64,000 nucleotides of DNA, taken from the NCBI GenBank assembly GCA_961205875.1, contig OY540815.1, positions 16,119,638-16,183,637 on the forward strand, in the 5' to 3' direction. The DNA comes from Sialis fuliginosa. Taxonomy: Eukaryota; Arthropoda; Insecta; Megaloptera; Sialidae. Positions 1-64,000 of the stretch are shown piece by piece. Below the pieces are notes generated by a model, which saw nothing but the letters and a program-made list of their open reading frames with translations, was not told the origin of the DNA and did not search any database. Within the stretch, counting starts at the first letter, position 1; every line of letters starts with the position of its first letter. The position numbers were made by a program, and so were the translations under genes.

Positions 1-699
1 CAAACCGGTTGATATGATATCAGAAACATAAATTTATACAGTACCGGCATCAATGTATATTCAAAGACCTTGGTAATTGTTTTTTGTTTGTATTATTTCG
101 AGATTTCCTTTGTTCCGGGGGACACGTGCAAAATTTTAATTAAAATATTTATAAAAATAAGATATTTGATGTCAATAGGACTGTAAACAGCAGTTCTATT
201 TTTATAAAGAAAATGCTTTCAATTTTAAAACGATATAATATACTCCCTGTGGTGTGGGGAGTTGGGAGTTAAATTCCCCACTTTTTGCTGCTATGTTCTT
301 ATTTTAATCAATATAATTCCTGTTTATAATTCGTGGAAATGTTTTATTTTTATAATAAGTAACTTGTTGTACAATCAAATACACATTATATTAGTAAAAA
401 AAAATTACATGAAAATAAATACAATCACATTCTACTTTTAAATAAATATAAACAAAAACTTGTTGATAAAGTCTTGTTTTGTCTGCAGACAATTAAAAAA
501 ACAACATAACTAATGACGTAAAATAAATATTCCCGACAATGATAAAAGCAAAATCATGTACAGTTACTGACACATTGATTTTAAAAACTGATAATAATAA
601 CGCGTACATATCGTTAAATATTAAAATTAATAGTGATTAACTATTTAAAATTATTATTTTAACGAATATACGAGTATACATAAGTAAGTATAATATATA
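1..699. other. AT-rich sequence without a gene
   Basis: I see no open frame with coding character, no RNA gene and no repeat shared with the rest of the window. The stretch is ordinary AT-rich intergenic DNA. Confidence 0.6.
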
Positions 700-895
700 G
701 AGCTGGACGCGGTTCGTGAATTTTTCGGGTCACGGCCGTGCCCCGACGTGAACGTGAGCGATTGTCAAAATTCAAAAATGTGGAATCGTGAACGTGCGTG
801 ATCGTGAGTCAAAGTAAAATAACCGTGCGTGATCGTGCATGAGTATATTTTTGTCGTGTGTGAGTCCGTGAGTATATTTTGTAGGTGAAATGTTT
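700..895. repeat. Patch of degenerate CGTGA-type short repeats
   Basis: This GC-richer patch repeats variants of CGTGAACGTG and GTGATCGTGAGT many times over about 180 bp. It stands out from the AT-rich flanks. Clusters of one short imperfect motif near an element end are typical of hAT transposon subterminal regions, where transposase binds. No terminal inverted repeat or target duplication was located, so the hAT link is inference. Confidence 0.45.
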
Positions 896-899
896 TATA

Positions 900-1565
900 T
901 CTGAACTAAAATCAAACCGTTCTCGAGATATAGCCTTTCAAAGTTTCAGTTTTTTCAACATTTTTAAGAAAAATGGATTTAACTTTTGAACGCGTGATCG
1001 GAATTGATTTTAGTTGACGGATTTGAAATCAGCATGTCAAAATCTATATGATGACATGTATAATACCTTAAAACTCGGAAAAAAAAATTTCGCGAAAAAT
1101 CGAAAAAATTCAAAGGGGTATACCTTAAAAAAATGTCGATTTTTGGCCAAAATTTTTTTGTCGGATTTTAAAGTATTATACATGTCACTATATAGATTTT
1201 GACACGCTGATTTCAAATCCGTCAACTAAAATCAATTCTGACCACGCGTTTAAAAGTTATGGCCTTTTTTCTCCAAAAATTTGAAAAAACTAAAACTTTG
1301 AGAGGCTATATCTCGAGAACGGTTTGAGATACAGACCTGCGGTTTGAAAATTTCAACTTCTCACGTCATTTTCTATACAATAAACATACTTTTAACGAAA
1401 TCAAAAATTCTAAATTTTTTAGTGAAATTTCCTGCAGTGAACTTCAACTCGTCATACAAATATCGACTAAAATACAAGAAAATAAGACGTAGAATCATTT
1501 AGTCACTATATAAATATTTATATAAGAATTTAAAAAAGTAAAATCTTCAATTTAAGGTGTTACTT
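900..1565. mobile_element. Palindromic (foldback) transposon, copy A, left end missing
   Basis: Two arms of about 200 bp, roughly 911-1110 and 1120-1330, are close inverted copies that meet near position 1115. Both arms contain the sense or antisense form of TTTTAGTTGACGGATTTG and of ACATGTATAATAC. The same unit recurs at 26258-26934 and 47012-48041. This copy keeps the right flank up to about 1565 but lacks the CAGTGGCGAAGCGTC left end seen in the other two. Short open frames on both strands here are mirror images caused by the palindrome, not genes. Confidence 0.8.
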
Positions 1566-4500
1566 GTTAAAATAATTAATACAAAATAAAAGCCTCTTTT
1601 TTTTAATGGAATAATTCTTATTTTACATCTTGAGTTTCTGGCAACCCTATTCACACACGACTCCACAAAACCCTACAACCTGCTCTGGCATTTCAGAAAA
1701 CTGGGAAAAACACATATCAATTAAAAATGTAATGATTTTAATTATATTAAAGGAGTCGCATATATGTAAATATAACTTAATCCATCACTGTTTCTACAAC
1801 AGATCAAATCCGTTCGTATATCGTTATAATAATCATAATAAAGTTATTAAAAAATTCATACAAATATTATTACTCTTAACATAAACATAACATTGTTGCG
1901 AAGGCTAGCCAGTGTTATTACAAATCATTATTGATTTTATTTGAATTAACAATACAGTTTGCGTTATCAACATTGTATGTATATAGATACACATTTACGT
2001 CAGAGCATTTATGGTAAAATAATTGTTACTATTTATAAAAACTATATTGGTATATAATTCCATAAACAAAAACTTTATACACGATATTTTGAATTTATTT
2101 ACAATTTCGTTTATAGCGAATGTAGAATCAATAGTAATTGGGGTCGGCTTCTCAACAATTTAAAATTAGTAATACAGATTATTAATATAAATTGCATGGA
2201 GGGGAAGCTAACAGGGTTATAGCCTGGTGGACCAAAGTCACTCCAGTAAAAATCTGGACAGCGTGGATTGATTTTTGGTCGATTGTAGTAGCCAAGCCGT
2301 ATTTTCTGATATTATCAGTCAATATCATTAAATGTACTTTATATTATTACATTACGTACAATTTTAATGGTATTTTTTTTATACTTGCTAAAAATAACAC
2401 ACAGATAATCTTATTAAAACGCCGATTTTGGTGGACCCAGTGCGGCGAGTTAAAAGCTTTTTTTTGTCCTCGTTAAAAAAGTAGAAGACAGGTAATTATT
2501 TTTTTGAAAATTGAAAGAACGAAAAAAAGTTCATACTCTTTTCAGGGGCCGAGATAAGACGTGGGGGGGGTCATGATGATGAATGTATTTATGTATTTAA
2601 ATACTGGATTGTCGGGGAGGTAAAAAAATAAGCCTATACCAAAACGAAAATATTTTTATCCTCAAATAAAAATTTATGTTTTATAGATGTTATAGAATAC
2701 GACAGAACGTTCAACAAAACAAACACAGCAGTAATATACCTTGTACGAATAACGAGATGATCAGCCGACCGAGCGATCATTCACCGATTTCGAAATACAC
2801 GCGGGTGAAACCACGGAGACAAGCTGTATTTCGTATTTAATCGCATTGGCTTCTAAACAATTAGTATTATGTAGAATAATCAAAGTGATTTCTAGTTACA
2901 GATGCATTTGCGACATCCCTACACAGATATGTCAAGAGGTCAACGGCCACCGACAAAAGCTGGTGGTATTAATGTTTGTACGAAGGCGAAAGTTATTTTT
3001 TTTTCGGCAATAATATATGTGATACGGCATTCCAGTTTTCTTTTCGTTTTTGTATTCTTGTAATTCTATTTTATGGATAATAATATCCACCCAGTTTTGA
3101 AATGTAATGTTCTTGATATACGTTTATGTAAAAACTTGTATTATAGCAGTAGGTATTTAAAAATAAACAAATAAAAACTTTCCTTTACCATGCACTTAGT
3201 AAGGAAAGATTGTATCAAAATAATCGATATTAAAAAAAATTAATGCTACTAAATTTCATTTAACATTTGCAATGGCCTTGGCAAAATAACATTGCCATTT
3301 TTTATTGAAAACTGATTGCTTTTAAAAATCACGGAAGTGCATTTTGAAACATGATAATTATGTAAGTGATAAATCAAGATTATTTTAATTAAGATAAATA
3401 AAATATTTATAGGAAAAAATGGATAATACTAAAATGTTCTCTAATTATAATTAAAATGGTCGTATATCAATAAATAAAAAATCGTTTTTAATATTGAAAT
3501 CTCAATTTTTTAATGATTTTAGCAAATTTGTACAATTTTTTTGTAAATTTTGTTCGGGTGCGCGGGATTAAAAAAAAGTTTAAATTTCTATTTTTCAATA
3601 CATTTCATAGATTGAATTTTAATAATATTAAGTAATATAAAGCAAACATAAAAATGCATAAAATTTTGTAATCTTTATATGGGTGCATGGGGTACAGAAA
3701 ATGTCTATACTAAATCTGCTAATTTCGTTAAAAACGTAACATTTTAATTTCAAACTAGATTGGAGTTTTTTTTTTATCCGCTTTCGAATGAATTTTTTTA
3801 ACCCTGTAAAAATTATTATAAATACATATAAATTTGCTAATAACATAGCTTTAAATATTTTTATCACTTAATTAATTCGAAGTTATAAATAAAAATAAAC
3901 TTCCTATAATCTCTTCAGATTTAGGATAAACCGGTAAAAACCTTTTAGTTTTTCAATTACATTTATACCATAATCTAGTTTTTCTTTTTGGAAACTTTTC
4001 CAAACTTATCTCGTAAGATTATTGTTTTTCCTGATAAAAACTTGACATTGACAAAACAATAAGTAATAAATATTGTTAGATTGTAAAGAAAGTCACCGTT
4101 ATACCAAAAATAATTCTATAAGTATATAGCCTCCTGTGTAGTTAGACCACAAACCACAATTGCATTAATACGACAAAAATAAACTGCTGTCGCTACCACA
4201 AGACATTTTTATATCTGGTAAACGGATTATTATACCGAAAAAATGGTTAAAATATCAATTACAGACAATAATATTCTCCATAACATTTTCAAAATTTTTT
4301 TTTACTTTTACGAATTGTTTCAAAAATATTTTAAGAAAAAATTAACAGAAAACTATTTTTTTATTTAAATTTTATTTTTCGTTTTGGCTTTATACTTTTT
4401 ATTCGATTAAGGACTCTCAACAGAGATTTTGAAACCCGAAGATCAAAAATAGTTTTGGTCCCATTAAAAAAAAAATTTTTTTTTCGAGCACTCTTTCACT

Positions 4501-4939
4501 AACGCCCGTCCATAAGTACGACTCTGGCCCTCAAAACCTGTAATTTAGTTGAAATCTCGAGTTATAATTTTTTAATGATTGCTATACTTGATTATCCAGT
4601 TATTATACAAATACCAGAACTGTTTTGACAATTGGAGTTGTGTTTATCAAAGATAAAACAAAGAAAACCTAAATTAAGCAAACAGTTTGAATTTATTAAA
4701 AAAAACACAGTTACATTTAATATAAATAATAAACAACATAAATAACAAGACAATGTATCACCAAGTGAGAATCTTATCTAAAAATAATATAATACTGAAT
4801 AATTTAATATTTACCTACTATTTTACTCTACACATGCTAAAAATTTACAAAAACCATCATGTAAACAAGTTAAGTAAATCGCTAATTACAAAAGTACATT
4901 AATAATGAAATTACTGTCTCCAACATTGTCTGTGTGATA
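1566..4939. other. AT-rich intergenic stretch
   Basis: No coding exon is supported. A short piece near 2795-2830 (containing ACGCGGGTGAAACCACGG) resembles the end of a widespread insect dispersed repeat that also appears near 7785 and 13010. Otherwise I see only AT-rich sequence and homopolymer runs. Confidence 0.5.
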
Positions 4940-5499
4940 TAAGGTACTACCACCAGTTATGGCCACTATAAGAGCAAGGTTTACTGTTTTTGTGATTGAC
5001 GGGCTTCTTTTTTGTAATTCTCATGAACTCATGTTACTAATAAAACAAGTAACTCTTTATTTAATCAATTTAATTACCAAAGTCCGCAAATATAGTTTGT
5101 TTTTTAAATTATAGCATTTTATTTTGTTTATATTTTTTCTCCAGTAATGGTTAAAGAAAAACCAGTAATGAGCACGCAGTGATTGACACTTGCTAATGAT
5201 TACAAAATGATAAGTACTACGACACAAAATATATAAAAGAAAGTATCGTCAAATTTGAAACAATGTAAAGCAGTTGTTATGTTAATATAATAATTAATAA
5301 ATAAATTATACTAATAATTAGTTTAAATGTCCACCATTTTGACACCAACTGACCGATTGTCTTCAAATCACGCTGTAAGACAGTTAAATGTATATAGATT
5401 AATATTCAGAAATGGTAGTAATCAAATGTCAATAAATATTTCTAATTTAATTATTTAATATACCATTAAAAAATATCCAAGACTGGTGCCAGTACCTTA
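4940..5499 (+). mobile_element. MITE family 2, copy 1 (about 560 bp)
   Basis: The element starts TAAGGTACTACCACCAG and ends CTGGTGCCAGTACCTTA, which are inverted copies with a few changes. Two further copies lie at 10820-11403 and 13247-13779, the last in opposite orientation, with shared internal sequence along the whole length. There is no transposase frame, so it is non-autonomous. The ends follow a TA on the left and precede TA on the right, which would suit a TA target site, but this is not proven. Confidence 0.8.
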
Positions 5500-8400
5500 T
5501 ATATTTATTATACTCACGGGCGACATAGTGTTGGGGGCGACAGAGTAATAAAGTTCTTGTCATTTTTTTTCATTTTTTACATAATAAGTTTTATTTTTTA
5601 TGTGGTGGAGGGGTGGGGAGCAATATAAATATGTTATATATACCAAGTTGTGTTAAAAATATGGCGACGAGTATTTTATTTTTTTAAGTGAGCAAATATT
5701 CTTTTGCACGCCACTGTATTTAATAAATATTACAAATGCATGTACACGTGTAACCATAAAATAAAAATAGCCCAGTGTTTGCATATACTTCAGATAAAGG
5801 TGGCTATTCATTATTAAATATTTATAAAAAAAGTCTGCAGTAATCCAACGTTTTGAAGAGTATATAAACAATAATTAATATTTCTGGTTTTTACCAGAAG
5901 TTATTGATTTATTTGTATTGAAATTTTTACTAAAATAACAATCGCATATTAATTTATTTTTGTAGAAAGACATTTAATTTTTTGTTGTTTTTGAAGAGCC
6001 AGAAACAGTGCCGGCTTGAGTGGGGGGTCAAAGGCTGGCTCTGGAATATGATACACCCTTAATCCATAAAACGAAATAAATTCATTCTGTACATGATTTG
6101 AGAAATTTTTCAAAACGTTTACGGAAACAAAAAATCGTTACAAGTGAATTGCAGTATTTTGTGGTTATATTTCAATAACAACATAACTTTTTATGTTTTT
6201 AAATTATGAGTGAAATTTCCGAATACAAAACCACTGTTGATTATATTCGTACGCTTCGAAAATAATTGTTTTTGCAATAATGAAACACGGTTTTTGTCTT
6301 TTTCTGTCTCTATTTTTAGATTCTTTATGGCCTGCACATATCACGCATACATACATACATATGTACATACATACGTATTTACTAACATGTAATATAGAGT
6401 GTTACTAAAACTAGGTACTATTATAAAAATAATCCTCCCTCTCCAAAGAACAGTAGAGTTAAAAAAATTATTGATTTGATTATTTTATACAAATCATAGA
6501 GAGGGCGTCATACAATATTTTATTTTTATTTTCATATCTAGGCATGTGGGGTATCGAAATGTAGATCTAAATTATTAGAATATAACCCTATTTTTTATTT
6601 TATTTTTTCTAACTCAAAAATAGCACCTGCAGAGGGCTCCAAACAGAAATTAATTTTGTCCCCCATCCTCTTAAACTCGGTAACTACTGGTTCAAAAAAA
6701 CGAGGTTTTCGTGAAACTATCAACGACAAATACTAAATCATTTCAAATTATGGAGAAATAGGGAGGGGCGTCATAGAATTTTTTATTTTGATATCTAAGC
6801 ATGTAGAGTGTCAAAATGTAGATCTCAATTAGTACAATATGACACTATTTTTATATTTTTTTCTATCTCAAAAATGCACCTGTGGCTTCAAATAGTCCAC
6901 GTAGTATGTACTTCAGAACGCTAATTATGGCATACACCTGTGTATGTCTTAACTGATTTTTTTCGTGTTCATCTCTATGTATATTTGAAATAATTATACT
7001 TTTATTTTATAATATAAAGTATAAAGTAATAAAAAAAATTAGAAAGATGTTGTCTATGTAACCTAACCCTGTAAATTAGTGTAAATAGAGTACAACTTTT
7101 TAGATACACTCTGTATTCTGTGTATTGTAAATGTACATATTATATGTGTACCTGAAGGCCCGTGGGTGTAGATATGAAATGCACAAATATTAAACATAGC
7201 TATATTGTTTTTATTATAAAGATAAAAGTGAACGTTTTAGATATTAAATATTTTAAGAAATGTCATATATCTTACCTTGGAGTTTTTTAATCTCCCAGAT
7301 TATATAAGCTTTTTTTCTTTAGAACTCATTAATTTTCATGATTTAAAAAAACAAGTAGCAAACTTTTGTACAATTCCTAGTTTTTACACTGAAAAATATT
7401 TAACCAGTATTTTTTTACTTTTTATATTTTTGCGTCTTTTATTTAACTTTGTTATTTCGGATTCCCAACGAGCAATGACTCAATCAATAGTGAAAAACAG
7501 AAATAATACAAAACATAAGATAAGAATGTAATGGTAGGTATATTTACATACGGATTAATGGTTTAAAATTAGAATATAACTACAAGAAAACAAAGGAAAA
7601 ACAACAGACTAAACAATGGAATATAATCTTAAGACAAACTGAACAGCAGCATCATCTGAAATTTTATATCATGCGAAATTAGAGTCTTCTTTGTATGAAT
7701 AAGTAAATATTTTGTTTTCAAAAGCCAAGGTGAATAACTTCGCAAGTCAAGCAAATTGACCTTTTTATACTTTACTATATAGCTGTGCCCGAGGTTTCAC
7801 TCGCGTGGACTGCGGAATTATTGTTTAGGATTTTTGAAAAATATAGTTCAATTAAGTACAAACACAATTAGTTATTATTGTAATAATAACTAATTAACAC
7901 AAAAACAATTGACATAAGACAACGGCCAAGCCGAGGGAGTCTAAATGGCGGCCGAGATGCTCCAACGCGGCACATGTTCGAACGAAATAGTTTTTTAATA
8001 ACGAAAAAATGTTTACAACATAAAAACAAATAGTATTCACTAAAACTTTTATTCAAAACATTTTTTTCTATTACACACCGTCTCAAAAATAATTAGAGAG
8101 AATCAAAAATTAACAATAAACATCTGTTTCCAGTTTAACAATGCTTTTAAAAAATAGGAGATGCACATCTACATTTTTAAAATTTAATATTTATCGACTG
8201 ATAGATAGAACCCATGTACATCATTGAGTTAATGACAATACTGAAGTCAAGGATTCAAAATGTAATTTCGTTAAATTCTCGAATAAAATACTCAATTATA
8301 CAATACATTTCATATAAATGTAAAAAGTTGTTCCTAGAACTTCCTGCTCTTTTGAAAAATTCAAATTTTAATTGTAATTTTGTCATATGATCGCATGATC

Positions 8401-10819
8401 TTTTATACTTATTGTAAACTTGATACAGCTTTTATAACAGGGTAGGTACTGGTTTATTAATAGATACGTTTTTATACCCCATTATTTATAAAATTGCATT
8501 TTTATTATTTAAACAGAACTCGTAAAAACAGAATTACATACTCATATTTTTTAATGGCTCACCCTGAAATACTAATTACATCTAATGTACATAAGTTATA
8601 TGAAGACAAATCGAATTGAAAAATCCGCTCCTGATTCCAAAAATCCGTTTTTGAGAACGTCGGACAAAAAAATGTATTACATCCCTTATTCTAAAATGAT
8701 TAGTAGTCGGGTAAATATAAATATAATAATAAAAATAAATAGCAAGAAAACTGTTAAAAATCCCCCATTCCAAACTAAATTTTATTCTTTTCAAAACTTA
8801 AAGAATTTTACGTTTAAATATTTTTTTGGCATTAATGTTCTTCAGTGGCATATAATGTTAGTTCTAAATTCCTCCACATAGGAAATTTTAACAGAACAGC
8901 GACGGTATATCATTTTAATTAAGAATTTCACAATGTAACAAAGAAAATTTTATTAAAAAATAAATAATTTTTTACACTTGTATGACCCCAACATTCCGTG
9001 TTGCAATTCAATTAAATAACCACATACCTTAAATTAATGTTAATAAAAACCACCTGCCAAAACAATATGACGCACAGCATTGCAAATAAATGAAATTTGG
9101 AAAAATATACACATAATATTTTTCCACTTGTAAAAATAACATTGCATATAAATATTGACACAATTTAATATAAAGCAAAAATATTGTCATTAAACATTTT
9201 TCGGCTATACTTATAGGTATTGATAAAATTGTGTGCCAATAGGTGATAATAGATCTATAGTAAAGCAGTGGTAGTCTTTTGATTCATAATATAAATGCCT
9301 ACATTTCAAATACATGTACCTATTTAGAATTTCAAAAATAAAATTTTAAGAATTTATTATTTTTATATTTTTTTTCTTCGTGACAAATAAATATCAACGG
9401 ATTGTTGTATTTTTAATTTTTCTTTCAATTAATTTTCTTATAAGATACTACCCACTTTATTTTTTATATTTATCTATATTCAACCCACTATATTTTTACA
9501 GTGAACGCCACTGGTTATATTATGCTTACACATGAATGTGTATTCGACTCAATGGAGAAAATAGGCGCCTGGCGCCAAGTGAAAATAAAAATATTTACAT
9601 TTAAGACAAAAAAAACATTTGTTTAAAGTTGCCAATTTTAATAATTATTATTATATCATATTTTACCAATGTATCTAACAATGGGCTTAAAAAAGAATTA
9701 TGTTTTATTTTTACAGTATATACAAATAACAAAATGAAATAATAAAAAATACATACCTAAATAGAAATACAACCAATCAAAAAGAATAGTTTGGTATACT
9801 ACGTAGAATCCACTTGATACATTAGTAATATACGTATTTGTAAACAATACCACAAGTAATTGTACAATGAAAAAGTAAACATTAACCAATTAAATAATGT
9901 TTTCTTTACACTTAAAACCGCTATAGCATATATTTATCAGTCAATTTGCACCGGAAAAATCAACAAAATAAATTTGTCACACTCTACTGCACTTTATAAT
10001 TTCAACAACAATAGGATTTTTTTAATTAAACACAGATTACAAATAATTTTTCACTTATAGAAATTAAGCACAATTGTATTTATTTATTCAACAAAAATGC
10101 CAAATTTAAAATAAACACATATTATTATAATTTTCCAAAAATTGACAACAATGGATTATTAAAAATAAAAGCACTATTAAAGAATAAATTACATTCTGAC
10201 GTTCAAAGCTGCCTAGATTAAAATAAACACAACAATGGTTTGACAACAATGACAAGTTCAAATTAAAAATTACATTTTGTCGCTCGTGGTTCTGAGAAAA
10301 ACACACAAGAACCGAAAGTTAATTGATAAATAACATCAGTTACATTTGTCGATATACAACGACTTTATAAAGAACGTTGTCAACGACTGACAGAACTAAA
10401 CATCAACTGCTGATTCTATCAAAACACTGACCTTTCGCACGACTGATTATTAGACATACATAGGTGGTGGGCGACATACTGCGCGCCACTATGTATACAT
10501 ACATATAATATACATATGTACATTGTACATCAGTCAGGGCTATACAGGAAAAACATTAGTCTTATCGTCGTAACATAAATGTATTTTTTTTATATATATC
10601 ACTGATAAAAAATAATATTTTTAAATTGATACGAAATAGATACAAATATGAAATTTGACTTTCTACTAATTGTAAGTTTCACCGAGAAAATGAGAAATTT
10701 TGGTTTTTGTTCTAATCTTTGAAACACGACATTTCGAAAGGAAATAAATGTAGAAAATTTATAAGTATGTGGAAATGTGGCCCTACCCCACCAACTTTTG
10801 ATATTTTTTATATAACTAA
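5500..10819. other. AT-rich intergenic stretch with small repeat pieces
   Basis: No gene is supported. Visible items are a hAT-like terminus CAGTGCCGGCTTGAG near 6007 without a found partner, an (ACAT)n-like run at about 6344-6376, a short dispersed-repeat end near 7785-7815, and a GC-richer patch at 7915-7980 with no clear coding reading. The rest is AT-rich. Confidence 0.5.
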
Positions 10820-11403
10820 AGCACTGGCACCAGTCTTGGTCCCTTCAACTTTAAGAGCATGGTATACTGTTTTTTTTGGAATTGATAGGCTTCTTTATGT
10901 AATTCTCATGAATTCATGTTACTAATAAAACAATTAATATTAAATCAATTTAATTATGAAGTCCTCAAATATATATAGTTTGTTTTTTAAATTATAACCT
11001 TTTATTTTGATTATGTTTTTTCTCCAATAATGGATAAAGTAAATAAAACCAGTCCTGGGCACCCAGTGATGGACACTTGCTAATGATTACAAAAAGATAA
11101 ATACAACGACACAAAAGTTATAAAATATAGAATCGTAAAATTTGAAACGATGTAAAGCAGGTACTATGATAATATAATAATTAATTAATTAATTACACTA
11201 ATAATTATGTAGTTTAAATGTCCGCCATTTTGACACTCATTGGCCGATTGTCATCAAATTAAGCTGTTTTACAGTTAAGTATCCAAGATTATGATTCAGT
11301 AATGGCATTAATCAAATATCAACAAATATTTCTAATTTAGTACGTTTAATTAAACAAGAATCCAACACTGGGGTATGATTCAAGATTGATGCCAGTACCT
11401 TAT
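10820..11403 (+). mobile_element. MITE family 2, copy 2
   Basis: Same family as 4940-5499. It begins CACTGGCACCAGTCTTGG and ends near GCCAGTACCTTAT. The internal order of landmarks (ATTCATGTTACTAATAAAAC, TGGACACTTGCTAATGATTA, TTTAAATGTCCGCCATTTTG) matches copy 1. The left end is slightly shortened compared with copy 1. Confidence 0.8.
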
Positions 11404-13246
11404 AATAAGAATAAGATTTATTGTTGACAAAAGATACCTTACAACGACACTATAAGTAATATATATAGACTATAGATTTAATAAAAATAACTTTGATCTC
11501 ATCAATTAGGAACAGCTCGATTTAAATTGTATTCAACAAAAAATTAACTATCCATTAATGTATAAAAATTACCTGATCCATCGAAGCCGGAATAGCCTGT
11601 ATATGTCACCCATGTAATAAATATTTTTTTTTTATTATTATTCTTTATCTAATCGTCCCAATTTTCGATTGCTAGAATCATTTACTTTTTAACTGTAAGT
11701 TTTACCCAACCCTAGTAAACGAGAAAAACACACAACATACATACATACATGCATTTGCATTTATGTATGTGCCAGCAGGCACAGACACAGGCGCTGAGAA
11801 GACCGATGATGATTTGATAGCAACCAGATTACCATCAGCGGTCAAAAGCTTCAAAAAAACTACTCTCGCCTACAGAATAAAGATACTCTCTTGCCCTTAT
11901 CACATAGTGCTCAAATGTAACAATAACTAATAAACTTTAACAATCATCATAAAATGTGTTTGTTCTCGTTTATATTTTGTTTGATATTATAATCAGTGGC
12001 GGTTCGAAAAAATAACAATGAATAACATGAACAATATTTATTTTTATATATTAGAGATTTAGTAGGTCATCTTCCGTATTTTTCAGATTTTTTTATGTGG
12101 CTGAATAAAAAAAAGTAAAAAAAAAATTCAGTAATTTTTTCTTAAATGTATTTGAAATTTAGTAAGACATACCTATTCCATATTTTTTTCAGATTTTTTA
12201 TAGAACTAAATTATAAAATTTGAAAAAGTAAACAAAAATTTCAGGACTTTTCTCAGAATTTTTTTGTTAATTAAATTTGGCATTTAATAAGGTATATTTC
12301 ATAATTTTTTTCAGATTTTTGCGGTTAAACTGAAGGTTGGGTGAATGTTTGACCAAAAAAACATCGTTTTGCCACTCTATGAATCGGGGCCATGGCAAAA
12401 GCGCTACAAACGGGAGCTTTATAACGAACATTCAATATATTATTTTAATTCTTTGCTATATTTAAAAATATAGTTAATTAATTTAATTAAAAATTTGCAA
12501 CCCACTGTTTTTACCATAAAAAATATATTTCAAATAAAAATAACTAGCAATTTGATTCATACCATTAATTATCTTATGAAATCAAGATAAGTAAACAAAA
12601 ATACCAAGCTTTCTGATCTATTTTTTCTTTCAAGAAACAAAATGTACAGATATAAAAATAAATTCAAGGACGAAAAAATGAAGAATATTTACTCTGTACC
12701 TACATGTACACGTGCACATACACACACACACAGATATGTATATATACACACACGCGCACAAGATGAAGAATTTTCGTGCAGGTCATAAATAAAAACATTT
12801 AATCTGAAAACATGTTAAAAAAATTTTCAGAAAAGAAAATTACGTAAAATCTAATATTTTAATATATGATATAATTAAAAATTATGATACTTCTTAAATG
12901 TTTATTTTCATGACAGGTTTTATCTACCTACTGAATTATTCTATACATTACGTAAAAATATTTTCTTGTATAAACAGAGGTGGATCTGCAGTATATAAAT
13001 TTTTTAATTAATAGCGCATTGGACCCGGTTTCACTCGGGAATATAAATTTAATCTGTAATAAACCTATTAAACACTTATCGCTAACTAAATTTACGCACT
13101 GCACGCGAATATATCTCTTTGATGATTGTTTTTTTCTGAGTTCATGAAATTTACACAAAATATCCACAAATTATACACCTAAACTGAGAAAACCGTACAC
13201 AGATAGACAGATGCGGCGGAGGACTTTATTTTATACTATTTACTTA
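11404..13246. other. AT-rich stretch with a CA microsatellite
   Basis: No gene is supported. A CA/TA dinucleotide run lies at about 12706-12760. A CAGTGGCGGTTCG motif at 11994 resembles a hAT-like terminus, without a located partner. Confidence 0.5.
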
Positions 13247-13779
13247 TAAGGTATTGGCAGCAGTCTTGGATATGACCCCAGTAATGGCTATTTTTTAATT
13301 AAATGTACTGAATTAGAAATATGTATTCATATTAGATTAATGCCATTTCTGAATATCAATCTATATACATTTAACTGTCTTGCAGAGTGATTTGATGGCA
13401 ATCAGCCAATAGGTGTCAAAATGATGGACATTTAAACTAATTATTAGTATAATTTATTTATTAATTATATGTTTTACATTATTTCTTTGACGATTCTTTC
13501 TTTTATATATTTTGTGTCGTAGTACTTATCATTTTGTAATCATTAGCAAGTGTCAATTACTGCGTGCTGATTACTAGTTCCACTTTATCCATTACTGGAG
13601 AAAAAACATAAACAAAATAATAGGCTATAATTTAAAAAACAAACAATATTTGCGGATTTGGTAATTAAATTGATTAAATAAAGCGTTACTTGTTTTATTA
13701 GTAACATGAGTTGATGAGAATTACAAAAAAGAAGCCCGTCAATCACAAAAACAGTGCCATAACTGGTGCCAGTACATTA
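13247..13779 (-). mobile_element. MITE family 2, copy 3 (inverted)
   Basis: This is the reverse-oriented copy of the family at 4940-5499. It starts TAAGGTATTGGCAGCAGTC and ends CTGGTGCCAGTACATTA. Internal landmarks such as TCATTTTGTAATCATTAGCA appear in reverse complement order. Confidence 0.8.
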
Positions 13780-14156
13780 TATTACTATAATTTTATTATA
13801 TTAGAAAGATCATATACTGAATCCAAAGCTGACCATTTCTATTTTATACGAATAAACAAATGTAGATGTTAGTGAACCTAACTGTCTAATAAAAATGGTC
13901 ATTAACGACAACAATAATTTAAAATCTGATATTTTTGACACGATGAGCGACAGCAAATGATTTGACATTGGGAGATACAATTTGTGACCACGAATCTGAT
14001 TAGATGACCTACTGACGAAACCATGTACAATAAGTACTAAATAAATCAAACAATAACAGATATACAAATATAGGAGGAACCGTTTCTGCGAATTGATGAC
14101 GATTTATTCTCATCCAAGTTCGAATATGATGTATATAGTGTATTCCAAGTTGATTA

Positions 14157-14490
14157 ATGTCCGGTATCATAAAGGACCTAACAAATTTGTTAGCTAACAA
14201 GCACTTTCAACTGAGATATCAAACTTATATGACAATTCTTTTGGAGTTTGTTGATGACTTTGTCAAGTTTCGCGCACGCGTTGAAGGTAAATACAAACGG
14301 TATTAAAACAGTGGTGATGTTATGAAAATTATTTTGTACGGTCAAAGATGCCAACTGTGTTACAATTAGTTGAAGTGTCACTGCTCTAAATTCCATAACT
14401 AATCCATACATACCAGTACAGAATTAATACCCCATTTAAATGTAATTGCTAGCTAACAAATTTTGTTAGGTCCTTTATAATACCGGACAT
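14157..14490 (-). mobile_element. MITE family 3, copy 1 (334 bp, complete)
   Basis: The element is bounded by ATGTCCGGTATCATAAAGG and CCTTTATAATACCGGACAT, with terminal inverted repeats continuing through the AACAAATTTGTTAGCTA motif for about 40 bp. The copy at 36105-36438 has exactly the same length, 334 bp, and near-identical interior. A minus-strand reading of about 70 residues begins MEFRAVTLQLIVTQLA and is shared with other copies. That is best explained by recent copying of one sequence rather than by a real gene, since no transposase feature is present. Confidence 0.85.
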
Positions 14491-15136
14491 AAGACATAGG
14501 AAATTTAACATGGGGACAGTTAGAAATGTTGTAGTAACCTTTGGTCAAATTTAACGATGTGTGATTGGTGCATTTTGAAATGCCGCCTCGAAACTAACTA
14601 ATAAATTTTAAATTGAACAAAATTCAAAAAGAATTTAAAAAGTGAATATTTTTTGTTATTACTTTTCGCACATCTGTAAAATAAACAATGGAAATGATAA
14701 ATATTTTTCATTACCTTTTTACAATTTCTTGATATGTCTAGGTAACACACCAAAAAATTGATTTAAAGTAAACTATCGAGTTGACTAAAAGCCCCCCCCC
14801 CCCTTTCCACGGGGTCCTAGGCGAAACGGACCGACTAAATTAGTTTCTAAATATTTGCCTCTCCCTTAACAAAATCCTGGATACGCCCATGAAAATATAA
14901 GTACATTGAATTTAACATTTGTGAAAAATAATTACCTTCAAGTTTTGATACCAATTTCGTATAATTGACTAGGTGGCTTGTAATGAATCCATAAACTTTA
15001 GTACAGTTTATTCACTCCAATTCTAGAGCAATTGTTTTTGCTAATTTAAACTGTTGTGAATTTTCCAAGTCACGATATAATTGAACGTGAGTTAAAAAAT
15101 GTTATTCGTGATTTTTTTTCTCTATAACCATGAGTG

Positions 15137-15846
15137 ATGTCTGGTATTATAAAGGAGCTAGCAAATTTGCTAGCTAGTAGCAAGCACTTTCAAATAAGAT
15201 ATCAAACTTATATGACAGTTCTTTTGAAGTTTGTTGAAGACTTATTATTATTAAAACAGTGGTGATGTTATGAAAATTATTTTGTACGGTGAAAGATGCC
15301 AACTGTGTTACAATTAGTTGAAGTGTCACTGCTCTTAATTCCATAGATACGACATACAAAAGCGAACATAGTCGAAATCCAAATTTTTGTTCAAATAAAA
15401 AAATAACTGGTACCTAAGCAGAAAATTTCAAAAAGTATTTCGACTAGGTAGCTTTTTTTAGTATCGCACACTGTTTTTTGTGTAGCCAAAATTATAATAT
15501 TGTATAAAAGATACAAATATACACATATTTTAGGTGTGTCACGTGTGAACATGAAATAACTAAATATTTTTTTTAATAATGTTATATGTTGGTAAACATA
15601 ATATGTTTATTAATATAATATAATTATAATATTATTTTATTATACTATAATCTTTTAGCGGTCGCATATATTCCACCGTTTGAACACCGTGCAATCACTA
15701 ACATAAATCATATGCGCGCGCACACCCAAATAATGTATTGCCAACAAACAAAATTATAAAATCTGTGTGTACGTCGGATACTAAAGTTTCGCCGAAAGTG
15801 CTTGCTAGCTAGCAAATTTTGCTAGCTCCTTTATAATACCGGACAT
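15137..15846 (-). mobile_element. MITE family 3, copy 2 (710 bp, with extra interior)
   Basis: The ends are ATGTCTGGTATTATAAAGG and CCTTTATAATACCGGACAT, with GCTAGC replacing the GTTAGC of copy 1 inside both inverted repeats. The first 220 bp match copy 1. From about 15360 to 15795 there is additional sequence not found in the 334-bp copies, either an insertion or the interior of a longer parent element. Confidence 0.8.
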
Positions 15847-17695
15847 GAGAGTACTTGATTTACAAATCACTTCTCAAGCACCCAGCTGTAATGTCTTATC
15901 AACAGCAAGTTGTACTTTTATCAATGCATATAGAATGACTGCAGTGTTGCGCAACCAGCATTTTTAACACCGCGGTTCCGGCTGCTTATAAATAGCTCAC
16001 ATCAGCAACATTGAATTATTACACCCACAAGACTTTGACACAAGCTTATCAATTTTAAACGAAGCAAACAAACTATTTAATTCTATTCTACTTTTCATGT
16101 TACCGAGATGTTCCTTTGTGTGCCGATCAAATATGATTTGTTGTTCGAAATTAAGTTTTGCAACTTTTTTATCTTCTTGGGGTTAAAATATTGATACTTT
16201 TCTAAATAAAATGTCAAAGAACTATAATATATAATATAGGATGTCCCGTAAACATACCGACAAAGTTTCAGAAGTTGTCACGGATATTAAAACAATCGCT
16301 TTTTGTTAATAAACCCATGTCCACAAACGAACTGTTTTAGCAGTAGAGCAAAAGAAAGGACCCTCACGAAAGCAATGGATTTTGCTTTTTGGTTTAAATT
16401 TTTTGTAACTTGGGTAAATGATAGTTCAAACTATGCTGATTAAAAGTTGTAATGGGTACAACCAACGAAAATCCATAATTTCTCCTCCAGGGGTATTCAA
16501 ACATTATATGTTTATGTATATTTTTAAGCTTATCTCCTAAAGGATTAATTTTTAGAAACTTTTGCAAAGGACAAAAAGTTGTTAAAATTTGTTAATTTGT
16601 TAAAGTTTGATTTTTTTTTATGATACGTATTCTTTTATCAAACTATACAGTCCACAATATTTATACAAAAAAGTATATCATGTAAAAATTACCAATAGTC
16701 TATCTATCCAACAGTGTTGAATCTAGGGGTAACTCCGGAGGGATTTTCCCCTTATATAAGTATGAAAAACTAAATTATTGCTGCTACTATCTTTCATTCC
16801 ATTCATTCTATTGTAGACACTCGATTTGAATTTTTACATCTGTCCAATCCCCCCCCCCCCTCCCCCTCCCCCGAGAGTTTCCATTACTCCCCCCACCTCC
16901 CGGAGTAAATTCTCTGGATTCAATACCCCTATTCAATATCTTTCGGTTAGTTGAATCATCGCAAAGTTCTTTGTCTGGTAACAAAGTCTGGTTCTTGTAA
17001 TTTAAAATTACCATCAAGTTATTCAACATAAACATATTTCATGAATAATAAATCGGCATGTTCTCAGCTTATGTTTAACAATTCATGACTGACCAAAATA
17101 AATCGTTATATTTAAATTTACACTTCCTCTTTTCAAAATTAAAATCTAATGTGCTTATTACAGAGACATATAGCATTAAAAAAAATTACATATTAAAATA
17201 TATTGTTAAATTAATAGTAATTAATTAAACAATAATAAGTTCTCACCCCCCCCCCCCTCCAACTTTACCACTTATGTACACTCCCATGGTTCAAGGATTA
17301 TTACTTTTAATATTCAAAAAATTCGATTAAAAAAAACTCGTAAATTCCCATATAATATCACGCCACTGCACCTGATATATAAACTCATTGAAATTTATCA
17401 TTTATCATTTTTTAACTTTTTTATCACACTCGTAAATAATTGTTTCGTTATCAGAGAGTTACCGATCACATGTTCAATATTTGCTAGTAAATTAACAAAA
17501 CTCATCACAACAATGCTGTTATCTCAAGCGTAATTACATAACAGTGTGAATGCGTAGTATATACAAACGTTTTTTGTTTGGAAATAGACGAAAACAATAT
17601 AGCATAATGAAATGTTTAAATATTTATTATTTGACGCATAAAAATAACATCTTTTGTAGTAGAACAAGTTTCAGAATACATATGGTTAAAAGTCA
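15847..17695. other. AT-rich stretch with a small inverted-end repeat
   Basis: No gene is supported. About 16712-16925 is bounded by TTGAATCTAGGGGTAACTCC and, inverted, by GGAGTAAATTCTCTGGATTC, suggesting a small DNA element of some 210 bp with C-rich runs inside. Poly-C tracts lie near 16850 and 17247. The CACGCCACTG at 17359-17368 looks like a reversed hAT-type terminus. Confidence 0.45.
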
Positions 17696-18382
17696 AAATG
17701 ACTTTTTTTTATTATTAATTTTTAATAAAAATTACAGTATTGTACTTACATGTACTGTCAATTCAGTAACTTTTACAATTCCATTTATAATACGTAATTT
17801 TTACTAGGTATATTCGTAAATATCATTTTATTTTTAATAAATTCATTTCAATTGTTAGTATACATTTTTCTATTCGATACTTAGATTTTTATTAAAAGAC
17901 AATACAATAAATACTACAGTTGTGTAAAATTAATTATATTAATAGTATATTTTTTATTGGTATAACAAATTAAACTATACCAATAATATAGATTTCGATC
18001 CTGCAAAATGAGTATTCATATTGTACTTTTAATAACACGTGGTCTAGCAATGTATATAAATAAACGTAAATTAACTCTCGTCACTACTGTGTTTTCAGTT
18101 TGCTTTTATAAGAAGAACCAAACAAACAGTAAGTTACAGTACATTTAAAATTTATGTTAAAGTATTCATATATGTATTTAGTTATAGAGTCCACCAGTGC
18201 AACAAATGTTTAATATACAATATAACGTTAATTTTTACGATGCAGCATAGTAAAATTTCAGTGGATCCTTTACAATCTATATTAACATTAATATAGAAGA
18301 ATAAATTACAAAATTGTCTCCCGTTTTAAGTCAAGTAGTAATATTTCTTTAAAAATTGTTATGAAATATTTTTCTCCGTGTG
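17696..18382 (-). mobile_element. MITE family 1, copy 1 (inverted)
   Basis: This stretch is the reverse complement of the elements at 33525-34371 and 44134-44884. The right end reads ATTTTTCTCCGTGTG, the terminal sequence of the family. Shared landmarks are AGTTAACTCTCGTCA-type sequence, a TTATTGGTATAACAAATTAA motif, and TCTTTAAAAATTGTTATGAA. The left end is approximate because its terminal repeat is eroded. Confidence 0.75.
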
Positions 18383-20036
18383 CCAATGAGTTTAGAAACA
18401 AAATAACTTCACAAAATAAATAGAAGAGAAAATCAATATCCTGTAATCAACCCAACTGGAACTTATTCTATGTTCGTCGCCTGGGAATGAAATCATCTTA
18501 TCTGCAAAATTTTAATTATTTGTTTTGTCCACAATTCAATATGTTTTTACATTGTAGTTAAATTAATCATTATTACTATCCTTATTTATTATATTATGGG
18601 GGGGGGGCAAAATTAATTATTTCCAACCCACGAATTGTAGATACTAATCCCCATTATACATACATATCACATGAGTTTTGTTATTAATAGTACCTATAAT
18701 AATTAAATAGCATATTCCTATCTTGAAACATTACCTATATATATGCTGTATGCACTACAAGAACATAACAATTAAAAAGCTTTCTAAAAGCATAGTTACA
18801 GAATATAAACTTTTACAATCATTTTACAAACAGTGAAATGTTGCACAGAAAATAAAATTCTTAAAGATAAAACAAACAATAATAAATGTATATTTATGAT
18901 ACTTCACAACAGTAGCCACTTTTTATAAGAATTTTTGAATAAAAATATCGTATTTTAAATAGAGATCCACCCTATATGAACAAAAATGTAGATGTTCATA
19001 TATGTATAGTAGCTTCATAAAACAAATCGATAAATAAATAGAAATATCTAAAAGATATTCAAATATTCTATATTTATTTAGATATATACAATACATATAC
19101 CTATATATATTTCTATTATTTACTGTGCCTACCTTTATTTTATTTTATACAAAGGTGGTTTTCCTAAAGAGAAATTCTGTCTTTATATCATTTTCAAGTT
19201 AATAAAATATGTATTTTATTTGTAAACTATAGCACATGGACTCGGTGTTACCCGGGGATGTGTCAAAAATCATCCAATTGTTCAACAAAATATTTAAAAA
19301 AAACGTAGTGAACTAAATCAATAAAATATTGAAATCGTAAATTAAAAAATTTTTTATTCAATGGCTACTATGTTTTTTTTTTCTAAATAACATTTGTATA
19401 TACTGTGGTACATCATGGAAAGTGTTTTGTCTATATGATGTACTACAGTATATATATACAAATGCCATTTATATAAAAACATAGTAGCCATTGAATAAAG
19501 AATTCTACAATTTACGATTTCAATATTTTGATAAAAGAGTTTTTAATCTTTTGATGTTAATTCTTAGGTTTTCATAAAATATTAATAGCTAAGAAAATGC
19601 TCTGAGAAATTATATATAACTATTGGTGAAAACCACATTAAAATCGGTTCAGTAGTTTTCGAGTTTACATTAACGAACAAAATAATAGCAGCTGTTTTAT
19701 CCGCCTTGTGGAAAGTTTTAATTTTGTTTTCAAAAACAGCTGTTTTGTTTCTGTTTCTTAAAACAAATATCTATTGCTTTGGTAGAAAATTACTAGAGAT
19801 ATGTATGTATAACACTATAACACATAAAATTAAAGCTCTTACATTTTTTTGTATATTGTGTCAACATAAAAGATGTTTTATATTACATTTAAGTACCACG
19901 AAGTAGGATTCTTTTGTGTCTTCAAGTGTTCTTAACGTATTTTTGGTAGTATCTCTACAACCGCGACAATACGAGTTCTCATTTTTAATGAGAACCCTTC
20001 ACAATGTGCCAAAAATTGATATCAATACGAATACTT
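18383..20036. other. AT-rich stretch containing a hairpin
   Basis: No gene is supported apart from the hairpin listed separately. A short piece at 19225-19260 (ACTCGGTGTTACCCGGGG) and one near 19620 (GGTGAAAACCACATTAAAAT) look like fragments of common insect dispersed repeats. Confidence 0.45.
19312..19545. repeat. Imperfect hairpin, arms about 100 bp
   Basis: The left arm (about 19312-19412) and right arm (about 19433-19545) are inverted copies sharing TATTGAAATCGTAAATT, TTCAATGGCTACTATGTT and TGTACTACAGTATATA-type motifs. The loop is about 20 bp. A transcript would fold into a long stem. It may be a foldback element; no second copy was seen in the window. Confidence 0.75.
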
Positions 20037-20255
20037 ATGTCCGGTATTATAAAAGAACTAGCTAGCAAGCACTTTCAAATGGGGTATTAATTCTGTACTA
20101 GTATCTATGGATCAGCTATGGAATCTAGAGCAGTGACTTAAACTAATTGTAACACACAACAACAATGTTTTAATACCGTTGGTATTTATCTACAACGCGT
20201 GCACGAATCCAAAAGAACTGTCATATAAGTTTGACATCTCATTTATTCCGATTTC
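20037..20255 (+). mobile_element. MITE family 3, truncated copy
   Basis: It starts ATGTCCGGTATTATAAAAG and runs through the family interior (GGTATTAATTCTGTACTAG, CCAAAAGAACTGTCATATAA), then loses similarity near 20255. The right terminal repeat is absent. Confidence 0.7.
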
Positions 20256-21438
20256 GTAAAAAATACCCTCAGTGTCCGATGACCCTCTATGCTCGAAGGC
20301 CTCAATGGTAGTCACGGCCCTACTTGCACCCATAAGCCAAGAAATGTTGTGGAAATCTTATAAAGTAAAAAATAAATTATTTTTTAATATCGTTTTCCCC
20401 AATAAAAACTTTTACTTTGATTAAATTTTCCCTCTACAATATTTTTTTACTAAATGACTTTCTTTAAACAAAGTTCATTCTGTAATAATGAACTTAATAA
20501 AATCACATTAAATGTTCAAAGACAGCAACAATGTCTTTTTCGACATCTTTTATATGAGCAAGCCTCGATTCTAAATTTTCTTTTTCTCCATCTGTGTACA
20601 AAAATAGCTTCTTCTCGTAAATGAGTACTGAAAGAAACAAATAAAAATCAAGAGCAAACCCTCTGCGATAAAATTGTTCGTTAAAGGCCGTTTAACACGA
20701 TACAGTTTTTCACATCACCTTACAAATAATATTTTACTAAATATATTATACAATATGGTTAATTTAAAATACAAATATATATTTTAAAAAAATTTAGGAT
20801 AAATCACTAACTATTCTGAATAATACGAAACACTAAGAAAAATTCGTTTCCTGAAATATTTTTATAAAACGTACCGTCTGAAATGACCTTAATTATTATT
20901 TTCAGGGGTCGGGTAATTTTTAATATACATACAAAGAAATGCCAGAGACACTTAGTTAATTTTTTTCATCTTCATAATTCGTTTTCATTATTAGGGTTCC
21001 ATACCTCTAAATGAAAAAACACACCTTTTTTCTCAAGAACGGCTAGAGATATCAAGTTGAAATTAATTAATATCAAATATTAAAATCTACAGCCTCATAT
21101 TCATGTAAGAAGTTCTGACTGACTCACTGTCTAATCATCAAAACTTATAGGGTTCTTCCCGTTAACCCAGAATGTCGAAATTTGACACAAAGGATGGTTT
21201 CGTAGCAAGTAACGGAAAAAATCCGAAAATTATTAATTTCTCATTCTATATTATTACGAGACAAATTTTGCAGTTTCTTTCATACATCGTGAGCGTCTAC
21301 GTAAAAACACCTACACACATAGACGCCTTGGGAATAGGATCCATTGTCTACGTAAAGGCCTTTGTACACCACCCAATTTCACATCCAATCTGCAGAGTCC
21401 CTGCAGATTAGGTCGTGTATAAAGGCCTCTAATCATTC
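20256..21438. other. AT-rich stretch with dispersed-repeat fragments
   Basis: No gene is supported. Around 20990-21140 the sequence contains AGGGTTCCATACC and a GACTGACTCACTGTC stretch, matching the AGGGTTCCGTA type of insect dispersed repeat seen whole at 29880-30395. The part at 21340-21425 has GGCCTTTGTACACC facing GTGTATAAAGGCC, an inverted pair that may be a transposon end. Confidence 0.4.
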
Positions 21439-21660
21439 TCAATAATTAACAACACACTTGTCCGTCCTTTTCCCATCTGCATTATACAATGTAATTGATT
21501 TTTCATTTACGTCTTTAAATGCAAATTCCCCTGTTGATATTTTATTCACGAGAGATAAGAAGTGCCTAGTTTGTTTGTTGTTCGCAGTATTCCTTTGTGA
21601 TAGACGTGCGATGTTTAATAATTCAGAAAATAAAAAATGTGTTTCATGTTTCATATACAA
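21439..21660 (-). other. Unidentified 73-codon open frame, possible coding remnant
   Basis: The minus-strand frame starts MYMKHETHFLFSELLN and ends KRTDKCVVNY before a TGA. Its composition (charged and polar residues, few lysine/asparagine/isoleucine homopolymers) is more protein-like than other open frames in the repeat-rich region. I do not recognise a family. It sits beside inverted GGCCTTT/AAAGGCC pieces on one side and a GAGAC-repeat patch on the other, so a remnant of a DNA transposon protein is more likely than a host exon. No clear splice acceptor precedes it. Confidence 0.3.
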
Positions 21661-21674
21661 TATATGAGACGGTT

Positions 21675-21970
21675 TGAAGCCGAATCGGTCTCGAAACTAA
21701 AGCGTCTAATATTTTAACGAAACGAGACCGAGACGATATTAAATTGATTAATAAGTCTCGTAGAGATATCACCGAGAATGTTTTTTTTAGGATTAATTAT
21801 AATTAGTAGTACAGTAAAATTAGTATAGTTATAGTTTACTATTTGATATTATTCGATATAAAGTACATAAGAAAAATGAATTTATTTCACACAGACAGAG
21901 ATTTTTCTTGGGCGATCTCGTCTCGATCACATGTACGAGACAATAGATCAAAACGAGACTGAATAAAATA
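21675..21970. repeat. Patch of GAGAC/TCTCG short repeats
   Basis: Short motifs of the form GAGACGA or TCTCGTA occur about ten times on both strands in under 300 bp. This resembles the subterminal motif clusters of hAT elements. No bounding terminal repeats were found. Confidence 0.4.
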
Positions 21971-22274
21971 ATATTATCTACAACATTTTTTCTAATTCAC
22001 GTCAATATAAAAATAATTCGAAAAATTAAAAAAAAAGTGTAAATAATCTACCCATTTCCGGTTGGAAAATCGTTTTAAAATATGGAAAGTTTTCTTCCTA
22101 AGAAAAAATTGATCCGAAATATACAAGACAGTCAGACAGACAGACATAATGATGAAAATAGTGTTCAGGGAAGGTCAAAATTTTCAAAATCTCGAATTCG
22201 AAAAAATCAGCTCCACAATTCTTTATATTCACAATATTTCATACATATGGCCGTATAAAAAAGTAAAAACATTT

Positions 22275-22450
22275 TTTTCATACTATTATTAAAAATGCAA
22301 ACGTGTGTCCGTATCTTTGTCTGTCTGTCTAATCTTGATGAAAAGCAGAGAGATAGCTTGCATCCTGAGGACATAGGCTACATCGTATCTCGATAAATTT
22401 ATCAGATAAAAAATAGGTTTGTGACATTTGTATGCGCGATAGGTTCTACT
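22275..22450 (+). repeat. Dispersed repeat, copy 1 (insect ATTATAAATGC type)
   Basis: It shares with 61453-61660 the order: ATTA..AAATGC, a CTGTCTGTC run, a TTGATGAAA segment, then GAGATAGCTTGCATCCTGAG and CATAGGCTAC. This arrangement is common in insect genomes as a short dispersed repeat, probably non-autonomous. It has no open frame. Confidence 0.6.
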
Positions 22451-23293
22451 TTTTTAGCGTAGACATGTAGCGAGCAAATGCCAAACTAAAAACCTGTTTT
22501 ATCGACTATCATCATAACAGAAATCTGTATTACCATGCAGATTAATTACCTTTGAGTCTATATTCTACATCAACTTTAAACTAACTAATGAAGTAAATAA
22601 CAGACAAATTCCTACCTCAATGAATATATTATATCAAAAACATACCGTATCACAAATGAATTAAGCTCTTTATGAATGAAGACGATCGATATTTCATTAA
22701 ATTGTCAATAACACAAGCCCGTGTCGAAAAACAACCGCAAAATTAAAATGAAGATACCGCAAGAAATAATATAATTGGAGATTTTTTTGTCAAAAACACT
22801 TAAGAGATAAAAAACACTTGATTTAATTATTCCCGCCGATTTAATTAATTTCCATTGAAAAACATCCGTTTATAACGAGGAAAAACTTCTATCAAAAATA
22901 AACTATTTAACAAAATATAAAATCTTTATACTGTATCAACTCCATCTTAAAAAAAATATAAAAATTTTACTATAAAAAAATCTCTTACATTCTTTCTCCA
23001 TCCATAAAAAAATCGCAACCCAAACAATTTCAAAGTGCACCTTTTCCCCGATAATAAAATCAGCTGATACCACCTCAGGTGTTTTAAGAATGAACTAAAG
23101 TTGAATGGTAGAAAATCAATATCTACATCACCATACTGCAGTAACTTGAACAAACTGTAACCAATAACATCAACTTGGTTATAACAAGAATTTGTATATG
23201 TGGAAAGCAGTGCTTCCCAATCTATATTTATTTATTATTAAATAATAACAAATTAATTGTCTAAACGTCAAAAATTTTATTGAAGAAAAAAGT

Positions 23294-23332
23294 ATAGCAA
23301 GCTTTCGATTCACAGAATCATCGTCAGGCTAT
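23294..23332 (-). ncRNA. Hammerhead-ribozyme-like motif, type A
   Basis: Read on the minus strand: stem I strand ATAGC, core CTGACGA, a stem II of GATTC and GAATC closing a TGT loop (one extra T before it), core GAAA, then GCTT and the stem I partner GCTAT. This fits the hammerhead core CUGANGA…GAAA. Stem I pairs over five bases, and a very short palindromic stem III (AGCT) precedes the expected cleavage point. Minimal hammerheads with short stem III are known from Penelope-like elements and retrozymes and act as dimers. No activity is claimed. The extra T at the base of stem II is a deviation. Confidence 0.5.
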
Positions 23333-24144
23333 TAAGGAAGAACAAAATGTGAGAACGATGTCGTTATCTCAACAATATTTATGTGACTGAATTTGACTAC
23401 AATTATTTCTGTAAGAGGTTAAAAGTATCGTATTATAAATATAACCGTTGTCTTTCAGATAATATATTGAACCCGGTGTTATATTTTGTCTAGACTAACC
23501 AAACGTTTTCTGCAGGATATTAAATTTAAATGACAGTTACACGGTATTTATTAATAATTTAGCGCATGCATACTCAGTGGCGTAACAATAAATCAACTGT
23601 CCTTGAGAGAAAGGTCGCCGAAATTGTTTCTCATTTTCAATATAATTCTTCTAATATATAATCCGAAACAATATTGTTATTCCAATACTGAATTATTATA
23701 AAAAATTGCTTTTTATAGTGAAAATCTATCTTCGAAGTATAATAAAATATAATAATATTATTTATTACTCCCATACATCTATTTTATATGAACCTTTCCG
23801 TATCAATAAAAATTAATATTTCAGAACCCCTGCTACTCACATAATGTGTATGGTACACACATATAGACACAAAGTTGCTGGTTATAAAGCGCGACAATGT
23901 CGCAGTATGGCAGCGCTCACACCCCCGGAAAACACCGGAGTTTTATGAGTGGTACAAGAATATAGTCACGACACCGGAAAAAAAACCTTACGCATAAAGA
24001 TAACGACGTATAGAAAAAACACCCTCATCTTTAAATGCCGTATGTATAACTGTAAAACAGTATACCTAATGAATGTGTTGCAAATTCAGAAAAATCGTTT
24101 TATTTCCAAGATTATCTGTGTAGAAAATATTGTATAGTTTTTTA

Positions 24145-24512
24145 GCCGCATGTAGAGTAGCATGCAGAAGTGGTCGACCAGTTTTAATTCAAATTCGCTT
24201 ATCACAAACTTAGTAGACATTTGATTATTATAATATTTAAATCATTTCTCCATGTACCAAACAAAGACAGATATTTGAAAACTCATTTGTGCGATTAAAT
24301 CATTATATTGTAATCTATTGAACATTGTATAAGTAAATTTTGTGACAATAAATATTTGATATTCCGAATTTTAGTATTTAAATGATGTAACTATATAAGC
24401 TCCGCCCTATACAAAAATAGCCAATGATATTTGTCTTAATATATTTGAATCGGTTGTAAGAGATTCTGACCTTTAGGATGGCAGACGACTTCTGAAGCCC
24501 ATAGTACATACT
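24145..24512 (-). repeat. Repeat family 4, copy 1
   Basis: This stretch is the reverse complement, with divergence, of 32568-33045. Shared landmarks include GCAGAAGTGGTCG, ATTCGCTTATCACAAACTTA and GACGACTTCTGAAG. Both copies are AT-rich and non-coding. Terminal repeats and target duplications were not established because similarity continues past the CAGAAG motifs at both ends. Confidence 0.65.
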
Positions 24513-24660
24513 TAAGCACATAATATACTTAAGTACTTTTTTATACTTAAACTTATACTTAAATACTTTACCAATCAAACATAAGTTCTTGAACTTAAAA
24601 AAAGTACTCTGTACTTAAATGTATATTTTATTAGTTATGACTGTACTTAAGTATCTCGCC
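24500..24660. repeat. Patch of ACTTAA/AAGTACTT short repeats
   Basis: Motifs such as ACTTAAGTACTT, ACTTAAACTTATACTTAA and AAGTACT repeat through the patch. This pattern is typical of hAT-type subterminal repeats. It abuts repeat family 4 copy 1. Confidence 0.45.
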
Positions 24661-25166
24661 AAACGTTTCCTTGAACGTTACAATAGATATCTTCAAGGCT
24701 CTTAAAAAATGTGTTTAAAAATATTGAAGATTTCCATTGCAATGTGCAAAAAACCTCAAAGGTTGTACAAATATAATTTTAATTGCATAGGTATATTTAA
24801 GTGAAATTACATTGTATAAAATAGGTACATTTTTTATACTATGCACAGCTTTATTTTTTTAAAGAGTTTGTTATCTTTTTAAATAAAATCTCGACCACTT
24901 TTTGTGAAGTTTTCCACGGTTTATCTTATTTCAGCTTAAAGTTGAATGGTCTAGTAGTAACATACAACAATAGTTTTAAAAGCAACAGAACTTTGGCAGA
25001 CAATTAGTCATTAAAGTAAAGTCTAAATAAATGGTAACAATGAGGATACGAAAACAAAGTTTAGTTTGATTTTCACTTTGTTAAACTTGACTCTAACAAA
25101 GCAGAATGTTTCTTGAGGGTTTTGTACATCACATATGTACATATGTAAGATGTAAGTACACAGTAT

Positions 25167-25906
25167 CAGGGCCGGATTAACAACGTAGCGGGAGTAGCAA
25201 ATGCTACGGGCCCCGCGTCTCTGGGGGCCCCGCGACTTTGCGGAAAAATATCTCTTATTGGACTTACCGTCCAATGGTTGATACGGAGTGTCCAAATCTA
25301 CAATAATTAATAATTTAAATTTAGGGTTTCCGATCTCGATTCGATTTAATCGAAAAATCGATTTTTGAAGCTCCGATCTTTGATTTTTTTAATCGATTTT
25401 TCTAAATTTGTTCAAATCAAATCAAGAAAATTTTGTTTGTAAAAGTGGTGTTTTATTATACACATCTCAAAAAAATTAAAGGATAATTAAAAAAAAAGCA
25501 AAACAAAAAATTCAAATTTTCAAATAGTTATATTTCCGCGAAAATTAATTTAATTTACGTGTTCCAAAGCACATTTAAAAGTCTGTGCTTTCTAATTTTT
25601 GAATAAAAATTTCAACAAATTTTATCATCCCTTTCCGTTCTTTGCCAAGGGTTAAAAGGGTTTAAAAAAATTTCCCTTAATTTTTTATTAACTTATCATT
25701 TTTTTTTTAAGGATTGTATATTCTAAATCAAGTCAGTTAGCGGTGTGACGCCCGCTTAATGTGCAAAAAAAATCCTATTGACTTTTTTCGGGGGGAGTGG
25801 GTGAAGCTATCGATTTACTCCCCGAGTTCCCCCCCCCCCGACGCCACTGCCAAGGGCCTCTTTATAATATTTGCTACGGGCCCCGCGCTTGCTTAATCCG
25901 GCCCTG
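25167..25906. mobile_element. Non-autonomous hAT transposon with perfect 8-bp target duplication
   Basis: The element starts CAGGGCCGGATTAA and ends TTAATCCGGCCCTG, an exact 14-bp inverted terminal repeat of hAT type. It is flanked by the direct repeat CACAGTAT at 25159-25166 and 25907-25914, a perfect 8-bp duplication as hAT elements make. GGGGCCCCGCG-type sequence lies just inside both ends. The interior holds an AATCGATTTT repeat cluster (25320-25440) and a second terminus-like CGACGCCACTG at 25839-25849, suggesting a nested insertion. It has no transposase frame. The intact duplication suggests a fairly recent insertion. Confidence 0.93.
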
Positions 25907-25914
25907 CACAGTAT

Positions 25915-26164
25915 ACACACTATATTTTATGAAAATTCTGTTAATTAATGACAATGGAGTAACTTACGATAGATCTACTTTAGACATAATGACAAACCAT
26001 TGTTTTATTTAGTTTTAAACTTATTATTACATTAGAATAATTATGTTTGATTATTACGATTGGTTTGTAAAATTTTTCGGGGGAGAGTGTTTTAGGGAGA
26101 AAAACAACCCCCTATCTCGTATTTTTTATAATGAATAAAAAAACAAAAACAAATGATTTAATTA
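25915..26164. other. AT-rich spacer
   Basis: Nothing recognisable between the hAT element and the Penelope-like unit. Confidence 0.5.
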
Positions 26165-26207
26165 TATACACTTTTTATTATTGGGTTTTATTCCGCGTTG
26201 TACTTTA

Positions 26208-26256
26208 ATATCACTTAACGTTTCGACCAACATCTCGTGGTCTTCATCAGAATTGA
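26208..26256 (-). ncRNA. Hammerhead-ribozyme-like motif, type B, left copy
   Basis: On the minus strand the order is CTGATGA (26244-26250), a stem II GACC…GGTC around an ACGAGATGTT loop, GAAA (26221-26224), a short ACGT palindrome, then AAGTG. The CUGANGA and GAAA core boxes are both intact and stem II has four Watson-Crick pairs, with one extra A before it. Stem I is imperfect here because a transposon begins two bases beyond (26258). Confidence 0.5.
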
Positions 26257-26257
26257 G

Positions 26258-26934
26258 CAGTGGCGAAGCGTCCAAGCAGGGGAAGCAGTGCTTCCTTTAC
26301 TTCTGTGTAATATTATAATATATATTATTAGAATATTCATCTTTATGCGCAAAACTAACAATCAAAAATAGCATTTAATATTAATTTACACGTTCAATTA
26401 TAAAACTATAATACTTCTGCGTCTTATGTTCTTGTATTTTAGTCAAAATCTATATAATTACATGTATAATACCTTAAAACTCGAAAAAAAAATTTTCGCG
26501 AAAAATCGAAAAAATTCAAAGGGGTATACCTTAAAAAAATGTCGATTTTTGACCAAATTTTTTTTGTCGGATTTTAAAGTATTATACATGTCATTATATA
26601 GATTTTGACACGCTGATTTCAAATCCGTCAACTAAAATCAATTCCGACCACGCGTTCAAAAGTTATGGCCTTTTTTCTCCAAAAATTTGAAAAAACTAAA
26701 ACTTTGAGAGGCTATATCTCGAGAACGGTTTGAGATACAGATCAATAAACATACTTTTAACGAAATCAAAAATTCGAAATAGTGAAATTTCCTACAGTGA
26801 ACTTCAACTCGTCATACAAATATCGACTAAAATACAAGAAAACAAGACGTAGAATCATTAAGTTACTATATAAATAAATATATAAGAATTTATTTAAAAA
26901 AGTAAAAGCTTGAACTTAAGATGTTTCATCACTA
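26258..26934. mobile_element. Palindromic (foldback) transposon, copy B, one arm mostly lost
   Basis: It starts CAGTGGCGAAGCGTCC and ends GATGTTTCATCACTAG. The end is the inverse of the start, the differences being mostly C-to-T or G-to-A changes. The interior matches 47012-48041 except that most of the left palindrome arm is missing: the join is near 26443, where CTTGTATTTT runs straight into AGTCAAAATCTATATAA. It sits inside the Penelope-like remnant. Confidence 0.8.
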
Positions 26935-27156
26935 GTTTTTTGTTAATAGGAGGGGGAGGATAGACAATATATGCTTGATGATCTCAATGGTTTCTCTGTA
27001 GAGTCCAAGCCAAAATTTATCGGAGCGGACTAAGACTTCGACATCGTTGGTGTCTACTATATAGCTTTGTAGCATCGACACTGCGGTGTGCTGGTTCTTT
27101 ATATCTCTCATGTGTTCGTTTGTTTTTTTAACACAAACATATTCTAGCAACATCAA
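26932..27156 (-). pseudogene. Penelope-like GIY-YIG endonuclease C-terminal fragment
   Basis: A 74-codon minus-strand reading contains KNQHTAVSMLQSYI, then NDVEVLVRSDKFW and YRETIEIIKH. The order H-T-A-V, a hydrophobic V-E-V-L strand, and a final E-T-I-E-I helix is that of the C-terminal end of Penelope GIY-YIG domains, where a conserved histidine/alanine block precedes a region such as NVEIL and a helix. The upstream catalytic part and the reverse transcriptase are not seen. It lies between two inverted hammerhead-bearing ends, which supports the assignment. Recognition is by pattern only. Confidence 0.5.
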
Positions 27157-27191
27157 CGCTTATTTAAGCAGCTATACCTTCTGAACTCAAC

Positions 27192-27243
27192 ATTTCACTT
27201 CTGAAGAAGACCACGAGATGTTTGTCGAAACGTCAAATGAAAT
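27192..27243 (+). ncRNA. Hammerhead-ribozyme-like motif, type B, right copy
   Basis: Plus strand: stem I strand ATTTCACTT (27192-27200), core CTGAAGA (27201-27207), stem II GAC…GTC around an ACGAGATG-containing loop, GAAA (27227-27230), CGTC (27231-27234), then stem I partner AAATGAAAT (27235-27243). Stem I pairs over eight of nine positions, and the last bases of the CGTC block form the canonical GUC cleavage triplet. Stem III is only the ACGT palindrome, as in minimal dimer-acting hammerheads. One extra A precedes stem II. Confidence 0.55.
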
Positions 27244-27418
27244 TAAAGTACAACGCAGAATAAAACCCAATAATGAACAGTTTATACAATTGAACAACCG
27301 TGAAAGTCTACGTTCAAAAATAATTTAATATTTCATCATTTGGCTGCCAACATGAAGAAATTATACAACGCGAGCGCACGCACGGGAAGGTCCGCTGGGT
27401 CACTACATTTGTACTTAC

Positions 27419-27560
27419 CATGATTCACACTCTCCAAGCGCCTTGATGCTGTACGAAGAAAGCGATGTTTACATCCGGTAAGCCGCTTCACCGACGTCGT
27501 ACTCGATCGCCATCTCAACGTGGTACATGCTCAGCATAAACAGTCTGCGCAAAAATACGG
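27419..27560 (-). promoter_or_regulatory. GC-rich island ending in a strong splice donor; candidate 5' exon
   Basis: GC content is well above the flanks and CpG dinucleotides are common. On the minus strand the segment ends GAATCATG followed by GTAAGTAC at 27418-27411, a near-consensus splice donor. A short upstream reading begins MYHVEMAIEYDVGEAAY and stops, so this is more likely a 5' untranslated exon, possibly with a start codon at its last three bases, than a full coding exon. No matching downstream exon was found. Confidence 0.35.
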
Positions 27561-27620
27561 TAATACAAACCACCATATCTTTGGAAACAATATTATATTA
27601 AAATAAATTTTTAAAACAAG

Positions 27621-28182
27621 CAGTACCGGCTTTAAGGGGGGGGCGAACCAGGGCGACCGCCCGGGGCGCCAGGCCAAGTGGGGCGGTGCATAATGGAGCG
27701 TAAGTCACTTTTTTTTATTCAAATCAGTGTACAGGCTGTAATTTTTGAGTAAAATTTTTTTTTATCTTTAAATTTTTTGTCGATCAGTTAAACCCGATTA
27801 AACAAAAAATATAGCTAATTTAAAAAAAAATCGATTATTTGATAGCTGCTAACTTATAATACTTATTCAGCAACCCAGAAAACCTTTAATAAATTAGCTT
27901 ATTTGTTGATTTATCAATTTTAATTTGTTTATAATAGGGGAAGGAGGTCTCGACGGTCTTAGGACATTTGATAGTCTTGAAGTTAATTATGTAAGTTATA
28001 TTTAAAAAAAAAGTTTGAGTCTGTAGGATCGCGCCAAGCTGAGATATGAATTATTCAACTTATTTGTTAATTTATCAATTTTAATTGACATTTTCGGCGA
28101 TTTTTTAACATTTTTTTTAGAGGGAGAGAGGGCGGAAAAATAAATCTCGCCCAGGGCGTCAGATTTGCTAAGGCCGGCACTG
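27621..28182. mobile_element. Non-autonomous hAT-type element (562 bp)
   Basis: It begins CAGTACCGGCTTTAAGG and ends AAGGCCGGCACTG, inverted copies of hAT type. Flanks AAAACAAG and AATGCAGG agree at five of eight positions, which would fit an old 8-bp duplication. Inside, GGGCGAACCAGGGCG-type sequence near the left end mirrors CGCCCAGGGCG near the right. The interior contains a duplicated TTATTTGTTGATTTATCAAT-like unit, and a relative of it lies in intron 4 of the Ir75 gene. No transposase frame is present. Confidence 0.75.
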
Positions 28183-28374
28183 AATGCAGGCATATAAAAT
28201 TGCGAACGATAGTTAACTACAGTTTATCTCAAACTGTTAGGTACATAATTATTGATTGGACACGTTAGACTCTTTAACTGACAGTTCATAATATTATCTC
28301 TGTATAAATATGTAAACGAAATATATATGTTCCTGTTTTTCAACAAAGAGTGTAGTGTAGAGTATTATAAATGT

Positions 28375-28705
28375 GATAGCAAACACTTTCAAATGAGGTA
28401 TCAAAGCTACATATATGATAATTCCCTTGAAATATCGTAAAATATTTCACAAGTTTCGCGCACTCGTGGTAAATTAACATTAACGGTATTAAAAGTAATT
28501 AAAACAGTGGTGATATTATGAAAATTAGTCGCTATGTTATAATAAAGTAGAAACAGCTGTTCAATAGACAAAATCAAAACTAAAACAAAAAGTGGAAATA
28601 TCACTGCTTTAAATTCCAAAACAGATCCATAGATATTATCACAAAATTACTACTCTATTTGAAAGTGCTTGCTAGCCAGTAAATTTTGTAAACTTTTTCA
28701 TAATA
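28375..28705 (-). mobile_element. MITE family 3, diverged copy
   Basis: Internal landmarks of the family are present: ACAGTGGTGATATTATGAAA, a GCAAACACTTTCAAATGAGG left side and a TTTGAAAGTGCTTGCTAGCC right side. The CCGGTAT termini are eroded, so this looks older than the 334-bp copies. Confidence 0.65.
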
Positions 28706-29327
28706 CAATTTTTATTCAATATCTTCAAACTCAAAAATTACTTAATTTGTTAAAATATTAAATATGTATTTATAATTTGTTAATATGTATGTATATACTC
28801 CCCACCTAAAATCCTTAATTCTGGCCATAATGTTCGTTAAACCTGCTCTAAGCGACCCAGTGGCAACTTCACAATCCTTTCTTGTGTCCTCGTATACTTA
28901 GAAAATGAGAAAAAAGCGAAAAAAAAATAATTTAAAAAATGAAAGATTAAAAAAACAGTCCTGAATAAATCATCGAATACGGAAGGCCAAAAAAAATGTA
29001 TGTACATGTACAGCAATTTGAAAGTTTAAACATAAATAATGTTATGTTTTAAAAAATCAATAATGTAATAACGCAGGTAACATAATATACAGGAATTATA
29101 CGCAATGTAGTTTTCAATATAAACCACAATACTCGTCAACATTCAATTGTTAAAGTTAAAACCATCACCACAACGAAATTTGTTATTTAAAATCATGTAA
29201 TATATACGTGAAAATGTACACGTTTTACACTGTGAAATTAATATTTCGTTTGAAGACATATTTTGAAAAAGATAATAGAAACGATTAGATTCTAAGTAAT
29301 CATAATTTCATTTATAATATGGTCTGC
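28706..29327. other. AT-rich stretch
   Basis: No gene or repeat recognised. Confidence 0.5.
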
Positions 29328-29500
29328 CAGTACCGGATTTATAATTTTGCCGCCCGAAGTCTAAGAGTTTTTTGTCGCCTGGAGTGGAAAAAAATTTCTT
29401 CATTTTACAGGATTTTCATACATTGCTTTATTTTTGCTGCCCCCTCAAATCTACCGCTTTAAGCAATAGCCTACTCAGGTTATTGGGAAATCCACCACTG
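29328..29500. mobile_element. Small hAT-like MITE candidate (173 bp)
   Basis: The left end CAGTACCGGATTTATAA and the right end TTGGGAAATCCACCACTG are imperfect inverted repeats of hAT form, and GCCGCCCGAAG near the left end is typical of such elements. No target duplication is visible. Confidence 0.5.
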
Positions 29501-29879
29501 ATATTGAATTTATCTAAAATAAAATACTACTTGGAGTCCTCTGTTGGCGTCATTTTTTAGTTAGAAAAAAATAGAGTCAAATTCTACTAATTGAGACCTA
29601 CATTTTGACACTTCACATGCCTTGGTACACATTTTTTTATTTGCTTGTACCCAGAAACCAAGATTCATAAGTACTAAATAAATTGACGAATATATTCTAT
29701 TAAAAAGTTACTCTCTGAATATATTGAAGAATATTGGGTTCTTAACTTTTAAGTATAATTTTGAACTACCTACATTATAAATAAGTATTATTAAGCGAAA
29801 ATAATTGCGGTTAGTAAACGGGGTATATACATACTAACCGTGATTATTCATGTTAGAATATATCTTTTAAATAATAAAA

Positions 29880-30395
29880 AGGCCAAGTGCGTGTTGGGCA
29901 CGCATATGATAGGGTTCCGTAGTCATTCTCACTACGATTTATAAAAAAGGCTTATTTCAAAATTTTTTAAAAACTATTTTTGCTACAGTATTCGTTATAA
30001 TTTTCATTGAAAGTATTAATAAAAATCTACATTCTGGATTTTTTTTCAGATTTTTTAAATAAATAGTTTAAAAATTAGAGGGGAGAGACGCTCTAGTAAC
30101 GACATTTAAATGCATATATATCGTGACTGAAGGGTTAAAATCAAAAGATCCTAAGGCATTTTTTGTTGCATTTTAGGAGACTTATCAATAGATTAAGTGA
30201 AAAAAAAAATGTAAATATATTTTTCAGTCGATGGGAAGGAGCTCAAAAAACATTTTTTTCAAAAATATCATCATTTCTGTTTTAGACCAAGTTTCATCTT
30301 AGTCGGTATAAAATTTATAATTACAGTCAAACGGACGGACAGAGTGAAACTATAGGGTTCCTAGTTTTCTACGGAACCCTAGAAATGGTGCAATC
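29880..30395 (+). repeat. Dispersed repeat of the AGGGTTCCGTA type, near complete
   Basis: It starts GGCCAAGTGCGTGTTGGGC, continues ATAGGGTTCCGTAG, contains a CAAACGGACGGACAGAG segment, and ends CTACGGAACCCTAG, which mirrors the start. This layout is known from many insect genomes as a non-coding dispersed repeat. Partial relatives occur at 20990, 32180-32340, 36590-36845 and 49290-49510. Confidence 0.65.
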
Positions 30396-31620
30396 CAAAA
30401 TAACACTTTATGTAAATATTTATCTACTCATTCTTGTAAAAATAAAACAAAATAATGTATACGTGATATTATCGACACGACCACCAATGAACTAAAAAAT
30501 AAAATAATAATAAATTGAAAAATTGTTGTTTTTTTCAGTCACTTGTTTACAACGCTCGAACGCTTCCGCTAAAAATAAACTCTTTTAACTAGAAACAATT
30601 AAACATTGGGGTCTTTGAGCCGAACAACAGAGACATTTCTACGCATCACAAGTTTTTATAGACGTATCGGTATTTTGTTGTTTACACGGAAGCAGGAAAT
30701 CGACACATTTGCATCTGAATAGATGCTATATAAATACGAGTGCCAAATCCATACCTACTTGTTTATGAAGATGTTTCAATCAATTTTTTTATATAATCTA
30801 ATGAATATTAATATTATAATGTAAGAATCTGAAATTTAAACACTGCCAGTTGCTTATATGTAAAATAATTCAGTGATTTTTTTAATATAGGCACTTAGGC
30901 ATCTACACATTATTTAATTATATTTGATATTTATTTTTGAACTAAATCATTTTTTTTTTAAATCCTATTATTAAAATTAAATAACATATGAAAAAACAAT
31001 AATTAATTATGCGTGCAACAGAAACTATCAATAACGTTTCTACGCATTTTGCAAAATGGGCGTATTTTAAAAACATAGTGAAAGCTTACCTCTACAAAGA
31101 TGACTCACTTTTGTTATCATTTTTATTTATTTTTAATTTATATATAAACACAAAAATGTTGACATAACATTTACTTTAAGCGTATTAAAATCTACGTAGA
31201 ATTTTCATTATTTTACTTTCTAATGTATTGAAGTTACTTTAAACTTTAAAACACACAAAATATGTTTGTATTTGTGAATTGAAGTCTTTTCCCTTTCATT
31301 TTAATTTTATTCTGTGGATATAAGATATTTTTAAGATTGAAATCCTAATATATTTCATTGATTATTATTATTATTCTATTTTAGAATAGAACGATTATTA
31401 ATAAAATCATTCAATTGGAAGAAAAGTGAAAAGACATAACTAAACGTCATTCAATTGTTTTCAAATTTCCAACCCAATCGCACACAAAACAAAAGACTAT
31501 TGACATTTTACGCATTTTCAAAAAACAGGGCGTACAAAGCCCGGCACACACAATAAACAATACAAAATACAAACCAATAAACAAAATCCTATCAGAAACA
31601 ATAAACTATTTTGCGCTTAC
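30396..31620. other. AT-rich stretch
   Basis: No gene or repeat recognised. Confidence 0.5.
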
Positions 31621-31900
31621 CGGGTTGATCAACCGCACCGGTAAATAAACCAGACGTTTTACAGTTTCACAACAACACTGTGTAACACAACAATCACAAA
31701 CAGGGCAAAAACACTCACTGCTGCGTAACACCCGCGCCAACCAACGTATCGGACAGTGCGTGAGCGAATGTTTATGTGTGTGTATGTGTGTGTGTGTGTG
31801 TGCGCGCGTTTGTCAAAACGCGTCGTCTCGTCGGGAAATGAACTACACAACATCGAATGTGCTTTGTTCCGATACGCGTGATGCGCATGCGTATAAATTA
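31621..31900 (-). promoter_or_regulatory. Candidate promoter and 5' untranslated exon
   Basis: The segment is GC-rich against AT-rich flanks. On the minus strand it ends CAACCCG followed by GTAAGCG at 31620-31614, a good splice donor. Upstream lies TGCGCATGCGTA (about 31882-31893 on the plus strand), close to the NRF-1/erect wing site TGCGCATGCGCA, and a TATAAATTA on the plus strand. A TG/TGCG microsatellite occupies 31774-31808. The open frame here contains a microsatellite-derived THTHTHT run and is probably not translated. The host gene is unknown. Confidence 0.4.
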
Positions 31901-31999
31901 TTTGACAGCCGGGTACGTTTTTTGTGCTGACTCATACAGTGGAGCCTCGACATGCGATGTTTTCAGGAACACGATAACGATTTCAGCAATTGACAGCAC

Positions 32000-32173
32000 C
32001 AGGGCTTTTTTTGTAATTTAACGCGGTGGAACGGCGTTCCGACACCTTTTTTTCGTGGCATAAGAAAAGCTGCTTTAAATTTAATTTAAATGATATTTGA
32101 ATATAATTTTCTTCAGTAAAAAGCTTGGCAAGAAGTGAGTTCCAACACCTTTATGTTTTAAAAAAAAGCCCTG
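32000..32173. mobile_element. Small hAT-like MITE, copy 1 (174 bp)
   Basis: It begins CAGGGCTTTTTTTGTAA and ends AAAAAAAAGCCCTG. The interior carries GGCGTTCCGACACC and GAAGTGAGTTCCAACACC. A second copy lies at 35418-35560. No clear target duplication. Confidence 0.7.
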
Positions 32174-32345
32174 TGCAACATTTTTTTTTATTTCATCATT
32201 TCTGTTTTTGGATCATCAATCTACGTCCATATACCAAGTTTCATTTTAATAGGTATATAAATGAGAGAATTGGAGATATGTGACATACAGACAGACAGAT
32301 AAACGGTCGGACGGATGGCCCAAAACCCTAAAGATAGATAATCTA
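32174..32345 (+). repeat. Dispersed repeat fragment with CAGACAGACAG tract
   Basis: Contains ATACCAAGTTTCATTTTAAT, a CAGACAGACAG tract and a GGTCGGACGGATGG segment, matching the 3' half of the repeat at 29880-30395. Directly follows the small hAT-like MITE. Confidence 0.5.
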
Positions 32346-32567
32346 CTTTTGTTTATAAAGGTTTAATCTTGTTTTGTTAGAATTGTTTAGAATAAATTTT
32401 AAACATGAAAAGAAATTCTTTTTTTATTATAACGTGAAAACGCTTCTCCGAAATTTATTTTTATTTTTTTTCTAGAAAGTAATCATTAGTACCAAAAACT
32501 CAATCAAATATCAAAAAAAGTTCTGTTAATCATTTAATGGAAATCATTATTTGCTAAGATCTGAATC

Positions 32568-33045
32568 ATATAGGTACTATGGTCTTCAGAAGTCGTCTTC
32601 GTCCGTAAAGGTCATAATCGCTTACAACAGATTCGAAATATTAAGAAAAAATCATCGGTTATCTTCTTCTAGGGCGGAGTTTATATAATTACATCATTTT
32701 AAATAAAAACACAAATATACGTCCATTTCATAAATTAATTTTATATCCAGTTTAACATATATATTTAAATACTAAAATTCAGAATATCAAATATTGATTG
32801 CCACAAAATTTACGTAAGTATACAATTTTCAGTAGATTACATAATAATTTAATCGCACAAATATATTATATGAGTACTTTTTTATCTAGCAAATGAGTTA
32901 CAAAATATCTGACTTTGTTTGAGACATGGAAAAATTATTTAAATATTATAATAATCAAATGTGAGGAGCCTAAGTTTGTGATAAGCGAATTTGAATGAAA
33001 ACTGAACGACCACTTCTGCATTTGACTGTAGATATGATTCGATCA
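32568..33045 (+). repeat. Repeat family 4, copy 2
   Basis: Inverted relative to 24145-24512 and longer through small insertions. It opens GTACTATGGTCTTCAGAAG and closes GACCACTTCTGCATTTGAC. Non-coding. Confidence 0.65.
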
Positions 33046-33054
33046 GCAGGACGT

Positions 33055-33330
33055 TTATCCGCTGCCGCTAGGGCGTTCAATAAAACGCAGCACACCACAA
33101 GTCAGTCTACACACATATACATATAGAGAGTGTCGTGTCACTGCACACTTCGTCTCGCCGCAGCCCTCGACGCCGACGTCCTCGTCATCGCCGCCGTATC
33201 CAGGCCCGCGCGCGTTCGCGATCGATGCCCGCGTGACGTCACACGTACACGGGTCAAGCAGGTCATGGGCGGGTTCACTCACTAAAACATCTTTCACACG
33301 GGGAAAGTACGCGGCCACTGATAAATGCTC
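33055..33330. promoter_or_regulatory. GC-rich CpG island with a CRE-like palindrome
   Basis: This is the most CpG-rich segment of the left half of the window. It contains a perfect TGACGTCA palindrome at 33234-33241 (the consensus cAMP-response/AP-1-type element), GCGCGCG runs and an initiator-like TCAGTC near 33101. On the minus strand a GTGAGTGA donor-like site occurs near 33280. A minus-strand frame of about 87 codons crosses it but has no ATG start. A promoter or alternative first exon is more likely than a coding exon. Confidence 0.4.
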
Positions 33331-33524
33331 GATTACTTGCCAATCTCTAAAACTAGGTACGCATAAATATTGACAATATGTAGATAGTTGCCAGATTTGA
33401 TCAGATATTCTGTAACTGATTTTATATTGGTCTTAGGACAATACCTTTCTTTAGTAAAATTGTTCACGTGTATCAATTTTGAGTTGCAAATAAAGTTGTC
33501 ATTAACTATATAGACTTATTTTTG

Positions 33525-34371
33525 CACGTAGAAAAATATGTCATAACAATCATTCAATTTTTAAAGAAATATTACTATTTGATTCAGTATTTTTAAATGG
33601 AAGACAATTTTTTAATTCTTCCATATTAATAATAATTTGATATTATAAATTGAAAAGGATTTGGTGAAATTTTATTATGCTGCATTGCAAAAATTAAATG
33701 TATTATATATATATTAAAAAAAAATTTGTTGAGACAAGTCTGCCTATCTTTATTCAGCAATGGACACATCTCTATCTCTCAAATACACACCACACTCTCT
33801 CCTCACTGCTTTCTATATATAGTTGCACTGGTGGTAGGGGATTTTAATTTTTTTTACTTATAAAAGCAAACTGAAAACACAGTACTGACGAGAGTTAACT
33901 TGCGTTTATTTCTATACAATAAACATGTTGGTTGTTAGACAACATGTTATTAAAGTTACCATATGAATAGTAATTTTTGCATGCAGGATCGCAATCTATA
34001 TTATTGTTATAGTTTAATTTGTTATACCAATAAAAAATATATTATTACTAAAATTAATTCTACACAATTTTAGTATTTTTTGTATTGTTTTTTAATAAAA
34101 ATTTAAGTATCAGATAGAAAAATGTACTAACAATTGAAATGAAATAATTTGATTAGCACTTAAAATAATTTAACTTAAAAATAATTATTTGAAAAATCAT
34201 GTAAATGATATTTACGAATAAAAATTGCGTATTATAAATGGAGTTTGTAAAAGTTACTGTACTGACAGTAAGTACATGTTAAAACTGATAGTATTTTTTG
34301 ATAGAAAATTGAAATTTTTATTCGGCAACCATAATTTTTAATAAAAAATCGGCTCCATTTTTCTCCGTGTG
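33525..34371 (+). mobile_element. MITE family 1, copy 2 (847 bp)
   Basis: It begins CACGTAGAAAAATATG and ends ATTTTTCTCCGTGTG, an imperfect inverted terminal repeat. The interior matches the element in Ir75 intron 7 over its length, including AATTTTTAAAGAAATATTAC, AACACAGTACTGACGAGAG and AGTTTAATTTGTTATACCAA. No coding capacity. Confidence 0.85.
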
Positions 34372-35417
34372 TATATTTTACTTTTTCATACAAAACTGTA
34401 TAATAAAGTACAGTAATCATAAAAAAAAGAATGTAATTCCCAACATGCTTTGAGAGCGCAACAACTATCTCAATGGCGTCTGTGTGTCTGTCTGTGAACA
34501 CTTTATAACTAAAACGGTGAAACTTATGAACAGGAAGTTTTAAAGTTTAGATTGTTGTATACTGTAGTTGTACACTTCTTATTTTTGAAGTGCAGTACTA
34601 AACCGGAAACGAATGTTTAATCTTGTCGATTTATTATTTTTAAATTTTGATATTTTTACAAAAACTTATTGTTTTAATGAGTTCGGATTTTAGAGTGACG
34701 TCTGATATTACATGAATTTGTTCGCAAAATCTTTCCAGGAGTAATTTCCAATGAGCTGTATTATGTTACCTATGGATTTTAGCAATTTAATTTTTACATA
34801 GACCAAATCCATAGACAACATAACACAATTCAATACCCTGTTAAAAGATTTTAGTCTAATTTGATAGAGACCAAACTAATGTTATTTTATTGATTTTAAT
34901 ATTATCCATTAGCTTACAAGCTTCGAGGCTTTCGCGGTTCTTGGGTTGAACCTTGACATCTAGGTATTATTCGTGGCTTAGTATGCTTTGAAATAAAAAA
35001 TTAGGATTAATGTTAACCTTGCCATAATAGTCCTATTTTTCTTAATTTAATGTATTTCTAACTACATAATCTCAAATTAGACATTTTCTGTAGATGACAA
35101 ACGGAATTAATATTTGGCTGGATTATTGAATTATTTTAGCGCCAACCGATGGTAAATGATTTGAAATGATGGCTGATGCCCTTAATTAAATGGAGTAAAT
35201 TGCTCTCAGTTATCTACATTTGAATATTCAGGAGTTATTTTGGTATGTAATTGTAGCTTGTTTTTGCAGTTCCAAAAATAAAAACTGTAGTTGAAAAAAG
35301 CATAAAAAGTATTTTCAGTTGAAAAATTTTCTTAATAAATAATTTTGTTTTTATTGATAAGCAAAAAGTTGAAATCACGATTTAATATCATGAGATTGAA
35401 TTTGTAAATCTAATTTG
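34372..35417. other. AT-rich stretch
   Basis: No gene or recognised repeat. Confidence 0.5.
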
Positions 35418-35560
35418 AACAGCGTTCCGGCACCTATTTTTTCGTGGCATAAAAAAAGCTGCTTTAAATTTTATTTAAATAATATAAATAATATTTTCTT
35501 GACTAAAAAACTTGACACGAAGTGAGTTCCGGTACCTTTTTGTTTTTAAAAAAAGCCCTG
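35418..35560. mobile_element. Small hAT-like MITE, copy 2 (left end truncated)
   Basis: Matches 32000-32173 from GCGTTCCGGCACC to AAAAAAAGCCCTG. The poly-T left terminus is missing. Confidence 0.65.
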
Positions 35561-36104
35561 ATAAATATTAGTTGTAACAGTTTATAAAAGAGTAGTTTAT
35601 GTATGTAACCCGCGAGCTTAACGGAGGGTTAAAAACCATAAAAAAACAATTGAATTGGACATAGGAATAATTATTTAAAATTTCATTATTGAAAATAATT
35701 TCATCATCGTCTCTCCATTGTTACATATTTGTCCGTGTGAATGAAGCCTGTGATCACATCAACTGAAACAGTAGGTATTTCAAGCGCGACAATTGCGAAT
35801 TTGAAGAAAGAAAATTCAATCACAGCTAACGCGATTATGACGATAATGAAATGGAAAGGTTTCACGGCGAATTACAAAAATATGTAAATAAAATATGATC
35901 TCATTAGATTAATATGTATGAATTTGTTATATAAATATCTAACAACCAATAGAATACGTAGTTTCCTGATCTATGACGTTTAAATGAAGGTATGGGGTAT
36001 GGGGCTCGAAATTTGATTTCTGTTTTCAAATGGATGCAATGGCGCCGACTCGGTAGGAGGGGGGAAACGATCGATTTGAACATTTAATTTAGATAACTAA
36101 TTTT

Positions 36105-36438
36105 ATGCCCGGTATTATAAAGGACCTAACAAAATTTGTTAGCTAGCAATTACATTCATATGGGGTATTAATACTGTACTAGTATCTATGGATTAGTTAT
36201 GGAATTTAGAGCAGTGACACTTCAATTAATTGTAACACAGTTGGCATCTTTGACCGTACAAAATAATTTTCATAACATCACCACTGTTTTAATACCGTTT
36301 GTATTTACCTTCAACGCGTGCGCGAAACTTGTCAAAGTCATCAACAAACTCCAAAAGAACTGTTATATATGTTTGATACCTCAGTTGAAAGTGTTTGTTA
36401 GCTAACAAATTTGTTAGGTCCTTTATGATACCGGACAT
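36105..36438 (+). mobile_element. MITE family 3, complete copy (334 bp)
   Basis: The same length as 14157-14490 and near-identical in the interior, in the opposite orientation. It starts ATGCCCGGTATTATAAAGG and ends CCTTTATGATACCGGACAT. The plus-strand frame from 36199 (MEFRAVTLQLIVTQLA) is the counterpart of the minus-strand frame in copy 1. High similarity between distant copies indicates relatively recent mobility. Confidence 0.85.
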
Positions 36439-37735
36439 TATAATAAAATATTTTATGATACACCTAATTAATATAACTTAGTTTGTTTTTCGGTTAGGGG
36501 GGATTCTATCCCCCCCTCCCCCCATTGGTATTACCCTGGATCTGGATGAAATGTTGGCGTCTGTAAATGGATGTAATTGAGTATGAAAAAAATTAAACAT
36601 AGATTTTAAATTTTGCCAAGTGCTAGTAGGACTCGCGCCCTGAGAGTTCCGTATCGTTATATAAAGCTTAAAAAAATATACAGATATTAAATTGTACATT
36701 TTGAAAAAATTCTGTATAGATTTTGATAATTGAGTCAGTCAAAATACGCTTTGAAAAGCCATATCTTTTTATTGCATTGAGTTAGAAAATTGAATTTTTT
36801 ACAGGATTATGACGGACAAAAAGAGGTACGGAACCCTAAAAATGGTAGAATATTATACAAATAACAAAGTTACACCCAAAAATTATGTAAATGCAAAAAT
36901 CAAAAAAGTCATTATTGTAAATAAAAGCAGAAATATAATTTTATAAAAAAGCTGTATTATAGAGTAATAAATATACATAAAAATTACAGCATTGATTAAC
37001 TTTGGTATTTTTTTACAATAGCTTCATAAAATTTATCGATAAAATATAACGAAAATAAATAACTCATTGCGCTAAATTTCGTAGTACATTTTCACTTTAA
37101 ACAACTTTCCTAAAAAAATTAATTTACAGAAATAATAATGTGTCTATAATGTTAAAACATATTTATATCAAAAATAAAAACTCAATTATTCTAGAAGATA
37201 AAACAATAAAATAACGTAATATTCAAAATTGTGCGTTTGAAAAACATAAGAAAAATGGACGTCTCAGAAAAAAATTTCCTTGTTTCATTTTTATTTTTTT
37301 AATATTGAAACTAGTATTTAAAAAAAATAGAAATATAATGATATATTTACATGTGTATTTCAATTAAAAATAATTATAACATCTCGTTCAAAAAGCTGTT
37401 AATATTTTAAGTATTTACTTAATCCTTTCTTTTCATATGAAACGCAAAAACAAATTTTATTAGGCATCATAGCATTTCATATTTAACATACAGTATAACC
37501 CTGAATTTACGATATCACATTTCACTTTCTTTCCAATATTTACATTTTCCATCAAATTACAACAGAAGAGTGTAAAATCAGGGTAAAACTGCCTACCACA
37601 GTATAGAATTAAAGAATACTTTAAGTTTCAATATTAAAAAAAATTACAAAGAAATATTACGTATATTTAATGACAAATTTTTTTTTTTCAGAACAAACAA
37701 AATTCAATTCACATTAACGAAACCTTCAACAAAAA
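36439..37735. other. AT-rich stretch downstream of the CCDC28 homologue
   Basis: Contains a dispersed-repeat tail near 36590-36845 (ending TACGGAACCCTAAAAATGG). An AATAAA on the minus strand at 37461-37456 could serve the CCDC28 gene. Otherwise AT-rich. Confidence 0.45.
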
Positions 37736-39762
<2,027 letters not shown>

Positions 39763-40844
39763 ATTGATTTATGTTTAGATATAAGAAGACATGTTTATTA
39801 AATGTTACAAGTTATAAAAATATGATAGTATTTGCCTTAGAATTAAATAACTTAAATATTGCCATTAGAGAGATAAAAAAAAGTTACTGAAGACACGATG
39901 ACAGGAGTATTGACAGTTGTGCAAGTTTACCAACAGAAATTTTTAAGTGATACCAATAGTATTTTTGTGCAGTCGTACATTTCCCTGTTATGTTTTGAAT
40001 AAAGCGGTAACTTTTATTGGCGGCAAAATTATGAATCATTAATTAAATTAATTTCTATAACTATCAAAATATAGTATACTAACTTCATATTTTGATAGTT
40101 GTACCATATTTTTTAAAATTTGAAAATTATGTGTATTATATTTACGAATTTACAACTAATGTATTATATTTGTTAATTCATAAATTCTTGCAGAATAAAT
40201 TTTATTTTTTGTTATTCGCTGAATTATAAACCAGCAATAATTATTTAAGTTTTTATTGTTGTGGATTATAAATTTTACCCCCACTCCTCTAAAAAAATCC
40301 TGACTACGCCAGTGTCTGTACAACTGTCCCCTGAATTCTTGTCATATACGCATAATTTTAATGAAACTTGATTATTAATTGGTTTTCGCTCTATATTATT
40401 ACAATAAAGTAAATTATCCAAATAAATATCATTAAAATCATGTGAATGTGGAAGAGGGGTCTTATAATAATTTTTTGGTTGAATTTAACTCGATGAAACA
40501 TTGAGCAATCACTTTTTTACATTATTATTGATTTTTTTAATAGCAAAAATAATTATTATTTAGATATATAAATTAATAAATACAAATTCAAAGAATTATG
40601 AAATTATGTCATGATATTTTGAATCTGTAATATAAAATAATTGTAGTGCTTGAAAAAATATCTGTTACAGTTCATAAACATATAATTTTCATACGAATTA
40701 AAAGCGTGTTTTTGTTTATAAGCAATAATTACAGAAAGTATGAATTATCCTATATTAAAATATGATTTTATATGTATATGCTAAACATTGGAAATAATAT
40801 ATAGACAAACTAGGGTAGAACACTTTCTATTTATTCTTATCACA
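39763..40844. other. Divergent intergenic region between CCDC28 and Ir75
   Basis: About 1.1 kb, AT-rich, presumably carrying both promoters. A reversed transposon-terminus-like segment (AATCCTGACTACGCCAGTG, about 40297-40314) is present, a common MITE end. I see no strong TATA box for either gene. Confidence 0.5.
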
Positions 40845-43800
40845 ATGAAGATGAAAGTTATAGCTATTAGTTATATAACTTTTTTAATTGTTGTGTTTAT
40901 TAAGAAAGTGAAGATGTTTGAATTAACGGATATTCAATTGTTGAAAGATTTTATTGACTCCGAAGCGAAAGTTTCAATTATTTATTGTTTTATTTGTTGG
41001 AATCAATATAGTAATGGTGATATAGTTTCACTTTATCTTAAACTGTTTAAAATATATATTTAAATTTCAGGAATTCCTACAGCGTTAATAAAAGCGCTAT
41101 CCAAAGATAATAATTTTAGAATAAGCCTTATAAATCTTGACAAAAATGCTGACTGGAAATATAATTTTAACCCGGACTTTATTAATTTATATGTACTAGA
41201 TTTAGAATGTTCTAATTCATTTTCATTTATTAGAAATGTAAGTGTACAAAATACTCTCGTATATACCTATGTATATAAATATAATTAACACATAATTCTA
41301 AATAATAATCATTTTAGATGGATATAAATGAAATGTTTCGATTCCCAAATCGCTGGCTTTTGATAAACAAAGATGCATCTTTAGACATCGTAAATTATTT
41401 TCAACCGTTCAACTTCCTTATTGACAATGATATTATTATAGCAACAAAAAACGAAGATGGTTATATGTTGCATGAGATTTTTAAAAGACGCCAAAATCAA
41501 GGACTTGTATTACAAGATTATAAATTCTGGAACCGGACAACTGGTTTCAAAGTTTTTGGAGAAACAAATGTTGTTGCAGTAAGGAGAAGAGATTTAAAAA
41601 AAACTGTAATTAATATTGCAGTAGTTGTAACATACAATGCAACCTATGGGCTTTTGGACAGCTACAAGTAAAGTATTTAATAATTTACTACTAATACCTA
41701 CTGTTTAAACTTTAACCACACTGAATTAAACATTCCAAATATTTTAAGCCTAAAATGTTTTCATTATACATAAAGTATCTACAGATCTATATATAAATGC
41801 ATTTATTTTATTTGGTTCATATTTTTATCTACATATATTTGAATATTTAATATTTACAGAGATCGTCAATTTGATACAATAAACAGGATGAATTATATGG
41901 TTTTAAAAAACGTTTTGGAGGGTATGAACTCTCAAAAAAACATCACATTCCTAAACAACTGGGGCTTCTTCAACCCCTTAACTGGAAAATACAACGGGAT
42001 GATGGGACTTCTTCAGGACGATAAAATAGAAATAGGAGGTTATACATATGTTACCATTATTCTAAGGCTTACACCATTAACTTTAAGAGTATCAAGTGCC
42101 TTAAGACCGTCGCGACTCCTTTCCCCTATTATAAACAAATTAAAATTGATAAATTAACAAATAAGTTGAATAGTTAATATCGTCAGCTTAGCACGATCCT
42201 AGAGACTCAAACTTTTTTTATAAAATATAGCTTACATTCTAAAACATTCAACGGGGGCACTTGATCAGAATTACGAGTCAAACTCGGTCGTTTGTTTTAT
42301 TTCTTCACTAATTTAATGTGAATGAAAATCAAGTATTTGCCTTTACTTTTTTAGCATTATTAATAAAAGCTAGTGTTATTAGTAAAAGCGTCTACTTTTA
42401 GCTAGAATTGGAGTGAAGAAACGTTCGCTAATGCTACCTCATAATTACTGACAAAACTCTAATTAAAAAAACTTGTACTAATACCTTTATTAGTCTCAAG
42501 TCTCTAATTGTGCATATTAGAAATATACCTATCATGCAATTGCTAGCAATACTGATTAAAAACTTATTATTAAGAGAATTTCGCATTTGTTTTTATTCTT
42601 CCGTTAGTTACTTCACTGTTTTGTTCAAAAGAATGTGTAACATTTAACTATTTCATTTGAAGTTATATTTTCGTACAGGTACGCCACTATTCCCAGAACC
42701 TAGCCGTCTCTCTATTTTGACTTTCGTGGCGTCTCCAGCTAGAACTCGTGGAGCTTTCGTTTTCCGGAAACCACCACTGTCGTACGTACAGGATCTCTTC
42801 GCACTTCCGTTCAGCCAGGGAGTTTGGATCCTCACCATTGTAGCGCTAGTGCTTGCAGGCGTAGCTCTCTATGTTGCCGTGCTGTGGGAATGGAAGATCA
42901 TACCGGAGGTAGTGATTAACTAACTATTAAATTTGTGACTAATTTTTACCTCTTGTTATAATATTGGCAAATGTTTTATTTTTATATAGGACGATTCTAT
43001 GATAATAGGACGCCTTCGGCCGAATGAAGTCAGTTTAGCAGCTCTAGGTGCGTTGTGTCAACAAGGCACACCTACTGAACCTCGTGGGAATGCTGGACGA
43101 ACTGCTCTTCTTACAATAACAATCGTACTTATGGCGTTGTATGTCTCATACTCGGCTAATGTTGTTGCATTGCTCCAATCTTCTTCAGACAGCATCCAAA
43201 CTCTTACCGATCTGCTTAACTCGCGTTTGACGCTAGCTAGTGTCGATACTATTTTTATACGGTATTATTTTGAGGTGAGATGAATCATAAACCCTCCATT
43301 TTTATTAAGAGCAAAATCAAAAATAATCAAAAAATCTAAAAAACCGATTTAGTGATGCTTTTCAAAAATAGAAAGCGCACTTCTACTGTAAACAAAAACA
43401 TAAATTTTAAAATTTCATGTTCGTTAGTAAATGATTTTGCTTTAGAGCGACACATACTCAATTCAGAGAATAATTCTGAGGATATTCAAGTTCGAATTTT
43501 ATTTTCATAATTAATTTATTATACTTTTCGAAAGTTTGACTTGTTGTAGTTCAACTATATGTACATATATGTGTCTATAATATCGCATATAAGAACGTGA
43601 ATATTATAAATTTGTCTATTTGTTAACACATAATTGTCAAAATACATTTTCAATGTAAGTTAATATTTGCACAACAAGTTCTAAAAGACATAAAGTCAAA
43701 TCTTCACTACTTACCGTATAAAAATTATTCTAATTGCAAAATAACACCTGTTGTTCTCTAAATAATCGGTTAAACAACTGAAACCTATTTTTAAATTCTT

Positions 43801-45159
43801 CCAGTCTCAACAAGATCCAATCCGCAAAGCCATATATACAAAAAAGATGAAGAGCGGAGCTAAAGGACATTTCTTACCGCTAGCTGAAGGAGTTGAGCGC
43901 ATAAGGCAAGGATTGTTCGCATTCCACATGGAGGTGGGATCCGGGTATAACATTGTCGCTAAAACGTACCAAGAAAGCGAGAAATGCGGGCTTACAGAAA
44001 TACAATACGTGGAGGGTTTCACCCCGTGGATAGCGGTGAGGAAGAAGACGCCGTATATGGAAATGATTAAAATATTGTAAGGGATTTTTATATCGTAAAA
44101 TTTGAAAACAGTTCACCGTCTCAAAGTTATCTGCACGGAGAAAAATATTTCATAACAATCACTCAATTTTTAAAGAAATATTACTATTTGACTCAGTAAT
44201 CTTAAAACGGGAGACAATTTTGTAATTCTTTCACATTAATTAATGATAATATAGATTGTAAAGGATTTGGGAAAATTTTACTATTCTGCATAGTACAAAT
44301 TAAACGTATTGTATATAAAAAACATTTGTTGAGACAAGTCTACCTACCTTTTATTCAACAATGGACAGTATGGATACATCTCTTTTTCTCTCTCTCTCTC
44401 TCACACACACAACCACACTCTATCCACACTGCTATACTTTAACATTTTTAAATGTATTGTAACTTACCGTTTGTTTGGTTTTTCTAAGATCTTTTATTTA
44501 TAGAAGCAAACTGAAAACACAGTACTGACGAGAGTTAACTTGTGGTTATTTCTATACAATAAACATGTTGACGCTAGAGCACGTGTTACTAAAATTACAA
44601 TAAGAATATTAATTTTTGCGTGCAGAATCGACTTCTATATTATTGGTATAGTTTAATTTGTCATATACCAATAAAAATATACTATTAATATAAATAATTC
44701 AACTTAAGAATAATTAGTTGAATAAATCATGTAAATGATATTTACAAATATAGTAAAAATTGCAATGGAGATTGTAAAAGTTACTCAGATACATGTTAAA
44801 ACAGTATTTTTTGATACAAAATTGAAATTTTTAATCGGTAACTGTAATTTTTATTAAAAAATCGACTCAATTTTTCTCCATGTGTAAATAACAAATTTTT
44901 TTTTGTGCCCAGTTACAAGAAGAACCACGAACACGGTCTTCAGATGCGCGAGAACCGGCGCTTCTTTCCGGATCGTCCGGAGTGCTCCGGCGGCAGTGCC
45001 GGATTCGTCAGTGTCGGCCTGTCGGACATAAGATCCGCTTTCCTGCTGATCTTAGGAGGCATGGCCTGTGCTATCATTGCCTTGGTGGTCGAACACGTCG
45101 TCGCATGGAGAATCAAGAAGATTAGGGAGGCTGAAACAACCTTATATTCATGGAAATAA
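40845..45159 (+). CDS. Ir75: Ir75-clade ionotropic receptor, 8 exons, intact
   Basis: Exons: 40845-41010, 41071-41237, 41318-41667, 41860-42038, 42679-42908, 42990-43274, 43805-44076 and 44913-45159; phases agree throughout and yield 631 residues without a stop. The start is ACAATGAAG at 40845, opening a hydrophobic signal peptide (about 1-23). Residues 24-230 form the divergent N-terminal part. The ligand-binding lobe S1 follows and ends with TRGAFVFRKPPLSYVQ (310-324). TM1 is about 337-357. The pore segment includes LGALCQQGT (383-391). TM2 (403-426) ends in SYSANVVALL, the receptor's version of the glutamate-receptor SYTANLAAF gate. S2 contains RQGLFAFHMEVGSGY and EKCGLTEIQY. TM3 is about 591-613. 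CQQG, RQGLFAFH and CGL.EIQY are hallmarks of Ir75 proteins, which work with Ir8a in olfactory neurons, often sensing acids or amines. The ligand cannot be read from sequence. Introns 4 and 7 carry transposon sequence. Confidence 0.95.
42055..42240 (-). repeat. hAT-derived fragment in Ir75 intron 4
   Basis: The reverse complement matches the interior of the hAT-type element at 27621-28182 (about 27890-28100), with shared TTTATCAATTTTAATTTG, TTGTTTATAATAGGGGAA and AAAAAAAGTTTGAGTCT. Termini are missing. It begins about 15 bp after the exon 4 splice donor. Confidence 0.75.
44134..44884 (+). mobile_element. MITE family 1, copy 3, filling Ir75 intron 7 (751 bp)
   Basis: It begins CACGGAGAAAAATATT and ends ATTTTTCTCCATGTG, inverted terminal repeats of about 13 to 15 bp. 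It occupies about 90 percent of intron 7 (44077-44912) and ends 28 bp before exon 8. A TC/CA microsatellite lies at 44381-44412. Copies 1 and 2 are at 17696-18382 and 33525-34371. No target duplication is obvious. Confidence 0.85.
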
Positions 45160-45350
45160 ATTGAATAATAATAATATTAATATTAGTATTTGTGATTATG
45201 ATTATTAATAATAATAATAAGATAACTGTATTTTAGAATATTAATAATAATGATAATTTTATAATATAAGTTCTAGTTTAATTAATTTAATAGTTAAAAA
45301 AATTACGATAGTGTATAATGTTATTATTAAATGTATTCATATATTACTTG

Positions 45351-45356
45351 AATAAA
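45351..45356 (+). terminator. Poly(A) signal of the Ir75 gene
   Basis: AATAAA about 190 bp after the stop codon, the last such hexamer before the 45357-45936 palindrome. It directly touches the palindrome edge, so the palindrome is probably downstream of, or within, the cleavage region. Confidence 0.5.
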
Positions 45357-45936
45357 TTTTTTTTTCTCGGTCCCATTAGCCAATGTTTTAGCTTTGGATC
45401 AAAAGTTAATTGCCCCAAAATTTCATACTCGTAGATTAAACCTATGAACGACGCAAACCGAGTCTTTTTCCCATTTGATTGATATGGGAAAAATTACTTT
45501 TTTACTTATATGTGATTATTTTAATTTCTCACAGCAGCATTTTATATAGAATTAAATTTCCTACAAAAAAGATCCCAAGTGCTCAATTCATAGATTCAGT
45601 ATTTTTAAAGATATGTTCGTTTAAACTTTAAACATTATCATAAAAAGTAAAATCCAATTTTTATGATAATTTTTAAACAAACATATCGTAAAAATTACTG
45701 GATTTATGAATTAAGCATTTAATTCTCTACAAAATATTGCTCTGAGAAATTTTCAAAAAAAATATTTTCAGCAAGCAATTCACGCGTATGTAAAAAAGTA
45801 ATTTTTTCCATGTTAATCAAATGGGAAAAAGACTCGGTTTGCGCCATTCGCAGGTTTAATCTATGAGTCTGAAATTTTGGGACAGTTAACTTTTGATCCA
45901 AAGCTAAAACATAGGCCAATGGGACCGAAAAAAAAA
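45357..45936. repeat. 580-bp near-perfect palindrome (foldback element)
   Basis: The left arm from TTTTCTCGGTCCCATTAGCC and the right arm ending GGCCAATGGGACCGAAAA are inverted copies along their full length, meeting near 45646. Shared inverted landmarks include TTTTAGCTTTGGATCAAAAG, CGAGTCTTTTTCCCATTTGA and AATTACTTTTTTAC. It is unrelated to the palindromic family at 26258 and 47012. The short open frame at 45719-45919 is a by-product. No second copy is seen in the window. Confidence 0.88.
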
Positions 45937-46878
45937 CACCCTAATAAATACATTTGAAATTTTTAAAGAAAAATAATTGGAATATTAATCGATAAATTAA
46001 TTAACGTTTACTTGCTAATTACTTGAATTTTTGGGGAGGTACTTTTGTCACAAGCGTATTTATCAGGGCGTTATTGTTAGGTCACCAATCACCCACCATA
46101 GTACAATATTATATGTATACTTAAATTAAATATAATTGAAATATAATTGAAAACTGTTGTTTAAATCATGAAGATAACATTGAACGTTGACAATATAAAA
46201 ATGTATACATTGTATTTTTATTTTCTTCCAATATTTTATTTGAATTACAGAAATCAGCGGCCCCCCTAAGTGCTCGGCCCTCAAGGACTACCTTGCCTGC
46301 TTGTATGATATGGCTACACCATTAATTTTAAATCACTATACCCAACTACTACCACAAAATCAACAATTTATTCAAAATATGTTCAACGTAAATTGTTTCC
46401 TTGACAGTTGTAAAAGTGTGCTACAGACTGCAAATATGCATAAATCTAAAATATGCATTCTGCTCTTGTGAAACATCCATTCTCCATGTCTTCTTAAAGA
46501 ACAGTAGCCATATATGGAAAGATTCATATTTAGAATCAAGGCTACTTGAATTTAATCATTAATGTTAAGCCCCACTATTAATTTTAAACTTAATAGTCAT
46601 GATTTTATCAGAAGCGTAACATTTTTTTTCCTCATTTTAAATAAAATTTGTGTATTTTACTTCCATGTTCCAAAGGAAATGGAAGTATTGTAATAGCATC
46701 GAAAAATCGTGTCCGAGATAAGAGCAGATTCTGATTGTACTACCTTCAAAACACAAAGAAAAGTTAATTTCCGTGTGTCTGGATGTAGAATTATCTTTCG
46801 TTCACGATAACTACTGTAAAAATGCACCGATCTGAATTATTTTTGAGTAAAATGTTTGTCTCAGTGAGTACTCTAGAC
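45937..46878. other. AT-rich stretch
   Basis: No gene supported. A GGCCCCCCTAAGTGCTCGGCC segment near 46260-46282 recalls the subterminal part of hAT-like elements. Confidence 0.45.
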
Positions 46879-46975
46879 CAGTGCTTCTTAAAGTAGAGGG
46901 CCGCGGCCCCCTAGGGAGCCGTGGCATTCCCACAAGGGGGCCGCGAAGAGCTGCAAATATAACAAATAAATATAT
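46879..46975 (+). mobile_element. hAT-like terminal fragment
   Basis: CAGTGCTTCTTAAAGTAGAG followed by GGCCGCGGCCCCCTAGGG and CAAGGGGGCCGCGAAG is a familiar layout of hAT ends in animals. A diverged relative starts CAGTGTTTTTTAAACTGGG at 63189. The opposite end was not found. Confidence 0.55.
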
Positions 46976-47011
46976 TATTGTTAAATACTATATATATTAT
47001 GAATTGTACAT

Positions 47012-48041
47012 CAGTGGCGAAGCGTCCATGGAAGCAGGGGAAGCAGTGCTTCCCTTACTTTATGGGTAAATTAATACAAATCTGTGTTTTCAGTTAATAA
47101 ATAATTTAAATATATTATTAGAATATTCATCTTTATGCGCAACTAAAACATTTTAACCAAAAATCAAAAATTGCATTTAATATTAATTTACACGCTCAAT
47201 TATAAAACTATAATACTTCTACGTCTTATTTTCTTGTTTTTTATCGATATTTGTATGACGAGTTGAAGTTCACTGCAGGAAATTTCACTAAAAAATTTCA
47301 ATTTTTTTATTTTGTTAAAAGTATGTTTATTGTATAGAAAATGGCGTGAAAAGTAGAAATTTTCAAACCGCAGGTCTGTATCTCAAACCGTTCTCAAGAT
47401 ATAGCCTCTCAAAGTTTCAGTTTTTTCAAAATTTTTAAGAAAAATGGCTCTAACTTTTGAACGGGTGGTCGGAATTGATTTTAGTTGACGGATTTGAAAT
47501 CAGCAAGTCAAAATCTATATAATGACATGTATAATACCTTAAAACTCGGAAAAAAAAATTTCGCGAAAAATCGAAAAAATTCAAAGGGGTATACCTTAAA
47601 AAAATGTCGATTTTTGGCCAAAATTTTTTGTCGGATTTTAAAGTATTATACATGTCACTATATAGATTTTGACACGCTGATTTCAAATCCGTCAACTAAA
47701 ATCAATTCCGACCACGCGTTTAAAAGTTATGGCCTTTTTTCTCCAAAAATTTGAAAAAACTAAAACTTTGAGAGGCTATATCTCGAGAACGGTTTGAGAT
47801 ACAGACCTGCGGTTTGAAAATTTCAACTTCTCACGTCATTTTCTATACAATAAACATACTTTTAACAAAATCAAAAATTCGAAATTTTTAAGTGAAATTT
47901 CCAGCTGTGAACTTCAACTCGTCATACAAATATCGACTAAAATACAAGAAAATAAGACGTAGAATCATTTAGTCACTATATAAATATTTATATAAGAATT
48001 TTAAAAATTAAAAGCTTGAATTTAAGGTGTTTCATAACTAG
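47012..48041. mobile_element. Palindromic (foldback) transposon, copy C, most complete (1,030 bp)
   Basis: It starts CAGTGGCGAAGCGTCC and ends GGTGTTTCATAACTAG. The two arms, about 47218-47560 and 47600-47970, are inverted copies sharing GTCTGTATCTCAAACCGTTC and CATTTTCTATACAATAAACA and their complements. The left flank (47012-47215) is unique to the left end and matches copy B. There is no transposase. RNA from it would form a hairpin of several hundred base pairs, a plausible source of small RNAs (inference). Confidence 0.88.
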
Positions 48042-48460
48042 TTTTTTATCTCACTAATTTTGATAAGACTTATATCTACATTTGTAGTTTAATTGAACCT
48101 AAGGGACATTTATTTTTTATTTGTGCCTAAACAGTTATTGAAGGGGTTAAAACCACCCTAAAAATTTGAATTTTAAATACTAATTAATACGTCATTAGAA
48201 CACTAGATAAATATTTATAATACAAAGGTGAGTTTTATTTCTGACAAATCCCATTGAAATTTTTCATATATTAAAAATAATTTAAAAAGATATTAAAGAA
48301 CATGGAAGTCATGTATGGTTCTCCATACCGATATTTATTTTCATTTTTTGCTTCAAATATTCTAATTAAAGATAGGTACTTAACATATTATAACTAACTG
48401 TGGGTTTTTTATTGTTAGTCACTATAACTAAAAATGCACACCTTAACCACAGTAAAACAA
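48042..48460. other. AT-rich stretch
   Basis: No gene or recognised repeat. Confidence 0.5.
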
Positions 48461-48464
48461 TGTC

Positions 48465-48510
48465 ATTCGACACGTGTGTCGACTTCACAAGAAGTCCTCA
48501 TCAGGAATCT
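48465..48510 (-). ncRNA. Hammerhead-ribozyme-like motif, type C, one core base changed
   Basis: Minus strand: ATTC, CTGATGA (48498-48504), stem II GACTTC…GAAGTC around TTGT (six pairs, one extra G before), GACA where GAAA is expected, then the palindrome ACACGTGT, C, and GAAT pairing with ATTC. Structure and spacing match the hammerhead layout. The GAAA-to-GACA change is at a residue needed for catalysis in known hammerheads, so this copy is probably inactive. Confidence 0.5.
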
Positions 48511-48597
48511 AATGGCGTATTTACACTAAACAGACAAAGCAGTTTTTTTGACAAAATGATAACAAAACCTATACGTTTTTATATAAAAATTACTGTA

Positions 48598-48695
48598 TTG
48601 TCTTTTTAGTGTAAATACAACATAATTACTCCCAACTATTCTGGACTTCTTGTGAAGTCAAAGCACGTGCAAGTAACATTCTTTATTGCGACGTT
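48598..48695 (+). repeat. Inverted partner of the type C hammerhead unit
   Basis: Plus strand: GTGTAAATAC, then ATTCTGGACTTCTTGTGAAG, then AAAGCACGTGC. It shares GTGTAAATAC and GGACTTCTTGTGAAGTC with the minus-strand unit at 48465-48545 but lacks the ATGA of the core. The two units are inverted about 60 bp apart, resembling the arrangement at 26.2/27.2 kb. Confidence 0.55.
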
Positions 48696-48779
48696 AAAAT
48701 AATATATTTAGTTTTAGTGATTATAACTAAAGATTACATTGAAAATAAAAATTTCAAGTATAGGTAAATAATGGAAAAT

Positions 48780-48915
48780 TATTTATTACATTCGGGGACT
48801 TAAATCTGAATTTATTTATCGTTCGGGTTCAATATATAATTTTCGGTTGGGGTTCAACGGCGTGTAAATTATTTGGGTTCATGAACCGGTTCGTTTTTTT
48901 TTTGTTCAGGTGCAA
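48780..48915. repeat. Patch of GGTTCA/TTCGG short repeats
   Basis: GGGTTCAATA, GGGGTTCAAC, GGGTTCATGAACC and TTCGTT motifs recur within 130 bp, resembling hAT subterminal clusters. No bounding termini seen. Confidence 0.4.
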
Positions 48916-49289
48916 TACGTTTTGTCGTTTGTACAGATTATAATAAATTAAATTAAATTATATACACTTGCATTAACTACGTCCCTGATTTTCATACTTA
49001 TTACCAAATACATGCAAAAATTTACATAATTATGCAAAGCATTATTTAATTTTTAATACAGTAATTGGTTTCTCGTAAAACGATAAATACAAACGTTTCG
49101 ATTGTGTAGAGATAATTACTTAAAATTATTTGATTATATTGCGCGAATAATGAAATAAAATAATGAAGTAAAATCAATTTAGTTATTAAAATATTTCTCT
49201 GATTATTTGATTACATTAAAATAGACATAATATTTATTACATAAATTATTAGTTGTGACATTTTCATCTGTAGGACCATATGTACATAT

Positions 49290-49510
49290 CTTCATATCTA
49301 TTTAGGGTTCTGAAGAAACCCTATTAATCTCACTTTACCGTCCGTCCGTCCTTTTCAGTTAAAACAAAATATCTCGTAAACTATATAAGCTAGAAACTTG
49401 AAATTTTTACTGGACATGTAAAATGATACCCTCTAGTAAAAATTGTACACATTTGTTGAAAAAAATAATTTTTCAGGGAGGGACTTAAGGATCTAAAGTT
49501 AAGTAAAAAA
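49290..49510 (+). repeat. Dispersed repeat fragment of the AGGGTTCCGTA type
   Basis: TTAGGGTTCTGAAGAAACCC, then ACCGTCCGTCCGTCC and TATCTCGTAAACTATA-type sequence. Related in layout to the repeat at 29880-30395. Confidence 0.5.
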
Positions 49511-52500
49511 AATATTTTTTTTTATACCAAGGCATGTGCCACGTCAAAAAATATATATGGATAAACATTTTCGTTGATAAGTGCATGGCCCTCGCAAGCT
49601 GCACCATTTTTTTTTCTAAAGTGAAAGCAAAAAGGATCATTTGAAAACAATCGGAATTTTTTTTTAGTATTTGGCCACCCCATAAAAAAATTCTATTCAT
49701 TAGTACGCCTGTTATTAATGATGTTTCTGTAATAACGAAGAAAGCTATTTGGACTAAATAAATTCAATAAAAATACAACCAATAAAAAATAATAATGTAG
49801 TGATTTTGTACGATATAATATAATCACATATTATTACATAATTACTCAAAACTAGTCCTGGTACAATAACAATTTTTTTACGTACAGCTACATATGAAAT
49901 TTTTTGTTCGACAAAAACCCAGTGTGAAAGTGAGTTTTCTGGTTAACTCCAAGGGCGCCTTGAGTCACGCAAAAACTAATTAATTAATTATCAACCGCAA
50001 CGTACTTTAATTACCTTACTTATAAAATTTATTGTTAGTATATTTAAAAAGTATCAACATCGATAGATAAATTATTTTGCCGCATCTTTTTAAAATTTAT
50101 TACGAAAATTACACAAAATAAGATTATATTCTTCACAGAGTTGTATTACTGTTACACAAAGTTTATCATGAGTAAAAAACGAAACTATAAATAGCTATTT
50201 TTAAATAAAAGTACAGTTTTGGAGGTATATTTAATATTTATATTATCTTTTTATCTTATTTTTAATCCTAGAATTTTTTTTAATAGATCACTAATAGATT
50301 CTGCAATACTTTCTTTTTATCGATATTTCTCGAAAACGGTTGAACCTATGACCAATGGACAAAGTATATTTTTGTGTATTTTGTGTCATATAATCGTCTA
50401 TAAGAACCCAACTCGGGAAAAAATTAAAGAATAAAAAAATACTAGCCCCATACAGCCCTGGTTTAAATTATTATTGTTTGATACTGGAAATCGATAACAC
50501 TTATTAATAATAAACCGATTATCAAAATTCATAACTGCATCACAATGGATTCTCTAGATATTAAATAAACACTAATTTTGGGCAAAATTTTTGTAAGGCT
50601 GTAGCTCCCTTACGAATTGTTAAAAAAAAATTACACTAGTTGTAAATCATCCTGTATAATCAAACTATAGTAGTAGAAATATTTTCAGTACTCTGGACAA
50701 AAACCAATAGCTCCACTCTGCGCTCCAGCTCCGGAGTCCGCTCCAAAAATCTTTGCATGTTTCCTTAAAGAACAGTTCCTTAAAAAAAGTAAGGAAAGAA
50801 AAATATAGATAGAATTGATTTAATTGTATAAGAAACAGAATTTGTAGATATGGGACTATAAAATTATATGTGTTTTAATTATTATTTTATAGCATTTCCT
50901 AAGAGGAAAATAAAGAAATAGAAAAAATGTAGATGGAATATTTTTAAATTTTGATCGCATTTTTATTCCAAGAATTAAACGCGGATTTTATACTAAGAAG
51001 TTCCATTGGCCTTGAAATACAGTAATCATAATAATTCAGTTTTTAGATGATTGTCAATATAAACATAAATTAGTTTAATTATATTGGTTTTTATAAATAC
51101 TTAAACTCAAGTAATTCGGCTGATCTATTGAACTCTAGGTGCGCGCATGACATTTTCTGTATTACTAGATTATATATATAAGTTAAGTCTACAAATTAGT
51201 TAATTAATTAAGTCACAGTATTAACCCACTTGTTACTGAAACTATTTTTTATCTCCGATTATTGTATTTTTTTATATATGTGTATCTTTATGCATGTAGT
51301 TTGCCAGGAAAAAAATGTATGTTATCTGGAAAAGCTGGAAAATGAGGGATGTTATGCCGTGTTTAAACCAAAGAAAACAAAACAGCAACACAGTATTTGA
51401 AAACACATCGTATTTAAAAATGCATAGGGTTTATTGCACTTTTGTTTTTTCGGTCTAAACACTGCATTATAACGCCCGATAATAATTATCCACTACGGCC
51501 ATAGCGAACAGTTTTTGTCACTTATATTCACTTAAAGTTGACTAAAACACATAGAAAATATAACAACAAAAATAATCAATTTAAATTTTACAAATTATTT
51601 AGTCTTGTTTTATTTCAATTTTAAATTTTTTTAATTAATTTTGACTAATTAAATAAAAATATTTTTTTTTAAATATAAAAATTATTATACTTCAACCTGG
51701 GGGAAAACCACTCCTGAATTACACTATTAGACCATCAGTTGCTATTAATAAGTAATATTACCAAAATTAATTAGATTCAATGTTAAAATAATTAAAAACT
51801 CGTTTTGATGAACAGAAAAAGATACAATTTGAAAAGAGAATTGTTTTAATTTATACCGGATATAGCATTTATTTTTTAGGAGGTAAAAAGTGTTATGGGA
51901 AGAATTAAAAAACAACAAATGTTGTATGAGTACACAATGTTTATATTAAATATGCAACACTTGACCAACATGCGATTTTTATTTTAATTGCATGCGATAA
52001 CTTTTTTTATCGTTCTACAAATCTGAGAAAAAAAACTTGAAGTTAAATGTTTTTTTTTTTTTTTTTAATCAAATATCTAGAAAGTTTAATTCACTTATTA
52101 GTATTATTTCGAAATTTTTCTTAAGAGCCTGATTATTTTAATTTTATTTTATTCCAATCTAGATTCTATTATGCAAACGTCAAAATGGCATTTAAAAAGT
52201 AAATAGCGATTGAAAAAAATTACGATTTTTTAAGCAAATTGAATTAAATCTTTATAAAAATCTTACTACAAAAATTATGGTGGCCTCTTTTATAGACAAT
52301 TGAATGCTCTACAAAAAAGATTCAAAAAAATTTTCACGTAATATGTGTCGTTCATGAGATATCTTATAAAAATAATTCTTTTGGGATGTCACCCATTCCC
52401 ATTACACACGATTTTGATGATTTTTATGAGACCGTCTACTAGCCAGACCCAACCATCCATTAATATCGGTTCAGTGGTTCATGAATTATGGGTGTGACAA

Positions 52501-54780
52501 AGATTAAGTTTAAAGTTTAATTTTTGTATGTTTCAGATATTAGCGAGGAAGCAATAAATGGTTTGCCTGTATCCTGTATCCTACTGATAAACAAACTTTC
52601 GCGAGTATAGAAAGTGAATTTTCATACATAAATTCAATTCAACTTAAATAAAGCGTTAGCAGGCTATATTTAACAAATTTACACATTTATTACACAAAGG
52701 TACTACTCTAATGATACACATTTGTCAAACTCAAGTGATTATTAATTACATATAATCATGTGTTCGTATGAATAATTCTATAATACATTAAATTTTCTTA
52801 AATTATATCTGGTACAAAATGTTGAATATTTAATATTAATTATGTATTCAATTATTCAATACACAGCCATACAAAAAAAGTGTACCAAAAACGCGACCTA
52901 TATATAGCATTGTAGTATTGGTCGAGCATTATCGAAATCCTTTTTGGAATTTTCTACTCACCAATTTTTTTTTATTTGAGCTTAGGTTGAATTTTTCCAA
53001 ATTGGCTAAACATCTCAACAGTCGTTTTTTTTTTTAGTTGTAAAGTGGATTTTGTTATAGATTTTATGTTCATTTTTTCGCAAAAGTTATAAACAAAAAA
53101 GTTATAATGTAAACACGATCAACATTTTTCTCGTGAACGGTTAAACGGTTTCTGACGATTTTTACGTCAACAGTTCTAGAAATATTATCTCGAATATATA
53201 AACCACATAAAAACGTATTTATATAGATATAAAAACTATTTCACGGATCATTAATGGCCTTTACTCTATAAAATAGAAAACAAAAGAATTTTTCAAGTAT
53301 TTTTATTGTATCTATTTGTATTGAAACTAAATATCGAATATATATTATTAAAATAATATCTTTACAATCTAGCTAAATAATAACATTAACATAAAATCAA
53401 ATTATTGTGTTCAGAGTAGGTAACCTTCCAAAACTGATACGCTTGACTAACACATCTAATTTATCATGGGTCCCCTCTTGATTTACAAATTAAATACGAG
53501 GTATGAAATTAACGCCAGTAGCATTATTAAAATTAAACGACCATGTGTCGGTAACAAATATTAAATCATTATCGTTCAAAAGGACAGATTAGATTCAATA
53601 ATCTAAAATGGAAATTAGGATAAATGAATTCATTACACCTTAATTAACATTATAAAGAGGTAGAAATTGTGAGTTTAATTATTTATGTTCTGCAATTATC
53701 TCAAAAACCACTGGACCGAATTTGACGGAACTTGCATTGCTGGTTTACTTATAATCTCTGAAGTGTCATATTTGCTACGTATAAATAATCACGCTATATC
53801 ATTAGGGGGCTGAGCAGTGAACAAAAATGTTTTACAGACTCGTGTTTTGCAAAAAAAAAAAAAAACGACTTTTGTCTGAAAAGTTTATAAAAAAAACTAA
53901 AATTTTTTAATTATTCTTCTAGATGTGTAAAAAAAATTTAGATTAAAAGTTCTCTTTTAATTTCAGAATTGTTTAACGCAAAAATTTTTTTGAGTATAAA
54001 TTAGAAAAAATACGTTAAAATTTCAGACAAAAGTAGTTTTTTGCAAAATACGAATTTATAAAAAAAAGTAGATAGATTTCCATTTGAAAATTTTTAACTG
54101 ATCCAAAAATGATCATAAAACCTCCACTCAAGGTCAAAACCTACATTGGTTTTGCCCCTCCAAATCTTTAAACATTTGTACCAAACATTTTCTTATTTTT
54201 CCAGATATTTAGCAGTCTCAAGATAAAAACTCACCTGTATTAATAACGTGGACGACCGTGACGTCACATTTACCAATTTCGAGTTGATTTTTCAGCTAGT
54301 CCCAATTTTGACACGCGCGGTTGATTTTAATACCATTTCGCCAATTTTCATTCGATTACGTTAAGATTTTAACACAATAAAGAAGATATATAAAGCTACA
54401 CATTTAGTAAATTGCATTAAAATTTAATAAAAATTTCTTGTGTAACAGCATTTTGAATTTTGGCTAAAAAATCGATTTTTTTTAAAACATGATTTTCGAA
54501 GGGAATAACTTTACCCTAAAAAGTTGATGTATACCCTGCAGAAAACAGTAAATTTATTTTTGTCGGCCAGTGTAATTAATCGTTACCCTTCCACCACATC
54601 GAAATTATTAATCAAGTTTTTAAATTAGATCTCAATATTTAAAACTTAAACCAGCTCCACTGGAAATAAACAAATCCCTATTTTCCATACATAATACACG
54701 AGATCAGGGTCCACGGCTTTAGAGGTCAGAGTTGCCGGCGGCGAGCGGGTGGCTCTCCACATCCCCACACAAGGCCATAC
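49511..54780. other. AT-rich intergenic stretch before the yellow gene
   Basis: No gene is supported. Fragments near 52460-52500 (TCGGTTCAGTGGTTCATG) and 53690-53740 (CTCAAAAACCACTGGACCG) look like pieces of common insect retroelements. Poly-A/T runs are frequent. Confidence 0.45.
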
Positions 54781-54784
54781 TGTG

Positions 54785-54878
54785 TATATACACACCTGGG
54801 CTTCAGGTTTATCGCTGGATCATTTAGTATTCTACACGGCGGCATCCAAGCAAGCTGTGTCACACCAAGTTACGACAT
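54785..54878 (+). promoter_or_regulatory. Candidate TATA box and 5' untranslated exon of the yellow-family gene
   Basis: A GC-richer segment follows AT-rich DNA. TATATA at 54785-54790 stands about 35 bp before a GATCATTTAG initiator-like site near 54820. The segment ends CGACAT followed by GTAAGTG at 54879, a strong donor. The next acceptor, TTACAG at 55811-55816, lies 11 bases before the yellow ATG, so the intron (about 940 bp) would split the 5' untranslated region. Confidence 0.5.
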
Positions 54879-55827
54879 GTAAGTGAAATATCTATTTTAA
54901 ATAACATCGGTGTCATTTTAATTGTTGTCAATATTTACTAACAGTGCCTCGAAATATTTTAAATGTGCCTTAAAATTGAGCCCGTCCAAATATATTTTTT
55001 TAATGGGAGGGGGGGGTGAGATTTCTATAAAATATGTCGGTTATACATTGGACATTGTAACAATGTAACAACAATATCAACACTATTGCAGAATTTTTGA
55101 GAGCAAATTGGGCAGCTGCCCAGAGATGGAACCCCTACAAAAACATCTACCAAGTAAATGCATAGTACTTCCTCGTGCTAAATTCACCAAAGGTAGTTAA
55201 TCATCGAACAATTTAAATAAAAAACGATAAATAAATAATATACAAAGTTAGAGCAAAAAAGCAACAAAAAAAAGATATTTGCAGTTGAAAAATTTTCTTA
55301 AAATAACTGCTAATATGGGGTCTAGAAAAAGTATAATTTGGGAAGCCTTCTAAATAATAATTATACAGATTTTTCACTATTTATTTCAGTTTATATCATT
55401 AATCTAAACTTTTTAAATACAAATATAAAAAATCACAATTTTAATTAAAGTAACAATGTATTTTTCGGATAATGATCTGAATTTCAATTCAATTGTGTTC
55501 TGTATTATGTATATTGCGACTACATTGCGATCTGACTACTCTGTTTATGAAGTAGATTGCTAAAAATCCTTTAAGGAAGAATACATTCCGATAGAATTAA
55601 TTTATTATTATTCATTGGCGAACTGAACAGCTATAACGATATCATATGCCTTGGCGTCTTGCGCATACAAACAGAATTAAAATAAAATATGCAAATATTT
55701 TTCGTCTCTGCCGGATCTTAAAAATGAAAACTCGTTTTCGATCCAGTTTCCTTTGTTTCAAATCGATTTCATGACATTCATTAAAATTTCAAACTAAAGC
55801 TATTTATAACTTACAGCAACAATCAAT

Positions 55828-58379
55828 ATGAAGACTACGTTAGCCGTAATTGTCCTGGTGACAATTTGTGGCTTGGCAAAAGCTGCACTGAATGAACGTT
55901 TTGCCTGGAAAGAATTAGACTTTTCTTGGCCTTCAGAAGAAATAAAGAAATCTGCTTTAGATAGTGGAGCTTACAAACCAGAACATAATCTACCCTTAGG
56001 AGTAGCACGCCATAAGAACAGACTCTTTATTACCGTGCCCAGGTAAATCTATCGACCGTATTTACGTACAGGTACAACCTCACCTCCCTTAAAAACTATT
56101 TACATTTTTTTTTAAGATGGAAATCTGGAGTTGCCGCAACTTTAGTAACCGTTGAATTGAATAATGCAACCAAATCTCCTATTGTTCACCCTTATCCATC
56201 ATGGGAAGCAAATCATTTACCAAAAGAAGATGAAAAAATCGATGCTAATTCAAATAAAATTGTTTCTACTTTCCGTACAAGTGTTGATGCAGCTTGCGGT
56301 AGATTGTGGCTTGTAGATACTGGATATGCTGATATTTTGGGAGATGGAAAAAGCTATTACCCACCAACTTTGCTTATATTTGATCTGAATACTGATAAAT
56401 TATTGAAACGGTACATTTTCAAAAAGGAAGATCTCAAAGAAAATACGTTCTTTGCTAATATAGTAAGCAAACAAATTCAAAATATCAAACGACCTCGCAG
56501 AATCCTTATGGGAAACGGTTTTTTTTTAACTTTAGATTCTGGTAGTTCTTGATGACCAGATCAAAAGTCTCAATGGGCACTAAGTCCTAAAAACTCGTTT
56601 TTTTTTTTCTGAAGTTGGGAATCATGCTTGTCTTTAATTTACAATAAAAGTTTTTGTAGAACTTTTATTTTCACGTAACTGTTTGTAAAAAGCTGTTTTG
56701 AAAAATTATTTATCTACTGGTGAAAACCGCACTAACGGTTAATTTTAGTACGGTTTTCACCAACAAATAAATAATTTTTCAGATTAGGTTCTTTGCTATT
56801 TTTATTTTTTTGTTTTTTATTTTGCTTTTTCAATTCTTTGATTCGCCAAAGCATTGAACAGTTGACTTTTTTATGGTTCCAATCGATTATATAAATGGAG
56901 GTTGTAAGGAATTTTATAGCGAACAACTTTTATTCTAAATCTTTTTTGTATAATACCGTTATTTAGTAAAAATAAGAAAATGTGAAGAATTTTTAATTGA
57001 ACCATGATTTTAACCACGAACGCATGAAAAGCCTTTCAGATGGCTATATATCTTAAGACCATGATTTTTTAGGACATTGATTTGCTCATCAAGGACTATC
57101 AGAATCCAAAGTTTCAAAGAGTTTGACAGAGACCCATTTCCCATAAAGATTCTACAGGGTATTTTATAACTGTTAACTTATTTGACCAAAATTAACTTTT
57201 CTAACAATCATTTTAGGTTGTAGATTCTTCAGCTGATAAATGCGATGACGCTTTTGCTTACATACCAGATTTAGGAGGATATGGTATTGTTGTATACAGT
57301 CTGGCTAAAGACGATTCTTGGCGGGTAAAACACAACTACTTCTATTTCGATCCACTTTCCGGTGATTATAATGTTGGAGGTGTTAATTTCCAATGGACTG
57401 ATGGTGTTTTTGGACTTGCATTATCAGGATATAAACCCAATGGGTAAGTTCTTTTAATATTCAATTCAAATTGTCTCCACTACAGTTTATTTTATTCTTA
57501 GATTCCGTGATCTGTACTTCCACGCGTTATCGAGTACAAAAGAGTTTTCAGTTTGTACGGGAATTTTAAGAAACAAAACTTTAGCTACTGATCCTTCATC
57601 ATACCATAAATTTAAAGTAAGTTTGTAGTTGTAAAATAATTGCCTGTTGTGACTTATAAAACTTTATTTTTTTGTAGTTTGTTGGTGACAAAGGAGAAAA
57701 ATCTCAAGCATCTGCTAGTTTCTTGGATGTCAAATCTGGAATTCTGTTCTACACTCAAGTAAATCGTGATGCCATTGCTTGTTGGAATATCAACAAACCA
57801 TTCACTCAAGAGAACATAGGAATTGTTGCTCAAGATTCAGAGAAACTTGTTTTCCCCAACGATTTAAAGGTATGTACAGGGTTCCCCAGTATTACTGATG
57901 TCAACTTTTAGATTCTCTTAAAATTAGTTCTCGTGAGTTTTTCTATATATTTTGTACGGTGTGTGTGTTCAAATTGTACGTTATTAGATTGTTAAACTGA
58001 AATAGGTGGTATATTTATGTGAACTTTTTTTAGTTTCAATAATAGAATAAAATTATAAGCTTATTTCAGTTCATTTGAGCATTCGTATTAAGTAAATTTA
58101 TGACACATTAACAAAGTACTTTTCAGTGTATTTCTTATCTTATAATCATTTGTAAGTGCTCAATTAAAGAACAAATTTAAGATCAAAAAAAATTTTAAAA
58201 TTTAAAATTTAATACATATTTTTTTTATTTTACAGGTTGATGATGAAGGCATGTTATGGGTGTTATCTGATCGTATGCCTGTATTTATCTACAAAACTTT
58301 AAACCCTGAAGAATACAACTACAGAATACTCCAAGCAACTGTAAGCGAAGCTGTAGCTGGTACAGTTTGTGCACCTTGA
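55828..58379 (+). CDS. Yellow/major royal jelly protein family, secreted, 6 coding exons
   Basis: Coding exons: 55828-56042, 56117-56462, 57217-57443, 57502-57616, 57678-57869 and 58236-58379, in consistent phase, giving 412 residues, a usual length for the family. Residues 1-19 (MKTTLAVIVLVTICGLAKA) are a signal peptide. The MRJP/yellow signature is clear: GVARHKNRLFITVPRWKSGV (around 58-77), the cysteine-containing VDAACGRLWLVDTG (128-141), then KCDDAFAYIPDLGGYGIVVY and GVFGLALSG, and a closing MLWVLSDRMPVFIYKTL. The fold is a six-bladed propeller. Members act in cuticle pigmentation, melanin chemistry, eggshell or royal jelly; the sequence alone does not give the subgroup. NAT at 88-90 is a possible N-glycosylation site. 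The ATG follows a TTACAG splice acceptor. The gene converges with NDUFB7. Confidence 0.93.
56693..56783. repeat. Short hairpin in yellow intron
   Basis: GAAAAATTATTTATCTACTG and GTGAAAACCG on the left mirror CGGTTTTCACC and AATAAATAATTTTTC on the right. Arms are about 35 bp and the loop about 15 bp. A related GGTGAAAACCACATTAAAAT lies at 19620, so the arms may derive from a dispersed repeat. Confidence 0.7.
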
Positions 58380-58435
58380 ACTAAGAATACAATACTAAAA
58401 CAGCATTAATTAAGTTTTATTTTATATTTTTGAAC

Positions 58436-58441
58436 AATAAA
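58436..58441 (+). terminator. Poly(A) signal of the yellow-family gene
   Basis: AATAAA 57 bp after the TGA stop at 58377-58379, followed by a T-rich stretch, as expected for a 3' end. Confidence 0.75.
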
Positions 58442-58885
58442 TAATTTTATAAGAAATCAATTGTTTTTATTATGAACCTTTTTTCAATTAACTCTATTAT
58501 AAATTTATAGTTTAACTAAATCCAAGGGGGGATTGTAAGGGTTCACACCCCTTCTAAAATTCCTGTTAATTAAATTAACTAAGTAAAAATAGTCTAGCCT
58601 TGAGTCTCAGGGTTAGACCAATTATATCCCAAGGTTTGGGATATCATTGGTGATAATATAAACCCTCCCAAAAAATACTTTTAGCTACAGTAGTGACTAT
58701 AACTATGCCAAAATAAAATAAAGGGATAAACTCGATGTATATTTTTCATGCAAAATATTTTATTAACACTATATTGATTTAACTTTGTACTCACTGATTA
58801 CAAATATTTTGTAATTATTCTTTTTTACATTTTTGATTCAAAATAAAAATGACTACTTCTCTTTTAATGAATTACAAACATATAC
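58442..58885. other. Tail-to-tail spacer between yellow and NDUFB7
   Basis: No gene. It contains GGGATTGTAAGGGTTCACACC and a small inverted TATATCCCAAGG/TTTGGGATAT pair; otherwise AT-rich. Confidence 0.5.
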
Positions 58886-58891
58886 TTTATT
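58886..58891 (-). terminator. Poly(A) signal of NDUFB7
   Basis: AATAAA on the minus strand, 35 bp after the TAA stop codon. Confidence 0.65.
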
Positions 58892-58925
58892 AAATAAAAC
58901 TACTATACAACAGATGATATATCAT

Positions 58926-59423
58926 TTATGCTTTGCCCTCAAGTCTCCTCTGGCGATCTAATAAACGTCTCTCTCGTTCAAATTCTTTCATGCGGAGAAC
59001 GTAACTAAAAAGTACATTGTGATTCATTTACACAATAAATAGAACAGTCATGGTGAAATTATTTATCAAAATTTATTATTACTTACTCTTCATATTCGCA
59101 GGTCAAATACTCGTGTTTTTGATGAGCGCACTTATAAACAAAAGGAAATACATCAGAGCGGCATGAGCGATAATTAAGCAATAAATGTGCACAGTAATCT
59201 CTGTCTTCTAATGGTAATTTTGCAGATCTCATCTGTTCGTCTGTAGCTATCATAACTAAAAATACAAATTAGACATTAGCAAAAAATAAGTATGGTTTGG
59301 TTATATAAACCTTATACCTCTTTCTTTGCGACCATTTGTGAATCCATATATTGGATCAAACGTAGGTTCTTTAAGATTATTCGGCATTATTTCTTGAGCA
59401 TGCAAGTTGAATGAATTTCCCAT
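58926..59423 (-). CDS. NDUFB7: NADH:ubiquinone oxidoreductase subunit B7 (complex I), 3 exons
   Basis: Exons: 59423-59318, 59255-59087 and 59004-58926, in phase, 117 residues. This subunit belongs to the distal membrane arm of mitochondrial complex I, on the intermembrane-space side. The N-terminus MGNSF has the glycine of the myristoylation signal known for this subunit. GFTNGRKERV matches the family GF.NGRKERVM block. The twin CX9C motif is exact: C57/C67 and C78/C88, the disulfide pairs formed by the Mia40 import pathway. The C-terminal helix DYVLRMKEFERERRLL is diagnostic. Length is close to other insect orthologues and shorter than the mammalian protein. Stop at 58926-58928. All splice sites are GT-AG. 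Confidence 0.96.
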
Positions 59424-62400
59424 TTTTTAAATATCCGAAATATGACTTATTCAGAAAAAGCCAATGACATTTATTGCAACAAATGTCAATATTTTTTCTT
59501 AATCTATGAATTATAAAAATAAATTCGGTTTTATACTTCCTTTTCCGGATTTCATTTAAATATAGAAAAATGTAGAAATTCAATAAGCTTTGAAAAAAAT
59601 CTTACCTGATGCTAATAATATAATATATGAAAAGTCAAACTAGAAAATTTTAAATAAAACAATAGATTAAATTTACATTTACATTTATTTATGTACAGTT
59701 AACATCACGAATATGTAAACACTCACTATATGAATACTTTAGCATTACATAAAACGGATAAAACGTCTTATAAAGTATCTGACTTAAGTCACTAGAGAAG
59801 AGGTGTAAATTATAATAACTCTATATACTATATAATTATAACCTTATTTTTACATTTTTAAATATTAATTTAAAAAAAATATTATACAATAATATTAATT
59901 AATAATTCAATTTATCATAATAGCACGTATAATAATATACAAATAAATTGTAATCATCAATACAGATAATTAAGTAAAACTACAAACTAACAGTCTATAA
60001 ACAATAAATTCATACCCCTTCTAGAGTGTAAATAATAATGTATAATAATAGTAAAATAATTAGTTTCAAAATTTACTACATTTATAATGTATTGTACAAA
60101 AAATAAAAAATACGAAAAATGTACTTAAAGAAAATTCACAAAATCGACTTATAAAAATTAATAAATACTGTCAATTCGCTTTGATAAATATGATACATAA
60201 TGAGATTTTCATTCATTTTGTCATAAATAACTGATAATGGGAATAAAGATTATTTAAAGCAAATGATTCTTCTACTAGTATATCTAGAAAAGCTATCACT
60301 AATAGTCATTTGTTTTAAAAACAACCAACTTTTGTCTATCAAATTATAAAATACACTCTGTATAATAATACAGATGCGCCCATTATTCTATAATTTTTAC
60401 TCTTCCAATTTTAAACTATCACCAGAAAATCAGAGCATTAAAACATACCCTCGAAGTTAGTCAACAATGTATTAATGTTTTTGTACAAAATAAATATTAT
60501 ATTCATTAATATTTGCTATAGATATATACTAATGAAAAACTTATTTTTGTTGCATTTTATATAAATAACACAAAATTGACTAACTTCATAGACCTGTTTA
60601 CATATCGACTTAGATAAAACTGGATTTATTACATGACCAATTTATAACAAACATTGCGATACTTCTTTTAGAATACAGTACGCTATGTTTATAATTTCTT
60701 AAACGCAGATACCTCATTTATCATCTCATAATATAATGCTTTCATTATAAATTAATAGGTATATATTATTAAAAAAACAGAAACAAAAAACAAGAATATA
60801 TAAACTGGTAATTTAGACACATAAGAATTTAAAGATTAAATATTTTCAAAATATACGCAATTCAAAATAAACAATACTTAATTTTTATTCCTTTGTAACT
60901 ACCAAAAGTCAGTACTTACTTAAATTGTGTTTAATTACTATCATGCCTCTCTACAATGCTGATTAGTTATGTATTGATTAAAACTATAAGAAAAAAATAA
61001 TTACTTGAAGTTATAATCAATACTAAGTAAAATATGATGCAAAAAGGCATAATATTTTTTAAATATGTAAGATTCAAAATATGTAAATAAAATACAAGCA
61101 TAATTCTGAAAAAAAACAATATATCAATAGTTCTTAACTTCAAGCTTTTTTAAACTGGTAATAAATAAACATAAAATCAATTACGCAAAAAATATTTTAA
61201 CTACCTAGTAAGTTAAGAATTATTGAAATAAAATAATTTAAATTTTGTTTTTATAAATAAGAACATAAGTTATAAAATTCTTTTAAAAATTGTAAGTTTT
61301 TTCAAATTGGTATACTGAATTGAATAAATATAAAGTATGGTAAAGAGAGAAAAAGTTCTTATTAGATGCAATTTAAAATTCTTGGCCCAACTAAAATCTG
61401 GCCACATGCCTCAATATTATACTAATACATCAAAAATATAATTTTACAATATCCATACTAATATTATAAATGCAAAAGTAACTGTCTGTCTGTTTGTTAC
61501 CTTTTCACGGTTAAATCGCTTAACTGATTTTGATGAAATTTTGTAGGGAGATAGCTTGCATCCTGAGGAAGAACATAGGCTACTTTGTATCCCAAAAAAT
61601 TGATTAGATAAAAAAATATAAATTCCACACGGATGAAGTCGCAAGTAACAGCTAGTAATACAATAAATAAAAATATAAAAGTCGCTAAAAATATTTTTTA
61701 CTTTTGATCTGAATTAGATAATTGAATAAATAATGTTAATTTTAATAAAATAATTTAAATTATAGTACATTTTAAAACGCTTCTACCATAAAACATAAAT
61801 ATAAATTAAATCTATTTTTTAATAATTGCAGATCTAGTTTAAAAAAGTAACTAGTATAAATGTCGATAAATAATTTAATACATGTATAAAATATATTTTT
61901 CTTTACCACTTAATATATTTTTGTTTTTATGTATACCTATATTTTTGAATTGTCATTAAAAACAACATTAATATTAATTACTTTTTAAAATGTATAATAA
62001 AATATGAATAATTTTCTACTAGAATACTTTTATGTACATAAATACTTTTTAATGTTTGCATGCATATTTTCATAATAAAAATTAATATATGTATGTGGAA
62101 ATGTGTAATCTATAATTAATTTACTAACATTCTATTATTGTGTTACCCTAAAACTGGATTTATTTAAAATATGAAATAATAAACATTATAATAAAAATAC
62201 ACATTCAAAATAACAAAAAAAATATTTATGTAAATCAAAAATAATAAAGTTACAAAAATTAGGCTATAGATGCCCCTGTATCAGTCAACTGAAAATAATA
62301 TAAACATCAATTTTTGACAGTCTATACTATCAATATACATCATAATTAAAAAAATGATATTATGTCCAAGAATCGGAGCTCGAATATATATATATTGGTT

Positions 62401-62452
62401 TTTAGAAACCAACACACAAAAAAATAAACAATGTTTATTTTTTAATAATTAT
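59424..62452. other. AT-rich stretch: NDUFB7 promoter side and downstream region of the Pro-rich gene
   Basis: About 3 kb without a gene other than the dispersed repeat at 61453-61660. Part may be 3' untranslated sequence of the gene at 62453-64000. The NDUFB7 5' side has no clear TATA box. Confidence 0.5.
61453..61660 (+). repeat. Dispersed repeat, copy 2 (insect ATTATAAATGC type), near complete
   Basis: Runs CATACTAATATTATAAATGC, CTGTCTGTCTGTTTG, GAGATAGCTTGCATCCTGAG, CATAGGCTAC and closes GGATGAAGTCGCAAGTAACA with GCTAGTA. This layout is widespread in insect genomes as a non-coding repeat. The partial copy is at 22275-22450. Confidence 0.75.
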
Positions 62453-64000
62453 TTACGAAGCTGGTGGGTTAGTGTTTGAACTAGAGGTCGGCAATCCAGG
62501 AGGGTATGAGTGACCCATGTACTGATTATAATTCCCTGCAGCTGCCGGGTTATACTGCGACGGGTCGTTATACCCCGGGTACATAGATTGGTGCGGGGGC
62601 GGAGGTGCTTGTGGGTATGTTCCATATTGCGGGTGGTGGTACGGAGCCCCGAACGGTGGCGGTGGTCCGTAGTCTGTGGGACCTGGTGGGTACGGCAGAA
62701 GCTCTGGTCTTTGAAATGCACTGTATAAAGTTGACGGCCCTTGTTCGTACGGTGGTGGTTGATATGGATGCTGGTAAGAGTTACCCGGTGGATACGACAT
62801 CGCTGAATTATACATTCATTTATTATTATATTATTTCTAATGCCTGTGGTCATAGGTCATAACATGATAACTGCAAAAACGTTTTTTTAGGAGAGCAAGC
62901 AGATATCATTAATAATTACTATTTATTTTAATATATTTCTCAAGTGAATACAGAATAAAAATACCATCAGAAAATAGTCAATATCAGTTGTCATGTTACA
63001 CCCTAAGACCATTAATATACACTTAAACAGTATCATTCAGAATATCTTTAAGTGTATACTATAATTATAAAAAAACAACACGCTGACAAAAGGTCAATAA
63101 TATATAATTTTAAAACCTTGTAATCAAATTTGAAATCCAACATACTTTTGGAGAAAATAATACATGTACTGTTTCTTTTTATTTATACCAGTGTTTTTTA
63201 AACTGGGATCTTCAAAGTTATTTTTAAGTGTCCATAAAATAAATACAGGACCTAATATACTAGTACTAGATAAATATCACAATGTGTAAATATAACAGAT
63301 CTTGAAATTAATAAATATAGTTAACTAAATGATAACAAACATTTTGAACAGAGTATTAATTCTGTGATATTCTCTATGGATTTGCTTCAAAATTTAGAAC
63401 AGTGGTACTTCAAACTTATTATAACACAGTACAAGATAATTTATATATATATCATCACTGTTTTAATACCGTAACATTAATTACCGGGCGTAATAATACC
63501 GTACATAAATAAAATAAAAATATCAGTAGATACTATACTATGAACATTCTATACACATATTAGAAAAATCTTTAACCTTTCTTAAATAAAATATTAAAAG
63601 AATAACTTGCCTGGATATCCATGAGGTGGCGGATACTGCCCTTGAGGATAACCACCCATCATTGGCGGTTGCATCATCGGAGGACCAGCCATCATCGGCT
63701 GTTGGGGCGGGTACGGAGGTCTGTAACTGTTAGCAGACTGTGGTACGGGATTTGAAATACTCGTATTAACACTGTCATGATCATATTCACTAGGCGTTGT
63801 CGTTTCAGTTGATGATACTGGAACTTCAGTACTTTTACCATCTTTCTGTACTTTCTTCGGTTCCACATGATATGAGCTCATATCCATGTTATATCCGTAT
63901 GGTTGACCTTCATATGGATGGTGAGGCGGATGCATCTGATGATATGGAGGCGCATGGTAGCCAGGATTGTAAGGATAATTATACGATGGTGGATAATTCG
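62453..64000 (-). CDS. Pro/Tyr-rich protein, 3' two exons, continues past the right edge
   Basis: Exon segments: 64000-63611 (open to the window edge) and 62802-62453, joined in phase 1 to give about 245 C-terminal residues ending TNPPAS. The protein is low in complexity: NYPPSYNYPYNPGYH, many PPPY/PPHH/PYPP units, a Met-Pro stretch MMQPPMMGGYP, and a PxxY-type PPPY (candidate WW-domain ligand). One charged island, EPKKVQKDGKSTEVPVSSTE, followed by SEYDHDSVNTSIS, interrupts it. Such tails occur in chromatin and RNA-binding factors, but I do not recognise the gene. The donor of the intron reads CCAG followed by GCAAGT, a classical GC-AG intron; the acceptor is TTCAG at 62803. AATAAA on the minus strand lies about 15 bp past the stop. 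Confidence 0.8.
63189..63515. mobile_element. hAT-like terminus and MITE family 3 fragment in the intron
   Basis: CAGTGTTTTTTAAACTGGG at 63189 resembles the hAT terminus at 46879. From about 63330 to 63515 the interior of MITE family 3 is recognisable (AATTTAGAACAGTGGTACTT, ATCATCACTGTTTTAATACC), without good termini. Both lie within the intron of the Pro/Tyr-rich gene. Confidence 0.6.

Follow-up and report, generated by a model that had tools for sequence, protein, structure and literature searches.

The window insertion

How does a Penelope-like retroelement come to lie in a genome as two inverted, hammerhead-bearing arms that face outward, and why does only one of them end in a tail? The question is raised by positions 26160-27320 of the window, the whole 64,000-nucleotide stretch of Sialis fuliginosa contig OY540815.1 that was analyzed, which hold a decayed Penelope-like insertion with two such arms. 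The window is AT-rich, and no tandem repeats were found in it at a score of 150. Inverted-repeat comparison within the window paired 26157-26256 with 27195-27294 (100 nt, 88% complementary), which bears out an earlier note on this DNA that described two inverted hammerhead-bearing ends of ~85 bp.

The left arm (26160-26256, minus strand), delimited by this inverted repeat, its end motif and its junction, is the 3' arm of the minus-strand half of the insertion; it stops at a "short" site and has no tail. The same half contains an endonuclease remnant (26971-27129, minus strand). The right arm (27127-27320, plus strand) is longer when set against other copies, being common to them from about 27127 and running to about 27320; it is inverted with respect to the endonuclease remnant, the junction between the two is abrupt (about 27127-27130), and this plus-strand half reaches a "long" site. 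Comparison of arm ends defines a tail (27292-27320, plus strand) present at the long end only. The candidate target-site duplication consists of AAATGATTTAAT on the left (26151-26162) and its partner AAATAATTTAAT on the right (27318-27329), both read on the plus strand; it is degenerate (score 9, one mismatch) and overlaps arm bases.

The earlier note had taken 26165-27290 as one element, and a Penelope-like insertion is indeed present, but over half of the interval belongs to a very abundant, unrelated palindromic repeat at about 26258-26929, recognized by genome search and by its internal inverted repeats. This repeat begins with CAGTGGCG, and a first look at the genome gave 3227 candidates, of which 40 were scored. 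Since it sits inside the element, it was presumably inserted later and lies outside the Penelope element proper, so the endonuclease piece is confined to 26971-27129. The repeat also gives matches to miRNA-precursor models in Rfam at low E, far below their cut-offs. The window element itself is an ordinary fossil, old and broken, of a retroelement type already known. Elsewhere in the window, short frames at 41318-41671 and 56157-56552 match Ionotropic receptor 75a N-terminal (E = 4.2e-8) and Major royal jelly protein (E = 1.1e-16), respectively, and are probably exons of insect genes.

The endonuclease remnant and its Penelope relatives

The minus-strand peptide between the arms, previously described as GIY-YIG-like, derives from the C-terminal part of a Penelope-type endonuclease (residues 11-63 of a 75-aa frame), but the GIY-YIG motif is missing from it. 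With the C-terminal endonuclease of its best relative, L010, it shares 65% identity over 57 aligned positions. Genome searches returned 22 other matches at E ≤ 0.001 and 57 at E ≤ 10 counting the peptide itself, the better ones spanning residues 11-63 or nearly so. The earlier note had proposed a comparison with GIY-YIG and Penelope profiles: Pfam (E ≤ 10) did not recognize an endonuclease in the window peptide, whereas Penelope-type frames in the genome match residues 11-63. The sole Pfam match, to INCENP_N (E = 0.14), was rejected. Contig C14 carries eight of the 57 peptide matches, each at ~40% identity and of a second family (below); it is perhaps a chromosome rich in that family.

The open frame of L010 (303 aa) gave no Pfam match; it contains RYVDDTFVIW, which we take to be the Penelope reverse transcriptase (RT) catalytic motif, together with GIYEISC..VYI in one frame, and ends in the stretch kept by the window. 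Against solved structures its best match had an E of 0.034, to dynamin-like chains, and was taken as chance. A second-family frame, L088, which is cut at the edge of the stretch, matches Pfam GIY-YIG (PF01541; E = 0.00078) at 20.1 bits, below the curated cut-off of 22.6, and is 56% identical to L010 over 99 residues. The link between a GIY-YIG endonuclease and a Penelope RT is therefore found through relatives, not in the window peptide. The arms repeatedly flank Penelope-type frames in the genome, and the sequence similarity of the window element to Penelope elements is clear, so the view that motif and endonuclease remnant belong to a real element has held up.

The arms are ends of the pseudo-LTR (pLTR) type: they start immediately behind the endonuclease, span the hammerhead and reach about codon 34 of a frame beginning MLVET. 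Among the 76 loci read, the 303-aa frame of L010 was the longest, compared with an ORF of about 800 aa for a full-length element; scoring of 150 of the 442 N-terminal candidates gave open frames of at most 152 aa, and one endonuclease match in the genome lies within a frame of 511 aa.

End classes of the arm pairs

The genome searched comprises 392 Mb in 20 contigs. The string GACCACGAGATGTTNGTCGAAACGT has 269 genome matches at ≤1 mismatch, and its reversed control has none. After removal of duplicates we read 76 loci, namely the window, 17 from the peptide search, 38 from the arm search (its best scorers, the query being free of tail) and 20 taken in list order from the string matches; L021 (= L043) and L027 (= L016) were dropped as duplicates before counting. 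Arm pairs are present at 49 of the 76 loci, the window included, and all 49 face outward, while 27 loci have no pair in the stretch read. Three other adjacencies were seen, which we read as an extra fragment (L015) and as arms split by later insertions (L020 and L028, the only two on the same strand). At one unpaired locus with a short end, L050, positions alone place a tail on the opposite strand ~5 kb away, with the peptide matching weakly (E = 0.04) in the interval; some apparent singles may therefore be long elements that continue beyond the stretch read to their second end.

Well-kept arms stop at one of two sharp points, the short end at ..GTTTATACAATT (window 27291) or the long end at ..ACGTTCAAAAA (window 27320), the latter extending ~30 nt beyond the former by the tail. 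Of 44 callable pairs, 22 are long-short, 21 short-long, one short-short (L047) and none long-long. One long and one short end thus occur together in 43/44, whereas shuffled labels gave a mean of 22.2 and a maximum of 35, with 0 of 100,000 shuffles reaching 43. Five of the 49 pairs (L028, L046, L064, L069 and L071) could not be called, one arm being cut short, and the ends of L070, L080 and L085 were called by hand from their junctions. The rule holds without the three hand calls (40/41), under stricter definitions (37/38) and with the tail motif alone taken as long (36/37). In the list-order sample of 20 loci, 16 are paired and all 14 callable pairs obey it, or 11/11 without the hand calls, all three of which fall here. 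In 19 of 38 pairs (five ties dropped) the tail belongs to the arm that extends further inward; it is not tied to the longer arm, and the first- and second-primed strands are therefore indistinguishable.

Target duplications reach a score of at least 9 in 29 of the 49 pairs, against 1.7 expected from mispaired flanks, and fall below 9 in the other 20; the stretches compared include six arm bases per side, in the control too. The clear ones are about 8-10 bp long as judged by eye (L014, L018, L024, L070 and L082), and these duplications mark many arm pairs as single insertions. Where the arms meet closely (18 joints), they never begin at the same inner position; the offset ranges from 4 to 136 nt, and short overlaps (1, 5, 5, 8 and 11 nt) occur at five of these joints. 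Tails of this family have 301 genome matches at ≤2 mismatches and, by eye, none of the 100 listed lies within 30 kb of another.

A second family

The related second family was sampled with an arm-plus-tail query. Among 40 scored of 692 candidates there were 22 outward pairs and 18 loci with one arm only. In all 22 pairs one end lies at query 153-156 and the other at 119-130; no long-long pair was found among them, although the query would have caught such pairs, and because it favors long arms, short-short pairs would be missed. The tails have 405 genome matches at ≤3 mismatches, none of the 100 listed lying within 30 kb of another as judged by eye. Long arms begin at query 19-27 in 22/22 pairs, and short arms at 22-35 in 14/22. 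This common inner start may mark where a single-unit RNA begins (its 5' end) or where joining is preferred. Next to it, and immediately ahead of the hammerhead, stands a short inverted repeat, TTCAGAA..TTCTGAA (L091, from about 341). A second-family arm fragment was also seen inside a first-family insertion (L028, 1231-1272), with a second-family tail close by (C8:382736).

Hammerhead motifs in the arms

The pattern CTGANGAN{4,30}GAAACGT occurs exactly twice in the 64 kb, at 26218-26250 (minus strand) and 27201-27233 (plus strand), where 0.02 matches are expected and 0 of 100 shuffles gave two; the motifs are homologous and therefore amount to one independent event. Direct reading of both ends confirmed the CUGANGA box, short stem II, GAAA box and tiny palindromic stem III reported earlier, and the core CUGANGA...GAAA with an NUH cleavage site is present in both copies. 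In the right motif (27192-27243, plus strand) the core starts at 27201 and reads CTGAAGA, an extra A, stem II GAC/GTC, GAAA, ACGT and a GTC that ends at 27234; as previously described, GUC stands at the cleavage point and stem I (27192-27200 with 27235-27243) pairs at 8/9 positions, the failing pair being C27198/A27237. The left motif (26217-26250, minus strand), located by pattern match and direct reading, runs from CTGATGA to GAAACGTT, with stem II GACC/GGTC and the cleavage triplet GUU (GTT, not GTC). Both window copies are probably fossils as ribozymes.

An ATG in loop II (27218-27220, plus strand) is likely to be the start of the Penelope ORF, the frame MLVET... being conserved in 150 scored matches, and the motif overlaps this coding start. 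Could the hammerhead-like string be only N-terminal coding sequence, conserved for the protein and not as a ribozyme? Several results lean that way besides the overlap. Rfam hammerhead models gave no match at gathering thresholds over the window and none at E ≤ 10 over 26000-27400, so that the matches predicted in the earlier note at 26208-26256 and 27192-27243 did not appear, perhaps because the models need a stem III that is absent from the minimal form. Single-strand folding of four sequences never returned the hammerhead as the minimum-energy fold (z-scores −0.08 to −1.39). Within the family, covariation is not significant: in 81 distinct arm rows 94.2% of cells are paired as observed and 94.2% after shuffling, with double changes at one pair (3 cells). 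The pairing is no higher than in shuffles because the stems hardly vary. Of the two supports on which the earlier note had staked the element, covariance in homologous copies and Penelope similarity, the former is thus lacking within the family while the latter is clear.

Against a purely coding role stands the retention of the core in most decayed copies: among 100 extracted arms, CTGANGA is found in 80, GAAACGTC in 81 and GAAACGT followed by C or T in 87. In the 81 distinct rows the whole structure pairs in 94.2% of cells (stem I 92.6%, stem II 95.1%), compared with 10.8 to 41.3% after sliding the partners. The alignment holds 96 of the 100 extracted arms; L019+, L028- and L031- were left out as rearranged cuts, and L078-, a decayed copy (one row) that would add a few broken pairs, was left out without good reason. 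Between the two families there is one double change: the commonest second-family hammerhead, CTGAAGAAGACTCCGACATGAGAGTCGAAACGTCAA (first 100 listed of 476 matches to a pattern that covers both families; control 0), alters both sides of one stem II pair, with GACU/AGUC for GACC/GGUC, and keeps ACGU as stem III. The place of the motif also agrees with published Penelope hammerheads, which the earlier note located in the terminal repeats; minimal type I hammerheads without helix III are established in Penelope pseudo-LTRs (PMC7761336, PMC11167929). Conservation for coding alone is, on this evidence, improbable.

Stem III of the motif is ACGU without a loop, and a monomer should therefore cleave weakly or not at all and need a second motif or the Penelope protein; a requirement of this kind has been reported for related elements (PMC7761336, PMC11167929). 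In an inverted pair the two hammerhead motifs lie on opposite strands.

A model for the inverted arms

We consider it probable that the window copy is a decayed insertion from the 3' part of a Penelope element in which both target strands served as primers and two RNA start sites were used once each. The element endonuclease would make a staggered cut, after which the 3' ends of both target strands would serve as reverse-transcription primers on Penelope RNA. Of two neighboring start sites inside that RNA, one strand would use the upstream one, which yields the short end, and the other the downstream one, which yields the long end with its tail. Joining of the two antisense cDNAs in the middle would then leave a 5'-truncated body between outward arms whose inner lengths differ. 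Priming by both 3' ends would account for outward arms, RNA start sites at both flanks and a variable middle joint, as seen, and the occurrence of one long and one short end in nearly every callable pair suggests that the two sites are each used once per insertion. The offsets and overlaps at the joints fit microhomology or end joining, and a fold-back loop could give the same.

In vitro work by Frangieh et al. (2024, PMC11167929) provides a precedent: with the protein of a lizard Penelope element, both target strands were cut and extended, and copying began at two neighboring internal positions that delimit the tail. The in vitro experiments described there gave no start-site difference between top and bottom strands (PMC11167929), so the two-site reading fits only if the choice is exclusive per insertion and random between strands. 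Hammerhead mutants left insertion in that system unchanged (PMC11167929), and the ribozyme therefore has no demonstrated role in insertion. We counted against the two-site mechanism the short-short pair L047, the 20 of 49 pairs below duplication score 9, the lack of a tie between tail and longer arm and the 27 of 76 loci without a pair.

More tentatively, although as a serious possibility, we suggest a Penelope RNP with two start slots ~30 nt apart, of which each target 3' end takes one and the two hardly ever take the same. If this is true, a two-slot reaction explains inverted pLTRs, the optional tail and target duplications in one step; with a single-unit RNA, both cDNAs would run off the 5' end and produce the short arm-only pairs that fill the genome.

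Alternatively, each target strand might prime on an RNA of its own, the two molecules differing in how their 3' ends were processed, instead of both strands using two slots of a single template. Paired arms are not clearly each other's nearest relatives, which speaks for this version: identity within pairs averages 0.923 compared with 0.882 to other loci, and the two arms ranked each other first in 3 of 24. Arm identity as such does not discriminate between one and two template RNAs. Independent RNAs, however, predict about half like-like pairs, where 1/44 was seen, and an extra rule would be needed to pair a long RNA with a short one; we think this version unlikely.

A further alternative is self-priming, in which one strand is primed and the cDNA or antisense template folds back and is copied to give inverted arms, as has been suggested for rotifer Penelope elements whose inverted junctions bear palindromes (PMC3846280). 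The short overlaps at 5/18 close joints speak for it, and the differing arm starts at 18/18 joints are obtainable from a fold-back loop. A copied-back arm, however, should stop like the first or run into the flank, whereas 43/44 pairs combine a long with a short end, and target duplications lie outside the arms. We rate self-priming as quite unlikely in this family. Two independent, truncated insertions might also have come to lie side by side in opposite orientation by chance; Penelope copies are abundant and often truncated, and the window copy has a degenerate target duplication. For the family this is refuted by the single orientation of 49/49 pairs, their complementary end classes and the shared target duplications that frame many of them; for the window copy alone the refutation rests on the family.

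Comparison with known systems

The Sialis family shares with the Anolis Poseidon element PAc, one of the Penelope/Poseidon-clade elements with a GIY-YIG endonuclease, a C-terminal endonuclease, a hammerhead over the ORF start, AT-rich targets and the end signature of a tail between two reverse-transcription start sites (PMC11167929). The Sialis family is nevertheless another, insect-like family, apart from PAc. PAc is described as forming tandem arrays, whereas 49/76 Sialis loci are outward inverted pairs, and the ATG lies in loop II in Sialis but at the start of stem II in PAc; the account of PAc that we consulted does not appear to state a one-long-one-short rule (PMC11167929).

The Pen families of Adineta vaga are alike in their inverted pLTRs, in a 31-bp tail optionally present on one of them and in duplications of 8-10 bp where present (PMC3846280). 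Their authors favor self-priming, whereas the Sialis counts in two families fit both-strand priming better. Inverted pLTRs and short 3' extensions are also mentioned elsewhere (PMC8969392). Inverted arms and an optional tail on one are therefore already in print, and what is new here is the count and the two-site mechanism. In our literature search we recognized no paper stating a strict one-long-one-short rule and none linking inverted pLTRs to both-strand priming, and we claim absence from print for neither.

The Sialis motif resembles the minimal type I hammerheads of Penelope-like elements (Cervera and de la Pena 2014 and Lunse et al. 2017, via PMC7761336) in its core and in a stem III reduced to closing pairs. 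Between core and stem II it has an extra A, perhaps a difference from the published forms, and the window copies are decayed, the left having GUU and the right having lost one pair each in stems I and II. Animal non-LTR retrozymes likewise carry hammerheads in small non-autonomous elements, but as direct tandem repeats that give circular RNAs, whereas the Sialis arms are inverted pairs, some with a remnant of the Penelope body (PMC7229834). A retrozyme, in which hammerhead units measuring a few hundred bp follow one another as direct tandem repeats, does not fit here: all 49 arm pairs are inverted, and the two same-strand adjacencies read as split arms.

The family thus offers a countable handle on how the inverted ends and optional tail of Penelope elements arise. 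The long/short rule (43/44) weighs against simple self-priming, which predicts like ends, and any genome that contains young Penelope copies, like the lizard in vitro assay already published, would allow it to be checked.
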